Assembly (NCBI RefSeq): GCF_002369955.1
Contig: NZ_AP014564.1
Location: 1,222,951-1,286,950 of the forward strand
DNA from: Ichthyobacterium seriolicida
GTDB taxonomy: Bacteria > Bacteroidota > Bacteroidia > Flavobacteriales > Ichthyobacteriaceae
Length of the DNA stretch: 64,000 nt
Direction: 5' to 3'
A program made the translations under genes and the position numbers. Of the stretch, positions 1 through 64,000 are shown piece after piece. Within the stretch, counting starts at the first letter, position 1. Each line of letters starts with the position of its first letter. The notes beneath the pieces are model-generated. The model had not been told where the DNA came from. It ran no database searches and worked only from the letters and a program-made list of their open reading frames with translations.

Positions 1-1168
1 CATTTTTTTTGCTACTTCAAATCTTGTTTTCTTTATCTTCTGTTTCAGTAATAAAAACATTTCATAGGCAAGACTACTCATCATAAGTCGAAAAAAATTA
101 GCAAGAAAACTATGATTTGACAAACGATCAGAAAAACACATATTTTTAACTTCTTTTATTCTATTTTCACTTGAATCACCTCTTTTCACATAAAAGTCAA
201 AGTAAATTTCTCTAGCATCCTTTTGGGGAAGATTACTAGAAAAATGCCTTATGTTCATCCCTAATCCTGTACTCTCAACTTTAGAATAGCACTGTTGAGG
301 CTTGTGCCAACTCTTGGCTTTGTACGTAAAACTCATAAAATGTTGGTGCTTCTCTCCCTGATCTAAATACATTTTTTTTACAGCATTTTTTGACCAAGAT
401 ACCTTTCTTTTTAAAACTTCATTGCTCGCTATGCCTGTCACATATAGTAAATCAAAATCATCTACTAATTGGTAAAAAGGAGCGCAACTAAAGCCGCTAT
501 CACTTCTAATAATTATTTCCATCTCTGGGTGACTCTCACGTATTTTGATAATTATTCGCTTTAAAATACTCACATACCATTTATTAGAATGACTATTTCC
601 TGGGCGGAGTACAGGAAGGATAATCTGTCCTGTTTTTCCATCATGAAAAAATAGTTCATTGTACATGAATTGACTATAATAACCGTTAAACATTGACAAT
701 TGTTGACTGCCATGAGTTGGATCATCAGTTGAATCTACGTCAATAACTATTCTCTTACGATCAGATAAACTTGAAACATATTTGTATAACCACGCATCAC
801 AAAACTTAAAAACAGCTTGTTTGTCAAAGCTATTCTCAAATCTTGATATAGTAGGTTGAGAAGCCAAATCACCTTGAAGAACATCTTTGAATAAAGGATC
901 GTTATGTAAATGATTAACATCATTGGCGTCTTCATAGCCTAACATGATCATATAAACCCCTTTGTTTTAACTGTTGCTTTCTGGTATAAGTAATAAATCT
1001 AGAGTCTCGAGTATCAGGCAAAAGTTTACTGTAATAATGAATCAATCTATGATCTCTTTCTAGTTTTTCAAGCATGATTAAAGATCCATCAGAGCTAATT
1101 TCTGATGATGAAAAAGTTAACTCAACAGAAGTTTTCCCTCTATAAAATAATGTGTTTTTATTCCTCAT
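1..1168 (-). pseudogene. IS1380-family transposase, frameshifted and cut by the window edge
   Basis: DDE transposase of the IS1380 family, which would catalyse excision and insertion of its element. The protein starts at 1168 with MRNKNTLFYRGKTSVEL. The frame breaks at 957-960, where a run of four C replaces the three C of the second copy (13478-15016); this +1 insertion yields a 78-residue truncated product. After the break the frame is open to position 1 and carries the expected acidic residues: VIDVDSTDDPTHG (first Asp), IIRSDSGFS (second Asp) and YVKRGDSSENRIKE (Glu). Only one lesion is visible, so copy A is less decayed than copy B. Family assignment rests on recognition of these blocks and not on a search. 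Confidence 0.8.
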
Positions 1169-1264
1169 TTTTGGGCTATATTAAAGTATGTTTCTTTGGA
1201 CTTTAATGCCTTAAAATTAACACTTTATGCGCAATATTTAAAGGGTAACTATGAATAATCTGGG
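1..1264 (-). mobile_element. IS1380-family insertion sequence, copy A, cut by the window edge
   Basis: This is the 5' part of an IS1380-type element read on the minus strand; its transposase continues past position 1. The outer end reads AATCTGGG and is followed by TTAA (1265-1268). The same end-plus-TTAA arrangement occurs at the other IS1380-type ends at 14651, 14885, 15111 and 21627. It shares nearly identical sequence with the copy at 13441-15111. Its family is inferred from the transposase. The other terminus lies outside the window, so the full length is unknown. Confidence 0.8.
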
Positions 1265-1270
1265 TTAAGC

Positions 1271-1325
1271 GAGGCGTTTTTTTAAAATTTTTGGTATTTA
1301 GCACTACATTTTAGTTTCCTTTTAA
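1271..1325. repeat. Short remnant matching the 3' end of the IS1182-like element near 30300
   Basis: These 55 bases match 30265-30317 at most positions; both contain GGTATTTAG, then CACTACATTTTA or TACTACATTTTA, then CTTTCCTTTTAA or GTTTCCTTTTTAA. At 30300 the sequence lies just downstream of an IS1182-like transposase remnant, so this is probably a scrap of that element's end. The IS982 element starts immediately after it, suggesting insertion into older IS debris. Confidence 0.5.
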
Positions 1326-2340
1326 CTTGAGTTCGATTAATAATTAGGTGTAAAATAGTCAATAAAAAACAATGGAATTAGATTAATTTAACTCTCTAAA
1401 ATTCAACGTTTTAATTCTAAAAAAAACAGGTGTGATAACTCGCTCGAAAATCACAGAAATATTTTGTTTAGTTGATGAATTCTGTAAAAAATATTCTCAA
1501 GTTATTGATAAAGCACTTTTGGGGAATAAATCAAAACGCCCATGTAAGAATAAGCTCTAGCCAAATAATGACCATAATGATTATTTTTCAACACAGTAGC
1601 ATGAGAAATTTCAAGCATTTTTATTTGAATTATTTACAAAAACACATGACTAAAGAATTCCCTAAAACCGTATCATACAACAGATTTGTGGAATTAATGC
1701 AACAGAATTTATTGCCTCTTACCTTGTTGTTAAAGACATTCTGTTTAGGAAAATGTACTGGAATTTCATTTGTAGATTCCACTCCGATTCGTGTTTGTAA
1801 ACATAAAAGAATAAGTAGAAATAAGGTATTCAAAGGCATTGCTAATGTAGGAAAGTCAACGATGGGCTGGGTTTATGGATTTAAACTTCATATCGTCACA
1901 AACGACCGAGGAGAAATACTAAATTTTTGCATCACAAGAGCAAATGAAGATGATAGAACGCCATTAAAAAACGAGCGTTTTTTGACTAAAATATTTGGAA
2001 AACTCTTTAGTGACAAAGGATATAAGCAAAGATTTAAGAAAAAATCTCTTTGAAAAAGGCGCAGAATTGATTACCTCAGTTAAAAATAACATAAAAAATG
2101 CCTTCATGCCAATGATTGATAAACTATTACTCAGAAAGAGATCAATCATAGAAACCATCAATGATCAGCTTAAAAATATTTGTCAAATAGAACATTCTAG
2201 ACATAGAAGTTTTGCTAATTTTCTAACAAATAATTATTTCTGGACTTATCGCCTACAGCTTTTCGCCCAAAAAACCCTCTATCAAATATCCAACCATCGG
2301 TAATGCCCGTCTTATCTAGGTTTATTAATCGAACTCAGGT
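1325..2340 (+). mobile_element. IS982-family insertion sequence, complete in length but inactive
   Basis: The element is bounded by near-perfect terminal inverted repeats: ACTTGAGTTCGATTAATAA at 1325-1343 and the complement of ACCTGAGTTCGATTAATAA at 2322-2340 (one mismatch). The 1,016-bp length and the encoded transposase fit the IS982 family. TTTAA sits on both sides (1321-1325 and 2340-2344) and may be the target duplication, although it overlaps the end bases. The same termini appear on the short MITEs at 13173, 17946 and 21192, so this element or a relative is their likely parent. Confidence 0.85.
1432..2319 (+). pseudogene. IS982-family transposase with three frameshifts
   Basis: Decayed DDE transposase. 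Its text lies in several frames. The N-terminus reads [18 protein letters not shown] from about 1447 (a GTG at 1432 is a possible start) and stops at a TAG near 1549. The frame that follows carries [13 protein letters not shown], then the first catalytic block SFVDSTPIRVCKHKRI and GKSTMGWVYGFKLH. A 2-base loss near 2021-2026 (LFSDKGY to [16 protein letters not shown]) shifts the frame again, and a single extra base near 2230 shifts it before the tail [17 protein letters not shown], which ends at TAG 2317-2319. An open frame starting at 1472 looks like a gene, but its first 28 or so residues are out of frame. No functional product is expected. Confidence 0.85.
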
Positions 2341-2411
2341 TTAAATGGCTTTTTTGTTTTACCCCTTTGAATTTTATGAATTTAAATAACAGTTTAAAAT
2401 TTTTGTTTCAA

Positions 2412-2435
2412 TAAAAAAAAGGCTATTAAATAGCC
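2412..2435 (-). terminator. Intrinsic terminator overlapping the lspA stop
   Basis: On the minus strand GGCTATT-T-AATAGCC (2421-2435) is followed at once by eight T. The hairpin contains the TAA stop of lspA. It would end the ileS-traR-lspA transcript. Confidence 0.8.
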
Positions 2436-3028
2436 CCTTTGAATTTATTCTGAAATAAAATAAACAAACCTATTCCTATAGAAATAGATGTGTCTGCTAT
2501 ATTGAATATGGGTTGAAAAAACACGAAATAATCTCCTCCAAAAAATGGAATCCAATCTGGTAGAAAACCTTTGTACAAAGGAAAGTATAACATATCTACT
2601 ACTTTGCCAAATAATACGGGGGCATACCCTCCAACCTCTGGTAAAAAGGAAGCTACCTTGCCAATACTATCATCAAATAAAACTCCATAAAAAATCGAAT
2701 CCATTATATTGCCCAAAGCACCAGCCAAAACAAAAGACATAGTAGATATCAAAATTTTACTTCGATTATTTATTATAGCTTTTCTCAAATAAAAAAATAT
2801 AAAGGTTACAAATATTATCCTAAAAACAGTTAGAGCAACCTTGCCAATGTCTCCACCAAACTCTAAGCCAAAAGCCATGCCTGGGTTTTCTACAAAGTGT
2901 ATTATAAACCAATCTGTTATACGTATCTCTTCGCCTAACATCATATTAGTCTTTATCCAAATCTTAGATAGTTGATCTAAAATCAATACAGATGAAATAA
3001 TTATTATAGAACAATATTTTCCTTTCAT
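2426..3028 (-). CDS. lspA: Lipoprotein signal peptidase (signal peptidase II)
   Basis: Inner-membrane aspartyl protease that removes the signal peptide from prolipoproteins after diacylglyceryl transfer. The 200 residues include an N-terminal membrane segment with the family block LILDQLSKIWIK, VENPGMAFG, and the two catalytic aspartates in GALGNIMDSIFYG and FNIADTSISIGIG; four hydrophobic segments are visible. The length is typical for Bacteroidota, longer than the roughly 160-residue proteobacterial form. It is the last gene of a minus-strand run ileS-traR-lspA, 19 bases after traR, a common arrangement in this phylum. Several likely substrates with lipoboxes are encoded in the window (18391, 28382, 45298). 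Confidence 0.95.
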   Translation of the reverse strand: MKGKYCSIIIISSVLILDQLSKIWIKTNMMLGEEIRITDWFIIHFVENPGMAFGLEFGGDIGKVALTVFRIIFVTFIFFYLRKAIINNRSKILISTMSFVLAGALGNIMDSIFYGVLFDDSIGKVASFLPEVGGYAPVLFGKVVDMLYFPLYKGFLPDWIPFFGGDYFVFFQPIFNIADTSISIGIGLFILFQNKFKGAI

Positions 3029-3047
3029 TTATTATTTAATTTTAATC

Positions 3048-3431
3048 TTATTCCTTATTCTTTTTTGCATCTATACTCAAAGTAGTATGTGGAACTATTT
3101 TTAATCTCTCTTTCTTGATTAAATCACCTGTTTCTCTGCATATTCCATAAGTTTTATTTTTTATTCTAATAATGGCATTATCCAGATCTCTTACAAAGCG
3201 TTTTTGCCTAATAACTAACTGCATATTAGATTCTTTAGACATAGTTTTAGAAGTCTCATCAAAAGATTTAAAACAGGGAGAAGTATCTTCTGTCCCATTA
3301 CCTTCCTTATTAGACAAAATAGATTCTATAACTGCTATATCTTTCAGTGCCTTTTCCCTTTTATCTACTATTATTTGATAAAATTCTTCTAACTCTTTGT
3401 CAGAGTATCTATTGTTTTTACTTAGACTCAT
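3048..3431 (-). CDS. TraR/DksA-family zinc-finger-like protein
   Basis: Small protein of 127 residues related to DksA/TraR, which bind RNA polymerase through the secondary channel and modulate transcription in the stringent response. The N-terminal half is a charged coiled coil; the C-terminal half holds YGICRETGDLIKKERL and the conserved tail VPHTTLSIDAKK. Only one cysteine of the canonical C4 finger is kept in that block, which is usual for the Bacteroidota version. It lies 6 bases downstream of ileS and 19 upstream of lspA, so all three are probably cotranscribed. DksA-like function is inferred from the family; it has not been shown for this branch. Confidence 0.85.
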   Translation of the reverse strand: MSLSKNNRYSDKELEEFYQIIVDKREKALKDIAVIESILSNKEGNGTEDTSPCFKSFDETSKTMSKESNMQLVIRQKRFVRDLDNAIIRIKNKTYGICRETGDLIKKERLKIVPHTTLSIDAKKNKE

Positions 3432-3437
3432 GATATT

Positions 3438-6400
3438 TTATTTTTTAATTATTTTTATACTAGTCTTAATATTATCAAACTCAACTGGCTCTCCTCCCTC
3501 CATATTTGAAACTGTCTCAATAGATAGAGCCAAAGTTTCTCGGCATATGTATGATTTATTATTAATTATGGCTTCTGAAATTTTCTCATTATCCTCAATT
3601 AATACATCTATCTTGTCTGTGACTTCACAATTATTATCTTTCCTAATATTTTGTATTCTGTTTACCAACTCCCTAGCTATACCTTCTTCTATTAACCCTT
3701 TATTAGTATTAATATCTAATGCGACTGTAAATCTATTAGTGCTAGTTACAGTCCAACCCTTTATATCTCTTGAAGTTATAACCACTTCTTCAGATCTTAT
3801 CTCTATATCATCTCCATCTAATGAAATATTGATGGATCCATTATTTTCTATCTTTAAAATCTGATCTTGACTAAACTGTTTAACAGCATTGGATATCAGC
3901 CCCATCTTATCTCCATATTTAGGTCCTAAAACCTTGAAATTGGCTTTTATATCTTTTGCCAATACTGAAGAGGATTCAGAAGATATTTCTATATCTACTT
4001 CTTTTACATTCACTTCAGATTTTATAATGTCTGATACAACCCTAATTTTATCTTTGATCTTTTCATCAGCAACTATGACTATCATTTTCTGCAATGGCTG
4101 ACGAACCTTTATCTGTTCTTTCTTTCTCAAAGACAATACCATAGAGCTAATCTCTTGAGACATAGACATTTTTTCTTGTAATTCTAGATCTATAACAGAT
4201 CTATCACACTTGGGAAAATCAGCAATGTGAACTGATTCAAATTCTTCCAAAGAACTAACCTTATTTAAGTCTTTGTATAATCTATCCATAAAAAATGGAG
4301 CTATTGGAGAAGATATCTTAGCTATGGTTATAAGACACTCATAAAGAGTTTGATAAGCGTAAATTTTATCTTCGTTGTACTCTCCTTTCCAAAACCTTCT
4401 TCTGTTTAAACGTACAAACCAATTGCTCAAGTGCTCGGTCACAAAGTTAGTTATTTTTCTAGCTACAAGGGTGGGCTCATAATTATCATAGCCCTCCTCC
4501 ACCTCTATAATTAGACTATTTAGTTCTGATAATATCCATCTATCCAATTCAGTCCTGCTATTGATATTGGTAGCTTCTTGCTCATACCTAAATCCATCTA
4601 TATTGGCGTAAAGAGCAAAAAACGAATAAGTATTATGCAATGTTCCAAAAAATTTCCGTCTAATAATATCTACCCCCTCCAGGTCAAAACGAAGACTATC
4701 CCAAGGAGATGAATTATAAATCATATACCAACGAACCGCATCTGGACCGTATTTCTTCAAAGTCTCCAATGGATTTATAGTATTTCCCAAACGCTTGGAC
4801 ATTTTCTTCCCCTCACTATCTAAAACTAATCCATTAGAAATGACATTTTTAAAAGCCACAGAGTCAAAATTCATGACTGCTATGGCGTGCAAGGTAAAGA
4901 ACCAACCTCTAGTTTGATCTACTCCCTCTGCTATAAAATCGGCAGGGAAAAATTTATTTTCGTCTATTAAATCCTTATTCTCAAATGGATAATGCCACTG
5001 AGCATAAGGCATAGATCCAGAGTCGAACCAGACATCTATCAAATCGGATTCTCTCTTCATACGCTCTCCCTCTTTGGAAACTAATATTATCTCATCTACG
5101 TAATTTTTGTGTAAATCTATATTTTGATAATTTTCATCACTCATATCACCTACTACGAAGTTCTCAAAGGGATTTTTATCCATAAAATTAACTTCTACAG
5201 ACTTATCTATCTCTTGCTTTAACTCTTCTATAGAACCTATAACTTTTTCCTCTCGCCCATCTTCTGTCCTCCAAATAGGAATTGGAATACCCCAATAACG
5301 CGAACGAGATAAATTCCAATCATTAATATTTTCTAACCATCTTTCAAATCGCTTTTCTCCAGTTGTAGCTGGCTTCCAATTAATAGTTTTATTTAGTTCT
5401 ATAAGCCTGTCTTTTACTTGTGTAGAACGCACAAACCACGAATCTAAGGGATAGTATAAAATAGGTTTGTCAGTACGCCAACAATGAGGATAGTTATGTA
5501 CGTACTTCTCAACTTTAAAGGCTTTATTTTCTATCTTTAGCTTTATAGCTATTTCTACATCCACAGATTTTTCGGGAACACTATCAGCATCATAATACTC
5601 GTTTTTAACGAATTTATTAGATAACTCACCCATGCCGTCTATGAATTTACCTTGTAAATCTACCAGTGGTACTGGTTTATTATCATCATCTAAAACTAAC
5701 ATGGAAGGAACCCCCGCCTCTTTAGTAACCTTAGCATCATCAGCACCAAAAGTAGGAGCCGCATGTACTATACCCGTTCCTTCTTCAGTAGAGACGAAAT
5801 CTCCCGAAATAACTACAAAAGCCCTATCAGCATTTTCAAAAGGTTGCTTATAAGGCAATAACTGTTCGTATTGAACTCCTAAAATATCACTCCCTTTAAA
5901 TTTTGAAATTATAAAATATGGGATTTTTTCAGAGCCTTTTATGACTAAATCTATACTATCTACCTCTGAATATTTATTAGAAAATTGCTTTGGTAATAAT
6001 TTTTCAGAAATAATGACATTTATCTCCTCCGAAGTGTACTGATTAAAAGTCTTTACCAAAAGATATTCTATATTTTTTCCAACCACAAGAGCTGTATTCG
6101 AAGGCAGGGTCCAAGGAGTAGTAGTCCAAGCTAAAAAATATATATCGCCACTGATATTCTTAAACACAGGACTCAAAGTATTCTTTTTAGCCTTAAATTG
6201 AGCTGTTACGGTAGTATCTGTAATATCTCTATAACATCCAGGTTGATTCAGCTCATGAGAACTCAATCCAGTACCAGCCTTAGGAGAGTAAGGTTGAACT
6301 GTATAACCCTTGTACAAAAGCCCTTTTTTATACATATTAGACAACAACCACCATACAGATTCCATATACTTACTTTCGTAAGTGATATAAGGTGAAGTCA

Positions 6401-6836
6401 TATCAAGCCAAAAACCTATCTTCTTTGTAAGATCATCCCATATATCCGTATAACGCATAACGGTTTTTTTACAGGTTTGATTATACTCATCCACAGATAT
6501 TTTTTCTCCTATATCTCTTTTAGTTATGCCTAAATCTTTTTCTACACTTAATTCCACTGGTAAGCCGTGAGTGTCCCAACCAGCCTTTCTCTTAACTTGA
6601 AATCCTTGCAAGGTCTTATAACGACAAAATATATCCTTTATAGTTCTGGACATAACATGGTGAATTCCAGGCTGGCCATTAGCAGAAGGCGGCCCTTCGT
6701 AAAAAATAAAAGGAATAGCCCCTTGCCTACTACTTATACTCTTTAAAAATATTTGATCATCTTCCCATTCTTTCAAAATCCTATCTGCCGTCTCAGATAA
6801 TTCTAAGCCATCATATTCAGTGAACTTTTTACACAT
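3438..6836 (-). CDS. ileS: Isoleucyl-tRNA synthetase
   Basis: Class I aminoacyl-tRNA synthetase that charges tRNA-Ile, with an editing domain for misactivated valine. At 1,132 residues it is the long type. The ATP-binding HIGH motif takes the form PGIHHVMSR (about residues 56-64) after GPPSANGQ, followed by AGWDTHGLPVE; the KMSKS loop reads GKKMSKRLGN. The CP1 editing insertion contains AWTTTPWTLPSNTALVVG. The PG-IHH form is that of the eukaryote-like branch common in Bacteroidota. It heads the ileS-traR-lspA run. The ATG at 6836 fits a -7 box at 6875-6882. Confidence 0.97.
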   Translation of the reverse strand: MCKKFTEYDGLELSETADRILKEWEDDQIFLKSISSRQGAIPFIFYEGPPSANGQPGIHHVMSRTIKDIFCRYKTLQGFQVKRKAGWDTHGLPVELSVEKDLGITKRDIGEKISVDEYNQTCKKTVMRYTDIWDDLTKKIGFWLDMTSPYITYESKYMESVWWLLSNMYKKGLLYKGYTVQPYSPKAGTGLSSHELNQPGCYRDITDTTVTAQFKAKKNTLSPVFKNISGDIYFLAWTTTPWTLPSNTALVVGKNIEYLLVKTFNQYTSEEINVIISEKLLPKQFSNKYSEVDSIDLVIKGSEKIPYFIISKFKGSDILGVQYEQLLPYKQPFENADRAFVVISGDFVSTEEGTGIVHAAPTFGADDAKVTKEAGVPSMLVLDDDNKPVPLVDLQGKFIDGMGELSNKFVKNEYYDADSVPEKSVDVEIAIKLKIENKAFKVEKYVHNYPHCWRTDKPILYYPLDSWFVRSTQVKDRLIELNKTINWKPATTGEKRFERWLENINDWNLSRSRYWGIPIPIWRTEDGREEKVIGSIEELKQEIDKSVEVNFMDKNPFENFVVGDMSDENYQNIDLHKNYVDEIILVSKEGERMKRESDLIDVWFDSGSMPYAQWHYPFENKDLIDENKFFPADFIAEGVDQTRGWFFTLHAIAVMNFDSVAFKNVISNGLVLDSEGKKMSKRLGNTINPLETLKKYGPDAVRWYMIYNSSPWDSLRFDLEGVDIIRRKFFGTLHNTYSFFALYANIDGFRYEQEATNINSRTELDRWILSELNSLIIEVEEGYDNYEPTLVARKITNFVTEHLSNWFVRLNRRRFWKGEYNEDKIYAYQTLYECLITIAKISSPIAPFFMDRLYKDLNKVSSLEEFESVHIADFPKCDRSVIDLELQEKMSMSQEISSMVLSLRKKEQIKVRQPLQKMIVIVADEKIKDKIRVVSDIIKSEVNVKEVDIEISSESSSVLAKDIKANFKVLGPKYGDKMGLISNAVKQFSQDQILKIENNGSINISLDGDDIEIRSEEVVITSRDIKGWTVTSTNRFTVALDINTNKGLIEEGIARELVNRIQNIRKDNNCEVTDKIDVLIEDNEKISEAIINNKSYICRETLALSIETVSNMEGGEPVEFDNIKTSIKIIKK

Positions 6837-6874
6837 CAGCCTATAACTATTTTATATGGATAATTTTTTTTCGA

Positions 6875-6882
6875 CAAAAGTA
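6875..6882 (-). promoter_or_regulatory. Candidate Bacteroidota -7 box for ileS
   Basis: The minus strand reads TACTTTTG, matching TAnnTTTG, about 38 bases upstream of the ileS ATG. No clear -33 TTTG is seen. Confidence 0.5.
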
Positions 6883-6952
6883 TAATAATGTTTCTTCTTC
6901 TTGATACCTAAAGAATATTTTTAATTCTATTACAACTATTAGAAAATAGTTC

Positions 6953-6960
6953 TAAATTTG
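6953..6960 (+). promoter_or_regulatory. Candidate -7 box for rpsU
   Basis: TAAATTTG matches TAnnTTTG and lies 35 bases before the rpsU ATG, giving a short leader. No strong -33 element is visible. Confidence 0.5.
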
Positions 6961-6995
6961 TGTGATTTTTAAATTCAAAATTACAAAGAACAACT

Positions 6996-7187
6996 ATGTT
7001 AGTTATACCTATTAAAGAAGGAGAGGCTATAGACAGGGCTCTAAAGAGATTTAAAAGAAAGATGGATAAAACTAGAGTGATAAGACAACTTAGAGCTAGA
7101 AAACAATTCACCAAACCTTCTGTTATAAGAAGACAACAAATAATAAAAGCACAATACAAACAAAGGTTGAGACAAGAGGAAGATTAG
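6996..7187 (+). CDS. rpsU: 30S ribosomal protein bS21
   Basis: Small basic ribosomal protein (63 residues) near the anti-Shine-Dalgarno end of 16S rRNA. The sequence MLVIPIKEGEAIDRALKRF and the arginine-lysine rich C-terminus are typical of bS21 from this phylum. It is expressed alone: a promoter box lies upstream and a clear terminator follows directly. Divergent from ileS. Confidence 0.95.
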   Translation: MLVIPIKEGEAIDRALKRFKRKMDKTRVIRQLRARKQFTKPSVIRRQQIIKAQYKQRLRQEED

Positions 7188-7220
7188 TATTCTGCCAGAA
7201 TTAATCAGAATATTTTTTTT
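7188..7220 (+). terminator. Intrinsic terminator after rpsU
   Basis: TATTCTG (7188-7194) pairs with CAGAATA (7206-7212), 11-base loop, followed by eight T at 7213-7220. It begins directly after the rpsU stop. Confidence 0.8.
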
Positions 7221-7383
7221 AATCCTTATAAGGGATAATCATTACAAACCTCTTGTTTGATTAGACTTGCGTTACGACGATCCTGTTTCGTATACTCACT
7301 AAGTAACTGACGGGTTTTAGACGGGTTTGTTCTTGCTGTGTGGAACGGCATCTTTACTTGCTTTTTAATTTTTTAACCAAAAT

Positions 7384-9903
7384 ATGACAGATTTACCTGA
7401 ACAATTGATTTCAGTAAACATAGTTGATGAAATGAAATCTGCTTACATAGATTATTCTATGTCTGTTATAGTTTCTAGGGCATTGCCCGATGTGCGTGAT
7501 GGATTAAAGCCAGTACACAGAAGGGTTCTGTACGGGATGTATGACTTGGGAGTATCATCGAAGAGTGCCCATAAAAAATCTGCTAGAATAGTTGGTGAGG
7601 TTTTAGGTAAATACCACCCTCATGGCGATTCTTCTGTTTACGACAGTATGGTGAGGATGGCTCAAGAATGGTCTTTGAGATATACCATGGTAGACGGCCA
7701 AGGTAACTTTGGTTCTATAGATGGAGATAGCCCTGCTGCTATGCGTTATACAGAGGCTCGTCTGAAAAAAATATCTGAGGACATATTAGGAGAATTAGAT
7801 AAAGACACTGTTGATTTCCAACTTAATTTTGATGACACTCTAAAAGAGCCTGTAGTATTACCGACGCGCATACCTAATTTGTTAGTAAACGGAGCTTCTG
7901 GTATAGCAGTGGGTATGGCTACGAATATGGCCCCTCATAACCTAACAGAGGTAATAAATGCCATAATTGCCTATATAAAAAATATAGATATAAGCATTCC
8001 TGAATTGATGGAGTACGTAAAAGCTCCTGATTTTCCTACTGGAGGTACAATATATGGTTATGATGGAGTAAAGGAAGCCTATCACACTGGAAAGGGGAGA
8101 GTTGTTTTAAGGGCTAAAGTAAGAACAGAAAATATAGATGGAAAAGACTGCTTATTGGTAGATGAAATACCTTATCAAGTAAATAAATCTGAGATGATCA
8201 AAAAAACAGCAGATTTAATAAACGATAAGAAGATAGAGGGGATTTCAACAATAAGAGATGAGTCTGATAGAAATGGAATGCGTATTGTATACGTGTTGAA
8301 AAACAATGCTATACCTGAGGTGATACTAAACCACTTGTATAAGTACACAGCTCTACAGACCTCTTTTAGCATAAATAATATAGCTCTAGTAAATGGTCGT
8401 CCTAAGCTATTAAATTTAAAAGATTTAGTAGTTCACTTTGTGGAACATAGACATGAGGTAGTAGTTAGACGAACTAAATTTGAACTAGATCAAGCAGAAA
8501 AAAAAGCACATATTCTAGCAGGTCTGATAATAGCATTAGATAATTTAGATGCCGTTATAAAACTCATTAGATCTTCAAAGAGTGTAGAATCAGCTAGAAG
8601 TAGTCTTATGGAATCTTTTTCTCTATCTGAAATTCAAGCTAAGTCTATCCTAGATATGCGTCTGCAGAAGCTTACCAACTTAGAATCTGCTAAAATAAAG
8701 GATGAATACGAAGAATTACTCAAGCTACTAGAGCGACTTAAAAACATATTATCGGACGAGTCACTGAGAAAGGCTATAATACAAGAGGAGCTAGAGGAAG
8801 TAAAAGAAAAATATGGAGATCAGAGGAGAAGTGATATAGTATACACGAGTAATATCTTCAAGGTAGAAGATATGATTCCAGATGAAGAAGTAGTAGTTAC
8901 TATCTCTCATGCAGGATATATAAAGAGAACTCCACTTACTGAATATAGAACACAATACCGAGGAGGCGTAGGACAAAAAGGAGTGTCTATTAGAGATGAA
9001 GACTTCTTAGAACACGTTTATATAGCTACGAATCACCAGTATATATTGTTTTTCACAGAAAAAGGTAGATGCCACTGGTTAAGGGTATTCGAAATACCAA
9101 AAGGGGCTAAAACATCTAAGGGAAGACCTATACAAAATTTGATAAATATAGATCCTGATGATAAGATAAGAGCCTTTATAAGAACTGATGATCTAAAAGA
9201 TGAAGAATACGTAAACAGTCATTATGTCATCATGGTGACTAAAAATGGGATCGTAAAAAAGACATCTCTAGAAAAGTATTCACGTCCTAGACAAAATGGG
9301 ATAAACGCGATAACAATACAAGATAACGATCGCTTATTAGAGGCTCAACTGACAAATGGAAAAAGCCATGTGGTATTGGCAGGAAGATCTGGAAAGGCTG
9401 TGATATTTGACGAATCCAAAATTCGCGCTAGTGGACGAACAAGTTCGGGAGTAAAGGGTATAACTCTAAAAGATGATGGGGATGAAGCTATAGGCATGGT
9501 CTGTGTAGAAGATATGAATTCCGAAATATTAGTGGTTTCAGAAAACGGGTATGGAAAGCGATCTAAAGTAGAAGACTATAGAATTACCAACAGAGGTGCA
9601 AAGGGCGTTAAAACTATTTCCATAACTGATAAAACAGGAGGTTTGATAGCTATAAAAAATGTCAATGATGAGAATGATCTAATAGTAATAAGCAAATCGG
9701 GAATTACAATTAGGATGTCTGTGGAAGACATAAGGATAATGGGCAGAAATACTCAAGGAGTGAAAGTTTTAAACTTGAAATCAAAAGATGTTATAGCATC
9801 TGTTACTAAAGTGCCAAAAGTCAATGATGAGGATAATGGAAATGATCAACCAAGCGATATAAACGAGGGACAAAGCGATATAAACGAGGAAATAAAAGAC
9901 TAA
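7384..9903 (+). CDS. gyrA: DNA gyrase subunit A
   Basis: Subunit of type II topoisomerase that breaks and rejoins DNA to introduce negative supercoils. The 839 residues include the catalytic tyrosine in [10 protein letters not shown] (about residue 121), the quinolone region [17 protein letters not shown] with Ser and Asp at the positions where resistance changes occur, and C-terminal six-bladed pinwheel repeats; the GyrA box is visible as QRGGVGQKG-like [10 protein letters not shown]. The acidic tail [20 protein letters not shown] contains a repeated SDINE unit. It is followed 19 bases later by a TPR protein. Confidence 0.97.
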
Positions 9904-9922
9904 TTATTTTAAAAATTTAAAT

Positions 9923-10438
9923 GTGCTAAATCGAGTAATTAAAATACTTCTAATCATATGTTTTTTAACATTGTCGGTATTTCAATTTATGAAAGGAAAT
10001 ATTGGTAATGGGATTATGCTGATAATACTAGCTCTGCTAGTATTGTTATTATATTTCAGAAATGAAAATATAATAATGGCTTTTTTCTACTTAAAAAAAC
10101 AGAAATTAGAAAAATCTCGCAAGTGGCTCAGTAGAATAAAATCACCTGAAAAGACTTTAGTACGATCTCAACAGGCCTATTACTATTACATGCTTGGCTT
10201 GATAGAAGGTCAAAAATCTATGACTCAATCGGAGAAGTATCTAAAGAAAGCATTATCCATAGGCTTGGGAATGAAACACGATAGAGCAATGGCAAAGCTC
10301 AACTTAGCAGCAATAGCGATATCTAAAAGACGCAAAAGAGAAGCTACAAACCTTTTGGCAGAAGTTAAAAAATTAGATAAGGCTAAAATATTTTCCGAAC
10401 AAATAAAAGCAGTAAAAGATCAGTTAAAAAGGATATGA
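9923..10438 (+). CDS. Membrane-anchored TPR-type protein of unknown function
   Basis: A 171-residue protein starting at GTG 9923; the nearby ATG at 9921 is out of frame and stops after two codons. It begins with two membrane segments (about residues 6-23 and 28-46) followed by a helical region in which QQAYYYYMLGLIEGQKSMTQ and SEKYLKKALSIGLG look like tetratricopeptide helices. Proteins of this shape are found downstream of gyrA in flavobacteria. The 19-base spacing suggests cotranscription with gyrA. A scaffold role is plausible from the repeats, but no specific function can be assigned. Confidence 0.75.
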   Translation: MLNRVIKILLIICFLTLSVFQFMKGNIGNGIMLIILALLVLLLYFRNENIIMAFFYLKKQKLEKSRKWLSRIKSPEKTLVRSQQAYYYYMLGLIEGQKSMTQSEKYLKKALSIGLGMKHDRAMAKLNLAAIAISKRRKREATNLLAEVKKLDKAKIFSEQIKAVKDQLKRI

Positions 10439-10439
10439 C

Positions 10440-10465
10440 ACTTTGAGCGAAGTGATATTTTTTTG
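10440..10465 (+). terminator. Weak hairpin after the TPR gene
   Basis: CACTT-TGAGCG-AAGTG followed by ATATTTTTTT, directly after the stop codon. The stem is only five pairs, so termination here would be partial at best. Confidence 0.35.
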
Positions 10466-10479
10466 AATATTATCATTTT

Positions 10480-11244
10480 ATGTTCCAAAAAACATTTATA
10501 TATTCATCAATAGCAAGTATAGGACTGTACTTTAAGATGTTGGGACGAGTTTTAAAAAAACATCAAAAATGGTCTATTTTCAGAGAGTTAATATTTAAGG
10601 AAATATCCGATTTATGTATCAATTCGCTGAATATTGTAATTTTCATATCCATATTTATGGGGGCTATAATAGCCATACAGACAAATTACAACTTACTGAG
10701 CAACCATTTTATTCCTAAATACTTTATAGGAATAGCAACTCGTCAATCTGTGATATTAGAATTTGCTCCTACTATGATTTCTATTATCCTTGCTGGAAAA
10801 GTAGGATCTTATATCGCCTCTAGTATAGGCACTATGCGCATAACAGAACAAATAGACGCTTTAGACGTAATGGGTGTTAACTCACTAAACTTGTTGGTTT
10901 TACCTAAAATTATAGCTGGCCTCACATTTTTTCCATTACTAATAGCCATTAGTATGATAACTTCTGTATTGGGAGGATGGATTGCTGGAGCTGTTGTAGG
11001 ATCATTCTCACCTGAAGATTATCTAATAGGTGTACAGATGAATTTTAAACCATTTCAGATAATATACTCTTTTACTAAAACCCTCTTTTTCTCTTTTGTC
11101 ATAATAACTGTGCCGTCTTTTTATGGATATTACGTAAATGGAGGGGCATTAGAAGTAGGTAGAGCCAGTACAAAGGCAGTAGTTTGGACAATAGTCCACA
11201 TCATAGTATTAAACTACTTACTTACAAAAGTTATATTGAAATGA
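10480..11244 (+). CDS. mlaE: MlaE-type ABC transporter permease
   Basis: Inner-membrane permease (254 residues) of the Mla/DUF140 family, which moves phospholipid between the membranes together with an MlaF ATPase and an MCE-domain protein. Family features include the block GAIIAIQTNY, FAPTMISIILAGKVGS, IGTMRITEQIDALDVMGVNS and several membrane segments. Its stop overlaps the start of the ATPase gene (ATGA at 11241-11244), showing translational coupling. No MCE-domain (MlaD) gene is in the window directly after the pair. Confidence 0.92.
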   Translation: MFQKTFIYSSIASIGLYFKMLGRVLKKHQKWSIFRELIFKEISDLCINSLNIVIFISIFMGAIIAIQTNYNLLSNHFIPKYFIGIATRQSVILEFAPTMISIILAGKVGSYIASSIGTMRITEQIDALDVMGVNSLNLLVLPKIIAGLTFFPLLIAISMITSVLGGWIAGAVVGSFSPEDYLIGVQMNFKPFQIIYSFTKTLFFSFVIITVPSFYGYYVNGGALEVGRASTKAVVWTIVHIIVLNYLLTKVILK

Positions 11245-11993
11245 TACTAGTCGAAAATTTGTGTAAATCTTTTTCTGATACAGAAGTCTTAAAAGACATT
11301 TCCCTTTGTTTAGAGAGAGGAAAGGTGAATTTCATTTTAGGTTCAAGTGGATCTGGAAAAACTGTCTTTATAAAAAGTCTATTGGGGTTGACAGAAATCG
11401 ATAAAGGCAAAGTTTTCTATGACGGAAGATCTTTTCACGATTTAAACATAAAGGAAAAACAGAATTTGAGAATGGAAATAGGCATGGTATTCCAGGGAAG
11501 TGCTTTATTCGATTCTTATTCTGTTGTTGAAAATGTTATCTTCCCCCTGAAGATGTATACTGATTACAGTATTGAAAAAATGGAAGACATAGCTGAAACA
11601 GTCCTAAAAAAAGTTAATCTAGAAAATATCGGAAATAAATATCCATCTGAATTATCAGGAGGAATGAAAAAGAGAGTTGCCATTGCAAGAGCCATCGTAA
11701 TGAAACCAAAATATTTATTTTTCGATGAACCTAATTCGGGATTAGATCCTAGAACTTCAATCGTAATTGATGAATTAATCCAGAAGATTACAAAAGAATA
11801 CAATATCACCACCGTAGCAAATACTCACGATATGAATTCCATAATGCAAATAGGAGATAATATTATCTTTCTTAAAGATGGAATGAAAAAATGGGAAGGG
11901 AATAAAACAGATATTCTACACACTAATGATAAATCGATCTTAGATTTTGTTTTTTGTTCAGACTTATTTAAAAAAATACGAAGTAATATATAG
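11241..11993 (+). CDS. mlaF: MlaF-type ABC transporter ATPase
   Basis: ATP-binding subunit (250 residues) that powers MlaE. Walker A is GSSGSGKTVFIKSL, the Q-loop region reads GMVFQGSALFDS, the signature is ELSGGMKKRVAIARA, and Walker B is YLFFDEPNSGLDP with the H-loop in VANTHDM. The ATG at 11241 is preferred to the longer open frame starting at 11184, because that extension overlaps mlaE and reads residues with no family resemblance. The 4-base overlap with mlaE indicates one operon. Confidence 0.94.
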   Translation: MILVENLCKSFSDTEVLKDISLCLERGKVNFILGSSGSGKTVFIKSLLGLTEIDKGKVFYDGRSFHDLNIKEKQNLRMEIGMVFQGSALFDSYSVVENVIFPLKMYTDYSIEKMEDIAETVLKKVNLENIGNKYPSELSGGMKKRVAIARAIVMKPKYLFFDEPNSGLDPRTSIVIDELIQKITKEYNITTVANTHDMNSIMQIGDNIIFLKDGMKKWEGNKTDILHTNDKSILDFVFCSDLFKKIRSNI

Positions 11994-12050
11994 AGAGAGA
12001 ATAATATAAATGCTCTACCTTTGCCGAACCACTTTTTAAAGTAAAATACA

Positions 12051-12206
12051 ATGAATAACGATATTCTCGATATTATACAGAGTTTTTTTCAGTCTAGTTT
12101 TAAGATTCTTCCAATTTTGGGCAACATACCAAATGTAATTTTTATAATAGTTGGAGTATGTATCTTTTACTATTGGGTACACCAATTGCTTTTCTATAAT
12201 AAGTAG
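12051..12206 (+). CDS. Small membrane protein, DUF6341-like
   Basis: An open frame of 51 codons from ATG 12051 to TAG 12206. It begins MNNDILDIIQSFFQSSFKIL and then has one strongly hydrophobic segment, NVIFIIVGVCIFYYWVHQL, followed by a short tail. Flavobacteria often have a short single-span protein of this shape (DUF6341), with a YW motif in the membrane segment. The resemblance is by eye. It stands between mlaF and rpsT on the same strand. Function unknown. Confidence 0.55.
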   Translation: MNNDILDIIQSFFQSSFKILPILGNIPNVIFIIVGVCIFYYWVHQLLFYNK

Positions 12207-12306
12207 AAATTATAACAATTATACTTTTTTACAAAAAGTAAAAAAAAATGACTGAATATTTAAAAATAGTATTAATTTTACCAGCGTTAATTTTCTGTTA
12301 AAACTT

Positions 12307-12561
12307 ATGGCAAATCACAAATCTGCATTAAAGAGGATTAGGTCTAACGAGACAAAGAGACTGAGAAACAAACAGCAGTATAAAAGCGTTAGAAGTATAA
12401 TTAAAAAACTAAGACTTACCACGGTAAAAGAGGAGGCACTATCTCTATTACCTGTTGTACATAGCTTGGTAGACAAGCTCGCTAAAAAAAGTGTGATTCA
12501 CAAAAATAAAGCATCTAACTTAAAATCTAAGTTATCTGCTCATGTGTCTTCCCTTGCTTAA
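12307..12561 (+). CDS. rpsT: 30S ribosomal protein bS20
   Basis: Primary 16S rRNA-binding ribosomal protein of 84 residues, rich in lysine and arginine. MANHKSALKRIRSNETKRLR is the characteristic N-terminus, and a helical C-terminal half follows. The stop codon lies in a small hairpin (CCCTT-GCTT-AAGGG, 12551-12564) followed by ATTTTA, which may weakly attenuate transcription into the tRNA gene 18 bases downstream. Confidence 0.95.
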   Translation: MANHKSALKRIRSNETKRLRNKQQYKSVRSIIKKLRLTTVKEEALSLLPVVHSLVDKLAKKSVIHKNKASNLKSKLSAHVSSLA

Positions 12562-12579
12562 GGGATTTTAAGATATGAT

Positions 12580-12651
12580 GGCCCGTTCGTCTAGGGGTTA
12601 GGACGCCAGGTTTTCATCCTGGTAACAGGGGTTCGATTCCCCTACGGGCTA
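12580..12651 (+). tRNA. tRNA-Glu (anticodon TTC)
   Basis: A cloverleaf can be drawn: acceptor GGCCCGT pairs with ACGGGCT (G-U at the first pair), anticodon stem CCAGG/CCTGG with loop TTTTCAT giving anticodon TTC, and T arm AGGGGTTCGATTCCCCT. Discriminator base A at 12651; CCA is not encoded. It is the last intact gene before a long stretch of mobile-element remains. Confidence 0.93.
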
Positions 12652-12664
12652 CTTGGGAGGACAT

Positions 12665-12696
12665 ATTACCAAAGTTGGTAGCGTGTTTTTTTTCTC
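12665..12696 (+). terminator. Possible terminator downstream of tRNA-Glu
   Basis: TACCA-AAGT-TGGTA followed after five bases by eight T. The stem is short; function is likely but not certain. Confidence 0.4.
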
Positions 12697-13025
12697 TCTC
12701 TCTAAAAATATTGATATTGCTGCAAATAAGTGCTAATGCTTGGTTTACTCGGGCGGTTTGATAGTTTCTTTTTTGGCAGGCCCATTTTTCAGGGAATATC
12801 ACCCCAACTATTTTATCCTTGGCTTCGATAGGTGATTATCTATAGTATTTCGGTAAGCCTTTGAGCATTCCGAAACTATACTGTACGGGTTTGATAAAAC
12901 CCTTTTGCTCTATCTCTAATTAATTCTTGCTTTTGGGATTGTAAATAGTAGATTTTTTTCCTCACATATTTTTTTTCCTATCTCATAATCGGATTGAATG
13001 AGCAAATAGTCAGTGTACTTATCTA
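12690..13025 (-). pseudogene. Remnant of a serine-recombinase C-terminus
   Basis: The minus strand between about 12870 and 12690 reads, in one frame with a single internal TAA at 12836-12838, MLKGLPKYYR then SPIEAKDKIVGVIFPEKW then NYQTARVNQALALICSNI. The IFPEK...R(T/V)...N block is typical of the C-terminus of large serine recombinases from Bacteroidota. Upstream text (KYTDYLLIQSDYEIGKKICE, near 13020-12960) is open in part but not clearly the same gene. The frame then runs into the antisense of tRNA-Glu, which is not coding. It suggests a former integrative element beside the tRNA gene. Confidence 0.5.
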
Positions 13026-13028
13026 ATA

Positions 13029-13172
13029 ACCTGAGTTCGATTAATAAAAACTCTATAACCCTTGAATTTATTGAGGTTATTTATTGAGGTTAATGGATTA
13101 TTAGTGCGATTATTTGAATACTTATGAAGCGACTTAGTGGAAATTTGATACTTTTTGCACAGAAATATTCAA
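13029..13172 (-). repeat. IS982-derived MITE, 5'-truncated copy in reverse orientation
   Basis: It begins with ACCTGAGTTCGATTAATAA at 13029 and continues in the reverse orientation relative to the copy at 17946-18175, including the internal block resembling CTTATGAGGCCGACTTAGTC. It is cut at 13172 by the next MITE. The sequence has drifted more than the other copies. Confidence 0.6.
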
Positions 13173-13400
13173 ACCTGAGTTCGATTAATAATTTGCTTAA
13201 TTAAAACGGTCAAAAGTCTTGAATTAACTGGGATTAAAGAGACTCGTATTTGTGATAAATTGAGTGTTTTTTGCGCGAAAATTGTTAAATTTCCACAAAT
13301 AGTCTCATAAACACACAAAAGAGCCAAAAACTAAAAGGGCATTTCCTTAAATCCTAATAAAATCAAAGGATTAAAGTGATTTTATTAATCGAACTCAGGT
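13173..13400 (+). repeat. IS982-derived MITE, complete copy (228 bp)
   Basis: It has perfect IS982-type ends, ACCTGAGTTCGATTAATAA at 13173-13191 and its complement at 13382-13400. The interior aligns along its whole length with the copies at 17946-18175 and 21192-21430. Near the right end CTTAAATCC and GGATTAAAG flank AAAATCAAA, forming a hairpin. There is no coding capacity, so mobilisation would depend on an IS982 transposase. Confidence 0.8.
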
Positions 13401-13477
13401 TTTTAGTGTTTTTACATGGTTTTTTAACGACAGAACGTAACTATCCCAAGGTTGTTCATTTCACAAATAAACAACTG

Positions 13478-15016
13478 CTACTGAGTAATAATTTCCCGAA
13501 ATAAAGCCTTGTAAACAAAATATTTAGATAGCTGGTAATAGATTCGTCTTTTGGTAATTTTAATCGTTGCTCCTACCTTCAAAAGATAAGTTCTAATTGA
13601 ACTGATTAACCATTTTTTAGCTACTTCAAATCTTGTTTTCTTTATCTTCTGTTTCAGTAATAAAAACATTTCATAGGCAAGACTACTTATCATAAGTCTA
13701 AAAAAGCTAGCAAAAAAACTATGATTTGACAAACGGTCAGAAAAACACATATTTTAACTTCTTTTATTCTATTTTCACTTGAATCACCTCTTTTAACATA
13801 AAAGTCAAAGTAAATTTTTCTAGCATCCTTTTGGGGAAGATTACTAGAAAAATGCCTTATATTCATCCCTAATCCTGTACTCTCAACTTTAGAATAGCAC
13901 TGTTGAGGCTTGTGCCAACTCTTGGCTTTGTAAGTGAATTTCATAAAATGTTGGTGCTTCTCTCCCTGATCCAAATACAATTTTTTTACAGCATTTTTTG
14001 ACCGAAATACCTTTCTTTTTAAAACTTCATTACTCGCTATGCCTGTCACATATAGTAAATTAAAATCATCTACTAATTGGTAAAAGGCGGCGCAACTAAA
14101 GCCGCTATCACTTCTAATAATTATTTCCATCTCTGGGTACCTCTTACGTATTTTGATAATTATTCGCTTTAAAATACTTACATACCATTTATTAGAATAA
14201 CTGTTTCCTGGGCGGAGTACAGGAAGAATAATCTGCCCTGTATCTCCATCATGAAAAAAATAGTTCATTGTACATGAATAGACCCATAATAACCGTTAAA
14301 CATTGACAATTGTTGACTGCCATGAGTTGGATCATCGGTTGAATCTACATCAATAACTATTCTCTTGCGATTAGATAAACTTGAAATATATTTGTCTAAC
14401 CACGCATTACAAAACTTAAAAACAGCCCGTTTATCAAAGCTATTCTCAAATCTTGATATAGTAGGTTGAGAAGCCAAATCACCTTGAAGAACATCTTTAA
14501 ATAAAGGATCGTTCTGTAAATGATTAACATCATTGGCGTCTTCATAGCCTAACATGATCATATAAACCCTTTGCTTTAACTGATGCTCTATGCTATAAAT
14601 AATAAATCTAGAGTCTCGAGTATCAGGCAAAAATTTACTGTAATAATTAACCTGGATTATTCACAGTCATATTAACCCGGATTATTCATAGTCATATGAA
14701 TTTTTCAAGTTAAAAATATTGTTTTACTCAGTATTTCTGAGTAATTACCAATCTAACTCAGGTTATAAACAATGTATTTTTATTCCTCATTTTTGGACTA
14801 TATCTAAAGTGGTTATTTTTGGTTGAAACCCTTTAAAAGTAACACTTTATGCACAATATTGAAATATAACCATGAATAATCCAGGTTAATCAATCTATGA
14901 TCTCGTTCTAGTTTTTCAAGCATGATTAAAGATCCATCAGAGCTAATTTCTGATGATGAAAAATTTAATTCAACAGAAGTTTTCCCTCTATAAAATAATG
15001 TGTTTTTATTCTTCAT
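13478..15016 (-). pseudogene. IS1380-family transposase, multiply disrupted
   Basis: Second copy of the transposase, now non-functional. The N-terminus (MKNKNTLFYRGKTSVEL) runs from 15016 to about 14888, where a MITE interrupts it. It resumes at about 14648 and continues to STDDPTHG; an extra base near 14278 and an extra T near 14260 break the frame after MFNGYY. The next segment carries IIRSDSGFS and YVKRGDSSENRIKEV. One base is lost near 13755, and the final frame ends YKALFREIITQ at 13478. Comparison with copy A (1-1168) fixes each lesion. Four breaks against one in copy A suggest that copy B is the older insertion or has been under less constraint. Confidence 0.85.
14651..14885. repeat. 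235-bp IS1380-type MITE nested in the IS1380 transposase
   Basis: The termini are CCTGGATTATTCA (14651-14663) and the complement TGAATAATCCAGG (14873-14885), flanked on both sides by TTAA as a 4-base target duplication. The intact sequence in copy A confirms the insertion point. The right 120 bases repeat the IS1380 leader including its start-codon region; the left part contains a second end-like motif, ACCCGGATTATTCATAG. No coding capacity. Confidence 0.8.
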
Positions 15017-15111
15017 TTTTGGGCTATATCTAAAGTGGTTATTTTTGGTTGAAACCCTTTAAAAATAACACTTTATATTCAAATTTAAATACAAACCATG
15101 AATAATCCAGG

Positions 15112-15303
15112 TTAAAAACCTTTAATTAACTGGCATTAAAGAGGTTCGTGTTTGTGATAAATAGAATGTTTTAGTGCAAGAATTCTTAAATTCCGACTAA
15201 ATCGACATCATAAGCATACAAAAAGAGCCCAAAACTAAAGGGTATTTCCTTAAATCCGAATAAAATCAAAGGATTCAAGCGTCTTTATTAATCGAACTCA
15301 GGT
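15112..15303 (+). repeat. IS982-derived MITE, right part only
   Basis: It aligns with bases from about 17983 to 18175 of the complete copy, including AAAGAGCCCAAAACTAAAGGG and the right terminus TTATTAATCGAACTCAGGT. The left part is missing where IS1380 copy B abuts it at TTAA. It lies 74 bases beyond the 3' end of the TonB receptor gene. Confidence 0.75.
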
Positions 15304-15377
15304 TTATAATGGTTATGCTCTAACTTAAAAATATCCTATGCCTAAGGATTTGATCATCTTCTTTTTTATTGATCAGC

Positions 15378-17690
15378 CTATAATATTTCATATCTCAGAG
15401 TTATGTTATAACTTCTTGGACGAGAGGATTTAAGAGTATAATATTCTGTTGATGGTGTTTGATTAAACACATTATCTATTTCTAATATAAATTTTAATCT
15501 ATCCTCTAGGAATCTTTTTGTAAGCCCCATGTCTACCACATATGTAGGCTTTGAATATTCTTCTTCGCTGTCTATTATTTCATTGTGATTAAAATGGCTA
15601 TTAACCCCCATTCTTCCTTTGTACTGAAATGAAATATTAGTAGATATACCCTCCAATATATCATTTAAAAATAATTTAATATTTCCACTGTATTTAGGTC
15701 TATTTTCTAATCCTCCGTAATCACTTTCTTTTACCACAATTTTGTTTTTATCAGATTTACTCTTTTTTGAAAATATTTTTCCAGCCCTTATATCTTCTAA
15801 AACTACTTTATCCTTAGCTTCCAAGTATTGGCAACCTATAGATAATGATATATTATCATTAATCTCATAGTTAGAACTAAGTGCTATACCTTGGGTAAAT
15901 ACTGAACCTATATTAACATAAGTTTTCACATAACTGCCTATATGAAAACGAAATAGGTTAGCTTTTTCTATCATATTTTCTATATCATTTCTAAACAGTT
16001 CTAATTTCAGATCTATTGCGTCTATAGGCTTGTAAGTTAATTCTATATTTGTTCCTATTGAACTTTCAGGTATTAGTATCGAAGCATATATTTTCCAATA
16101 TTTATAATCGATTTCGGTATCACCAAGACCTACAACAGGTACGTTATACTTATTAAAATAATCCCTGACTTCTTCGCTTACACGGTAGTCTAGATATTTT
16201 GAGAATGCTTCTTGTCCTAGGCGTTCACTTCCTAAAAGTATATTAGAGGAATCATCTTCTGACAGTACGTAGTAGTGTTTTAAATTAGGAGTTCTAATGC
16301 CTTTTGCTACAGATACTTTTATGTCGATATAATCTGTGATATCGTATTTAAATGAGGCCTTAGGATCAAGATTTACACCGACACCGGTCCCGCTATTTAA
16401 ACTAAAATTAAATCTAAGACCTAACACTACCTCTAATTTTTCAAAAAACTTTGCAGAGTATTGCCCATATGAATAAAAATCGTAAAAATATACAGGGTCT
16501 TTATAATCTTTTTTTTTGTGACTTACTAGTCTTGGTGAAACACGGCCAGCGTAAAATTTAACATTGTGTTTACGTGCATATGCATGCATATATTCATATT
16601 CCCGTTCAGGAATAGGGTCTATAGTCCTATTATCTAATTTTAGAACCTCTTCAAAGTTATTTCCAATTCCATAAACCATTTTATCTCCATTGCTTAATTT
16701 ATGCTCCAATATATATTCCCCTTCCAAGGATCCTTGTGAATATTCAGCGAGTTTACCTTTTTTAGTTTGTTTATAGCTATGAATACTTGAAAATATACTC
16801 AATTTAGTAGATAATCGTTCGCTAACATCATAGGTAATTGTAGGTGCTAAATTAAAATTTAATAGATCGGAATAACTATTTTGGTTTGAAACCTCTGAAT
16901 AGTAACTTTTACGTTTAAAATTTAACCTAGAACTTGTATAAGTTTTTAAATCAGGAGTATTTTGGCTTGAAAATACACTTGCAAATCTAAATTTACTATA
17001 AAGATCTTTTTTTTTTACACTATTTTGTTCAGAATTTATGTAAGGGAAATAGGGAAGATTTTTAGAGAAGCCAATATCTGTACTGATATTCCATTTGTTA
17101 TCACTGCAGTATTGTGTATGTAAACTTCCACCTAAGTCATTGAATTTAGTATATCTAAAAGATCCAGATAATTTGTTTTCTAATATGGGTTTTGTAATTA
17201 TATTTATGACTCCTGCCACTGCTTGTGATCCATATTCACTAGATGCAGATCCTTTTATTATTTCTATTTGTTTTATATTGTCAATATCTACAATCTCGTT
17301 TAAATCTGGATAGTCATCTACATTTTTGCTTAAAATTTGCACTCCATTTACCAGCATCAAAGTATATTCTTGATCTAGGCCTTGTAATTGAAGTTTTGGA
17401 GTATCGCCATCTGATGAATCAATATTTATACCCATTGTAGATCCTAATATATTTATTAACTGTCCATCACCTGCATTTTTTAACTGACCCCTGCTTATAA
17501 GTGTAACAGGCACAGTACTATGGGTTACTTTTTTATATTTTTTGTCTGAAGTAAGGATTATTTCACTTAAGTCCATTGATTTTATAAATTCTATAGTATC
17601 TCTTTTAGAGGTGATATCATCTGTGTTATCGTGCTGAGCTATAACTCTTAAGCTAATCAAGGATATTAATATTAGTTTTGATTTTTTCAT
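15378..17690 (-). CDS. TonB-dependent outer-membrane receptor
   Basis: Predicted outer-membrane transporter of 770 residues that would import a large or scarce nutrient (siderophore, haem or similar) using TonB energy. It has a signal peptide ending near VIAQ, a possible TonB box around SEIILTSD (about residues 42-49), a plug domain containing LQGLDQEYTLMLVNGVQI and IEIIKGSASSEYGSQAVAGV, then a long beta-barrel ending SYNITLRYEIL. It lacks the N-terminal carboxypeptidase-like domain of SusC proteins and has no SusD partner, so polysaccharide uptake is less likely. IS982-derived repeats lie on both sides (15112-15303 and 17796-18175). The substrate is unknown. Confidence 0.88.
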   Translation of the reverse strand: MKKSKLILISLISLRVIAQHDNTDDITSKRDTIEFIKSMDLSEIILTSDKKYKKVTHSTVPVTLISRGQLKNAGDGQLINILGSTMGINIDSSDGDTPKLQLQGLDQEYTLMLVNGVQILSKNVDDYPDLNEIVDIDNIKQIEIIKGSASSEYGSQAVAGVINIITKPILENKLSGSFRYTKFNDLGGSLHTQYCSDNKWNISTDIGFSKNLPYFPYINSEQNSVKKKDLYSKFRFASVFSSQNTPDLKTYTSSRLNFKRKSYYSEVSNQNSYSDLLNFNLAPTITYDVSERLSTKLSIFSSIHSYKQTKKGKLAEYSQGSLEGEYILEHKLSNGDKMVYGIGNNFEEVLKLDNRTIDPIPEREYEYMHAYARKHNVKFYAGRVSPRLVSHKKKDYKDPVYFYDFYSYGQYSAKFFEKLEVVLGLRFNFSLNSGTGVGVNLDPKASFKYDITDYIDIKVSVAKGIRTPNLKHYYVLSEDDSSNILLGSERLGQEAFSKYLDYRVSEEVRDYFNKYNVPVVGLGDTEIDYKYWKIYASILIPESSIGTNIELTYKPIDAIDLKLELFRNDIENMIEKANLFRFHIGSYVKTYVNIGSVFTQGIALSSNYEINDNISLSIGCQYLEAKDKVVLEDIRAGKIFSKKSKSDKNKIVVKESDYGGLENRPKYSGNIKLFLNDILEGISTNISFQYKGRMGVNSHFNHNEIIDSEEEYSKPTYVVDMGLTKRFLEDRLKFILEIDNVFNQTPSTEYYTLKSSRPRSYNITLRYEIL

Positions 17691-17795
17691 TTGAAAACTT
17701 ACAATATTGATTTGAAGAGTGCAATATTAGTATATTTTCCTTGTTCTAAAATAGTAGCAATATGAATTATGTGCTGTTGTAAATGAAATTTATTG

Positions 17796-17945
17796 ATCTG
17801 ATTTCAATTAATAAATTGATTAGCAAAAACACTTGGAAAACTTTAATTAACTGAGTCTGATGAGGGACATACTAACTCTTGTTTTCGCTATTTTAAAATA
17901 TTTACGAAACTATTTATTATTGAAAAGTTGACATGTTTTCTATAA
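17796..17945 (+). repeat. Strongly degenerate IS982-derived MITE
   Basis: It begins ATCTGATTTCAATTAATAA, 16 of 19 bases matching the MITE terminus, and then follows the MITE interior in outline (CTTTAATTAACTGAG). It is cut by the fresher copy at 17946. The divergence suggests an older insertion. Confidence 0.45.
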
Positions 17946-18175
17946 ACCTGAGTTCGATTAATAATTTACTTAATTAAAGCACTTAAAACCCTTTAATTAA
18001 CTGAGATTAAAGAGGTTTGTGTTTGTGATAAATAGAATGTTTTAGTGCAAGAATTGTTAGATTTCGACTAAGTCGGCCTCATAAGCATACAAAAAGAGCC
18101 CAAAATTAAAGGGCTATTTCCTTAAATCCGAATAAAATCAAAGGATTTAAGCGTCTTTATTAATCGAACTCAGGT
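17946..18175 (+). repeat. IS982-derived MITE, best-preserved copy (230 bp)
   Basis: Perfect terminal repeats ACCTGAGTTCGATTAATAA and its complement. Inside, CTTAAATCC-GAATAAAATCAAA-GGATTTAAG forms a hairpin near the right end. It aligns with the copies at 13173, 15112, 21192 and, in reverse, 13029 and 30601. No open reading frame. With the remnant before it, it fills most of the 700-base gap between the TonB receptor and the lipoprotein gene; 17691-17795 and 18176-18300 show nothing else. Confidence 0.8.
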
Positions 18176-18306
18176 TTCAATATGATTACAACTTCAATTC
18201 TCTTTAACCGTAGTAAAATCAATGGATATAGGTATGATTAATATCTAACTTTCTTAAAAACTGTTTTTTTAGTTATTTATTTTTATTTAAACTTAATAAA
18301 AATAGA

Positions 18307-18314
18307 TACATTTG
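18307..18314 (+). promoter_or_regulatory. Candidate -7 box for the DUF5018-like lipoprotein
   Basis: TACATTTG matches TAnnTTTG and lies about 77 bases before the ATG at 18391. The leader contains a purine-rich GAGGAGAAGG at 18350-18359. Confidence 0.45.
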
Positions 18315-18390
18315 TGCTTCATTTTTGCCTTTAATTTTCCTTCCTAATCGAGGAGAAGGTAACGAGACCAAAATTAAATTTTATAAATAA

Positions 18391-19806
18391 ATGATCATGT
18401 ATTCAAACTTTAGTAAACTCATTTTAGGAGTACTTCTTGTAAGTATTACATTTTCTTGCATAAAAGAAAAATATATTACCGATAAACCAACAGATAAAAC
18501 AACCTCTAATAAGAGTTTAATAACTGAATTTAAACTGTTAGTTTCTCAAAACCCTGATAAAATAGGGAATACAGATGTAGTAGCACAAGAGGTAACTTTT
18601 GAAAATTCAAAATTTTATGTTCTGTTATTACCTCACGGACTTAATCCTGGAACTACAACTTTTATACCTAAGATTACTGTTTCTGAAGGTACTATATCAC
18701 CTCCCACTGGGGAAGCTGTAGAATTAGCCAATATTGTTAAAAATGGTGCTGATATAGACATTCATAATTCAGGGCAAGAATACACCATTACAAGTAGAGA
18801 TAAATCTGTACATAAATATAGAGTTATCGCTATTAGTGCTCCAAGCGGCATTGATGTTTCTAAAACTATTATTACAGCTAATACTTTGAAAGGCTTAGAA
18901 TCTGAAGCTATTAATCCTGTTGTCAACGACTTAGATGAGACAATAGTATTTGGTTCATTGACGAATGCAGATCTGGAAAATAGTTTTTCTGAAGATTCTT
19001 TTAGTTTAGACATTTCTGTGGCTGTGACTACAACAAATAATAAACATCTGTCTATTGTCACCCCAACTACAGCTAATTTTAAAAAGAAAGGATTCTCTGA
19101 TGAGGAATCACGTATTTATGAAGCTGATCTTCCTATCACTTACACAGTATACGGAAAGAAATTTATAAGAACATATAAGGCAACTATATATAGGGAAAAT
19201 ATTGTCTTTGCAAAAGTTAAGGCTACTAAACGCGTTTTTGATGAAGCTGTCGCTGAGGCTGCTGCTAAGAATGTTATTGCTAAAGCTGCTGCTGAGACTG
19301 CTAAGAACAGCGCAATTACAGCTAAAGAATTTACTGATACTATATTAGCTACTGCTACTGATATTAAGAAAAAATTCTGGTCATTTACTCCTCCTGCTAT
19401 TATGATTGGTACGATTATCAGAAAGCTTACAAAGGTTTCTCAAGCTGCTTCTAGTGCTGCTGATCTTGCTAATACTTCTACTGAAGCTGTTAATGCCACT
19501 AATTCTGAAGCCGCTTTTGAGGCTGCTGAGGCTGCTGAGGCTGCTGCTAATGATGCCCTAGAAACTGTTAAATTTTTTAGAAATTCTCCAGCTTTTATTA
19601 TCGCTAAGGGGATTATTGGCGATAAAGCTGAAACTAATTCTAATATGGTTATCACTGGTCTTACTTATATGTTTCCCGCTGCTAAGAATGATGCTAAAAT
19701 TGCCGCTGATGCCTCTAAAGAGACTGCTAATGCTCTTAAAAAAGTTGATGATGCTAGAACTGCTTATGAAAGTGCAAAAGCTGATGCTGGGATTAACATT
19801 GAGTGA
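18391..19806 (+). CDS. DUF5018-like lipoprotein with alanine-rich helical tail
   Basis: Predicted surface or periplasmic lipoprotein of 471 residues. A signal peptide ends in the lipobox ITFSC (Cys at about residue 23). Residues 40-150 resemble the DUF5018/immunoglobulin-like repeats of Bacteroidota lipoproteins: SLITEFKLLVSQNP, FIPKITVSEGTISPPTGEA and YTITSRDKSVHKYRVIAI. A second similar domain follows (to about 275). From about 280 to the end the protein is alanine-rich and probably forms long helices or a coiled coil (AAAKNVIAKAAAETAKNSA). It stands alone between MITEs and a methyltransferase gene. The function is unknown; binding or adhesion is a guess from architecture. Confidence 0.65.
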   Translation: MIMYSNFSKLILGVLLVSITFSCIKEKYITDKPTDKTTSNKSLITEFKLLVSQNPDKIGNTDVVAQEVTFENSKFYVLLLPHGLNPGTTTFIPKITVSEGTISPPTGEAVELANIVKNGADIDIHNSGQEYTITSRDKSVHKYRVIAISAPSGIDVSKTIITANTLKGLESEAINPVVNDLDETIVFGSLTNADLENSFSEDSFSLDISVAVTTTNNKHLSIVTPTTANFKKKGFSDEESRIYEADLPITYTVYGKKFIRTYKATIYRENIVFAKVKATKRVFDEAVAEAAAKNVIAKAAAETAKNSAITAKEFTDTILATATDIKKKFWSFTPPAIMIGTIIRKLTKVSQAASSAADLANTSTEAVNATNSEAAFEAAEAAEAAANDALETVKFFRNSPAFIIAKGIIGDKAETNSNMVITGLTYMFPAAKNDAKIAADASKETANALKKVDDARTAYESAKADAGINIE

Positions 19807-19888
19807 GTCTAAGATAATTAATAAACTACTGTTTTAAACAGCCTTTTCATAAACAAAAAAGATATTTTAATAATTATTTCAATACAAA

Positions 19889-20662
19889 ATGACTGATACA
19901 ATATCAGAATCTAGTCAAGGTCATTGGGTTCTGGCTAAGATGGGCAAAAGAGTTTTACGTCCTGGGGGAAAAGAACTAACACGATGGTTAATTGAAAATA
20001 TAGATATTAATCCCAAGAGTTCGGTAGTAGAATTTGCTCCAGGATTAGGGTTGACAGCTCTATTAGCACTCGAATATAAACCTTCTATGTATACTGGGAT
20101 AGAGATGATAGAAGATGTAGCCAACTCACTTGAAAAAAAGATTGGATCTTCCAATGTAAAAATTGTAATTGCCAATGCAAATAAAACATCTCTAAGTGAT
20201 GAAGTTGCTACTCAAGTATATGGAGAAGCTATGTTAACTATGCAGTCTGATAACCAAAAATCAGATATTATAAAAGAGGCATACAGGATACTAAAAAAAG
20301 GTGGTCTATATGGTATTCACGAATTAGAATTAGTGCCTAATGAAATCCCAGATGACCATAAGAAGAAAATACGATTAGCTCTTTCAAAAGAGATTAAAGT
20401 AAATGCAAGACCATTGACAGAAAATGAGTGGGTAAATATACTTGTAAAAGAGGGCTTTAAAATCAAGAAAATTTATAGACAACCTATGCGATTGTTAGAA
20501 ATTAGAAGAGTTATTGCTGATGAAGGTGTTTTTAATACTCTCAAGATACTAATAAACGTTCTATCTCATCCCTTGGAGAGGAAGAGAATTTTAGCAATGA
20601 GAAAACTATTTTTTAAGTATAAACCCCATATGAGTTCGATTTCTATCATAGCAGAGAAATAA
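19889..20662 (+). CDS. Class I SAM-dependent methyltransferase
   Basis: A 257-residue protein with a Rossmann methyltransferase core: motif I is VVEFAPGLGLTALLAL (about residues 46-61), followed by GIEMIED (motif II acid) and AYRILKKGGLYGIHELEL (post-motif). The substrate cannot be deduced. The start at ATG 19889 follows the lipoprotein stop by 82 bases; a short palindrome CTGTTTTAAACAG sits in the gap. Downstream lies only mobile-element debris, so the gene is at the end of an accessory patch. The C-terminal part (about 150-257) is helical and does not suggest a known subgroup. Confidence 0.75.
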   Translation: MTDTISESSQGHWVLAKMGKRVLRPGGKELTRWLIENIDINPKSSVVEFAPGLGLTALLALEYKPSMYTGIEMIEDVANSLEKKIGSSNVKIVIANANKTSLSDEVATQVYGEAMLTMQSDNQKSDIIKEAYRILKKGGLYGIHELELVPNEIPDDHKKKIRLALSKEIKVNARPLTENEWVNILVKEGFKIKKIYRQPMRLLEIRRVIADEGVFNTLKILINVLSHPLERKRILAMRKLFFKYKPHMSSISIIAEK

Positions 20663-20726
20663 ATGGGAAATTTCAGAATCTATTATAGAGTTCGATTGAT
20701 AAGTTGTGTTGAATAGTTATTTACTC

Positions 20727-21185
20727 GAGACTATCCTGAAAAGTGTGTAAATAGAAAATGACATTTTTTTGTTTTTATTCATAGTCGAACTCTTTTGTTA
20801 AGAATAGTTAAAAATTGATTCAAAATTATTTCCCAATTTGGTATGGGTTTGGGCCATTTTTTTTGTAGCCTCTCTCAGAGATAAGAAAATAGATTTTATA
20901 ACAGCAGCATCAGTTGGGAATGACAATCTGTTTTTGGTATACTTTCTGATTTTTCCATTGAGGTTTTCAATCAAGTTGGTCGTGTAAATAATTTTCCTGA
21001 TTTCTACGGGAAATTCATAAAAAGCAGATAATTCCTCCCAGTTATCTCGCCAGCTTTTAACAGCATAGGAATACTTGGATTTCCATGTCTTTGCAAAGTC
21101 ATTTAGGGCTGGCCTCAGCTGATTGTTTTGTAGGGGAATTGTATATTGATTTCATATCATTTAGAAAACGTCTTTTTATCCTTCC
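20727..21185 (-). pseudogene. IS256-family transposase remnant (C-terminal part)
   Basis: The minus strand encodes [20 protein letters not shown], then [20 protein letters not shown] and [20 protein letters not shown], the typical C-terminus of mutator-type IS256 transposases; the Glu of TTNLIENLN would be the third catalytic residue. Nonsense codons are present upstream and the rest of the gene is gone, cut at about 21185 near a MITE. The outer end at 20727 reads GAGACTATCC...AAGTGTGTAAAT, a variant of the IS256 end found elsewhere in the window. Related fragments lie at 29231-29502 and 30712-30851. Confidence 0.75.
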
Positions 21186-21191
21186 ATACTA

Positions 21192-21430
21192 ACCCGAGTT
21201 TGATTAATAATTTGCTTACTTAAAACAATCAAAAGACTTGAATTAACAGCTATTAAAGAGATTTGTGTTTGTGATAAATAAAATGTTTTTGTGCAAAAAG
21301 TATCAAGTTTCCATTAAATCACCTCATAAGCATATAAAAGGACTCCAATAACCACACCAGTAATATCTTAAACTTCAATAAAATTAATAAATTAAAAAGG
21401 GCCAAGCGTTTTTATTAATCTAACTCAGGT
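21192..21430 (+). repeat. IS982-derived MITE, complete but drifted copy (239 bp)
   Basis: Ends ACCCGAGTTTGATTAATAA and the complement of ACCTGAGTTAGATTAATAA; the interior aligns with the copy at 17946 but has more changes and a short insertion. It lies between IS256 and IS1380 remnants, each apparently cut at its edge. Confidence 0.7.
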
Positions 21431-21627
21431 TTCAAGCATGATTAAAGATCCATCAGAACTAATTTCTGATGATGAAAAATTTAACTCAACAGAAGTTTTC
21501 CTTATATAAAATAATGTATTTCTATTCCTCGTTTTTGAACTTTATCTAAAGTCGTTGTTTTTTAGTTAACCCTAATAAAATTAGCACTTTATGCCTAATA
21601 TTGAAATATATCTGTGAATAATCTGGG
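21431..21627 (-). repeat. IS1380 5'-end fragment
   Basis: It matches the first 35 or so codons and leader of the IS1380 transposase copies (CATGATTAAAGATCCATCAG and onward), ending ATAATCTGGG before TTAA. The rest of the element is missing at the MITE boundary. The block 20663-21690 between the methyltransferase and tsaC thus consists of three adjoining IS-derived pieces and holds no gene. Confidence 0.75.
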
Positions 21628-21693
21628 TTAATTCTACAAGAGCTTTCCTATAAAAAGCACTAAACAGCTTTATCTTATTGGGGATAATTTTTT

Positions 21694-21701
21694 TACTTTT
21701 G
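21694..21701 (+). promoter_or_regulatory. Candidate -7 box for tsaC-cca
   Basis: TACTTTTG matches TAnnTTTG, about 96 bases before the tsaC ATG. A TTG lies 13 bases further upstream, closer than usual for a -33 element. Confidence 0.4.
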
Positions 21702-21796
21702 CCCTTCAGTTTCAATTTTTTATAGTTAAATGCATTTTTCTCTTAATGATCACTGGGAGATGAGTGTTTTTGCTGTATAAAAAAGTTACACATTAA

Positions 21797-22354
21797 ATGA
21801 TAAAAGAATTATCTAAGACTGTAGAGGTATTGAAAAGAGGTGGAGTTGTTCTGTATCCTACAGACACTATTTGGGGTCTTGGTTGCGATGCTAAAAATGA
21901 AAGTGCTATAGACAGGATATATGATGTAAAAAAGAGGCTTTATGCTAAGAGCATGATCATATTAGTCAATAGCGAGCAAATGCTCAAAAAGATTGTAGAT
22001 ATCCCCAAAGCAGCTTTGGAAATCATAAATGATCGTAAAAAAATAGTAACCATTATATACGATAATCCAAGAGGGATACCTAAAAGCATTGTATCAAAAG
22101 ACAATACTATTGCCATAAGACTAACTAGAAATACATTTTGTAATAGATTAATATCTATGTTAAACAGCCCAATAGTATCTACTTCTGCTAATATTAGTGG
22201 CTTTGCACATCCCAATAGTTTTAAAGATATAGATTCTGAGATTTTAAATCAGGTAGACTATTGTGTAAATTTATACAGAGATAATAAATGCATCAAGCCA
22301 TCGTCTATTATAAGAGTATCTGAAAACGCTGAAATTAAAATAATAAGAGAATAG
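21797..22354 (+). CDS. tsaC: L-threonylcarbamoyladenylate synthase
   Basis: YrdC/Sua5-family enzyme (185 residues) that makes threonylcarbamoyl-AMP from threonine, bicarbonate and ATP, the first step of the t6A modification at position 37 of ANN-decoding tRNAs. Family features are GGVVLYPTDTIWGLGCDA (about residues 15-32), the basic stretch VKKRLYAKSMIILV, and the SxN block VSTSANISG. It is the short form without the Sua5 C-terminal domain. It lies 14 bases before the CCA-adding enzyme gene, so two tRNA-maturation enzymes probably share one transcript. Confidence 0.93.
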   Translation: MIKELSKTVEVLKRGGVVLYPTDTIWGLGCDAKNESAIDRIYDVKKRLYAKSMIILVNSEQMLKKIVDIPKAALEIINDRKKIVTIIYDNPRGIPKSIVSKDNTIAIRLTRNTFCNRLISMLNSPIVSTSANISGFAHPNSFKDIDSEILNQVDYCVNLYRDNKCIKPSSIIRVSENAEIKIIRE

Positions 22355-22368
22355 ATTTTTATATAAAT

Positions 22369-23799
22369 ATGTACACCAAGGGCAGTAATAATTATACGAT
22401 ACTAGACAAACCTATCTTCAGGGTGATAAGTGATATAGCCGAAGAGATGAAAATGCCAACTTATGTCATAGGAGGGTTTGTAAGAGACTATGTTTTAAGA
22501 CGAAACATTCCAAAAGATATAGATATTGTAACGGTAGGAAGTGGAATAAAATTAGCCAATATGGTAGCTGATAAATTACCTAATAAACCCAAGGTGAGAA
22601 TTTTCAAAAATTTTGGCACGGCTATGATACAATCCGATGGTTTAGATATAGAATTTGTAGGAGCTAGGAAAGAATCGTATGATATAAACAGTAGAAAACC
22701 CTCAGTAGAGAGCGGTTGTTTGGAAGATGATCAAAACAGGAGAGACTTTACTATAAACGCTTTGGCCTTGAGTCTTAATAAACCAGATTTTGGCTTACTC
22801 ATAGATCCATTTAATGGATTAGAAGATATAAGTGATAAAATCATAAAGACTCCTCTAGACCCAGATATCACTTATTCTGATGATCCTTTACGTATGATTA
22901 GAGCAATTAGATTTGCTACTCAGCTAAATTTTGAAATAGATGATGATTCTCTAGATTCTATAAGGAAGAATAAAAACAGAATATCTATTGTCTCTAAAGA
23001 GAGGATTTTAGATGAGCTCAGCAAGATATTAATGTCAAAAAAACCTTCAATAGGCTTTGAATTACTTTTTAGAGTAGGTCTTTTAGAGATACTAATTCCC
23101 GAATTGACCAATTTGCAAGGAGTAGAAAAAATAGAAGGACAATCTCATAAAGACAATATGTTTCACACTTTTGAAGTAGTCGATAATATATCTAGAAATA
23201 CTGATAATATATGGTTGAGGTGGGCTGCTTTATTTCACGATATAGGCAAGGCTTCGACTAAAAAATTTGAAAATGGAAAATGGACTTTTCACAGTCATGA
23301 ATTTATCGGATCTAAAATGGTTTATAAGTTGTTCAAGCGCTTAAAGATGCCTTTGAATGACAATATGAAATACGTACAAAAAATGGTACTGTTGAGTTCT
23401 CGTCCTATATCTATTTCTGAGAATAGCGTTACAGATTCTGCTATAAGACGTTTATTATTCGATGTCGGCGATGAGATAGATGATCTCATGACCCTTTGTG
23501 AAGCAGACATAACTACAAAGAATGTACACAAGTTGAACCTATATAGAAATAATTTTAAAGTTGTCAGAAATAAGATAAAAGAAGTTGAAGAGAGAGACAG
23601 GATAAGAAATTTCCAACCTCCTATATCTGGAGATACTCTTATGAAATTATTCGATTTAGAACCTTGTAAGGAGATAGGAATTATAAAAAGAGACGTAAGA
23701 GAGGCAATTCTAGAGGGAAAAATTCCCAATGAATACGAACCTTCATACCAGTTTGCATTAAAGAGAGGAATAGAAATAGGTTTAAAACCAAAAGTATAA
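22369..23799 (+). CDS. cca: CCA tRNA nucleotidyltransferase / HD-domain protein
   Basis: Adds or repairs the CCA end of tRNAs, which this genome needs because tRNA-Glu here lacks an encoded CCA. The 476 residues start with the class II nucleotidyltransferase head: YVIGGFVRDYVLRRN, the catalytic DID in PKDIDIVTVG, and DDQNRRDFTINALALS. An RNA-binding region with DDPLRMIRAIRFA follows, then an HD domain (RWAALFHDIGKAS, HSHEFIGSKM). A poly(A) polymerase role is possible for relatives, but the HD form in Bacteroidota is usually annotated as CCA-adding. An IS256-type end starts two bases after the stop. Confidence 0.93.
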   Translation: MYTKGSNNYTILDKPIFRVISDIAEEMKMPTYVIGGFVRDYVLRRNIPKDIDIVTVGSGIKLANMVADKLPNKPKVRIFKNFGTAMIQSDGLDIEFVGARKESYDINSRKPSVESGCLEDDQNRRDFTINALALSLNKPDFGLLIDPFNGLEDISDKIIKTPLDPDITYSDDPLRMIRAIRFATQLNFEIDDDSLDSIRKNKNRISIVSKERILDELSKILMSKKPSIGFELLFRVGLLEILIPELTNLQGVEKIEGQSHKDNMFHTFEVVDNISRNTDNIWLRWAALFHDIGKASTKKFENGKWTFHSHEFIGSKMVYKLFKRLKMPLNDNMKYVQKMVLLSSRPISISENSVTDSAIRRLLFDVGDEIDDLMTLCEADITTKNVHKLNLYRNNFKVVRNKIKEVEERDRIRNFQPPISGDTLMKLFDLEPCKEIGIIKRDVREAILEGKIPNEYEPSYQFALKRGIEIGLKPKV

Positions 23800-23800
23800 T

Positions 23801-23877
23801 GACACTATCCCTCCTTAAAGTGTGTAAATAAAAAATGACATATTTTTTTCGTTCCCACTAAATTATTAGTGGGCCAA
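23801..23877 (-). repeat. Solitary IS256-type end and adjacent hairpin
   Basis: GACACTATCCCTCCTTAAAGTGTGTAAAT-type sequence at 23801-23829 matches the IS256 end at 43734-43759 and elsewhere, followed by AATGACATATTTTTTT. No transposase text adjoins it. Next, CCCACTAA-ATTA-TTAGTGGG (23858-23877) forms an 8-bp hairpin with no T tract on its far side. These sit between the convergent genes cca and atpC. Confidence 0.6.
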
Positions 23878-23925
23878 ATAAAATAGTCAATTGATTTGTC
23901 TGTAAACAGAAGTTATAATAAATTA

Positions 23926-24213
23926 TTAGTTGAGTAAAACTGTTATTTTATTATTGTTTACATCTACAACACCTTTGTTTATTTTCAAAATAAAGGAGCC
24001 ATTTTCCTCATTATAAGTCTCTATATCTCCTTTTGAGATCTTTTTGATTTTGTCTTTATCAGCTATGAGTTTTATAATCCCCTTTTCGAGAGTAGAAATA
24101 ATAGGAGCGTGATTTTTCAAAATTTGAAACATCCCTTTAGACCCAGGCACAGTAACAGACCAAACCTCCCCACTGAAAATAATCTTATCAAGTGTAACAA
24201 TATCTATATGCAT
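23926..24213 (-). CDS. atpC: ATP synthase F1 epsilon subunit
   Basis: Short epsilon subunit (95 residues) of the rotary ATP synthase, linking rotor gamma to the c-ring and modulating activity. It has only the beta-sandwich domain (VTVPGSKGMFQILKNHAPII, ILKINKGVVDVNNNKITVLL); the C-terminal helical hairpin of the proteobacterial form is absent, as is usual in Bacteroidota. It begins 3 bases after atpD, so the two are cotranscribed. The remaining atp genes are not in this window. Confidence 0.93.
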   Translation of the reverse strand: MHIDIVTLDKIIFSGEVWSVTVPGSKGMFQILKNHAPIISTLEKGIIKLIADKDKIKKISKGDIETYNEENGSFILKINKGVVDVNNNKITVLLN

Positions 24214-24216
24214 TTC

Positions 24217-25746
<1,530 letters not shown>

Positions 25747-25756
25747 TTAAGGCGCG

Positions 25757-25764
25757 CAAAGTTA
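25757..25764 (-). promoter_or_regulatory. Candidate -7 box for atpD-atpC
   Basis: TAACTTTG on the minus strand matches TAnnTTTG, about 29 bases before the atpD ATG. Its position after the gatC stop supports a separate promoter for the ATP synthase pair. Confidence 0.6.
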
Positions 25765-25797
25765 ATATTTTATATTAAAAATTCTATTTATCATTTA

Positions 25798-26082
25798 TTA
25801 CATAAATTTTGGTAACCTAAAGTAATTACCGTCTTTTTCAGGGGCATTTTTTAGAGCTTCTTCTTGATTTATCCAATCTCTTGGACTATCCTCTCTAAAA
25901 ACATTAGTATTTTGATTTATATATACTAAAGGTTCGACGTTATCAGTGTTTACCTCATTTAAACAATCTATGAACGACACCATATTATTCAGATTATCTA
26001 ACATGATTTGTTTCTCCTCTTCATTAAAATGCAATTTTGCTAGCTTGGCTAGCTTATCTATTTTGTCAATACTTACTTTCAT
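25798..26082 (-). CDS. gatC: Glutamyl/aspartyl-tRNA amidotransferase subunit C
   Basis: Small subunit (94 residues) of GatCAB, which converts Glu-tRNA-Gln or Asp-tRNA-Asn into the correct amidated forms. The helical N-terminus (DKIDKLAKLAKLHFNEEEKQ) and the tail DSPRDWINQEEALKNAPEKD followed by YFRLPKF are typical. gatA and gatB are elsewhere. It is the last gene of a minus-strand run yaaA-plsC-gatC, 7 bases after plsC. Confidence 0.92.
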   Translation of the reverse strand: MKVSIDKIDKLAKLAKLHFNEEEKQIMLDNLNNMVSFIDCLNEVNTDNVEPLVYINQNTNVFREDSPRDWINQEEALKNAPEKDGNYFRLPKFM

Positions 26083-26089
26083 TAGTTTC

Positions 26090-26794
26090 CTATTTAGGTT
26101 GTAATCGTTCTAATTCTCCTTTTATAAGGCAGAATATATCGTTTTTTAATTCCGTTCTGTCTGATCCTGTTCTAGGTTCGTAAATGTGTGCATTTAAAAT
26201 TCCAGGGGATCCCTTTGACCATATAAAGGGGAACTTCTTTTTATTATCGGGAAATACAACTGGAACTATCATAGAGTTCGTCTCTACCGAAAGACTAAAA
26301 GCTCCATCTTTGAATCTATCTAAAAGGAGGTCATAATCATCTGGGATATGTCCCTCTGGAAATATGCATATGGATTTTCCATTCTTAATAGTTTCCATGG
26401 ATTTCATATAGCTTTTTTTTCGGCTGTGCAATTTTTTTCTATCTACTAAAATCATTGTGCGTTTTGCCAATATCCCAAATATGGGCAGTTTCCCTAATTC
26501 TGCTTTTGCTATAAATAGAGTCTGTTTAGGATTTAGCAATAGAATCATGTATATATCCAATTCTGATGAATGATTAGAAACTATTATATACGGTTGGTCA
26601 TCCTTTGGGAAAGCGCCATGTTTTCTCATTATAAATCCCATTAACATCAATATTAGGCGGGCCCAGCCTCTGGCTGTTCTAGCTAACAAAGGAGGATAAA
26701 ATAGAGATATAAAACAGAAAGGAGCAGTAAAGATTGTAACAGTAATTGTAACTATCCAATACCAAATTCTCCACAAGAACCTAAATATTATCAT
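26090..26794 (-). CDS. plsC: 1-acyl-glycerol-3-phosphate acyltransferase
   Basis: Inner-membrane enzyme (234 residues) that adds the second acyl chain to lysophosphatidic acid in phospholipid synthesis. Two N-terminal hydrophobic segments precede the catalytic HxxxxD motif SNHSSELDIYMILL, and the substrate-binding FPEG motif appears in ICIFPEGHIPDD. Its ATG overlaps the yaaA stop (ATGA, 26791-26794), showing coupling, and gatC follows after 7 bases. Confidence 0.92.
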   Translation of the reverse strand: MIIFRFLWRIWYWIVTITVTIFTAPFCFISLFYPPLLARTARGWARLILMLMGFIMRKHGAFPKDDQPYIIVSNHSSELDIYMILLLNPKQTLFIAKAELGKLPIFGILAKRTMILVDRKKLHSRKKSYMKSMETIKNGKSICIFPEGHIPDDYDLLLDRFKDGAFSLSVETNSMIVPVVFPDNKKKFPFIWSKGSPGILNAHIYEPRTGSDRTELKNDIFCLIKGELERLQPK

Positions 26795-27543
26795 CGGATA
26801 AAGACAATTTTCCTATCGTTGGATAAATTTTCATCAAAAGTATATCCATCTGTTTTAAACAACTTTATTTGTTCTATATCTTTTATTTGGTTTTCCCATG
26901 CGAATCTGACCATAAATCCTCTGGCCATCTTAGAATATATTGGGATGGTTTTTAATTTTCCGTTCTTTAATTCTTTGAATATTGGTGTGATAATTTTTCT
27001 CGACAAAATTTTACTATTTATTACTTTGAAGTACTCTTCACTCGCTAAATTGAGGATTATTTCTTCTTTATGAGTTAGATCTTTTATAAAACACGAAACT
27101 TTTTCTTGCCAAAAATCGTATAGATTTTTAAAGTTTTCTCCTGAAAGTTTAGTGCCCATCTCCAATCTATATGGATGAATCAAATCCAAAGGTTTTAAAA
27201 TGCCATATAATCCAGATAGTATCAATAAATTTTCTTGTAAATAATCAATGGATTCTAATTGATATGGGTTGATGCTTTTAAAAACAGGACCGTTAAAAGT
27301 ATATATAGCCTGTCTATGTGTTTCTTGAGAAAATGGAAATTCCCAACTGTGATTACGATCCCAATTTAACTCTGCTAATTCTTTGGAAATATTCATCAAA
27401 CTAGATAAATCATCGACAGATTTTTTTTTGAGTATAGAATTTAGGACTGATGATTCTTTTTCGAAGAAAATATTTGAAAACTTTTTTATAGGCACAGAAG
27501 TCTCTGAATCCATGCTTTTAGCTGGAGAGATAATTATCTTCAT
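26791..27543 (-). CDS. yaaA: Peroxide stress protein YaaA (DUF328/UPF0246)
   Basis: DNA-binding protein of the YaaA family (250 residues), which in E. coli lowers free iron and protects against hydrogen peroxide. Diagnostic blocks are MKIIISPAKSMD at the N-terminus, RQAIYTFNGPVFKSI, LSGLYGILKPLDLIHPYRLE, ILNLASEEYFKVI and KMARGFMVRF. The gene heads the coupled set yaaA-plsC-gatC; no functional link between the three is evident. Divergent from rfbC. Confidence 0.92.
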   Translation of the reverse strand: MKIIISPAKSMDSETSVPIKKFSNIFFEKESSVLNSILKKKSVDDLSSLMNISKELAELNWDRNHSWEFPFSQETHRQAIYTFNGPVFKSINPYQLESIDYLQENLLILSGLYGILKPLDLIHPYRLEMGTKLSGENFKNLYDFWQEKVSCFIKDLTHKEEIILNLASEEYFKVINSKILSRKIITPIFKELKNGKLKTIPIYSKMARGFMVRFAWENQIKDIEQIKLFKTDGYTFDENLSNDRKIVFIR

Positions 27544-27591
27544 AGTAAAGTTATCTCGTTATTAACGTCCATTTCAGTCCGCTAAATTAAA

Positions 27592-27599
27592 TATTTTTG
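27592..27599 (+). promoter_or_regulatory. Candidate -7 box for rfbC
   Basis: TATTTTTG matches TAnnTTTG, about 52 bases before the rfbC ATG. Confidence 0.4.
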
Positions 27600-27651
27600 T
27601 TCAAAAAAAGACGTTCCCAAAAAACTTTGACATTAGGTTTAAAATTATAAA

Positions 27652-28206
27652 ATGACAATTACAAATAATGACGGTTTGATTCTGTTAGAACATTCCCATG
27701 TATTTAGAGATGATAGAGGCTTGTTTACAGAAATTTACAATAAGAAAAAATTAAAAGATATAGGTCTAGAAGTAGACTTTGTCCAGGACAACTATTCAAA
27801 ATCTAAAAGAGGGGTTTTGAGAGGATTGCATTTTCAATGTCCTAATCCTCAAGGAAAATTAATCAAAGTCATGAGAGGATCTATATTAGATGTCGTCGTG
27901 AACATGAAAAAAAGCAGTCCCTTTTTTGGGAAACACTATAAATTTTTACTATCCAAAGAAAATAACAGAATGTTATATATTCCCGAATATTTTGCTCATG
28001 GTTTTTTGTCATTACAAGACGATACAGAAGTATTGTATAAATGCACTGATTTTTATCAACCTCAAAACGAAAGAGGAATAATATGGAACGATTCTGATCT
28101 TTCTATAGATTGGAATTTAGAAAATAACAAATTAAATAATGAAGATTTAATTATATCTGAAAAAGATAAGGTGTTATCTCTCTTTAAGGATTCAATTTAT
28201 TTCTAA
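27652..28206 (+). CDS. rfbC: dTDP-4-dehydrorhamnose 3,5-epimerase
   Basis: Cupin-fold epimerase (184 residues) of the dTDP-L-rhamnose pathway, acting on dTDP-4-keto-6-deoxyglucose to supply rhamnose for surface polysaccharide. Features: FRDDRGLFTEIYN, the catalytic histidine in GVLRGLHFQCPNPQGKLIKV, and YIPEYFAHGFLSLQDDTEV followed by YKCTDFY and the motif NERGIIWND. No other dTDP-sugar gene is adjacent, so the rest of the pathway is elsewhere. The next 175 bases contain only a 6-bp hairpin, GCCTTA...TAAGGC, at 28242-28261. Confidence 0.93.
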   Translation: MTITNNDGLILLEHSHVFRDDRGLFTEIYNKKKLKDIGLEVDFVQDNYSKSKRGVLRGLHFQCPNPQGKLIKVMRGSILDVVVNMKKSSPFFGKHYKFLLSKENNRMLYIPEYFAHGFLSLQDDTEVLYKCTDFYQPQNERGIIWNDSDLSIDWNLENNKLNNEDLIISEKDKVLSLFKDSIYF

Positions 28207-28381
28207 AAAAAGCATATCCAAAGTGCCATCTAGTCATCAATGCCTTATTTTTTATTAAGGCTATATTGAAATTATTTTGTCTATTTTAGTTCAAGAGAAT
28301 AAAGATGATATTGGCTGTTAATTAAGTTACTATTATTTTAACGAGCCTGATAGTGGTTATATTTTATAAAAATGCAAGAAA

Positions 28382-29230
28382 ATGAAATACTTAATAAAGT
28401 CAATAAGTGTTGTACTCATAATGTTTATAATTGCTTTTGTTGCCAAGAGTTGCGCCGATAATCATAAAATCCCAAATCGTGAAGAACCAATAGGGATAGG
28501 ATGTGCATTAGAAGAACCTGAATATTTTTATCATTTGAGCTTTGTATTATTAAATCTAGATTTTAATAGACAAGACAGTCTAACAGTAGAAATAAAAGCT
28601 GTAGATGGAATAAAAACAATTGGATCTTTTTTTTATCTCAGTAGAAATATAGGCACCTATTATAAAAACAGGCTGCATATAGTTTTCCTGCCCCATAATA
28701 ATTATTCATCAAGAAGAATAATAGGCAAAAAAGAAGTCACAGATAGTTATTCCATAGATTCCGCAGAGAATTTTGTAGAGAATTCAAATAGCGTAGTAAA
28801 AGGCAAATTTATCGAGGTAAATGACTATATTAACAAACCCTTATGGGCAATATTTACAGATGATATCCATAAAATACATAACGGTCCCGATTGGGGTTTT
28901 AATGGTTATAAAGCAAAAGAAAACCGAAAATTAAGAGGTACAAAAAGAAAATTAAGTTTAAAAGTATTTAAAAATGATTCTGTTGTGATTTTTGATAAAA
29001 ATTTCACGGTGAAAACAGAAAAAAACTTAGAGAAAACAATAGATAATTTAAAAACAGAAATATTTGAAATGCAAGGGGATAAAAAAGTTACAGTCGATGA
29101 TAAAGTATTGGGTAATTCGGGGAAAAACTTAGAAGATTACTTTAATAGAAATCCAAAAGATATAGGGAGAGTCCTTAAAATTAATCATGATAAAATTATA
29201 ACTCTGATGATATATTTACATAGTTTGTAA
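28382..29230 (+). CDS. Predicted lipoprotein of unknown function
   Basis: A 282-residue protein with a signal peptide and lipobox-like AKSC (Cys at about residue 25). I do not recognise its family. The mature part is mixed charged and polar with aromatic patches ([37 protein letters not shown]), suggesting a beta-rich domain, followed by a more helical C-terminal third. Its stop lies at the junction with an IS256 fragment (29231), so the original C-terminus may have been replaced. It belongs to the accessory stretch 28382-33861. Confidence 0.6.
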
Positions 29231-29502
29231 TAGTGTCTATTTACACGACCAACTTGATTGAAAACCTCAATGGAAAAATCAGGAAGTATACCAAAAACAA
29301 ATTGTCATTCCCAACTGATGATGCTGTTATGAAATCTACTTTTTTAGCTCTGAGGGAGGCTACAAAAAAATGGTCCAAACCCATACTGAATTGGGGAATA
29401 ATCCTGAATCAATTTTTAACTATTTTTGACGAAAAATTTCGACTATGAATAAAAACAAAAAAATATGTCATTTTTTAGTTACACACTTTACGCGATAGTG
29501 TC
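29231..29502 (+). pseudogene. IS256-family transposase C-terminal remnant with right end
   Basis: The frame [18 protein letters not shown] then [20 protein letters not shown] is the C-terminus of an IS256-type transposase, closely matching the remnant at 20727-21185. A 1-base loss after ATKK changes the last residues. The right end is intact: TTACACACTTTACGCGATAGTGTC, ending at 29502. The left two-thirds of the element are missing; the junction reads TAATAGTGTCTATTTACACG. Confidence 0.8.
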
Positions 29503-29528
29503 TTTAATTTGGAAGTTTGAAAAAAAAT

Positions 29529-30185
29529 ATGGGTTTATTCGATTTTTTAAGAAAGTATAATGTTGTTACTGATGATGTTCTTGAAAAAGAAATTATGGGT
29601 TTATTTGATTTTTTAAGAGGAAAAAAGCATAATATTATTCCTGATGATGTTCTTGAAATAAGTTATAATAATTTAATTGCATCATTTATTGAAGGTAAAC
29701 ATTCAAGTTCATTTAATAGTAATGTATTATTAAAGAAAGGAGAAGTTTTAATTTTTGATATTCCAGGTATTTCATATTGTGAGGAAAAAAGTGTGAAAAT
29801 AAAAGGTAATACTCGAGGTTTTTCAATTAGGTTAACGAAAGGAGTATCATATAATTTTGGACAGTTTGAAGGTGGTGTAGAACAAAAAGTAACCCAATTA
29901 GATAGTGGAATTTTAACATTAACTAGTAAAAGATTAATTTTCTCTGGTAGAGCTGAATCTATTGAATATTCACTTTCAAAAATTATTTCATTAAATCCAT
30001 TAGATAATGGTATAATGATAAATAGAACGGGGAAAACGAAAACGGAATATTTTTTAAATACAACGAATTTGTCAGTTAATATTAAAATTACTCCTTATGA
30101 GAGAGAAGGTTTTAAAGAAGATACAATAGAATGGTCATTAAATGGTAATGAGTTTAAAAAAATAATCCAAAATTTAATCCAATAG
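29529..30185 (+). CDS. PH-like (GRAM-type) domain protein with duplicated N-terminus
   Basis: A 218-residue protein without signal peptide. Residues 1-22 and 23-44 are a direct duplication: MGLFDFLRKYNVVTDDVLEK is followed by MGLFDFLRGKKHNIIPDDVL. The rest has features of a bacterial PH/GRAM-like fold: LLKKGEVLIFDIPG, QLDSGILTLTSKRLIFSG, IEYSLSKIISLNPLDNGIMI, and a C-terminal helix FKKIIQNLIQ. The start could be ATG 29529, ATG 29595 (the second copy) or TTG 29517. PH-like domains of this kind often mediate protein or lipid binding. The function is unknown; its setting is accessory, just after an IS256 end. Confidence 0.65.
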   Translation: MGLFDFLRKYNVVTDDVLEKEIMGLFDFLRGKKHNIIPDDVLEISYNNLIASFIEGKHSSSFNSNVLLKKGEVLIFDIPGISYCEEKSVKIKGNTRGFSIRLTKGVSYNFGQFEGGVEQKVTQLDSGILTLTSKRLIFSGRAESIEYSLSKIISLNPLDNGIMINRTGKTKTEYFLNTTNLSVNIKITPYEREGFKEDTIEWSLNGNEFKKIIQNLIQ

Positions 30186-30243
30186 AGGAAATGCAATAAA
30201 GTGATTTGAACGCAGTAAGTAAATCAGATAAAACAAAAAAAAG

Positions 30244-30277
30244 AAACCGTCTCATTAATGAAATGAAGCGGTTTTTT
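30244..30277 (+). terminator. Intrinsic terminator after the PH-like gene
   Basis: AAACCG (30244-30249) pairs with CGGTTT (30269-30274), with CATT/AATG pairing inside, followed by further T. It is shared in part with the IS1182-like end, so it may belong to that element and terminate transcription from both sides. Confidence 0.5.
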
Positions 30278-30331
30278 AATTTTTGGTATTTAGTACTACA
30301 TTTTACTTTCCTTTTAAAAGGAAGGTCCTTT

Positions 30332-30600
30332 TTATGAGACCTTTTTTCGAAGATTGTGAGCCAAAGCATGTAATCCAAATTCTAATTCTGCTTTTTTAAT
30401 CCCTTTATGTGTAAATCTCTTGAAGTTTCGGTTTGATTTGATATGTCCGAAGACGGGTTCTACATCTGATGTTCTTTTTTTACGTCTATTTTGACCTTCA
30501 TTACTCTTGAGCCTATTACGCATTATATTCTTGTGCCTTTCAAGATGATGGTTGCGTTCTATCTTTCTATTGTACTTTGATTTATGGCAAAGCCCTCGTA
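30332..30600 (-). pseudogene. IS1182-like transposase C-terminal remnant
   Basis: The minus strand encodes about 90 residues: RKIERNHHLERHKNIMRNRL, KKRTSDVEPVFGHIKSNRNF then KRFTHKGIKKAELEFGLHAL and AHNLRKK. The VEPVFGHIK...F..RG..K...E..L...AHN pattern is the C-terminus of IS1182/DDE_Tnp_1_6 transposases. Everything upstream is replaced by an IS982-derived repeat at 30601, whose end supplies the first few in-frame residues. The downstream flank (30265-30317) also occurs at 1271-1325. Confidence 0.7.
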
Positions 30601-30711
30601 ACCTGAGTTCGATTAATAAAATCACTTGAATCCTTTAAATTTATTGGGATTTAAGAGGTTTCTAGTGTAGTTATTGGAATCTTTTTCGATGCTTTTGAGA
30701 CCGATTTAGTC
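30601..30711 (-). repeat. IS982-derived MITE, truncated, reverse orientation
   Basis: It begins ACCTGAGTTCGATTAATAA at 30601 and follows the reverse complement of the 17946-18175 copy (AATCCTTTAAATTTATT, GATTTAAGAGG, GATTTAGTCGAAT). It is cut at about 30711 by IS256 3' sequence. Confidence 0.65.
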
Positions 30712-30851
30712 GAATCAATTTTTAACTATTTTTAACGAAAAATTTCGACTATGAATAAAAACAAAAAAATATGTCATTTTTTATTTACACACTTTAAGGG
30801 ATAGTGTCAAAATATGTCATTTCTTATTTATACACTTTAAGGGATAGTGTC
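30712..30851 (+). repeat. Two tandem IS256 right ends
   Basis: From 30712 the sequence repeats the last part of the IS256 remnant at 29410-29502 and ends ACACACTTTAAGGGATAGTGTC at 30808. A second end, with ATGTCATTTCTTATTTATAC and the same terminal CTTTAAGGGATAGTGTC, finishes at 30851. The restriction island begins directly after. Confidence 0.75.
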
Positions 30852-31078
30852 TCTTCATCGTATCTCATCTCATCCTTGAGTCTATCCATCACTGCGAAGA
30901 CATCATTTCTTCCCAACTTTCCACAAACAATCTCCCAGTCAATGACATCTTCTTTTTCAAGCGATTCCATTTGATTTAAAAGTTTTTTTGCTACTTCAGC
31001 ACCAAAATTATCCACGTTTTCGATTACAGACTTTGCGGATGAATAAGCTATTAAGTATTCGTATACTGTTTTTACTTC
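30824..31078 (-). CDS. Small protein fragment downstream of the anticodon-nuclease gene
   Basis: The frame is open from just after a TAA at about 31079 to a TAA at 30824, 84 codons. It contains VYEYLIAYSSAKSVIENVDN and LLNQMESLEKEDVIDWEIVC then GKLGRNDVFAVMDRLKDEM. There is no ATG; GTG at 31013-31015 is the only plausible start and gives 63 residues. The last ten codons (ETLSLKVYK) are read through the IS256 end, so the true C-terminus was lost when the IS end arrived. It probably follows the ATPase gene in one operon. No family is recognised. Confidence 0.45.
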   Translation of the reverse strand, partial: EVKTVYEYLIAYSSAKSVIENVDNFGAEVAKKLLNQMESLEKEDVIDWEIVCGKLGRNDVFAVMDRLKDEMRYDEETLSLKVYK

Positions 31079-31094
31079 TTAAATCTGAAATGAA

Positions 31095-33383
31095 TTAATT
31101 TTCTTCAATTTTCTTTTTACAATACTCTATTTGACCAGGGAACTGAGAATTGATATGTTCGGTTATTGTCTTGCAAACTTCAACATAATCTTCCTCAGTA
31201 ATGGGGGCTTGTTCAGTTCTCCAACCACCATGAGACAAATCATTAATCAAAGTGTATGATTTTTTATCTTTTGGCAAATTATCATTGATATAATTAGCTA
31301 TACTTTCATCCGAAATATCAACCTTGTCAAATCTCGTCAGTGTTTCTATTATGTGACGAATTGAGTTACCAGTAGTGTGTGTTGGCAAAGATTTCTTACT
31401 TGCTATTGAGTAAACGTCCATCAGATGATGAATATATGGCACTGTTAAGCTTGAATTAAAATCCTTAAGCTTATTATTTCGAAGTAAAAGCTTTTTATCA
31501 ATGATTTTACTAGTAATTAAAATTCGCATAAAATCATTATTGTGAGTAAAAATAATAAAACGTTCATGGTTGATTTTATCCAGAAACTTTTTTACATTAC
31601 GAATAACCTCGCATAATTTGTAAACGTGATAGAAATCCATACTTGATATCGGGTCATCAATTATCAAAAACAAATTCTTATACTCATCCTCCTTAGATAT
31701 CTTCAAGTGGGAGTCTCCCATATAGTAAGCAAATGCAACTATGTTTTTCTCGCCTTCGCTCAAAACATCCTTTGCTTGGTTCTTTTCAAGTAGGTTTTTA
31801 TTGAAAATGAGTCTAAAAGTATTTTCGTCAAGCTGATATTTATCTGCGAAAAAACACTTCAATACTGTGCGGATTGTATCTGCAACCTGGGTTCGCTTAC
31901 TGATCTTTTGCTTCTCTTTGTTTTTGGTTATTTCTGAATTCAACTTAGTCCAATCGTTCTTCAATTTCAGTACATTCTCCAAACTCTCCTTATGAGTACT
32001 AGCCAATTCACGGAAGGCACTCTTACACATATTTTTTCTAGTATCCTTACTCTCTTTACCTATTTCATCCTTCTTCTTATTTATAGTTGTGATTTTCTCA
32101 TTGTTATCCTTGATAACGCCATTTAATTTTAACAATTCCTCTTTCAGTTTGGTTAAATATTCATTCTCAACTATCACAGGTTTATTAATTCCCGATATTT
32201 TCTTCTTGTTATTCTCAATCAACACACCCATTAAGTCCAAAAGAGATGAATTTTTGAAAGATTCAAGAGAAACTTCTTCCATTGATGGTATATATTTCTC
32301 CTTATAATTATTAAATTTTAAAATCCGCTTATTGTTCTCGTTCTCAATATTTGTAAGAGTATTAATGTATTCAGTCAATTGCTCATTGTATTGGGAGAAC
32401 ATTTTAATAGTTTTTGCCTCGCTATCGTTTAAATACGTTGTATAGTCATCAATTAATTTTAATGCTTCGCTTTCCAGGTCTTGTTCGCAAAATGGACACC
32501 TTTTGTTGGAATCAGGGTCGTTAAGCAATTTCATACCGCCTTCAATAAAGCCTTGTTTTCCTTTTAATTTTAGTTTAAAATCCTCTGCAAGAGTACTGAG
32601 TGAGAATTCTTCAGAATTTTTTTGAACTATAGTCTTAATTAAATCGACATCAATCTTCATTTCGTCAACCATATCGATGTTTTCGAGGGTATCTGGAACA
32701 GATTTAATTTTATCGTAATCAATTTTATATTCATCAAACGATTTCTCTACCTTGTGACTGTCTGAATTAAATTCTTTGAGAATAGTATCGTAATTAAGTA
32801 TTCGATACTCTGTAAGCCGCGTAATATCCTTTATTGGGGCTATTTTTTCGGAAATATAACTGCTAATACTATTCCTAAGTTCATCAGCAATTGCGTTACT
32901 TTCTTTCTCAATTGCATTTAACTTTTCCTCTTCATCATGAAGATTGATATTAGCTTCCCCCAGTATAAACCCATCAATCTGTCCATCTTTATCAAAATCT
33001 TTAGAACTGATATTCTGCTCTACGTAGTCTTGATTAAAAGTATGGTACAAGTAGTTAGTATTTGAGATTTCAGGTTTCTCTCCTCTTTTTAATTCAATTG
33101 AAAAATCTTCAACGGTTTCACCTTTGTTATTCGTAATAGAGAATGAAAACTGGGAACTGTTTGAACCTATTGAAATAATTTTATCTGTTTGAGAGTGATC
33201 ATCTTCACCTAATTCGGCTGTTTTAATTTGCTCAGTCAATCTAAAGAGCCTGCTAAGAAATGTTTTTCCGCTGCCATTATTTGCGAATACTCCAATCTTC
33301 ATAGAACCAGAATTAATAGTTCCGCTTAATTCAGATAGTGGAGCAACATTTTTACAATTAATTTTAGTGACTATTTTACCCAT
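31095..33383 (-). CDS. RloC/PrrC-like AAA ATPase with predicted anticodon-nuclease tail
   Basis: A 762-residue ABC/SMC-type ATPase resembling AAA_13 proteins, the group that includes the anticodon nucleases RloC and PrrC. Walker A ANNGSGKT is at residues 34-41. A central coiled-coil region carries a single CPFC (Cys296, Cys299) of zinc-hook type. The signature LSEGEKNIVAFAY (541-553) and Walker B LFLIIDDPISSMD (571-583) follow. The tail contains R676-x3-E680 (SIRHIIETL) and H718 (NDLSHGG), matching the Arg/Glu/His spacing pattern of the PrrC active site. Such proteins cut tRNA when DNA damage or an antirestriction factor is sensed. It lies 3 bases after a truncated McrC gene. ATPase assignment is firm; nuclease activity is inferred. 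Confidence 0.8.
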   Translation of the reverse strand: MGKIVTKINCKNVAPLSELSGTINSGSMKIGVFANNGSGKTFLSRLFRLTEQIKTAELGEDDHSQTDKIISIGSNSSQFSFSITNNKGETVEDFSIELKRGEKPEISNTNYLYHTFNQDYVEQNISSKDFDKDGQIDGFILGEANINLHDEEEKLNAIEKESNAIADELRNSISSYISEKIAPIKDITRLTEYRILNYDTILKEFNSDSHKVEKSFDEYKIDYDKIKSVPDTLENIDMVDEMKIDVDLIKTIVQKNSEEFSLSTLAEDFKLKLKGKQGFIEGGMKLLNDPDSNKRCPFCEQDLESEALKLIDDYTTYLNDSEAKTIKMFSQYNEQLTEYINTLTNIENENNKRILKFNNYKEKYIPSMEEVSLESFKNSSLLDLMGVLIENNKKKISGINKPVIVENEYLTKLKEELLKLNGVIKDNNEKITTINKKKDEIGKESKDTRKNMCKSAFRELASTHKESLENVLKLKNDWTKLNSEITKNKEKQKISKRTQVADTIRTVLKCFFADKYQLDENTFRLIFNKNLLEKNQAKDVLSEGEKNIVAFAYYMGDSHLKISKEDEYKNLFLIIDDPISSMDFYHVYKLCEVIRNVKKFLDKINHERFIIFTHNNDFMRILITSKIIDKKLLLRNNKLKDFNSSLTVPYIHHLMDVYSIASKKSLPTHTTGNSIRHIIETLTRFDKVDISDESIANYINDNLPKDKKSYTLINDLSHGGWRTEQAPITEEDYVEVCKTITEHINSQFPGQIEYCKKKIEEN

Positions 33384-33386
33384 TGT

Positions 33387-33836
33387 TTAGTTATTATAAT
33401 TCTCTATCAATTTGTGTAGCACATCTGACCCGATATTCATATTCAAGGAATTTGAATCATTCAGAACGTTGACAAACCCTATTTTACATTGGTTTTCATC
33501 TGGGTTTGTCCTCCCTTTCCAATATCTACCAAAGATTTCCTCAATATTTACGGAGTTTGGGTATAACAACATACTTTTATTTGCACCCCAATAAAGGTTG
33601 TAGGCATACATTTGTTTTAAATCATCATCGCTAGGTTTTGGATTACTAGCATCTAATACCTTCCACTTAGTATCAACCACATAGGTCTCAGACTTTCCGC
33701 CTTGTTGATGTACTATGATTAGGTCTGGTCTAATGGTTCTATTTTCCCAAAATTTCTGTTTGTTTTGGAAACTAACTTTGATGCCAGGTTGCTTGGTCCT
33801 AACTAACATTCTGTAGATGTACTCTTCCCATGTGTC
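33387..33836 (-). pseudogene. McrC-family restriction subunit, 5'-truncated
   Basis: C-terminal nuclease part of a McrC-type protein (partner of the GTPase McrB in modification-dependent type IV restriction). The frame is open from the IS256 end and begins TWEEYIYRMLVRTKQPGIKV; the PD-(D/E)xK active site is visible as IRPDLIIVH and TYVVDTKWK, followed by DDLKQMYAYNLYWGANKSML and LYP. The N-terminal half and mcrB are missing; an IS256-type end (33837-33861) lies where they would start. An ATG at 33809 could start a 140-residue protein, but without McrB it is unlikely to act as a normal McrBC enzyme. Confidence 0.75.
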
Positions 33837-33861
33837 TTTACATACTTTAAGGGATAGTGTC
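33837..33861 (+). repeat. Solitary IS256-type end truncating mcrC
   Basis: TTTACATACTTTAAGGGATAGTGTC matches the right ends at 30808, 30851 and 43759. It points away from the McrC fragment and marks the right edge of the restriction island; ordinary core sequence follows. Confidence 0.75.
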
Positions 33862-33892
33862 GATAGTTTCTCAAATAAATAGAAATATCTAA

Positions 33893-36304
33893 CTACTCTT
33901 TGATCTTTATTAACAGCCCATTTTTTAAATCTTTATCTTCTATGTCTGGATTTAGATTTCTGAGTTTATCTTCGGTGATATTTAAACTTACAGATATCCT
34001 CTGCCAAGATATATCTCTACGCTGTAGCCTATAATTTTTCTCATCAAAGTCTGTATAATCAGCCGTCAGACTAACTTTTAATTTTAACCCTACAAAAGTC
34101 CTGAGAGCACTCAGCCCGCCATTTAATTTTTTTAGCTCTGCAACAGAAATATTGAATTTATCTGCAACAGATCTTAAATTCTCCTCTTCACTACTTAAAG
34201 TGTAATATAAAATATCTTCAGGCTTTTCTTTAAACTCTACCTCAGATGTATCGATCTTTACAGTATCTATAGCAAAAGCAGCTGTGGCTGTGTTGTCTTT
34301 ATCATAAGTCGATAAATCTTCTATCCTTATTTTTCCCAAAACCTTAAAATCAGTTCTCCTATTGTACTGACGTGCCTCTTGCTCCTTTTCTCTGTCTAGT
34401 TTTTTTATAAAATCTTCTGTTAAAACAGTTTTATAATCAAATGAACTTTCATTATTTTTAGGTATTACAAAGGGTTCTGTCTCACCCATACCCTTATAAC
34501 TCAACCTTCTTTTCTCCACACCTTTGGAAACTAAATATTCTACACACTTTTTAGCCCTTTGATCTGATAATCTAATATTATCTTCATGAGATCCAATATG
34601 ATCAGTATGAGATCGTAATTCTATTACTAATAGGTGATTTTCCATTAAAACATCCACTAGAGAATTTAATTCTCTCTTAGAATCTTCTCTCAATTCAGAA
34701 CTGTTGAAATCGTATTCTATACGGGGTAATACTATAGGTCTATTTATAGGATCTAAAAATATATTTATATCTGTAGAATGTACGTATTCATTTCCCAATA
34801 AATTAAATTCCAAATCACTAATTCCTAAAGTTGAAAAACTCCAAGTTTTTGTCAAGTAATTATCTGCTTCAAAGGTGAGTTTATAATTAGTTTGTGCCTT
34901 TACAATTTCCTTATTAAAGTTGTAAACTCCCTTTATATCTGTCATAGAAAAATTTACATCTCCATAGAGTTCCTCTAATTTTACTTTCACATTATCTAAG
35001 ACCTCTCCAGTTTTTTTATCTAAAACTAATCCTTTTAGGAGGTGAAACTTGGGTAAAGGAATGTATTTGTATATATTGTCAGCACCTTCTCTATTAGAAG
35101 CAAAAAATCCCCATGTATTGTCCTTTGAAAAAGTTATGGAAAAATCATCTGCAGATGAATTTATATTAGATTCTAAATGTTCTACTTCTGTAAAAACATC
35201 GTTTGTAAGCACGGCTTTGTATATGTCAAAGCCACCAAATCCAGGTCTTCCATCCGAAGAGAAATACAAATCTCCGTTCTTATCTACCGATGGATAGTAT
35301 TCATCTTTATCCGTATTGATTAATCCTCCTAAATTTCTGACGTTACCCCATTCGTCAGTTAAAGGGTCATGAGTGATTTTGAAAATATCCTTGCCTCCTA
35401 TGGATCCTTTTGTATCTGATGAAAAATAAAGTGTTTTACCATCTTTTGAAATAGTAGGATGCCCCGCGACCCAAACCGAATCTGGAGAGAACACCAACTT
35501 TTTTTCACTCCAAATGCCATCGTTATAAACTCTAGAATAGATACCACACTTGTCATTTTCTTCATAAGGAACACACTCGGTATAATAAATAGTTTTAGTC
35601 TCCTGGTTCCAACTCGTGACACCTTCGTGAAATTCAGTGTTTATATTATCCCCTATGGAGACGGGGATGGTCCATATAGAGTTATCATCTCTTCCTCTTC
35701 TGCTCATATAAATATCCGAATAACTATTGCCCTCTCTTTGATCTACTTTATTCCCTATGGAATTTAACCTAGAAGAACTAAAAAATAATTCTCTATCATT
35801 TATCAAATGAGGAGCAAAATCCGAATAATCAGAATTTAACTCCGCAATTTTTTCAACTGTATATTTTGGAGCTTTACCCTTTTGCTCTAAAATCAAATCT
35901 ATAGAGAGAGACAGCCTCTTTATCTCTTCTTTATCTGATTTTGCATCGCTTGTGTCTAAACCTTGAACAATATCTTTAGCAGAATCTACATTGCCTACTC
36001 TTAGCAGAGCTTTAGCATAACTTTTTCTTATATCTAAATCATTAACTCCCGATGAGATTAACCTTTGAAAAATTCCAATGGCTTCCATATAATTGCCATT
36101 GTGAAAGTAACACAGACCTATAGTGTAAAGTATTTTATTTTTTATATGGGTGTCTTTCTCTTTCAAGAAAGCCTTTTTCAACACAGAAGAAGCTTGGTGA
36201 TAAGCCCTATTATTGAATAATTCAAAAGCCTGTTGTGTGATGCTATTTTGTGCAACACAAACCCTTGTTAAACAGAATATAAAACATAGGAATCTAATTT
36301 TCAT
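33893..36304 (-). CDS. PorE-like TPR / PD40 / OmpA-family protein
   Basis: An 803-residue exported protein. Order of domains: signal peptide (to about residue 19, CVAQ), TPR helices (20-125), PD40 beta-propeller repeats (about 165-420, e.g. TLYFSSDTKGSIGGKDIFK), a carboxypeptidase regulatory-like domain (KGLVLDKKTGEVLDNVKVKL, 430-510), an OmpA peptidoglycan-binding domain (YDFNSSELREDSKRELNSLV, ELRSHTDHIGS, SDQRAKKCVEYLVSKGV) and a C-terminal part that resembles LysM repeats (VADKFNISVAELKKLNG). This layout matches PorE-type proteins associated with the type IX secretion system, but OmpA proteins of similar build also occur outside it. The extra LysM-like tail is unusual. Confidence 0.8.
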   Translation of the reverse strand: MKIRFLCFIFCLTRVCVAQNSITQQAFELFNNRAYHQASSVLKKAFLKEKDTHIKNKILYTIGLCYFHNGNYMEAIGIFQRLISSGVNDLDIRKSYAKALLRVGNVDSAKDIVQGLDTSDAKSDKEEIKRLSLSIDLILEQKGKAPKYTVEKIAELNSDYSDFAPHLINDRELFFSSSRLNSIGNKVDQREGNSYSDIYMSRRGRDDNSIWTIPVSIGDNINTEFHEGVTSWNQETKTIYYTECVPYEENDKCGIYSRVYNDGIWSEKKLVFSPDSVWVAGHPTISKDGKTLYFSSDTKGSIGGKDIFKITHDPLTDEWGNVRNLGGLINTDKDEYYPSVDKNGDLYFSSDGRPGFGGFDIYKAVLTNDVFTEVEHLESNINSSADDFSITFSKDNTWGFFASNREGADNIYKYIPLPKFHLLKGLVLDKKTGEVLDNVKVKLEELYGDVNFSMTDIKGVYNFNKEIVKAQTNYKLTFEADNYLTKTWSFSTLGISDLEFNLLGNEYVHSTDINIFLDPINRPIVLPRIEYDFNSSELREDSKRELNSLVDVLMENHLLVIELRSHTDHIGSHEDNIRLSDQRAKKCVEYLVSKGVEKRRLSYKGMGETEPFVIPKNNESSFDYKTVLTEDFIKKLDREKEQEARQYNRRTDFKVLGKIRIEDLSTYDKDNTATAAFAIDTVKIDTSEVEFKEKPEDILYYTLSSEEENLRSVADKFNISVAELKKLNGGLSALRTFVGLKLKVSLTADYTDFDEKNYRLQRRDISWQRISVSLNITEDKLRNLNPDIEDKDLKNGLLIKIKE

Positions 36305-36397
36305 CTTAGATTTTAGATATTACATTCAGTGTTTTAGATTCAAATCATAAAATCGAGATTAAAAACCTTTAAACACTGATATTATTTCGTTTAACTA

Positions 36398-37060
36398 TCA
36401 TTTTTGTATGATAACCCTGTCATCTATTATACTCACATTATCAAAATAATTTTCGGCAAAAGCTTTTTTGAGTATAAATTCTATCATAGTATCTTCGCTG
36501 TCTGAAGAGGGATCGTATTCCTTTTTGAGAGATATATTGAAAACATATATTGTGGAATTCCATAAAAATGCAGTTATATCGCCCTTAAATTTTGATACGA
36601 TATCGTAGACAGTGCTTCCAGATTCTCTAAATATGAGTTTACATAAAATCTGTCCTTCCGTCTGAGTCATATTCTTTAAATCTTCAACTAGTTTTGACTG
36701 AAAATACTCTCTCACTATCTCTACATATTTGTTTCTAGCTTTGGGAGATTTTATCTTTTCAAGACGTTTTTCCATCTTTTTTACCCTATCGGAAACTAAT
36801 TTAGCATAAGGATATACCTTTAAAACCTTTTTTTTTAAAATTAAATACTTTCTAAACTCGGCATTAGAGTCAAATTTAGGATCAGCATATAATACTACCT
36901 CTTTTAAATTAAAAGAGGGGATAGAATCTAATTCTTTATCTGATTTGTCTAATCTCAATGAATCCGACTCTAAATCCGAATTGACGGGTACAGAATCTCT
37001 TTCCTGTGCCACTAAATTAGTACCCAACAAAAGACAAGCTAAAAAATATAAAATATGCAA
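36398..37060 (-). CDS. DUF4294-family exported protein
   Basis: A 220-residue protein with a signal peptide (MHILYFLACLLLGTNLVAQ) and a DUF4294 domain: RKYLILKKKVLKVYPYAKL, RVKKMEKRLEKIKSPKARNK, DLKNMTQTEGQILCKLIFRE and STVYDIVSKFKGDITAFLWN. The initiation codon is TTG at 37058-37060; no ATG lies upstream of the signal peptide. The family is common in Bacteroidota and has no established function. It lies 93 bases before the PorE-like gene on the same strand and may be cotranscribed with it. Confidence 0.82.
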   Translation of the reverse strand: MHILYFLACLLLGTNLVAQERDSVPVNSDLESDSLRLDKSDKELDSIPSFNLKEVVLYADPKFDSNAEFRKYLILKKKVLKVYPYAKLVSDRVKKMEKRLEKIKSPKARNKYVEIVREYFQSKLVEDLKNMTQTEGQILCKLIFRESGSTVYDIVSKFKGDITAFLWNSTIYVFNISLKKEYDPSSDSEDTMIEFILKKAFAENYFDNVSIIDDRVIIQK

Positions 37061-37257
37061 CTCTAAATTATTATTTTATTGAAAAAACAAAAGACATTAA
37101 TAAACAATTTAAAAAAAACTATATCTATATTGATATAGTAAATATATTCGTAAAACTACGGATTGTTAACTGACAAATTAGACAATACAATCATCACCTT
37201 TACATCTTTTTGTTTAAATTTTTCAGGATAGGTACTAATTTAAAATATTTATTAGCT

Positions 37258-38175
37258 CTAGTTTATATCTACTTTTGATAGATTTATAAAATCTTGTAAT
37301 CTATCTGAGATATCTTTTTTAGAGAGATATTCTAATCTCTTTGTGCCCATCTCTTCAATACAAAAAGAAGCCATAACCGAACCATATATAAGAGCTCTCT
37401 TCATATTTTCGAAACTACAATCTCCAGTTTTAGCTAAATACCCCATAAAGCCACCTGCAAAAGAATCTCCTGCTCCTGTAGGGTCATTAACTATATCTAA
37501 TGGAATAGCAGGTCCGTAAAACATTTTATCTTCTCCAAACATAATCGCTCCGTGTTCTCCTTTTTTTATTATCAAGACCTTAGGGCCCATCTCTAATATC
37601 TTACGAGATGCCAATTTTAAAGAGTACTCGCCAGATAATTGCCTGGCTTCTTGATCATTTATGGTTAGAACATCCACTTCTTTAAGAACATTTAATAACT
37701 CATCTAAAGCGGAATCCATCCAGAAATTCATAGTATCTAAAGCCACTATTTTTGGTCTCTTATTCAACTGTTTGAGTACGCTTAACTGTGTAGAGGGATG
37801 AAGATTTCCTAACATGAGAAAATCTACTTCTTTATCCTTATCACTCAAAACTGGAGAAAAATTACTCAACACATTTAATTCAGTATTTATAGTATCCCTA
37901 ACATTCATGTCCTGACTGTATCTCCCTGACCAAAAAAAAGTCTTATCATCTTTTTTTATCTCTATCCCACTAATGTCTATGTTGTGATCTTTCAAAAGAT
38001 CTAAACACTCATCTTCAAAATCATTGCCGACTATAGAAATAATACCTACCGACTCATCTAAATAAGAAGCTGATAGAGCAATATATGTGCCCGCACCCCC
38101 TAGTATTTTATCTGTCTTTCCAAATGGAGTCTCTATTGCGTCGTAGGCTACTGTTCCAAGCACTAATAATTTCAT
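37258..38175 (-). CDS. PfkB-family sugar or nucleoside kinase
   Basis: Ribokinase-fold kinase of 305 residues. N-terminal GGAGTYIALSASYLDESVGI and the C-terminal anion-hole and catalytic motif NDPTGAGDSFAGGFMGYLAK (Asp as base) define the family. The substrate is not clear; relatives in flavobacteria are simply called PfkB kinases. It starts 3 bases after the M1 peptidase stop, indicating a shared transcript. Confidence 0.9.
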   Translation of the reverse strand: MKLLVLGTVAYDAIETPFGKTDKILGGAGTYIALSASYLDESVGIISIVGNDFEDECLDLLKDHNIDISGIEIKKDDKTFFWSGRYSQDMNVRDTINTELNVLSNFSPVLSDKDKEVDFLMLGNLHPSTQLSVLKQLNKRPKIVALDTMNFWMDSALDELLNVLKEVDVLTINDQEARQLSGEYSLKLASRKILEMGPKVLIIKKGEHGAIMFGEDKMFYGPAIPLDIVNDPTGAGDSFAGGFMGYLAKTGDCSFENMKRALIYGSVMASFCIEEMGTKRLEYLSKKDISDRLQDFINLSKVDIN

Positions 38176-38178
38176 GTT

Positions 38179-40050
38179 TTAATTACCTTTAATTGTTATT
38201 TTCTCGTCTTTTATAGGAAAGATATTGTCTTTTCTATTTATATCTGCCATAATGTTTTCAGAATCTATAACTACTGATTTTATATTTTTAAAAGGAGTAT
38301 TTACAGTAAAAGTATACAGAGGATGTGTCCACGGCCAATCTTTTAAAAGTGTCCTTTTCATATTAGTCTCATTAGGCTTTTCTCCTCTCATCATACTTAT
38401 AGGAATATAAAACAACTCCTTTTGCCCATCGTTATATGTAACTACTAAATCTATAGGCATAGGCATTTTTCCTATTTTTTCTAACGTTATTTCTGTTGTA
38501 TTCTCCTTAGTTGGAAGCACTGTCTTAACAGAGTAATCAATAGTATGTGTGGTATTTATCCAATAATTTAAATACCAACCCAAATGTATATCAGAGATTT
38601 TTTCTGCTATTCTCTTAAGGTCGTTATAATCAGGATGTTTAAACTTCCATTTAGAGAAATACTCTTTCATTGTATTATCAAAATTTTGTTTTCCTATGAT
38701 GTACTTTAGTTGAACCAAAAATATCTGTCCCTTTATATAACTCCCTATTCCATAAGCGTAGTTAGTAGAAAAATGATCTGCATGAATACTCAAAGGCTCT
38801 TCTTTACCACTTTTGACTATATCAAAATAAGATTGAAATGTTTTTTCAAAAATGCTATCAGATGTCTTATTCTCGATTATTCTGTTTAACATTACAGTAG
38901 TAGCATAGGAAGTGAAACCTTCATCCATCCAAGCGTATTTGCCTTCATCAGTGGCTAAGACACCGTGAAACCACGAGTGTGCAGCTTCGTGCATTATTAC
39001 TCTGGCTAAACTCTTAAATTTTCTATTTCCAGTAATGAGAGTGCACATAGGATATTCCATTCCTCCATCACCACCTTGTATAATTGTATACTTAGAATAG
39101 GGATAAGCGCCAAACTCTTTTTTCATCTCTTGAAAAAATTTCACAGTAAGGGGCTGAACCTTTTTCCAATTATCCAAAAATTTAGGATTGTTTTTATATA
39201 TGAAGTGAACTAATGGTCCCTCTGGAACCTGTACTTTATCGTGTAGGTAATCGGTATCTGCAGCCCATGCAAAGTCGTGAACATCAGTCGCTCTAAAATG
39301 CCAAGTATTTCTCTTATCTCGAGTTACTTTAGTGCCTTTTTTTTCGTACCCATGACCTATCTTTTCTGGATTTAAAAGGATTCCAGTGCTTCCTATAAGA
39401 TATTCTTTATCAATGGTTATTTTAACGTCAAAATCACCCCATACACCGTGAAATTCCCTGCCTACATAACTGTCTGTATTCCATCGGTTTTTATCGTATT
39501 CAGCCATTTTAGGATACCACTGTGTCATAGATAATTTAACACCTTCTGCACTATTTCTTCCTGTTCTCCTCAATTGAATGGGTATTTGAGCTTTAAATTC
39601 CATCTCAAAAATAGAGCTGGAATTTGGAGATATAGGCTTGTTTAACACTACCTCTAATATCGTTCCCTCTACTTTATAATCTAGATTTACTCCATCTTGT
39701 TTTAAAGAGTTTATCATTTGATAACCTATTTCATCTTCTTTTAACCCTAAGATTTTATTAGAAATTCTCTCATCGGGATCTTCCAAAAGTCTAGATCTAA
39801 CATCCATCATGCTCTCAGGCTTGAAAGCATTGTAATACAAATGATAAAACACTTTTCTTAAAGTATCTGGAGAGTTGTTGTAATAAGTGAGTTGCTGTTT
39901 GCCTAAAAAAGTATTATCGTCAGTGTTTATATCTATTTCCATAACATAAGAAACCTTCTGCTGCCAATAACAGGTTTGGCTAGAACTCCTAAACCAGGAA
40001 AATGATAAGGCCATAAATAGAAGTATCCCATTGAATAATGATAGTTTCAT
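38179..40050 (-). CDS. M1-family zinc aminopeptidase, exported
   Basis: Gluzincin peptidase of about 623 residues. The start at 40050 (MKLSLFNGILLFMALSF) is preferred to the open ATG at 40131, because it places a normal signal peptide at the N-terminus. The zinc site is complete: VIMHEAAHSWFHGV and, downstream, AWMDEGFTSYAT; the substrate-binding GGMEY replaces the classical GAMEN. An N-terminal beta-sandwich (residues 30-230) has the usual M1 form. It probably degrades peptides in the periplasm or at the surface. The PfkB kinase gene follows directly. Confidence 0.9.
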   Translation of the reverse strand: MKLSLFNGILLFMALSFSWFRSSSQTCYWQQKVSYVMEIDINTDDNTFLGKQQLTYYNNSPDTLRKVFYHLYYNAFKPESMMDVRSRLLEDPDERISNKILGLKEDEIGYQMINSLKQDGVNLDYKVEGTILEVVLNKPISPNSSSIFEMEFKAQIPIQLRRTGRNSAEGVKLSMTQWYPKMAEYDKNRWNTDSYVGREFHGVWGDFDVKITIDKEYLIGSTGILLNPEKIGHGYEKKGTKVTRDKRNTWHFRATDVHDFAWAADTDYLHDKVQVPEGPLVHFIYKNNPKFLDNWKKVQPLTVKFFQEMKKEFGAYPYSKYTIIQGGDGGMEYPMCTLITGNRKFKSLARVIMHEAAHSWFHGVLATDEGKYAWMDEGFTSYATTVMLNRIIENKTSDSIFEKTFQSYFDIVKSGKEEPLSIHADHFSTNYAYGIGSYIKGQIFLVQLKYIIGKQNFDNTMKEYFSKWKFKHPDYNDLKRIAEKISDIHLGWYLNYWINTTHTIDYSVKTVLPTKENTTEITLEKIGKMPMPIDLVVTYNDGQKELFYIPISMMRGEKPNETNMKRTLLKDWPWTHPLYTFTVNTPFKNIKSVVIDSENIMADINRKDNIFPIKDEKITIKGN

Positions 40051-40131
40051 TTTGTGAATAATTTTACAGTTTATAAAGAGGAAAATAATTTTCAAATGCA
40101 ACCCCATAACCATCCAGCTGTGATAGATCAA

Positions 40132-40440
40132 ATAAAATAGTCACAAAGAATTCTAATTTTACTCGATAATTCATATGTAGTCAAATGATAGAAGCCAAAA
40201 TATCAGACAAAAGTAATTTTTTTTATTTCAAATAAAACAAATGCTTATTCCTTTACATTGGTGTCCAACTACTTTTATAACTGATTGATAACAAGTAATT
40301 ACAAAATGTAAATTCATTAGAATATTACACTCTTTAGATTGACAATTATGTTTAAGTTAAAAAAATGAGAAGCTATTTTTTCAAAATATGCAAAAAGTGT
40401 TGATTAATAGTTCATATTATATACTGTGATAACCAAATTG
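40132..40440. other. Intergenic stretch with no recognised feature
   Basis: About 300 AT-rich bases between the divergent M1 peptidase and dnaB genes. I see no open frame of note, no IS terminus and no RNA-like structure. It probably holds the promoters of both genes. Confidence 0.5.
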
Positions 40441-40447
40441 TATGCTT

Positions 40448-40455
40448 TAATTTTG
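40448..40455 (+). promoter_or_regulatory. Candidate -7 box for dnaB
   Basis: TAATTTTG matches TAnnTTTG, 24 bases before the dnaB ATG, giving a leader of about 17 bases. Confidence 0.45.
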
Positions 40456-40478
40456 AAGGTCAAATTTCGAGTAAAATT

Positions 40479-41972
40479 ATGTCCACACTTACCTCTTCAT
40501 CACAGAAAAATAAATCTAGCAAAGATTTAAATAATAAGTTAACAGATCTTTTGCTGTTGCAAAAAGGGAGAGTCCCGCCCCAATCTATAGAATTAGAAAA
40601 AAGGGTAATAGGAGCTCTATTGACTGATAATAAAGGAGTGGACGATGTAATAGATGTGTTAGAGTATAAACACTTTTATAATGAAAGTCATCAAAAGGTT
40701 TTTAAATCTATATACTCCCTATTTAATGAATCAAAAAAGATAGACGTATACACTGTATCAGAAAAACTCAAATCTACTGGAGAGTTAGAAGATATAGGCG
40801 GTGATTTTTATTTAATAGAATTATCTCAATCTGTTTTTTCTTCGGCTCATATAAAAGATCACTGTCAGATACTTTTAGACAAGTATATCAAAAGGGAGAT
40901 GATCAGCATAGCCAACGCCGTATTAAAAGAAGCTTATGACGACACTATAGACCCTTTTGATTTGCTGAATAATGCTGAATCCAAAATATTTGATGTTACC
41001 AATATCAGTTCAAAAAAAGGTCCAGAGGACATAGGTATTTTAGTTAGTCAAATTTCAAAAAATATCAAAGAGAAAAAAGGAGATATGAGCGGATGCTACA
41101 CTGGGTTTGAAGGAATAGATATCATAACCTCTGGTTGGCAACCTTCTGATTTGATCATCGTAGCCGCTCGTCCTGGTATGGGTAAGACATCTTTTATAGT
41201 TTCCATGGCTAGGAGTATGGCTGTAGATTGGAAAATACCTGTGGCTATTTTTTCTTTGGAGATGTCGGCAGCTCAAATAGGAACTCGTCTAGTTTCTAGC
41301 GAAACGGAATTACCTTATGAAAAATTGATAAAGGGAAACTTAAGGGGTGATGAAATAGAACAATTAGACTCAAAAGTCCATCCTTTGGAAATATCTCCCA
41401 TATTCATAGATGAAACTCCATCTATTTCCGTATTCGATTTGAGGGCCAAGTGTAGAAAATTGATTCGTCAAAATGGTGTGAAAATAGTCATGATAGATTA
41501 TTTACAGCTTATGACCATAGGCAATAGCTCTAAAACAGGAAATAGAGAACAAGAGATATCTATGATTTCTAGAAGTTTAAAATCCATAGCCAAAGAATTG
41601 AATATACCTATTATAGCTGTTTCTCAATTGTCTAGAGCTGTGGAAACACGAGGCGGAAGCAAGCGACCTCTTTTATCAGATTTAAGGGAATCTGGAGCTA
41701 TAGAGCAAGATGCAGATATAGTTTCATTTATCTACAGACCTGAGTATTATGGAATAGAAGAGTGGGAAGATGGAACTCCTTGCAGGGGACAAGCCGAATT
41801 TATATTAGAAAAACACAGAAATGGTAGAACAGGTAGAATCAAGCTTAAATTCAGTGCTGGAAATACTAAATTCGAAAATATGGAAGTCGCTTCCCGTTCT
41901 AATATCAATAAGAATATTATGGAAAAATCTAATTTTATGATAAATGGCAAAGACGGTAATGATATGTTTTAA
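40479..41972 (+). CDS. dnaB: Replicative DNA helicase DnaB
   Basis: Hexameric 5'-3' helicase (497 residues) that unwinds DNA ahead of the replisome. The N-terminal domain begins around VPPQSIELEKRVIGALL; the C-terminal RecA-like domain has Walker A AARPGMGKTSFIVSMARSM, FSLEMSAAQIGTRL, Walker B IVMIDYLQLM, and the arginine-finger region FILEKHRNGRTGRIKL. No intein is present. The tail after residue 470 (NKNIMEKSNFMINGKDGN) is a short extension. It is a single-gene unit. Confidence 0.96.
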   Translation: MSTLTSSSQKNKSSKDLNNKLTDLLLLQKGRVPPQSIELEKRVIGALLTDNKGVDDVIDVLEYKHFYNESHQKVFKSIYSLFNESKKIDVYTVSEKLKSTGELEDIGGDFYLIELSQSVFSSAHIKDHCQILLDKYIKREMISIANAVLKEAYDDTIDPFDLLNNAESKIFDVTNISSKKGPEDIGILVSQISKNIKEKKGDMSGCYTGFEGIDIITSGWQPSDLIIVAARPGMGKTSFIVSMARSMAVDWKIPVAIFSLEMSAAQIGTRLVSSETELPYEKLIKGNLRGDEIEQLDSKVHPLEISPIFIDETPSISVFDLRAKCRKLIRQNGVKIVMIDYLQLMTIGNSSKTGNREQEISMISRSLKSIAKELNIPIIAVSQLSRAVETRGGSKRPLLSDLRESGAIEQDADIVSFIYRPEYYGIEEWEDGTPCRGQAEFILEKHRNGRTGRIKLKFSAGNTKFENMEVASRSNINKNIMEKSNFMINGKDGNDMF

Positions 41973-42117
41973 AACAGAATACAATTATTAAGTCAAACAA
42001 TAAACCTAAGTAAAATGTAAAAAAAGCTGCCTGAGAAAAAAAAACTCAGGTGATTTCTGCATGATAACGCCATATAAAAAGACATTATAGTGTAAAATAC
42101 TAAGGGTTTTAACCTAA

Positions 42118-42134
42118 AGTCACGATCTGTGACT
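42118..42134. promoter_or_regulatory. Perfect palindrome upstream of pgk
   Basis: AGTCAC-GATCT-GTGACT, a 6-bp perfect inverted repeat with a 5-base centre, about 120 bases before the pgk ATG. It could be an operator or a small hairpin; no regulator can be named. Confidence 0.35.
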
Positions 42135-42255
42135 ATGATACCACTGAAGTATTTTTGAAGTATTTTAATTTAGTTGATAATCTTTTTACAAAGTACATTG
42201 ATTTTGAAAAAATCTTCAATAATTTCGCTTTGTTATTACAGTTATTAGATTTTCA

Positions 42256-43449
42256 ATGAATACAATAGATACAGTTAATTTTAACGACAAAAAAGTACTT
42301 ATAAGAGTAGATTTCAACGTGCCTTTAGATAATAATTCTAGGGTTACAGATAACAGTAGGATTAAGTCTTCCATACCCACTATAAAAAAGGTGTTATCAG
42401 ATAATGGATCTGTGATTATTATGTCTCATTTAGGTAGACCAAAAGGAGTAGAAGATAAACTGTCTTTACATCATATTTTACCTTGTTTGGAACAAGAGTT
42501 AGGGATGAAGGTCTTATTTTCTAATAATTGTATAGGATGTGAGGCAAAGGAGAAATCTTCGTTATTAAAAGGTGGTCAGGTTTTACTTTTAGAAAATTTA
42601 AGGTTTCACAAAGGTGAAGAAGCAGGAGATTTGTCATTTGCTAAAGAACTAGCTGATTTAGCTGATGTTTATATAAATGATGCCTTTGGAGCTATTCATA
42701 GAGCGCACGCGTCTGTTACGACTATAGTTCAGTTTTTCGATGCGAATAAATACTTTGGATACCTTGTAGAGAGAGAGATACATAGTTTAGAAAAAGTTTT
42801 GAAGACAGGAGAAAAGCCTATTACTGCTATAATAGGAGGCGCTAAGATTTCTACTAAGATGCCTATAATAAACAAGATGTTAGACACTGTAGACAATTTG
42901 ATTATAGGAGGAGGGATGACCTATACATTTTGGAAAGCCCAAGGTGGTCAAATAGGTGAATCTATATATGAGCAAGAGAATCTAAGTATTGCTTTAGATG
43001 TTATAGAAGCTGCAAAGGAGAAAAATGTAAAACTATATTTACCTGTTGATTCTGTAATAGCTGATAGTTTTTCTAATCAAGCGAATACTAAAATTGCCAA
43101 TACAGGTGAAATAGAAGACACTTGGCAAGGTTTGGATATAGGCCCAAAGAGTATAGAATTGTTTAAAGAGGTTATAATTAACTCTAAGACAATACTTTGG
43201 AACGGTCCTGTAGGGGTTTTTGAATTTGAAAAATTTTCTGTAGGAACAGACACTTTGAGTGAAATCATAGTGAATGCTACAAAAAACGGAGCTTTTTCTT
43301 TAATTGGAGGGGGCGATTCTATAGCGTCTGTGAAAAAAAATGGTCATGAAAATAACATGAGTTATATATCAACTGGTGGAGGAGCTATGTTAGAATTTTT
43401 GGAGGGTAAAAAGTTGCCAGGTATAAAGGCTATGTTAGATGGTGTTTAA
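42256..43449 (+). CDS. pgk: Phosphoglycerate kinase
   Basis: Glycolytic enzyme (397 residues) transferring phosphate between 1,3-bisphosphoglycerate and ADP. Diagnostic blocks: LIRVDFNVPLDNNSRV, MSHLGRPKGV, LLLENLRFHKGEEAGD, YINDAFGAIHRAHAS, AIIGGAKISTKMPII, NGPVGVFEF and the nucleotide-binding LIGGGDSIASVKK. Single gene. Its TAA stop (43447-43449) lies inside the 8-base target duplication of the MITE that follows, so insertion happened at the very end of the gene and the target sequence preserved the stop. Confidence 0.97.
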   Translation: MNTIDTVNFNDKKVLIRVDFNVPLDNNSRVTDNSRIKSSIPTIKKVLSDNGSVIIMSHLGRPKGVEDKLSLHHILPCLEQELGMKVLFSNNCIGCEAKEKSSLLKGGQVLLLENLRFHKGEEAGDLSFAKELADLADVYINDAFGAIHRAHASVTTIVQFFDANKYFGYLVEREIHSLEKVLKTGEKPITAIIGGAKISTKMPIINKMLDTVDNLIIGGGMTYTFWKAQGGQIGESIYEQENLSIALDVIEAAKEKNVKLYLPVDSVIADSFSNQANTKIANTGEIEDTWQGLDIGPKSIELFKEVIINSKTILWNGPVGVFEFEKFSVGTDTLSEIIVNATKNGAFSLIGGGDSIASVKKNGHENNMSYISTGGGAMLEFLEGKKLPGIKAMLDGV

Positions 43450-43452
43450 TTT

Positions 43453-43759
43453 GACACTGTCCTAAAAAATGTGTAAACAAGGATTCTGGTTGTTATTTTT
43501 CTATCGAAAAATCCACCGCCTAAGTATTTCTTTTTCTAAAGGTTTCTTTAGGAAAATGTGAGTTTATAGGTATTAAAATAGGAGTGCAAAATCATCCCTA
43601 TTTGCAATAGTCACAGCTGTTTTAGCTGCCTTTTGAATAAAGGCTCTGCTTAGGAATTTAAATCGTTTTAGCTCTCTTTAAGTAGGGCTTCTCGCCAAAA
43701 TAAAGATTAAAAATGAGAAAAATTAAAAGGTATCTTTACACACTTTAAGGGATAGTGTC
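43453..43759. repeat. IS256-derived MITE (307 bp) with 8-bp target duplication
   Basis: It starts GACACTGTCCTAAAAAATGTGTAAAC and ends TTTACACACTTTAAGGGATAGTGTC, imperfect inverted repeats of about 25 bases matching the IS256 ends in the window. TTTAATTT occurs exactly on both sides (43445-43452 and 43760-43767), the 8-base duplication expected of the IS256 family. There is no coding sequence inside. Confidence 0.85.
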
Positions 43760-43791
43760 TTTAATTTAGAGCATATCAAGTGACATTAATT

Positions 43792-44535
43792 TTATTTATG
43801 CCAGCCCAATAAGGATTTGTTGCTATTTAAAAAGCGCTCGGTATAACTCTTTGCTTTAAGACAGGATCTGTGTAGTGAAAATCCTCTGGATAAATATGCT
43901 GTGACTGCTGCTGAAAAGACACATCCAGATCCGTGTTTTTCTGTAATATCAGTCTTTTTTGGAGCGAAGGTGTATTTTTTGTCCTTAGAATATAAAAAGT
44001 CTCTTCCTATGTTCGAGATGTTGTGTCCTCCTTTTATAAGGATATTTGTTTTTTTACTCAACTCTAGAACTTCAGATTCTATATCACCATGTTCAAAAAG
44101 ACTTGTAATTTCATTGTAATTAGGTGTTATCAAAAAACATTTACCAAAAACATCTATCAGTTGTCTATAATTATCTTCTTTATGAAAAGAAAAGCCGCTG
44201 CTGGATTTTAAAATTGGATCTAAAATTATATTAATGCCCTTATCGTAGATGATATCAATTATTTTAGTGAGTATTTGTAAATCTTCTACAATTCCTATTT
44301 TGGCAAACTTTATTGAGTAATTATCGAGTATGAGCTGTAATTGTTCTATTATTTGTTCTGTTGGAATCCAATTTGCCTTTATAAAATCTTTTTCGGTCTG
44401 CAGGGTGTTGGCCGTTGGAACGGCTAAGCCGTACACTTTTAGAGATTCAAAAGTTTTAATATCGGAGTAAACACCTGCTGAAGCAGATGGATCTAATCCA
44501 GCTATGGTTAGGACAAAAGGTCTTTTTCTAGGCAT
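43792..44535 (-). CDS. thiD: Hydroxymethylpyrimidine/phosphomethylpyrimidine kinase
   Basis: Ribokinase-fold enzyme (247 residues) that phosphorylates HMP and HMP-P in thiamine synthesis and salvage. TIAGLDPSASAGVYSDIKTF at the N-terminus, GLAVPTANTLQTEKDF, ILDPILKSSSGFSF and the catalytic KHGSGCVFSAAVTAYL identify it. The usual GGGA-type Gly-Ala-Gly-Ile loop reads ASAGVYSD. Its start lies within the thiE coding region (28-base overlap), so the two are coupled. The MITE at 43453 lies beyond its 3' end. Confidence 0.92.
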   Translation of the reverse strand: MPRKRPFVLTIAGLDPSASAGVYSDIKTFESLKVYGLAVPTANTLQTEKDFIKANWIPTEQIIEQLQLILDNYSIKFAKIGIVEDLQILTKIIDIIYDKGINIILDPILKSSSGFSFHKEDNYRQLIDVFGKCFLITPNYNEITSLFEHGDIESEVLELSKKTNILIKGGHNISNIGRDFLYSKDKKYTFAPKKTDITEKHGSGCVFSAAVTAYLSRGFSLHRSCLKAKSYTERFLNSNKSLLGWHK

Positions 44536-45137
44536 AGTTTTTTTATATCCTTAAAAGTTTTTATTTGATTATTAGAAGTCCATATGGCTCCCATGAGAGC
44601 GAGTTTTTTAAACCCTCTTGTTTTTAGTTCGTCTATGTTATTTTGGTTTACACCTCCTAGGGCCACTACCCTTTCTAAGGGGAGATTTAATTTTATAGGA
44701 TTCCAATTTACAGTTGGAAGATAATTTTGTTTTGATATACTTTTAAACACTGGACTAAGCCATATATCTCCTATGTTTTCAGGCAACTCAGATAAGTTCT
44801 TTGGTAGGTGTATTCCCGTAGAAGTTCTCTTATTCATTTTGTGCAGATAATTGACTTTTGATTCAAAACACCCTTTTAAATCATCTATGGATTTTTTATT
44901 GAAATGAAAGCCTCTTATATATCTTAAATCTTCCAAATCCTCTAAGCCTTCAGAATAAGGAATCATTATTTTGTAATGCCATTTTTGGGGAATTTTAGAT
45001 AAAAATAAACTTAAAGTTTTTCTGTCGCTTTGGGGTTTTCTAATGTAGAGCACATCTAAATTTTCTTCTAGTAGACCTTTTATTATTTCTATTTCTCCAC
45101 TGAAGAAATGCGGGCTTGAGATGATTTGAATCTGCAT
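44508..45137 (-). CDS. thiE: Thiamine-phosphate synthase family protein (ThiE/TenI-like)
   Basis: A 209-residue TIM-barrel protein that would join HMP-PP and thiazole phosphate to form thiamine phosphate. It is short and divergent: the N-terminus MQIQIISSPHFFSGEIEIIK, GIHLPKNLSELPENIG, WLSPVFKSISKQNYLP and VVALGGVNQNNIDELK are recognisable, the last matching the phosphate-binding region. Divergence leaves open a TenI-type role instead. Close overlap with thiD supports a thiamine function. No TPP riboswitch is visible upstream. No thiC, thiG or thiH is seen nearby, which suggests salvage. Confidence 0.78.
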   Translation of the reverse strand: MQIQIISSPHFFSGEIEIIKGLLEENLDVLYIRKPQSDRKTLSLFLSKIPQKWHYKIMIPYSEGLEDLEDLRYIRGFHFNKKSIDDLKGCFESKVNYLHKMNKRTSTGIHLPKNLSELPENIGDIWLSPVFKSISKQNYLPTVNWNPIKLNLPLERVVALGGVNQNNIDELKTRGFKKLALMGAIWTSNNQIKTFKDIKKLCLEKDLLS

Positions 45138-45200
45138 TTGGTATAGAGGATCTGTCCCGAAGTGATTGAATAAATATTTTGCTTTATATCAAATTCTGAC

Positions 45201-45216
45201 TAGTTTTGCAAAATTA
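45201..45216. promoter_or_regulatory. Abutting divergent -7 boxes
   Basis: TAGTTTTG (plus, 45201-45208) is followed directly by CAAAATTA, which is TAATTTTG on the minus strand (45209-45216). The plus box faces the S8 protease gene 90 bases away; the minus box faces thiE 72 bases away. Confidence 0.45.
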
Positions 45217-45297
45217 CTTAATGAAATTATAATAGAAGTAACTATTGTAGTTGTTTTCTCATTTACATAATATTCAATTTTAAAATTATTTCTACAT

Positions 45298-46986
45298 ATG
45301 AAAATTAGCATTTTACCATTTTTATCAATCTCAATTATTATAACAGTTATAACAGCTTGTACTTCGAGTAAGATCTCTGTTAAAACCAAACCAGAAGTAA
45401 TTTCAAATAGTGTTGACCTGATAGACGATATAGGTTTCAAAAGTTGGTCTCACAAAGATTTAAAAACTGATAATATTCCAGGAATTAGTTTAGATAAGGC
45501 TTACGAGTTTCTAAAAAACAAGAAAGGTAAAAAGGTAATAGTCGGTGTTATAGACAGTGGTGTAGACATAGAACACGAGGATTTAAAAGATGTCATATGG
45601 GTCAATAAAAAAGAAATTCCAAATAATAATATCGATGATGATAAAAATGGATTTGTCGACGATATAAACGGATGGAATTTTTTAGGCAGTGACAAAGGGA
45701 ATTCTTATTTAGAGCAATTAGAGATGACTAGAATTGTAAGCAATATGCACGATCGTTTTAAAGACAAAGAATACAAGGACATCCCCTTAGGAGATATTGC
45801 TGATTTTAATGAGTATTCCAAATTGAAAGATGAAGTATTGACAAAGCAAGTAAGAAATCAAGTCTCATTTGATTTACAAAGAGAAAAATTAGAAGATGTT
45901 GAAAAGTACAAAAAAATCATTTCTAAGGTTTTGAATGTAGACAATTTTTCTGTTTTTGATTTGAAGAAATTAAAGTCCAATGACTACGATATAGTAAAGG
46001 CGAGTAAGGTTTTAAATACTCTTTTAGAGTTAGATTCTCAATTAGATATAGAGTCTTTGGAAAAGCATATTCATAGGGTTATGGAATATTATGGTTCTAA
46101 GCATTACGTTTTAAACTTTAATGGAAGGGCTATAGTGGGGGATAATGTATATGATATCGAAGACAAGAATTACGGCAATAATGACGTCATAGGTTTCAAG
46201 GATAAAGAATCTCATGGAACTCATGTGGCCGGTATAATATCAGCGACTAGAAATAATGGGAAGGGGATAGATGGTATAGCTGACAATGTGGAGATAATGA
46301 CCGTTCGTGCTGTTCCCGATGGAGATGAATACGATAAGGATGTAGCTCTTGCAATTCGTTATGCTGTTGACAATGGGGCTAAGGTTATAAATATGAGTTT
46401 TGGTAAATCTCATTCTCCAAACAAGCAATGGGTTTTTGATGCTATCAAATATGCTGAAAAACACGATGTTATATTAGTTAATGCAGCTGGTAATAGTGCG
46501 CTTAATATAGATATAGAACATACATATCCAAATGATTCTAAGGATTTAACAAACGAAATTTCGAATAATTTTATAACTGTTGGGGCTACATCAATAGATT
46601 ATAATAAAAATCTATTAGCTGTATTTACTAATTATGGCAAAAAAAATGTGGATGTATTCGCTCCTGGAGTTGAGATATATTCGACTACTCCAAGAGATAA
46701 TTATCAGTTTTTTTCAGGAACGTCTATGGCTGCTCCTACAGTTGCAGGCGTAGCATCGCTAATTCGTTCATATTATCCTTCTCTATCGGCAAAGCAAGTA
46801 AAGCATATATTGATGAATTCGGGCACTGATGTGGATATTAAGGTAGCGCTTCCCTTTAAATCTAGCGAGATTCCAAACAATGAATTAATAACTGATACTA
46901 ATCTATCTAGTATTTCAGTATCTGGAAAAATTGTAAACGCTTACAATGCGCTTGTTATGGCAGATAAAATGGCATCTAAGAATTAA
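45298..46986 (+). CDS. S8-family (subtilisin-like) serine protease, lipoprotein
   Basis: Secreted protease of 562 residues. The signal peptide ends in a lipobox, ITAC (Cys21), so it is probably anchored to a membrane. The catalytic triad is complete: Asp86 in VIDSGVDIEHED, His306 in SHGTHVAGI, and Ser476 in SGTSMAAPTVAGVASL. About 200 residues are inserted between Asp and His (helical, charged), as in other flavobacterial S8 lipoproteins. The substrate is unknown. It is a single gene divergent from thiE-thiD. Confidence 0.92.
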   Translation: MKISILPFLSISIIITVITACTSSKISVKTKPEVISNSVDLIDDIGFKSWSHKDLKTDNIPGISLDKAYEFLKNKKGKKVIVGVIDSGVDIEHEDLKDVIWVNKKEIPNNNIDDDKNGFVDDINGWNFLGSDKGNSYLEQLEMTRIVSNMHDRFKDKEYKDIPLGDIADFNEYSKLKDEVLTKQVRNQVSFDLQREKLEDVEKYKKIISKVLNVDNFSVFDLKKLKSNDYDIVKASKVLNTLLELDSQLDIESLEKHIHRVMEYYGSKHYVLNFNGRAIVGDNVYDIEDKNYGNNDVIGFKDKESHGTHVAGIISATRNNGKGIDGIADNVEIMTVRAVPDGDEYDKDVALAIRYAVDNGAKVINMSFGKSHSPNKQWVFDAIKYAEKHDVILVNAAGNSALNIDIEHTYPNDSKDLTNEISNNFITVGATSIDYNKNLLAVFTNYGKKNVDVFAPGVEIYSTTPRDNYQFFSGTSMAAPTVAGVASLIRSYYPSLSAKQVKHILMNSGTDVDIKVALPFKSSEIPNNELITDTNLSSISVSGKIVNAYNALVMADKMASKN

Positions 46987-47012
46987 TTATAAGGGAAAAA
47001 TATTTTTTAGAC

Positions 47013-47870
47013 TTGAATCCTGATTCTGATCCATATATAGTTTGTAAAGATTTTTTAGTTAGTGGAGAGTATTTCTCATTGAGAAAGGACTTGGAGTCAG
47101 ACTTTTTATTTACGGAAAATATTCCTCTATCTAGGATAGAGGAATATTATAATAGTAAAGGGTATATTTCACATAATAATAAGAATAGCACTTTATTTGA
47201 ACGTGTTTATTCAATGGTTAAAACCTTTTCTACTCAAAGAAAGATTAAGTGGATAAATGAATTTCGTGGTGATAGAGTCATATTAGACATAGGTTGCGCA
47301 ACGGGTGATTTTATAAGGGAATGCAAGGCAAAAGGCTGGAAGATAAACGGATTAGAACCAATATTACAAGCGGAGAGAATATTTGGTAAAGACGAGAAGG
47401 TAAAAATAGAAAAAGACGAATTATTTCTAACTTCTGATCTATCTGTTTTTGAAGATTCCAAATTTGATGTGGTTACTCTTTGGCATTCACTCGAACACAT
47501 AACCGATGATTTAGACAACACAGTTTTTCATTTAAATAGGATATTAAAGCCCAATGGGGCACTATTTATAGCTGTGCCAAATTACAAGTGTTTTGATGCA
47601 TCATTTTACAAGAGTTTTTGGGCTGGTTATGATGTGCCAAGGCATTCGTATCATTTTTCTAGGGAATCAATAAACCGAGTTTTCAAGAATATGGAACTGC
47701 TCGAAACTAAAGCTATGTTATTTGATTCGTTTTACGTGAGCATATTGAGCGAAAGGAATAAAAAAGGAAGTGCTCTAATGGGTTTGTTAATTGGATTTTT
47801 ATCAAACTTTAAAGCACTTTTTACTGGAGAATTTTCTTCTATAACTTATGTTTTACAAAAGAAACCCTAA
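47013..47870 (+). CDS. Class I SAM-dependent methyltransferase
   Basis: A 285-residue protein. It begins with a small segment typical of a flavobacterial family (VCKDFLVSGEYFSL), then the SAM core: VILDIGCATGDFIRECKAKG (motif I), INGLEPI, DVVTLWHSLEHITDD (motif II) and LKPNGALFIAVPNY, with YDVPRHSYHFSRESI following, a pattern seen in enzymes acting on quinones or surface glycans. The start is TTG 47013; no ATG precedes the conserved N-terminus. It follows the protease gene by 26 bases and may be cotranscribed. The substrate is unknown. Confidence 0.85.
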   Translation: MNPDSDPYIVCKDFLVSGEYFSLRKDLESDFLFTENIPLSRIEEYYNSKGYISHNNKNSTLFERVYSMVKTFSTQRKIKWINEFRGDRVILDIGCATGDFIRECKAKGWKINGLEPILQAERIFGKDEKVKIEKDELFLTSDLSVFEDSKFDVVTLWHSLEHITDDLDNTVFHLNRILKPNGALFIAVPNYKCFDASFYKSFWAGYDVPRHSYHFSRESINRVFKNMELLETKAMLFDSFYVSILSERNKKGSALMGLLIGFLSNFKALFTGEFSSITYVLQKKP

Positions 47871-47893
47871 TAGATGAGAAATAATTTTGTCAA

Positions 47894-48319
47894 TTAATTC
47901 TTTTTCTTTTTCTCATCACCTTCTTTAGGTGCTAATACTTCTCCTTTTATATTCAAAAATATTTTATCTCTGTCTTGAGAATTAGAAATTACAGTCAAGT
48001 GTTTGTTAAAAACTCCGATTCTATGAGTGTCATATGAAACTTCTATTTTCCCAGATTTCCCAGGCATAACAGGCTCTTTGGAAGGAGTAGGAACAGTACA
48101 TCCACAAGAGCTTTTAACATCAGATATTATCAAAGGGCTACTTCCTTTGTTGGTGAAGTTGAAATATCTAACTCCACTAGCCCCTTTGTCAATAGTTCCG
48201 TAATCTATCATTTCGGTATCAAACTCTATTAGAGCTCCTTTGTCATTTTCTTGTGTGAACTGTGCAAATAAGAAAGTATTACTGATTAGTATACAGGAAA
48301 CAAACAATATTTTTTTCAT
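47894..48319 (-). CDS. DUF1573-family exported protein
   Basis: A 141-residue protein from ATG 48319 (MKKILFVSCILISNTFLFAQ, a clear signal peptide); a TTG three codons upstream is less likely. The DUF1573 Ig-like domain shows FDTEMIDYGTIDKGASGVRY, KGSSPLIISDVKSSCGCTVP, PVMPGKSGKIEVSYDTHRIG and VISNSQDRDKIFLNIKGEV. The CGC pair is typical. These proteins are abundant in Bacteroidota and resemble surface or periplasmic Ig-type adaptors; the function is not established. It converges on the methyltransferase gene with no terminator visible. Confidence 0.87.
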   Translation of the reverse strand: MKKILFVSCILISNTFLFAQFTQENDKGALIEFDTEMIDYGTIDKGASGVRYFNFTNKGSSPLIISDVKSSCGCTVPTPSKEPVMPGKSGKIEVSYDTHRIGVFNKHLTVISNSQDRDKIFLNIKGEVLAPKEGDEKKKKN

Positions 48320-48417
48320 TTTTATCAAGTTTATATTTTTTAATATTTTTAACTTCGGTTTTTAGTACAAGACTCCACAAAAGTATAATTTTTATATCAA
48401 AAAATATTCTTGCTAAA

Positions 48418-48809
48418 TATTTTTAGGTTCAAGACAACTTAAGGTAAATTTATATGCGTGTAAACCCTTATGTTATCTATGAAAGATAAGTGTATAATTC
48501 GTTCAAGAATTTAGAAGGTAAAATTTAGGTGTATTTTACGACTATTTTGCTTGGATATTGAGGAGACAAATTGTAAAAAAAAAACAGCTTGAGTAAGTTA
48601 GAAATACCTACTCAAGCAACTGCCGATATAACTATCTTTTAACCCAGTTGTTTCAAGCCTTTTAGCTGTTTTTATTACGCAATTTATTAATCTAATTTAG
48701 TTTAAAAGAATGTGAATGGAGATTTAACTATCATATGAAAATTTGTATATTTGATTTGATAAAATGATGTAAAAAAAACACCTCTTAAGTTGTCTTGAAC
48801 CTATTTTTA
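48418..48809. repeat. 376-bp MITE with perfect 18-bp ends and 8-bp target duplication
   Basis: GGTTCAAGACAACTTAAG at 48426-48443 and its exact complement at 48784-48801 bound a 376-bp segment; TATTTTTA lies on both sides (48418-48425 and 48802-48809). Inside, CTTGAGTA and TACTCAAG form an 8-bp hairpin near 48580-48618. No coding frame. The ends do not match IS1380, IS982 or IS256 ends in the window, so the parent element is unknown. This explains most of the 758-base gap before prs. Confidence 0.85.
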
Positions 48810-49008
48810 AATGCTGTAAAAATTTTCAAACGTGTTTTCACTTTTTATTTAGATTCGTATTTATTTTTCATCTACAATTCCTTTTACTTCTACTAAAAAT
48901 ATTCCCAAATAAAGTAGTTATCATATCATTTGAGAGTTTTTTCAAGTTAAAAGGGTAATCTTTCAAATATTTTCTCTGCAAAGTTTAATAACAACGTCAA
49001 AAAACTAT

Positions 49009-49016
49009 TAACTTTG
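49009..49016 (+). promoter_or_regulatory. Candidate -7 box for prs
   Basis: TAACTTTG matches TAnnTTTG, 62 bases before the prs ATG. A GTTTAA lies about 18 bases upstream where a -33 element would be expected, but it is a poor match. Confidence 0.5.
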
Positions 49017-49077
49017 GGCGTTAAAAAAATGTCTGATTTCAGTATTTATATTTTAAGATGAAAATTCAGTAAGTTTT

Positions 49078-50016
49078 ATGGATGTAAGTATTTTTTCGTG
49101 CAGTGTTAGTCAGACTTTGGCCACTGAGATTGCAAATGAGTATGGAAGTGACTTAGAAAAGGTTACATTCACCAAATTTGAAGATGGAGAGTTTAGCTTG
49201 TCGTATGACGAGACTATTAGAGGCAAGAGAGTTTTTATAATTTGTTCGACTATTCCTCCAGCCGATAATCTCATGGAATTATTACTTATGATAGATTCTG
49301 CAAAGAGGGCATCTGCTAGAAAAATAAATGTTGTCATCCCTTATTTTGGATGGGCTAGACAAGATAGAAAAGATAAACCTAGATCTCCTATAGGCGCTAA
49401 ATTAGTCGCTAATTTAATATCCAAGGCAGGGGCTGATCGTATTATAACTATGGATTTACATGCTGATCAGATACAAGGTTTTTTTGAAATACCTGTAGAT
49501 CACATATTCTCATTTGCTATATTCTTACCATATCTAAAGTCTTTAAATCTAGATAATTTAGCTATGGCATCTCCTGATATGGGAGGAGCTAAGAGGGCTT
49601 ATGCATATGCTGATACTATGAATTGTGATGTTATAGTGTCGTACAAGCAGAGAGAAAAAGCTAATGTTGTGAAAAATATATCTATGATAGGTGATGTGGA
49701 AAATAAAAATATCATCATAGTAGACGATATGGTAGACACAGCTGGAACTCTATCTAAAGTTGCTGATAAAATGTTAGAAAAAGGGGCTAAAAGTGTTAGA
49801 GCTATAGCTACACATCCTATACTTTCTAGCAATGCATATGAGAATTTAGAATCCTCATGTATTGAGGAACTTATAGTTACAGATTCTATACCTCTCAGGA
49901 TGGAATCTCCAAAAATAAAAGTAATTTCGTGTGCAAATATTTTTTCTACAGTCATGAAAGGGGTACACATGCAGAGTTCTATAAATAAAATTTTATTTCA
50001 TAATACATATCAATAA
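49078..50016 (+). CDS. prs: Ribose-phosphate pyrophosphokinase
   Basis: PRPP synthetase (312 residues), supplying phosphoribosyl pyrophosphate for nucleotides, histidine, tryptophan and NAD. Class I features: VTFTKFEDGEFSLSYDETIR, YFGWARQDRKDKPRSPIGAK, MDLHADQIQGFFEIPVDH and the PRPP loop IIVDDMVDTAGTL. It is followed 14 bases later by rplY, and then by a terminator and pth, a familiar bacterial arrangement (prs-rplY-pth). Confidence 0.97.
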   Translation: MDVSIFSCSVSQTLATEIANEYGSDLEKVTFTKFEDGEFSLSYDETIRGKRVFIICSTIPPADNLMELLLMIDSAKRASARKINVVIPYFGWARQDRKDKPRSPIGAKLVANLISKAGADRIITMDLHADQIQGFFEIPVDHIFSFAIFLPYLKSLNLDNLAMASPDMGGAKRAYAYADTMNCDVIVSYKQREKANVVKNISMIGDVENKNIIIVDDMVDTAGTLSKVADKMLEKGAKSVRAIATHPILSSNAYENLESSCIEELIVTDSIPLRMESPKIKVISCANIFSTVMKGVHMQSSINKILFHNTYQ

Positions 50017-50030
50017 TTTCTATACTAAAA

Positions 50031-50633
50031 ATGAAAACATTAACAATAAATGGCAAAAAAAGGGGAGATTTAGGGAAATCAGCTAGTAGGCTGTTGCGTA
50101 AAGAGGATCAAGTGCCTTGTGTTATTTATGGTGGTGAAAAAACCTATTATTTTTCTTCAGAAGAGAAAAATTTTAAAGAATTGGTTTACACTCCTAATTC
50201 TTATATCACAAATGTGCAGTTAGACGATGAAAAAATTGAAGCTGTGATGCAGGATATTCAATTTCACCCTGTAACTGATAAAATTTTACATATAGATTTT
50301 ATCGAGGTGAGAGATGGTAAACCAGTAATTGTTGAATTACCTATAATAACTAAGGGCAAATCTGTTGGGGTTATGCAAGGGGGGATACTAGTAAAACGTT
50401 TGAGAAAATTACCTGTAAAAGGATTTGTAAACAATCTACCAGAATCCATAGAGATAGACATATCAGATTTGAATATAGGAGATAGCGTATCTGTTGGTGA
50501 TTTATCTATGGGGCAAAATGAAATTCTATCTTCTAAAAAGAATATTGTGGTAAAGATTAAAACTTCTCGTGTGGCTAATACTGCTAAGAAAGCAGCCGAG
50601 GCTGATAAGAAAAGTAAATCTAAATCTAAATAA
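50031..50633 (+). CDS. rplY: 50S ribosomal protein bL25 (general stress protein Ctc form)
   Basis: 5S rRNA-binding ribosomal protein in the long two-domain form (200 residues). The N-terminal domain has SASRLLRKEDQVPCVIYGGE and IEAVMQDIQFHPVTDKILHI; the C-terminal TL5/Ctc domain has LPIITKGKSVGVMQGGILVK and SIEIDISDLNIGDSVSVGDL. The tail is lysine-serine rich. Probably cotranscribed with prs; a terminator follows. Confidence 0.95.
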   Translation: MKTLTINGKKRGDLGKSASRLLRKEDQVPCVIYGGEKTYYFSSEEKNFKELVYTPNSYITNVQLDDEKIEAVMQDIQFHPVTDKILHIDFIEVRDGKPVIVELPIITKGKSVGVMQGGILVKRLRKLPVKGFVNNLPESIEIDISDLNIGDSVSVGDLSMGQNEILSSKKNIVVKIKTSRVANTAKKAAEADKKSKSKSK

Positions 50634-50674
50634 AGGTTTATCTGTAGGTAGAACTACGGCTTTATGTGTTAAAA

Positions 50675-50717
50675 GAGTCCCTCTGTTCTATTTTACTAGG
50701 GGGCTCATTTATTTTTA
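50675..50717 (+). terminator. Intrinsic terminator between rplY and pth
   Basis: GAGTCCCT (50675-50682) pairs with AGGGGGCTC (50698-50706) with one G-U pair, followed by ATTTATTTTTA. The spacing and U-rich tail are adequate. Confidence 0.6.
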
Positions 50718-50735
50718 TGATTCTCTTGTATATAA

Positions 50736-51305
50736 ATGAGATTTTTAATAGTAGGTCTAGGAAATATAGGAGACAAGTATAGTGGCACCAGGCACAATAT
50801 AGGTTTTACTATTTTAGATGAGGTAGCCCGAGAGTTCAGCTCTGATTTCTCTGTACAGAAATTAGGTCTCATATCCACATTTACCTACTCGAGTAATAGT
50901 GTAGTTTTACTTAAGCCTTCTACTTATATGAATATGAGCGGAAAGTCTGTCAGGTATTGGATGGGAAAAAAAAAGATAGATCTAGAAAACATTTTAATTA
51001 TCACAGACGATATATTCTTGCCATTTGGTCGTTTTAGATTAAAAACTAAGGGTAGCAGTGGTGGGCATAATGGTCTTGGTAGTATAGAAGAGTTTTTAAA
51101 CACTACAGAATATCCTAGGTTTAGGTTTGGGGTGGGTAATGATTTTCTAAAGGGCTCTCAGATAGATCACGTATTGGGTAAGTGGGATCTCCATGAGATA
51201 GAAGAATTAAAAGAGGGTGTCAAAAAATCTGTTTTAGCTGTAAAGAGTTTTTTAAAGTTTGGATTGTCAAAAACTATGAATGATTTTAATAAAAAAATGC
51301 TATGA
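50736..51305 (+). CDS. pth: Peptidyl-tRNA hydrolase
   Basis: Releases peptides from prematurely dissociated peptidyl-tRNA (189 residues). VGLGNIGDKYSGTRHNIGF contains the catalytic histidine (about residue 20), and LLKPSTYMNMSGKSV, ILIITDDIFLPFGRFRL and GSSGGHNGLGSIEEFL complete the family pattern. Its stop overlaps the start of the proline dehydrogenase gene by 4 bases (ATGA at 51302-51305). Confidence 0.96.
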   Translation: MRFLIVGLGNIGDKYSGTRHNIGFTILDEVAREFSSDFSVQKLGLISTFTYSSNSVVLLKPSTYMNMSGKSVRYWMGKKKIDLENILIITDDIFLPFGRFRLKTKGSSGGHNGLGSIEEFLNTTEYPRFRFGVGNDFLKGSQIDHVLGKWDLHEIEELKEGVKKSVLAVKSFLKFGLSKTMNDFNKKML

Positions 51306-52468
51306 TTAGGTTCGATGACACCAAAACTGCATTTGAGATAAAAAGTAATGCTCAATTAAAAAAGTCGTATTATATATTCAGGATAATAAAGAGGTATAAG
51401 CTAGTAAACTTATTATCTAAGATAGCTCTTATAGCCTTAAAGATAAGGATTCCTATTATAGAATATTTGGTAAAGATATCTGTGTTCAATCAATTTTGTG
51501 GTGGGCGCACAAAGAATGATTGTCAAAAAAACATAGATAAAATATATAATGCTAAGGTGTGTTCTATACTTGATTACTCTGTGGAGGGTAAGAGTAATAA
51601 TGCATCTTTTGATAGAACAGTCAATGTTACTATAGAGATCATAGAATATGCTAAAGATAGGGTAGAGATACCTTTTGTGGTGTTTAAGCCCACAGGTATT
51701 GGGAGCTTTGACATATATAAGAAGGTGACAGAAAAAAGTGAGCTCAGTAGTTCAGAACAAAAAGAATGGGATCTTATAGTAGAGAGACATTATAAAATTT
51801 GTGATGCGGCTAAGTATTTTAACGTCTTTGTAATGATAGATGCTGAGGAGAGTTGGATACAAGGGGCTTCTGATAAATTAGTAGAGAAGCTTATGCAAAA
51901 GTACAATAGGGAAAAGCCTTTGGTTTATGGCACCTTACAGATGTATAGGAAAGACAGATTTGAATATCTCAAGTATTTACATGAAAAGGCAGAGAAAGAG
52001 GGTTTTATAGTAGGTGTTAAAATAGTGAGAGGAGCTTATATGGAAAAAGAGAGAGAAAGAGCCAAGAGGAAGAATTATATCTCTCCTATAAATGAGGATA
52101 AAAAAGCCTCAGATGATTTATATAACAGAGCTGTAGGTTACGTATTAGACAACATAAATAAATTATATCTATTTGCAGGAACTCATAATGAAGAGAGCAC
52201 TTTGGATATATTGATGAAAATGAAGGAATTAAATATAAGCTCAGATGATAAGAGAGTTTGGTTTGGACAGTTGTACGGAATGGGAGATCACATAAGTTTT
52301 AATTTATCAAAATCTGGGTATAATGTTGCTAAATATATGCCTTTTGGTCCTGTAAGAGATGTAATACCTTATTTGATAAGGCGTGCAGAGGAAAATACTT
52401 CTGTATCTGGACAGAGTAGCAGAGAGTTGGATCTAATAGAAAAAGAGATGAGTAGAAGGGGGATATAA
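51302..52468 (+). CDS. Proline dehydrogenase
   Basis: FAD enzyme (388 residues) oxidising proline to pyrroline-5-carboxylate. Features: YSVEGKSNNASFDRTVN, FVMIDAEESWIQGASD, VGVKIVRGAYMEKERERAKR, LFAGTHNEES, QLYGMGDHISFNL, and the C-terminal YMPFGPVRDVIPYLIRRAEE. It is the monofunctional form without the PutA aldehyde dehydrogenase domain. It overlaps pth by four bases, so the two are translated together; the coupling is probably incidental. Confidence 0.93.
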   Translation: MIRFDDTKTAFEIKSNAQLKKSYYIFRIIKRYKLVNLLSKIALIALKIRIPIIEYLVKISVFNQFCGGRTKNDCQKNIDKIYNAKVCSILDYSVEGKSNNASFDRTVNVTIEIIEYAKDRVEIPFVVFKPTGIGSFDIYKKVTEKSELSSSEQKEWDLIVERHYKICDAAKYFNVFVMIDAEESWIQGASDKLVEKLMQKYNREKPLVYGTLQMYRKDRFEYLKYLHEKAEKEGFIVGVKIVRGAYMEKERERAKRKNYISPINEDKKASDDLYNRAVGYVLDNINKLYLFAGTHNEESTLDILMKMKELNISSDDKRVWFGQLYGMGDHISFNLSKSGYNVAKYMPFGPVRDVIPYLIRRAEENTSVSGQSSRELDLIEKEMSRRGI

Positions 52469-52509
52469 ATTATTAAATCTTTCTATGTTAAGAAATATGG
52501 TATTTATAG

Positions 52510-55359
52510 ATGAGTATAGAGCGTGTGGACAAATTATTTAATTGTTTCAAAAGTCTACTTTTTGTATTCTTTTATTTTATTCTCTTCAAAAATTCATATT
52601 CCCAGAATGGGAATTTATCTAATAAGATAGTCGTAGAGGCTGATGTTGAGAAAAAAAAACTCTCCTATAATCAAAAGGTTAAATTCAAAAATATTTATCC
52701 AAAAACTCTAAATTATATCTATTTGTATTCTTGGGTGAATTCTGTAAAGAACAATACCCCATTTGCCAATGAGAGAATATTTGCAGAAAAGGATGATTTG
52801 TATTGGTCTAAATACGAATCACAGGGGGATGTAATCGATTTGAAAATAGATAATTCTAAAATTGAGAGTTATAACTTTTTAAAAGATCACCCAGATGTTT
52901 TAGAGATAAAACTCTCTGAATCCTTAATTGAAGGAGATAGCATAGAATTCGAGTTGTCATATGTTGTAAAAGTTCCAGATTCTAAATACACTGAGTACGG
53001 AATATACGAGGATAAATGGCACTTAAAGTATACTAATTTCTATTTATCTAGTTTTATAGGTGACCAGTGGGTGTATTATTCTAGGAAGATGGAAGAAGAT
53101 ATTTCTATTTTATCTTCGGAATATGATGTTTCTTTCAGTATTCCAAAAGATTGGGAACTCCATTCTAATTTAAGTGAAAAATCAGTTTACGAATCAGGAA
53201 ATAGTAAAGTTTATAATCTCAGTTCGCCTAAAGAGAAAGAGATAGAGTTTGTCCTTTTCCCAAAAAAAAGTAAGATTGAATTCGCTAATTATAAAATAGA
53301 TGATAAAACTATACTGACCGAATTCAGTAATAATGAGGTGGAGTATGATAAAAAAATATTTTTTTTAGAAAATCACATCAAATTTTTAGCAAGACATTTG
53401 CTGCCCTTAGGTGATCGAAAAATATTAATAAATAAAAAAGATTTAAAAGATCAAGGTTTTTTAGGGGTGGAAGTAATTTCTTTTTTAAAGGCCTTTTCCG
53501 ATGAGTTTTTATGGGATATTAAAATTTTTAAAGCAATAGCTTCCAAGTATCTCAAAGAGATAATGGACATAGACTATAGAAAAAACTCTTGGATATACAA
53601 GGGTATTTTAAATTTTCTCGAGGTAAAGTATATTCAAGAGAATTATCCTGGAAAAAAAATAGTTGGAGCTCTCTCTAATTGGTTTTTTATAAACTCTTTT
53701 CATTTTTCGGATGTAAAATTTAATGAAAGACATAAATTCTCTTATTTATACATGGCTAGAAAGGGTTTAGATCAGCCTATAAGCACTCCATTAGACAGTT
53801 TGTCTTTCTTGAATAGGTCGGGAATATCAGGATCTAAAGCTGCTTTGGGCTTTTTGTATTTAGAGGATTATTTAGGCCAAGATAAATTTCAACGTTCACT
53901 TAAAGACTTTATACTCAACAGCTCAAATCCTCATGATAGGTCATCAGATTTAGAAGAGATAAAGAAATCCTTACTCTCTAATTCTGATAAAAATACAGAT
54001 TGGTTTTTCGGTGATTTCTTAAACACTCAACGCGTAATGGATTTTGAATTGAGCCATGTGGAAAATATGAGAGATAGCACTTATATAAGTGTTAAAAACA
54101 AAGGGATTTCTGTTCCTTTTAAGGTTTTGGCCTTTAAAGATGACAAAGTATCTTTTTCTAAATGGTATTACAATTCCACAGGTGATAAGAATACTATGGC
54201 CATACCTAATATCGATTACGATAAGATACAAGTAAATGATGCTTATTTAACTTCTGAGTATAGTTTTAGCGATAATGTTATATATCCAAAAAAGTTTTTT
54301 CAAAGATCATGGAGTATAGGGTTATTTGGAGATATGACAAAACACGATGCTTATCAGACCTTTATAACTCCAAATCTAGATTGGAATAACTACGATAAGT
54401 TGCTTTTAGGTTTAGAGATTAACAATAACAGGATTGTCGTTCCTAGTTTATTTGAATATCTCTTGCGTCCATATTACAGCTCTGGAACTAGTAAGCTCAG
54501 TGGTGTTGGTTCTTTTTCATACTCTTGGATATCTGATAATGATAATTTTTGGAGAGAGATAAAAGCCAATTACAATTTCAGTTATTTACATTACGATGTT
54601 AACATGCCCTATTTCAGGCAGAGTTTCGGACTCAAGATAAATCTGAATACTCCAAAGAACAATACTAATCTATATAGTAACGTTATACTTAGATATCTGT
54701 ATATAGAAAAAGAGAGAAAAAAAAGTGTAGATGTAGATAAAGTTTTTAACGCAAGATATACACTTAGAAAGTACAATATACTTTACAATTACTATTACGA
54801 ATTTGATTTGAAAGCTTCAAGAAAGTTTGTGAATATCCATTTAGATCATAGATCTAGGATAAAATACATGAAGGATAATAGGGTGTCTTATAGAGTTTAT
54901 TTAGGTGCGTTTTTATACAATAATACCACTGATGATTACTATAGTTTTTCTTTGGGTAATTCTAGAGATTACCTCTTCGATCACAAGTATTTTGGAAGGT
55001 CTGCCAAGGAAGGTTTTTTAAGTCAACAATTCATAATATCCGAAGGGGGATTTAAAATTAAAAATAGCGAATTTGCAAATAGATTTATAGCTAGTTTAAA
55101 TACCACTATAACTCTTTGGAAATGGATGGAGTTATATGGAGATTTGGCTTATTTAAAGAGGGATAACCAAAATGAGAAATACTTTTATGAAACGGGAATT
55201 AGGCTTAACCTTGTAGAGGATTTTTTAGAGTTTTATTTCCCTTTGAAATCTTCTATTGTGGAAAATATTTTCACCAAAAATTATTATGAAAATATCAGGT
55301 TTGTAATTACTTTAAACTTAGGAAAAATAATTGCTAAGCTGAGCAAAGGTTATTATTGA
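52510..55359 (+). CDS. M1-like exported protein with C-terminal barrel, zinc site lost
   Basis: A 949-residue protein with signal peptide (ends near NSYSQ). Residues 35-230 resemble the N-terminal beta-sandwich of M1 aminopeptidases (NKIVVEADVEKKKLSYNQ, NSVKNNTPFANERI, TNFYLSSFIGDQWVYYSR). The region that should carry HExxH reads IKIFKAIASKYLKEIMDI, and the WxxEGF segment reads SWIYKGILNFLEVKYIQE, so both zinc-ligand motifs are missing. From about residue 600 the sequence is beta-rich with aromatic strands (YNFSYLHYDVNMPYFRQSFG) and ends KLSKGYY, as in an outer-membrane barrel. A structural or binding role is more likely than proteolysis. Confidence 0.7.
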   Translation: MSIERVDKLFNCFKSLLFVFFYFILFKNSYSQNGNLSNKIVVEADVEKKKLSYNQKVKFKNIYPKTLNYIYLYSWVNSVKNNTPFANERIFAEKDDLYWSKYESQGDVIDLKIDNSKIESYNFLKDHPDVLEIKLSESLIEGDSIEFELSYVVKVPDSKYTEYGIYEDKWHLKYTNFYLSSFIGDQWVYYSRKMEEDISILSSEYDVSFSIPKDWELHSNLSEKSVYESGNSKVYNLSSPKEKEIEFVLFPKKSKIEFANYKIDDKTILTEFSNNEVEYDKKIFFLENHIKFLARHLLPLGDRKILINKKDLKDQGFLGVEVISFLKAFSDEFLWDIKIFKAIASKYLKEIMDIDYRKNSWIYKGILNFLEVKYIQENYPGKKIVGALSNWFFINSFHFSDVKFNERHKFSYLYMARKGLDQPISTPLDSLSFLNRSGISGSKAALGFLYLEDYLGQDKFQRSLKDFILNSSNPHDRSSDLEEIKKSLLSNSDKNTDWFFGDFLNTQRVMDFELSHVENMRDSTYISVKNKGISVPFKVLAFKDDKVSFSKWYYNSTGDKNTMAIPNIDYDKIQVNDAYLTSEYSFSDNVIYPKKFFQRSWSIGLFGDMTKHDAYQTFITPNLDWNNYDKLLLGLEINNNRIVVPSLFEYLLRPYYSSGTSKLSGVGSFSYSWISDNDNFWREIKANYNFSYLHYDVNMPYFRQSFGLKINLNTPKNNTNLYSNVILRYLYIEKERKKSVDVDKVFNARYTLRKYNILYNYYYEFDLKASRKFVNIHLDHRSRIKYMKDNRVSYRVYLGAFLYNNTTDDYYSFSLGNSRDYLFDHKYFGRSAKEGFLSQQFIISEGGFKIKNSEFANRFIASLNTTITLWKWMELYGDLAYLKRDNQNEKYFYETGIRLNLVEDFLEFYFPLKSSIVENIFTKNYYENIRFVITLNLGKIIAKLSKGYY

Positions 55360-55366
55360 TTTTCCT

Positions 55367-55374
55367 TAAATTTG
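55367..55374 (+). promoter_or_regulatory. Candidate -7 box for the fused E1 gene
   Basis: TAAATTTG matches TAnnTTTG. Transcription would begin near 55381, which supports ATG 55408 as the start over the TTG at 55372. Confidence 0.5.
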
Positions 55375-55407
55375 TTTGCCTTTTTTTACACTTTTAATTC
55401 CCAATAC

Positions 55408-57828
55408 ATGTCAGATGCATTTGATATATCTTTTGAAGATTTTAGAAAGGAAATCTTGGAAGATTATAAGTTGATGTTAGAGAGTCGTTTTACAAGTCTT
55501 TTAGGCAGAAGGGAAGTGTTGAGCGGTAAGGCTAAGTTTGGCATATTTGGCGATGGCAAGGAGATGGCACAGATCGCCATGTCAAAGGTTTTTAAAAAGG
55601 GGGATTTTAGATCTGGATACTACAGAGATCAGACTTTTATGATGGCCATAGGTTCTTTGACACCACAGAATGTCTTTTCTGCTTTATATGGTCATACCGA
55701 TATAGCCTTTGAGCCTGCATCTTCAGGCAGGCAGATGCCTGGGCATTATGCTACCCATATTGTAGATGATAATGGAAACTTCAAAAATCTTATAGAATTA
55801 AAAAATTCTAGCTCTGATATATCTTGTACAGCGGCTCAGATGCCAAAGTTATTAGGTTTGGCTTTAGCCTCTAATGTCTACAGAGATGTAAGAGAGTTGA
55901 GAGATGAGAAGAGATTTTCTAATAGAGGAAATGAAATAGCTTTTGGAACCATAGGAGACGCTAGTACTTCAGAAGGGCATTTTTTTGAAACTATAAATGC
56001 AGCTGCAGTTTTACAAGTTCCAATGATAGTATCTGTATGGGACGACGGTTATGGGATATCTGTTCCAGTAAAATATCAAACTGCAAAATCTAGTATATCT
56101 AAGGCATTATTGGGTTTCCAAAGGACAAAAACAGAAAAAGGTATAGAGATCATAACGGTTAAAGGGTGGGATTATCCAGCTCTTATAGAGGCTTATTCTA
56201 GGGCTGAAAAATTAGCTCGCCAAGAGAGTGTTCCCGTATTGATTCACGTGGAGGATATAACTCAACCACAAGGGCATTCTACATCTGGTTCTCACGAGAG
56301 ATACAAGAGTGATGAAAGATTGAAATTCGAAAAGGATTTTGATTGTATTACCAAGATGAAAGAGTGGATAATCAACTATAATTTCATAGATGAAAAAGGA
56401 GATAGTATTTCATTATCTAATCCAGAGGAGTTAGATAAAATAGAGAAAGAGGCTAAAGAAAATGTCACAGCTCAGAGGAAAAAGGCTTGGGATTTTTATA
56501 TAGACTCCATAGTTAATCATAGAAATGATCTATTAGATATTATGGGGCCTCTATCTCAAAATCTTGCTGAAGGTCATCCTGTAAAAGTAATATTCCAAGA
56601 GATAAGAGCAAATAGGGAACCTAATAAAAGAGATTTAGTATCGGCAGCTAGAAATTCATTAATTAGATTAGCTGGAGATAATAATCATTATAAGGATAAA
56701 TTAAAATCTTGGCTAGATAACTACATGAATAAAATACAATTAGAGTATAATTCTAATTTGTATGATGATAGTGTTTATAAGGTAGCTTACAAAGAAGTGG
56801 TTTATGATCAGGAGGATGCATATGTAGATGGAAGAGTAATTTTAAGGGATAATTTTGATGCTCTGCTCTCAAAGCACAATAATCTAATCATCTTTGGAGA
56901 AGATGTAGGAAAGATAGGAGATGTGAATCAGGGTTTAGAAGGTCTGCAACAAAAATATGGTAAGAGTAGGGTTTTTGACACAGGGATAAGGGAGGCTACC
57001 ATCATAGGGCAAGGTATAGGAATGGCTCTTAGGGGCTTGAGACCAATAGCTGAAATACAGTATTTAGATTATCTATTATATGCTCTTCAGATGATGAGCG
57101 ATGATTTAGCCACTACTTTTTACAGAACAAATGGCAAGCAAAAAGTGCCTTTGATAGTTAGGACCAGAGGGCATCGTTTAGAGGGAATTTGGCATTCTGG
57201 TTCTCCTATGGGGACTATAATAAATTCTCTAAGGGGTATTTATGTATTAGTTCCTAGAAACATGCAAAAAGCAGCTGGTTTTTATAATTTATTACTGCAA
57301 GCACAATCACCAGCTTTGGTTATAGAATCTCTTAATGGATATCGTTTAAAAGAGAGAGTTCCAAAGACATTTGCAGATTTTACAACACCTATAGGCAAGG
57401 TAGAGGTAATTAGAGAAGGTACGGATATTACCCTTGTGACATATGGTTCTATGTGTCGCATAGCTGTGCAAGCCAGTGAGAGATTATATGAACTTGGAAT
57501 AAGTGTAGAAATTATTGATGTACAATCTTTGGTTCCTTTGGATTTAGATAAGGATATTTTAGAGAGTTTGAAAAAGACTAATAAGTTAATGGTAGCAGAT
57601 GAGGATGTTCCAGGTGGTGCTTCGTCTTATATTCTTCAAAATATATTGAATCAACAAGGAGGATTTAATTTTTTAGATTATAACCCTGTTGTAATTACTG
57701 CCAAGGAACACAGACCAGCTTATGGAACAGATGGTGATTATTTCTCCAAGCCTTCGGTGGAGGATATACTCGAGGGGGCCTATAGTATTATGAATGAAAT
57801 AAATCCGAATAAATATCACAATATTTAG
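55408..57828 (+). CDS. Fused 2-oxoacid dehydrogenase E1 (alpha plus beta)
   Basis: Thiamine-diphosphate decarboxylase component of a 2-oxoacid dehydrogenase complex, probably the branched-chain (2-oxoisovalerate) type, of 806 residues. The alpha half has FGIFGDGKEMAQIAMSKVF, SSGRQMPGHYATH and the TPP loop TIGDASTSEGHFFETINAAA with VWDDGYGIS; the beta half starts near NNLIIFGEDVGKIGDVNQGL and holds REATIIGQGIGMALRGLRPI, RTRGHRLEGIWHSGSPMG and VIDVQSLVPLDLDKDIL-like IIDVQSLVPLDL. The fused form is usual in Bacteroidota. E2 and E3 genes are not nearby. The classical GDG of the TPP loop is GDA here. Confidence 0.9.
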   Translation: MSDAFDISFEDFRKEILEDYKLMLESRFTSLLGRREVLSGKAKFGIFGDGKEMAQIAMSKVFKKGDFRSGYYRDQTFMMAIGSLTPQNVFSALYGHTDIAFEPASSGRQMPGHYATHIVDDNGNFKNLIELKNSSSDISCTAAQMPKLLGLALASNVYRDVRELRDEKRFSNRGNEIAFGTIGDASTSEGHFFETINAAAVLQVPMIVSVWDDGYGISVPVKYQTAKSSISKALLGFQRTKTEKGIEIITVKGWDYPALIEAYSRAEKLARQESVPVLIHVEDITQPQGHSTSGSHERYKSDERLKFEKDFDCITKMKEWIINYNFIDEKGDSISLSNPEELDKIEKEAKENVTAQRKKAWDFYIDSIVNHRNDLLDIMGPLSQNLAEGHPVKVIFQEIRANREPNKRDLVSAARNSLIRLAGDNNHYKDKLKSWLDNYMNKIQLEYNSNLYDDSVYKVAYKEVVYDQEDAYVDGRVILRDNFDALLSKHNNLIIFGEDVGKIGDVNQGLEGLQQKYGKSRVFDTGIREATIIGQGIGMALRGLRPIAEIQYLDYLLYALQMMSDDLATTFYRTNGKQKVPLIVRTRGHRLEGIWHSGSPMGTIINSLRGIYVLVPRNMQKAAGFYNLLLQAQSPALVIESLNGYRLKERVPKTFADFTTPIGKVEVIREGTDITLVTYGSMCRIAVQASERLYELGISVEIIDVQSLVPLDLDKDILESLKKTNKLMVADEDVPGGASSYILQNILNQQGGFNFLDYNPVVITAKEHRPAYGTDGDYFSKPSVEDILEGAYSIMNEINPNKYHNI

Positions 57829-57869
57829 TATTGACTCAGCTAGTTTTAGGTTAGTTATATAGTTTTTAA

Positions 57870-57902
57870 CAGACACTATGGCACAAAGTGTCTGTTTTAT
57901 TT
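57870..57902 (+). terminator. Intrinsic terminator after the fused E1 gene
   Basis: CAGACACT (57870-57877) pairs perfectly with AGTGTCTG (57887-57894); loop ATGGCACAA; then TTTTATTT. The stem sequence resembles an IS256 end (GACACTAT...AAAGTGT), and TTTACACACTTTACGTGTGT follows at 57900. Confidence 0.8.
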
Positions 57903-57942
57903 ACACACTTTACGTGTGTATTGTCCAGTTTGTAAATTGCAA

Positions 57943-58836
57943 CTAGGCAGATATGGCTTCTACACTGTTTACCTGAGAGATTTTCTCTTTTAGCAACTGC
58001 TCTATCCCGCTTTTTAATGTAACTGTAGATGAGGGACAACCACTACAAGCTCCTTGTAAAATTACATATACCGTACCTGTAGCCTCATCAAAGCTCTGTA
58101 ATTGTATGTTCCCTCCATCTGAAACCACAGCGGGTTTTATGTATTCGTCGAGTATTTTTTCTATTTCTTTTTCGTATTGGGAAAAAGAAGAAGAGTCTCT
58201 TGTATTGCTCACTTCTCCATTTTTCATTTGAGGTTTTTTGCTAACTAGACTTTTACCTGAATTGATAAAATTTAAAATAAAACTTCTCAACTCTGCATTT
58301 ATCTCTATCCATTCCACATTATTTGCCTTAGTTATAGATATGTAATTCTCAATCATGAAGACCTCTTTCACATAGGGAAAAGAAAATAATTCTTTGGCTA
58401 ATAGAGAATATTCAGCCTCTTGCATATTCTTGTATTCTAACAATTGTTGAAACAGAATTTTGTTAGCTACAAATTTCATCACATTTGGATTGGGAGTACT
58501 CTCTATATAAATAGAAATAAATTGTTTTTCTGGTTCTTTTTCTATTACATCATTTTTTTGAATGATATCTCTACCTGTTTTTAGGTAATCTTCTATCATA
58601 TCTACCAACTGATATTGAACATCTTCCCATTCTACTATATTGTATCTCTCTATGGCTATAAAATTTAGAGACACATGAACTTTCTTTACAAAAGGTAAGA
58701 AAAACATCCTTTTTATCAATGGACTTGCCGACGCTTCATCTACGTTGTTAAACGTATAACTCCTATCTATGGAGAGCATATCTTTAGTTTTAAACTTAAG
58801 TATTGTAGACGCATCGGTTTTTTCTATCTCTACCAT
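57943..58836 (-). CDS. NifU/Nfu-type iron-sulfur scaffold protein
   Basis: Fe-S cluster carrier of 297 residues. It has two tandem Nfu N-terminal domains (about residues 1-95 and 105-195; the second begins ISIYIESTPNPNVMKFVANK) and a C-terminal NifU domain with the cluster-binding CSGCPSSTVTLKSGIEQLLK and AVVSDGGNIQLQSFDEATGT. Duplicated N domains are known in Bacteroidota Nfu proteins. Its start overlaps the end of the GH3 gene by 7 bases (58830-58836), so they share a transcript. Confidence 0.9.
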   Translation of the reverse strand: MVEIEKTDASTILKFKTKDMLSIDRSYTFNNVDEASASPLIKRMFFLPFVKKVHVSLNFIAIERYNIVEWEDVQYQLVDMIEDYLKTGRDIIQKNDVIEKEPEKQFISIYIESTPNPNVMKFVANKILFQQLLEYKNMQEAEYSLLAKELFSFPYVKEVFMIENYISITKANNVEWIEINAELRSFILNFINSGKSLVSKKPQMKNGEVSNTRDSSSFSQYEKEIEKILDEYIKPAVVSDGGNIQLQSFDEATGTVYVILQGACSGCPSSTVTLKSGIEQLLKEKISQVNSVEAISA

Positions 58837-61733
58837 TTTTCTAATGATTTATATATGATGTTTCTCAGATTAACCCTGACATTTTTTTGTGATAATTTAT
58901 TTGGATATCTAGTGGGATTCACTCTATTAGATAAAAATATATAAACTATCTCTTCTTGGGGATCTGCCCAAAACACAGTTCCTGTATATCCGTAATGCCC
59001 AAAGCTGTATTTAGATATTCTATCTTCGTAGTCCTGTTCTAATGGTGGTTTATCAAAACATATGGCTCTCCTATTGTCATATCTGTCGAAGTACACGGTG
59101 TTAAATTCATCGAATACTAATTTATTGATGTATTGTCTACCTCCATAATACCCCCTTTGAAGTAACATCTGAGCCATTTTAGACAGATCATAAGCCGATG
59201 AAAATAATCCTGCATTTCCACCTAAGCCACCTTGTAGAGCTGCTGTTTCATCGTGAACATAGCCTCTCAATAATTGTTTCCTAAACAAAGTGTCATTTTC
59301 TGTAGGAACGATGTGCTCTTTGGGAAATTTATTCAAAGGGTTATAAGTCAGTGTATTTGAACCTATTGGACTGTAAAAATATTCATCGGCTACTCTATCT
59401 ATAGATTTGCCATAGACCTGTTCTATGTGATATTTCATCAAATGAAATATTATACAGCTATACTTGTATTTTTTTTTTTCTAATAATGGGAAATCCATTA
59501 TTTTTTTTATGATGCTATCCTTGTAACTATCAGCTATAAATAGTTCTTGAGCTACTTGAAGAGAATAGCCTTTGCTTTTTTTTTTTGAATATAATTTTTC
59601 ATCTTCAAGGGTTTTGCTATAAAATTTTATACTAGGAGGCAATTTTGAGAAATGACATAGAGCTTCCCTAATATTTATAGTGTCCTTATCGGAATTTTTT
59701 ATGCCATTGATATGAGTAAATATCTCTCCTAAGGTTTGGAATAATTTTACTTTTCCTTCCTCTACCATTTTCATGGTGATAACACCAGTTGACATTACCT
59801 TGGTTATGGATGCTAAATCGTATATGTCCGTGGTTTTTACCTTTACTTTTTTATCGTATGTATGATAGCCATAAGCTTTTTCGTATACTATCTCTCCATT
59901 TCTAGCTACTAATAGTTGACATCCAGGCATTACACTATCTTGTATGGAAGAATTTATCAAACTATCTACTTTGAGTAGTTTACGGTGATCGAATCTTTGA
60001 TTTGTAGGAAAATTAAATCCCAATCTATTTATACTTTTTAGATCTATACCGCTGTTTACAGGAAAATCTTCGTCTATGTCTACTGGCAATCGTCCACTTG
60101 CAGGCTGGGCTCCAAAAATAACTTGAGGAACCAACATTTGACAAAAATCTGTGTTTTGATATCCCAATATCAAAGCAGAAACTTTCTTGACTTGTTGAAA
60201 ATCTAATAAACTATACGGACTGGCAAAAATGCTTAATATAACTTTGTTTTGTTCTGATATTCTATCTATTACTTCCTTTTCAAAGTTGCTCACTTGGTAT
60301 TTTTTCCATGGATTTTCACTAGATTTGTGAATACTTATCAAAACTTTTGAATACTCTTTTAGTTTTTTTAATACTTCTGGTAGATTTTTTTGATCAACTT
60401 TTAAAGTATCGACTTTTGATGTGTATTTGTAGACGAAATTTTTAAACTCTTCCGATGAAGCATCTCTATCTAATTGTATCATTGCTATTTTTTCATCTAC
60501 ATTTTTCAAAGGGAGTATATCATCTTGATTTTTCAGTACAGTAATCGCCTTTTTGAACATTTCATAGCAAAGAGCAGTGTCGAGAGGAGAATTTAACTCT
60601 TCATACAGCCCTTGGGTATTTACTGTCTGCTTATTATTGAGTCCTGCAAAATGCTTTGCCATTAATATTTTCTTTACTCTGTATTCTAAATCACGGACAG
60701 ATATCTTTTTTTCTTCTACAGCTTTTCTGATCACCTCTATAGAAGTGGGTATTTCATCTGGCATTAATAAGATGTCATTTCCCGCCTCAAATGCTTTTAG
60801 TGCTAATTCCCCTTTGGGATATAATTCAGATACTGCTTTCATATTTAAGCCATCGGTAACTACTAATCCTCCAAATGCCATTTCATTTTTTAACATATTG
60901 TTAATTATCTCTTTAGAAAGAGATGAAGGCATGGTTTTATCCAGAGAAGGAACACTTAAATGTCCTATCATTACAGATAAAATTCCTGCGTCTATAGATT
61001 TTTTAAAAGGGTATAATTCCACATGTTCTAAATGATCTCTATCGTGATCTATAACGGGTAATGTAACATGTGAATCTTTAGAGGTATTTCCATGTCCTGG
61101 GAAGTGTTTTGCGCTAGCTATTACTCCTATTTCTTGTAATCCTTTTACATAGGCTATACATTTCTTAGATACATTTTCTTTATCGCTACCAAAGGATCTA
61201 TTACCTATAACTGGGTTTTTAGGGTTGGTATTTATATCTGCAACAGGAGCAAAATTTATATTAACACCTAGTAGTCTGCAGTGATAGGCTATACGCTTTC
61301 CCATTTTATATATGAGATCCTCCCCATTGATAGCCCCCAATGTCATAGCCCAAGGATAAGCAAAAGCGCCATTTAAACGCATACTCAATCCCCATTCCGC
61401 ATCTATTGATACAAATAGAGGATGTTTAGATTTTTCTCTTATTTTATTTGTCAGAACAGCCTGATCTTTTATATCTCCCTTAAAAAATATAATTCCACCT
61501 ATATTGTGTTGTTCTATTAATCTTTCTAAATCTTCCCCCTGTTTTTTATTCCAGTTTGAAGGAACTGATGCTATAAATAACTGACCTATCTTTTCGTTCA
61601 AGGTCATAGTATTGAGGATACTATCAGCCCACATTTCAGATTGTGGGTTCATCAATGATAAGTTATTGTTCTGCGCTTGTATTCCTAGGCAAAAAGCTAA
61701 ATGAATTATTATTATAGTTATTTCTTTCTTCAT
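58830..61733 (-). CDS. GH3 glycoside hydrolase fused to a serine-hydrolase (beta-lactamase-like) domain
   Basis: An exported protein of about 967 residues, probably a beta-N-acetylglucosaminidase acting on peptidoglycan. The start at 61733 (MKKEITIIIIHLAFCLGIQA, signal peptide) is chosen over the ATG at 61757, which lies too near the -7 box at 61763. The GH3 domain (about 30-370) has VSIDAEWGLSMRL, KHFPGHGNTSKDSHVTLP, MIGHLSVPSLD and the nucleophile block GLVVTDGLNMKAVSEL. A GH3 C-terminal domain follows, then a beta-lactamase-like domain (about 580-967) with SxxK in DLASITKVMSTG; the second motif reads YSC where YxN or YSD is normal. GH3-hydrolase fusions are widespread in flavobacteria. nfu follows directly. 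Confidence 0.87.
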   Translation of the reverse strand: MKKEITIIIIHLAFCLGIQAQNNNLSLMNPQSEMWADSILNTMTLNEKIGQLFIASVPSNWNKKQGEDLERLIEQHNIGGIIFFKGDIKDQAVLTNKIREKSKHPLFVSIDAEWGLSMRLNGAFAYPWAMTLGAINGEDLIYKMGKRIAYHCRLLGVNINFAPVADINTNPKNPVIGNRSFGSDKENVSKKCIAYVKGLQEIGVIASAKHFPGHGNTSKDSHVTLPVIDHDRDHLEHVELYPFKKSIDAGILSVMIGHLSVPSLDKTMPSSLSKEIINNMLKNEMAFGGLVVTDGLNMKAVSELYPKGELALKAFEAGNDILLMPDEIPTSIEVIRKAVEEKKISVRDLEYRVKKILMAKHFAGLNNKQTVNTQGLYEELNSPLDTALCYEMFKKAITVLKNQDDILPLKNVDEKIAMIQLDRDASSEEFKNFVYKYTSKVDTLKVDQKNLPEVLKKLKEYSKVLISIHKSSENPWKKYQVSNFEKEVIDRISEQNKVILSIFASPYSLLDFQQVKKVSALILGYQNTDFCQMLVPQVIFGAQPASGRLPVDIDEDFPVNSGIDLKSINRLGFNFPTNQRFDHRKLLKVDSLINSSIQDSVMPGCQLLVARNGEIVYEKAYGYHTYDKKVKVKTTDIYDLASITKVMSTGVITMKMVEEGKVKLFQTLGEIFTHINGIKNSDKDTINIREALCHFSKLPPSIKFYSKTLEDEKLYSKKKSKGYSLQVAQELFIADSYKDSIIKKIMDFPLLEKKKYKYSCIIFHLMKYHIEQVYGKSIDRVADEYFYSPIGSNTLTYNPLNKFPKEHIVPTENDTLFRKQLLRGYVHDETAALQGGLGGNAGLFSSAYDLSKMAQMLLQRGYYGGRQYINKLVFDEFNTVYFDRYDNRRAICFDKPPLEQDYEDRISKYSFGHYGYTGTVFWADPQEEIVYIFLSNRVNPTRYPNKLSQKNVRVNLRNIIYKSLEKW

Positions 61734-61756
61734 ATAGTTTTTTTGATATAACCCCA

Positions 61757-61785
61757 TTTTGGCAAAGTTAAATAATATACCTTTG
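61757..61785 (+). promoter_or_regulatory. Candidate promoter for lysC
   Basis: TACCTTTG at 61778-61785 matches TAnnTTTG, and TTTTG at 61757-61761 lies 16 bases before it, near the expected spacing for a -33 element. It overlaps the divergent -7 box of the GH3 gene. It leaves a leader of about 105 bases before the lysC ATG, with no attenuator visible. Confidence 0.5.
61763..61770 (-). promoter_or_regulatory. Candidate -7 box for the GH3-nfu operon
   Basis: TAACTTTG on the minus strand, 30 bases upstream of the preferred ATG at 61733. Confidence 0.5.
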
Positions 61786-61896
61786 CACAGGTCAGAATTT
61801 TTGTGAAAAGTTCTTATTTAATATTTAAACGCATTCTTGTAGATATCAAGAAATATCACTAATTCAGTTGTTTTTTTATAAATCGTGTGACTTTTT

Positions 61897-63276
61897 ATGT
61901 CCCCAGAGAGTTGTATAAAGGTTTTGAAGTTTGGAGGTAAATCTCTTTCAAATCAAGGGATATATGATGTCCTAAGTATAATAGAGCGCATCTCTGTACA
62001 GACTCGTATTTTAGTGGTTTTATCGGCACGAGGTAATGCTACTAATGATTTACAGTGTATTTTAGAAAAGGCTTGCAAAGGAGAAGATTATGTAAATGAT
62101 TTAAACTCTTTTTTTCAAGAACAGAAAGTCCCTGTACCTCAAATAGATTTTTTAAATGAATACAAACATTTAGATAGTATCCTCAAAAAGGTAGAGTTTT
62201 CAAAATGTAGTACGCCAAAGATTAAGGATGAATTTATCTCTATGGGAGAGATATTATCGTGCAAGATAATGACTCACCTCTTAAAAGAGAGGAATTACAA
62301 AGTGTCATTTACAGATACTAGATCTGTATTGAAAACTGATAGTAACTTTTGCAACGCCAAAATATTAGACTATACATCTAGAAGGAATGTAATAAAGGCA
62401 TTCGCTAATTGGAACGATAATACTATACAGATAGCAACTGGTTTTATCTCTTCTAATTTAGATGGAGAGACTACCACTTTGGGTAGAAACGGCAGCAATT
62501 ACACAGCTACCTTATTGGCTGATTATCTAGATGCTAAGGAAGTCCAAAACTGGACTAATGTCAGTGGCATATATACTGCTGATCCTAAGTTTATCCCCAC
62601 AGCAGAAAAAATAAAAAATATTTCATTTGAAGATGCTAACAAATTAGCCCATATTGGAATAGAGATTTTACATCATAAAACCATAATTCCTTTAATAAGG
62701 AAACAAATACCCATACGCATTTTAAATACCCTTGCCCCTCAAGATGAGGGAACACTTATAAGTAACGAAATTATAGGTTTTAATCTAAAGACTCTATCTG
62801 TAGTTAAAAATTTGGCCTTGATAACATTAAAGAGTGATATCTTATCAAAGGCATCAGAAATATGTGAAAAAATTTATTTCTCTATGAGAGAAAATGGTGT
62901 AATTATGAGGATGGCACCTAAAATCTATGAAAAAAGAGAAATAACCTTTGTGGAAAGATTAGATAACCTACAGAAGGTAAAAAAGATATTACACAAACAA
63001 TACGATATAAATCCGTCTGATAAGGATTCATTAGTTATAAATAAAAACATAGGCGTGATTTGCTTTATAGGTAATCTCCATGGAGCAATTAGTGATATCT
63101 CTAATGTGTTGAAAGAAAAGAGTATACCTATTCATTTAATCTCAAATGATATAGATAATCATTATACATCAGTTGTGGTAGAAGGACAAAACACTGTTCA
63201 AGCCTTAAATGCCATATATGAAGAACTTTTTGATAAAAATCATAAAATTAAATTGCAACTCCCCTCTTTGGGCTGA
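61897..63276 (+). CDS. lysC: Aspartate kinase
   Basis: Catalyses the first step of the aspartate pathway (lysine, diaminopimelate, threonine, methionine). The 459 residues include VLKFGGKSLSNQGIYDVLSI at the N-terminus, EFISMGEILSCKIM, and TTLGRNGSNYTATLLADYLD followed by WTNVSGIYTADP. A C-terminal ACT region (from about 300: LALITLKSDILSKASEICEK) suggests feedback control. It is monofunctional, without a homoserine dehydrogenase domain. aroA follows 23 bases later on the same strand. Confidence 0.93.
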   Translation: MSPESCIKVLKFGGKSLSNQGIYDVLSIIERISVQTRILVVLSARGNATNDLQCILEKACKGEDYVNDLNSFFQEQKVPVPQIDFLNEYKHLDSILKKVEFSKCSTPKIKDEFISMGEILSCKIMTHLLKERNYKVSFTDTRSVLKTDSNFCNAKILDYTSRRNVIKAFANWNDNTIQIATGFISSNLDGETTTLGRNGSNYTATLLADYLDAKEVQNWTNVSGIYTADPKFIPTAEKIKNISFEDANKLAHIGIEILHHKTIIPLIRKQIPIRILNTLAPQDEGTLISNEIIGFNLKTLSVVKNLALITLKSDILSKASEICEKIYFSMRENGVIMRMAPKIYEKREITFVERLDNLQKVKKILHKQYDINPSDKDSLVINKNIGVICFIGNLHGAISDISNVLKEKSIPIHLISNDIDNHYTSVVVEGQNTVQALNAIYEELFDKNHKIKLQLPSLG

Positions 63277-63299
63277 TGAAATTTGAAATATCATTTTAA

Positions 63300-64000
63300 A
63301 TGGTGAGAGTTTACAATCCTTCAAAGTGTGTATCTGGAACGTTGCACATAACAGGATCTAAAAGCGAAACTAACAGGTTGTTGATACTAAAACATCTTTC
63401 CAAAAACAACATAGAAATTAAAAATTTATCTAATTCTAAAGACAGCGAAATGATGAGCAAAGCTCTGTCAACAGAAGAATCTTTGATAAATATAGGCATG
63501 GCGGGTACGGCTATGCGTTTTTTGACGTCATTTTTTGCTATAAAACAAGGATCTGATATAGTGCTGACTGGGGATAGTAGAATGAAAGAGAGGCCTATAA
63601 AAGTTTTGGTAGATGCTCTGAGAGACATAGGAGCAAATATTGAATATACAGAGATAGAGGGTTATCCTCCAATAAGAATAATGGGTAAGAGGTTAGAAGG
63701 TGGACAGATAGATATAGCAGCAAATATCAGCAGTCAGTATATCACTTCTATTTTATTGATAGCTCCTTTCTTAAAGAGAGGATTAAAGATAAATATGAAA
63801 GAGCGAGTAGCTTCAATGCCTTATATACAGATGACTATTTCTCTTCTGCAAGAACTGGGTGTAAAAGTGAAAATTGATAAAAATTGCATACAAGTGCCTT
63901 TTTTCAATCCAGAAGCTAAAACTCTAAGTATAGAATCTGATTGGAGTTCAGCATCGTATATTTACAGTGTAGTCGCTATGTCTAAAAAAGCAAATGTAAA
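63300..64000 (+). CDS. aroA: 3-phosphoshikimate 1-carboxyvinyltransferase (partial, cut by window edge)
   Basis: EPSP synthase of the shikimate pathway, joining shikimate-3-phosphate and phosphoenolpyruvate; the open frame starts at ATG 63300 and runs off the end of the window (about 233 codons seen). Recognisable blocks: LHITGSKSETNRLLILKHL (substrate-binding Lys and Ser), NIGMAGTAMRFLTSFFA, VLTGDSRMKERPIKVLVDAL, ISSQYITSILLIAPF and SDWSSASYIYSVVAM. It is likely cotranscribed with lysC. Confidence 0.93.
   Translation, partial: MVRVYNPSKCVSGTLHITGSKSETNRLLILKHLSKNNIEIKNLSNSKDSEMMSKALSTEESLINIGMAGTAMRFLTSFFAIKQGSDIVLTGDSRMKERPIKVLVDALRDIGANIEYTEIEGYPPIRIMGKRLEGGQIDIAANISSQYITSILLIAPFLKRGLKINMKERVASMPYIQMTISLLQELGVKVKIDKNCIQVPFFNPEAKTLSIESDWSSASYIYSVVAMSKKANV

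Follow-up and report, generated by a model that had tools for sequence, protein, structure and literature searches.

In the 64,000-nucleotide stretch of the Ichthyobacterium seriolicida genome considered here (the window), an uninterrupted gene codes for an ABC-ATPase that, by its sequence, is a divergent RloC-like protein and not PrrC proper, and it stands directly behind the truncated end of a type IV restriction gene, mcrC, between the ends of IS256-type insertion sequences. The best reading, which we hold to be likely, is that a RloC-like tRNase joined an McrBC operon and is now orphaned; in support of it, the relatives of the ATPase are repeatedly linked to restriction genes, and the junction between mcrC and the ATPase gene displays natural ends. 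The first-pass annotation had recognised in this block a RloC/PrrC-like nuclease, a truncated McrC and IS256 ends, all of which were recovered in the present analysis, while the conserved operon with McrBC that it also envisaged was not.

The RloC-like ATPase

The ATPase gene occupies positions 31095..33383 on the minus strand, with 762 codons and no internal stop. Its product displays a Walker A motif (GSGKT, residues 37-41), a signature (LSEGE, residues 541-545), a Walker B/D-loop (IIDDPISSMD, residues 574-583) and a linchpin or switch histidine motif (FTHN, residues 612-615). A zinc hook, C296-P-F-C299 (residues 296-299, codons at 32487..32498, minus strand), is placed at the tip of a predicted coiled coil, and a putative ribonuclease domain of the HEPN/anticodon-nuclease type would extend from about residue 645 to residue 762 (31095..31451, minus strand), carrying the triad R676-x3-E680-x37-H718, with S717 directly before H718. 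The Walker lysine, both hook cysteines, R676, E680 and H718 are invariant in the 20 relatives compared, of which 17 are close (47-55% identity; 16 from Bacteroidota and one from Elusimicrobiota) and three belong to alphaproteobacterial plasmids (24-26%); the Arg/Glu/His triad first noticed in a single protein is kept in 20 of 20 homologues. Profile searches concur, with matches to Pfam AAA_13 (E=1.2e-35), to the PADLOC PrrC profile over residues 484-751 (E=2.4e-13) and, at full length, to the PADLOC candidate defence family PDC-S06 (model PDLC04898, E=1.5e-295). A search of the sequence against the PDB gave no match, or short spurious ones only, such as ribosomal protein L27, and no homologue was found in phage and viral contigs.

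RloC has been defined by the motif R-x3-E-x36-52-(S)H, by a CXXC hook and by a length of 658-897 residues (PMC2610378). Every one of these sequence features is present here, in the spacing of the triad, in the serine that precedes its histidine, in the overall length and in a coiled-coil insert bearing the hook, with long helices predicted at residues 149-181, 321-363 and 409-515, and they are accompanied by the full set of ABC-ATPase motifs. PrrC proteins have about 340-416 residues, lack a zinc hook and are linked to type I restriction-modification systems, which sets them apart from this hook-bearing protein whose gene adjoins mcrC. When the profile of the ATPase family was aligned by hhalign with full-length RloC-type AAA_13 proteins (RloC-like AAA_13 proteins of other Bacteroidota, chosen by the published RloC motif), the match covered 642 columns with 100% probability (E=6.4e-43) and the triad fell in matching columns of both (N-x2-R-x3-E ... 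SH); the match to PrrC-type proteins was weaker (94%, E=1.3e-7), with R676 and E680 still co-aligned. Because of the length of 762 residues, the zinc hook and a profile alignment with RloC-type proteins over nearly the whole length, a RloC-type label is better than a PrrC-type one. The nuclease with its hook and triad was thus correctly recognised by the first-pass annotation, and the term 'PrrC-like' is justified by the PrrC profile match and the two co-aligned residues, although RloC fits better. Identity with the RloC-type AAA_13 proteins of this comparison, which were chosen by motif, is only about 16%; since a tree separates the ATPase family and its plasmid relatives from other AAA_13 proteins with full support, we regard them as a distinct RloC-like subfamily.

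The AlphaFold2 model (mean pLDDT 79, pTM 0.51) consists of an ABC head, a long coiled coil and an all-helical C-terminus, and its best Foldseek matches are Rad50, cohesin and Lamassu LmuB, together with the ATPases of retron Eco7/Ec78. The all-helical C-terminus speaks for the nuclease domain that had been proposed; against it are the moderate quality of this part of the model (pLDDT of 55-85 by block) and the failure of Foldseek to find a separate PDB match for the domain. In this family, the RNase is restrained by the ATPase and the zinc hook; once DNA damage or a failure of restriction has been sensed, cleavage of tRNA halts translation. The I. seriolicida protein would likewise join a Rad50-like ABC-ATPase head and a zinc-hook coiled coil to a C-terminal HEPN RNase; its ATPase part may keep the RNase inactive as long as neither infection nor DNA damage is perceived, and the RNase, once released, would cut tRNA, so that translation would stop.

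The McrC remnant and the borders of the block

The McrC remnant (33387..33835, minus strand) comprises the C-terminal 141 of about 420 residues, with a short native tail, and it has kept its natural stop codon. It matches only positions 218-318 of the 318 of PF10117 (E=4.5e-15) and corresponds to residues 280-420 of an intact McrC of 420 residues, from a genome of the same order, to which it is 69% identical; the nuclease core RPD..VDTKWK is retained and the N-terminal two thirds are gone. Predicted alone, the fragment reaches a pLDDT of 33. It stops 3 bp ahead of the start of the ATPase gene (...AACTAAACAATGGGT), as had been described in the first-pass annotation, and at this junction both genes have natural ends, with no IS sequence between them. 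The I. seriolicida genome holds only this one McrC match, and a search with the McrB of the closest relative as query, run without a positive control, returned no match. With neither an intact mcrB nor an McrC possessing both its N-terminal and its nuclease domains, the remnant cannot form the McrBC complex as it is known: the McrBC half of the block is dead, and McrBC can no longer control the ATPase. The closest McrC relative, that with 69% identity, stands in a plain mcrB-mcrC pair (1016 and 420 residues), after which comes an unrelated gene, on the opposite strand. An origin from a BREX system was considered and dropped, as the McrC of this plain pair is a closer relative than the BREX-embedded McrC proteins of plasmids. 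On plasmids of Runella and Haliscomenobacter, McrBC genes do occur inside BREX operons, where a methylase-type gene and pglZ flank them (L031 7191-8468; L032 7197-8465).

The window contains five copies of a 20-bp IS256-type end, each on the plus strand (29483, 30789, 30832, 33842 and 43740), against 0.01 copies expected by chance, and the types of the ends were assigned by comparison with 25 genomic IS copies. At the McrC border lies a left-end fragment of about 26 bp (33836..33861, minus strand), with its outer edge at 33861 and facing away from mcrC. On the other side a right end (30832..30851, minus strand; outer edge 30851) interrupts a small open frame, and a second right end lies in tandem with it (30789..30808, minus strand), as seen in the genome-wide IS comparison. 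The reading frames at both edges of the block are cut, and the earlier description of the borders is confirmed by these partial ends. The border ends all point the same way, the one next to mcrC being a left end and the two opposite it right ends, and they come from separate elements; a composite IS256 transposon is ruled out, and because of this orientation the block looks as if it had been trimmed by two separate IS events. In an IS256-related rearrangement, mcrB would have been lost together with the 5' two thirds of mcrC, and the ATPase gene, itself spared, would have become an orphan. IS256 transposases are matched 38 times in the genome, for the most part by fragments or by copies with stops; as the ATPase gene has remained whole amid these decayed copies, a point already made in the first-pass annotation, recent orphaning or selection is suggested.

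The neighbourhood of the block is an IS graveyard, with a remnant of a DDE_Tnp_1_6 transposase (30332-30625) and one of an IS256 transposase C-terminus (29233-29448); further away, a solitary IS256-type left end of the kind that borders mcrC lies at 43740-43759. The open frame at 29517-30185 has a self-repeating N-terminus (MGLFDFLRK...VVTDDVLE / MGLFDFLRGK...IIPDDVLE). The small open frame that follows the ATPase gene (30852..31087, minus strand, about 76 codons), cut by the IS end, is of doubtful status. It had been counted as a small gene of the proposed operon; its frame has no start codon before a GTG at 31015 and no relative was found anywhere searched, whether the frame was taken for an antitoxin or for a fragment of hsdR or mcrC, and for these reasons calling it a gene is not supported.

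Restriction genes beside the relatives, and the history of the block

The pairing of McrC with the ATPase is real in I. seriolicida, yet it was found only this once, and the McrC partner is dead. The idea that an operon mcrB-mcrC-ATPase-small gene might be conserved has to be given up: no McrC was found beside any of the 20 relatives fetched, where flanks could be read; no ATPase match was found inside 30 McrC loci taken with 1.5-kb flanks; and in 395 Bacteroidota genomes, where some 60 further McrC matches were compared with the AAA_13 matches by their listed coordinates, not one pair lay close together (AAA_13 matches occur in 76 of these genomes; two candidates were scored per genome, so some may be missed). 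The plain mcrB-mcrC pair of the nearest McrC relative is further evidence against such an operon.

Other restriction genes are met repeatedly. A survey of 396 genomes of the same order revealed one more relative of the ATPase, with 30% identity, within a type I operon hsdM-hsdS-ATPase-hsdR (L136 4419-12773; gene names read from sequence), and among the other relatives one lies behind hsdM-hsdS (L006), one behind a type II restriction enzyme at a distance of 3 bp (L015), one behind an Eco57I-type methylase (L017), one behind Fic (L007) and two beside GmrSD-like and Mrr-like genes (L002, L010). Some stand alone, and most have no restriction gene directly adjoining. These neighbours fit the published observation that RloC/PrrC-type genes are often found in restriction-modification operons and with Fic/Doc-like toxins (PMC3710099), as well as the hsdR relic beside the rloC gene of Geobacillus kaustophilus (PMC2610378). 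A link of RloC or PrrC with McrC genes was not found in the open-access text searched, and we treat the McrC pairing as unreported within that text; that it is new is not proven. Two other settings deserve mention. In Brumimicrobium (L002 7989-12161), a GmrSD_N (DUF262) gene and a HEPN_RiboL-PSP gene come after the relative, possibly forming a defence operon with several RNases, and in plasmids of Maritalea, Roseobacter and Sphingopyxis (L030, L093, L094) the relatives adjoin, in three records of three, a pair made of an SbcCD-like metallophosphoesterase/exonuclease and an SMC-type ATPase.

How the block came about may be understood in several ways. According to the reading that we favour, it would be what is left of a defence operon linked to restriction, in which the ATPase gene formerly stood behind mcrC of a type IV McrBC system, as its relatives stand behind hsdS, a type II enzyme or Fic. 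There is an appreciable chance, somewhat short of even, that the ATPase is instead a stand-alone defence gene which came by chance to lie behind mcrC, in a defence island, without ever acting together with McrBC and with a nuclease independent of it; this would agree with the many relatives that have no adjoining restriction gene, with the presence of close relatives in unrelated hosts beside different neighbours and with the absence of McrC-AAA_13 adjacency elsewhere in the 395 Bacteroidota genomes, but it does not account for two genes on the same strand, spaced by 3 bp and with natural ends, nor for relatives placed again and again tight behind restriction genes. A more specific proposal appears rather unlikely, namely that a McrBC operon had as its third gene a RloC-type tRNase, serving as a back-up when phages defeat modification-dependent restriction, and that half of this system survives in the block. 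It is improbable, too, that McrBC was guarded, the intact complex silencing the ATPase or its blockage by a phage releasing it, as with EcoPrrI and PrrC. Gene order and the 3-bp spacing, the guarding of EcoPrrI by PrrC (PMC12707154) and the one relative inside a type I operon would be in keeping with this arrangement; against it, the instance is single and the ATPase persists without McrBC, when a toxin silenced strictly by McrBC would be intolerable unless it silenced itself, as RloC does, or were not expressed.

The present activity of the gene raises a related matter. No Bacteroidota-type promoter was recognised upstream of the ATPase gene and its expression is therefore uncertain. One might go further and see in the whole block a decaying relic, with a silent ATPase gene, given the loss of the upstream operon, the lack of a recognised promoter and the 38 mostly broken IS256 pieces of the genome; we consider this unlikely, for 762 codons have remained free of stops and every catalytic and ATPase residue has been kept. 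If the ATPase is made, further DNA methylases are possible partners in trans, as the genome encodes at least four N6 DNA methylases. An RNA other than the tRNA anticodon might also be its substrate, since the targets of HEPN RNases are diverse (PMC3710099) and no tested substrate for the PDC-S06 subfamily was found in the literature searched, but we see little likelihood in this, the spacing of the R/E/H triad and the ATPase architecture matching RloC and PrrC specifically.

Comparison with known systems

With PrrC, the tRNA-Lys anticodon nuclease linked to EcoPrrI, the I. seriolicida protein has in common the R-x3-E...H triad and the C-lobe of the ABC-ATPase; PrrC differs in being about half the size, devoid of a zinc hook and bound to a type I system. 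The likeness to McrBC type IV restriction (PF10117) resides in the C-terminal nuclease part of McrC, and the difference in the missing N-terminal domain and mcrB. CoCoNuTs, which derive from McrBC, also bring McrBC genes together with a HEPN RNase (PMC11090510), but there the HEPN domain is found in CnuE, behind helicases, whereas here a predicted ABC-ATPase-HEPN protein follows an ordinary McrC; the main text of that paper makes no mention of RloC or PrrC. PDC-S06, which the ATPase matches at full length, is a computational candidate for single-gene phage defence, for which no mechanism was found in the literature searched, and the direct comparison of residues made here ties it to the RloC mechanism.

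The closest parallel is the RloC of G. kaustophilus (Davidov and Kaufmann 2008, PMC2610378), similar in size, in its split ABC-ATPase, in the CXXC zinc hook of its coiled coil and in the R-x3-E-x37-SH triad. Its gene lies inside an IS4-family transposon, beside the C-terminal half of a broken hsdR (PMC2610378). In I. seriolicida type IV McrBC is added to the restriction systems found beside RloC-like tRNases, and intact mcrB-mcrC-RloC operons, if they exist, would make it possible to test whether tRNA-cutting guards watch modification-dependent restriction as PrrC watches type I. The block repeats the G. kaustophilus setting, in that a RloC gene adjoins a restriction relic near IS sequence, with the difference that the relic is now a type IV mcrC and not hsdR.
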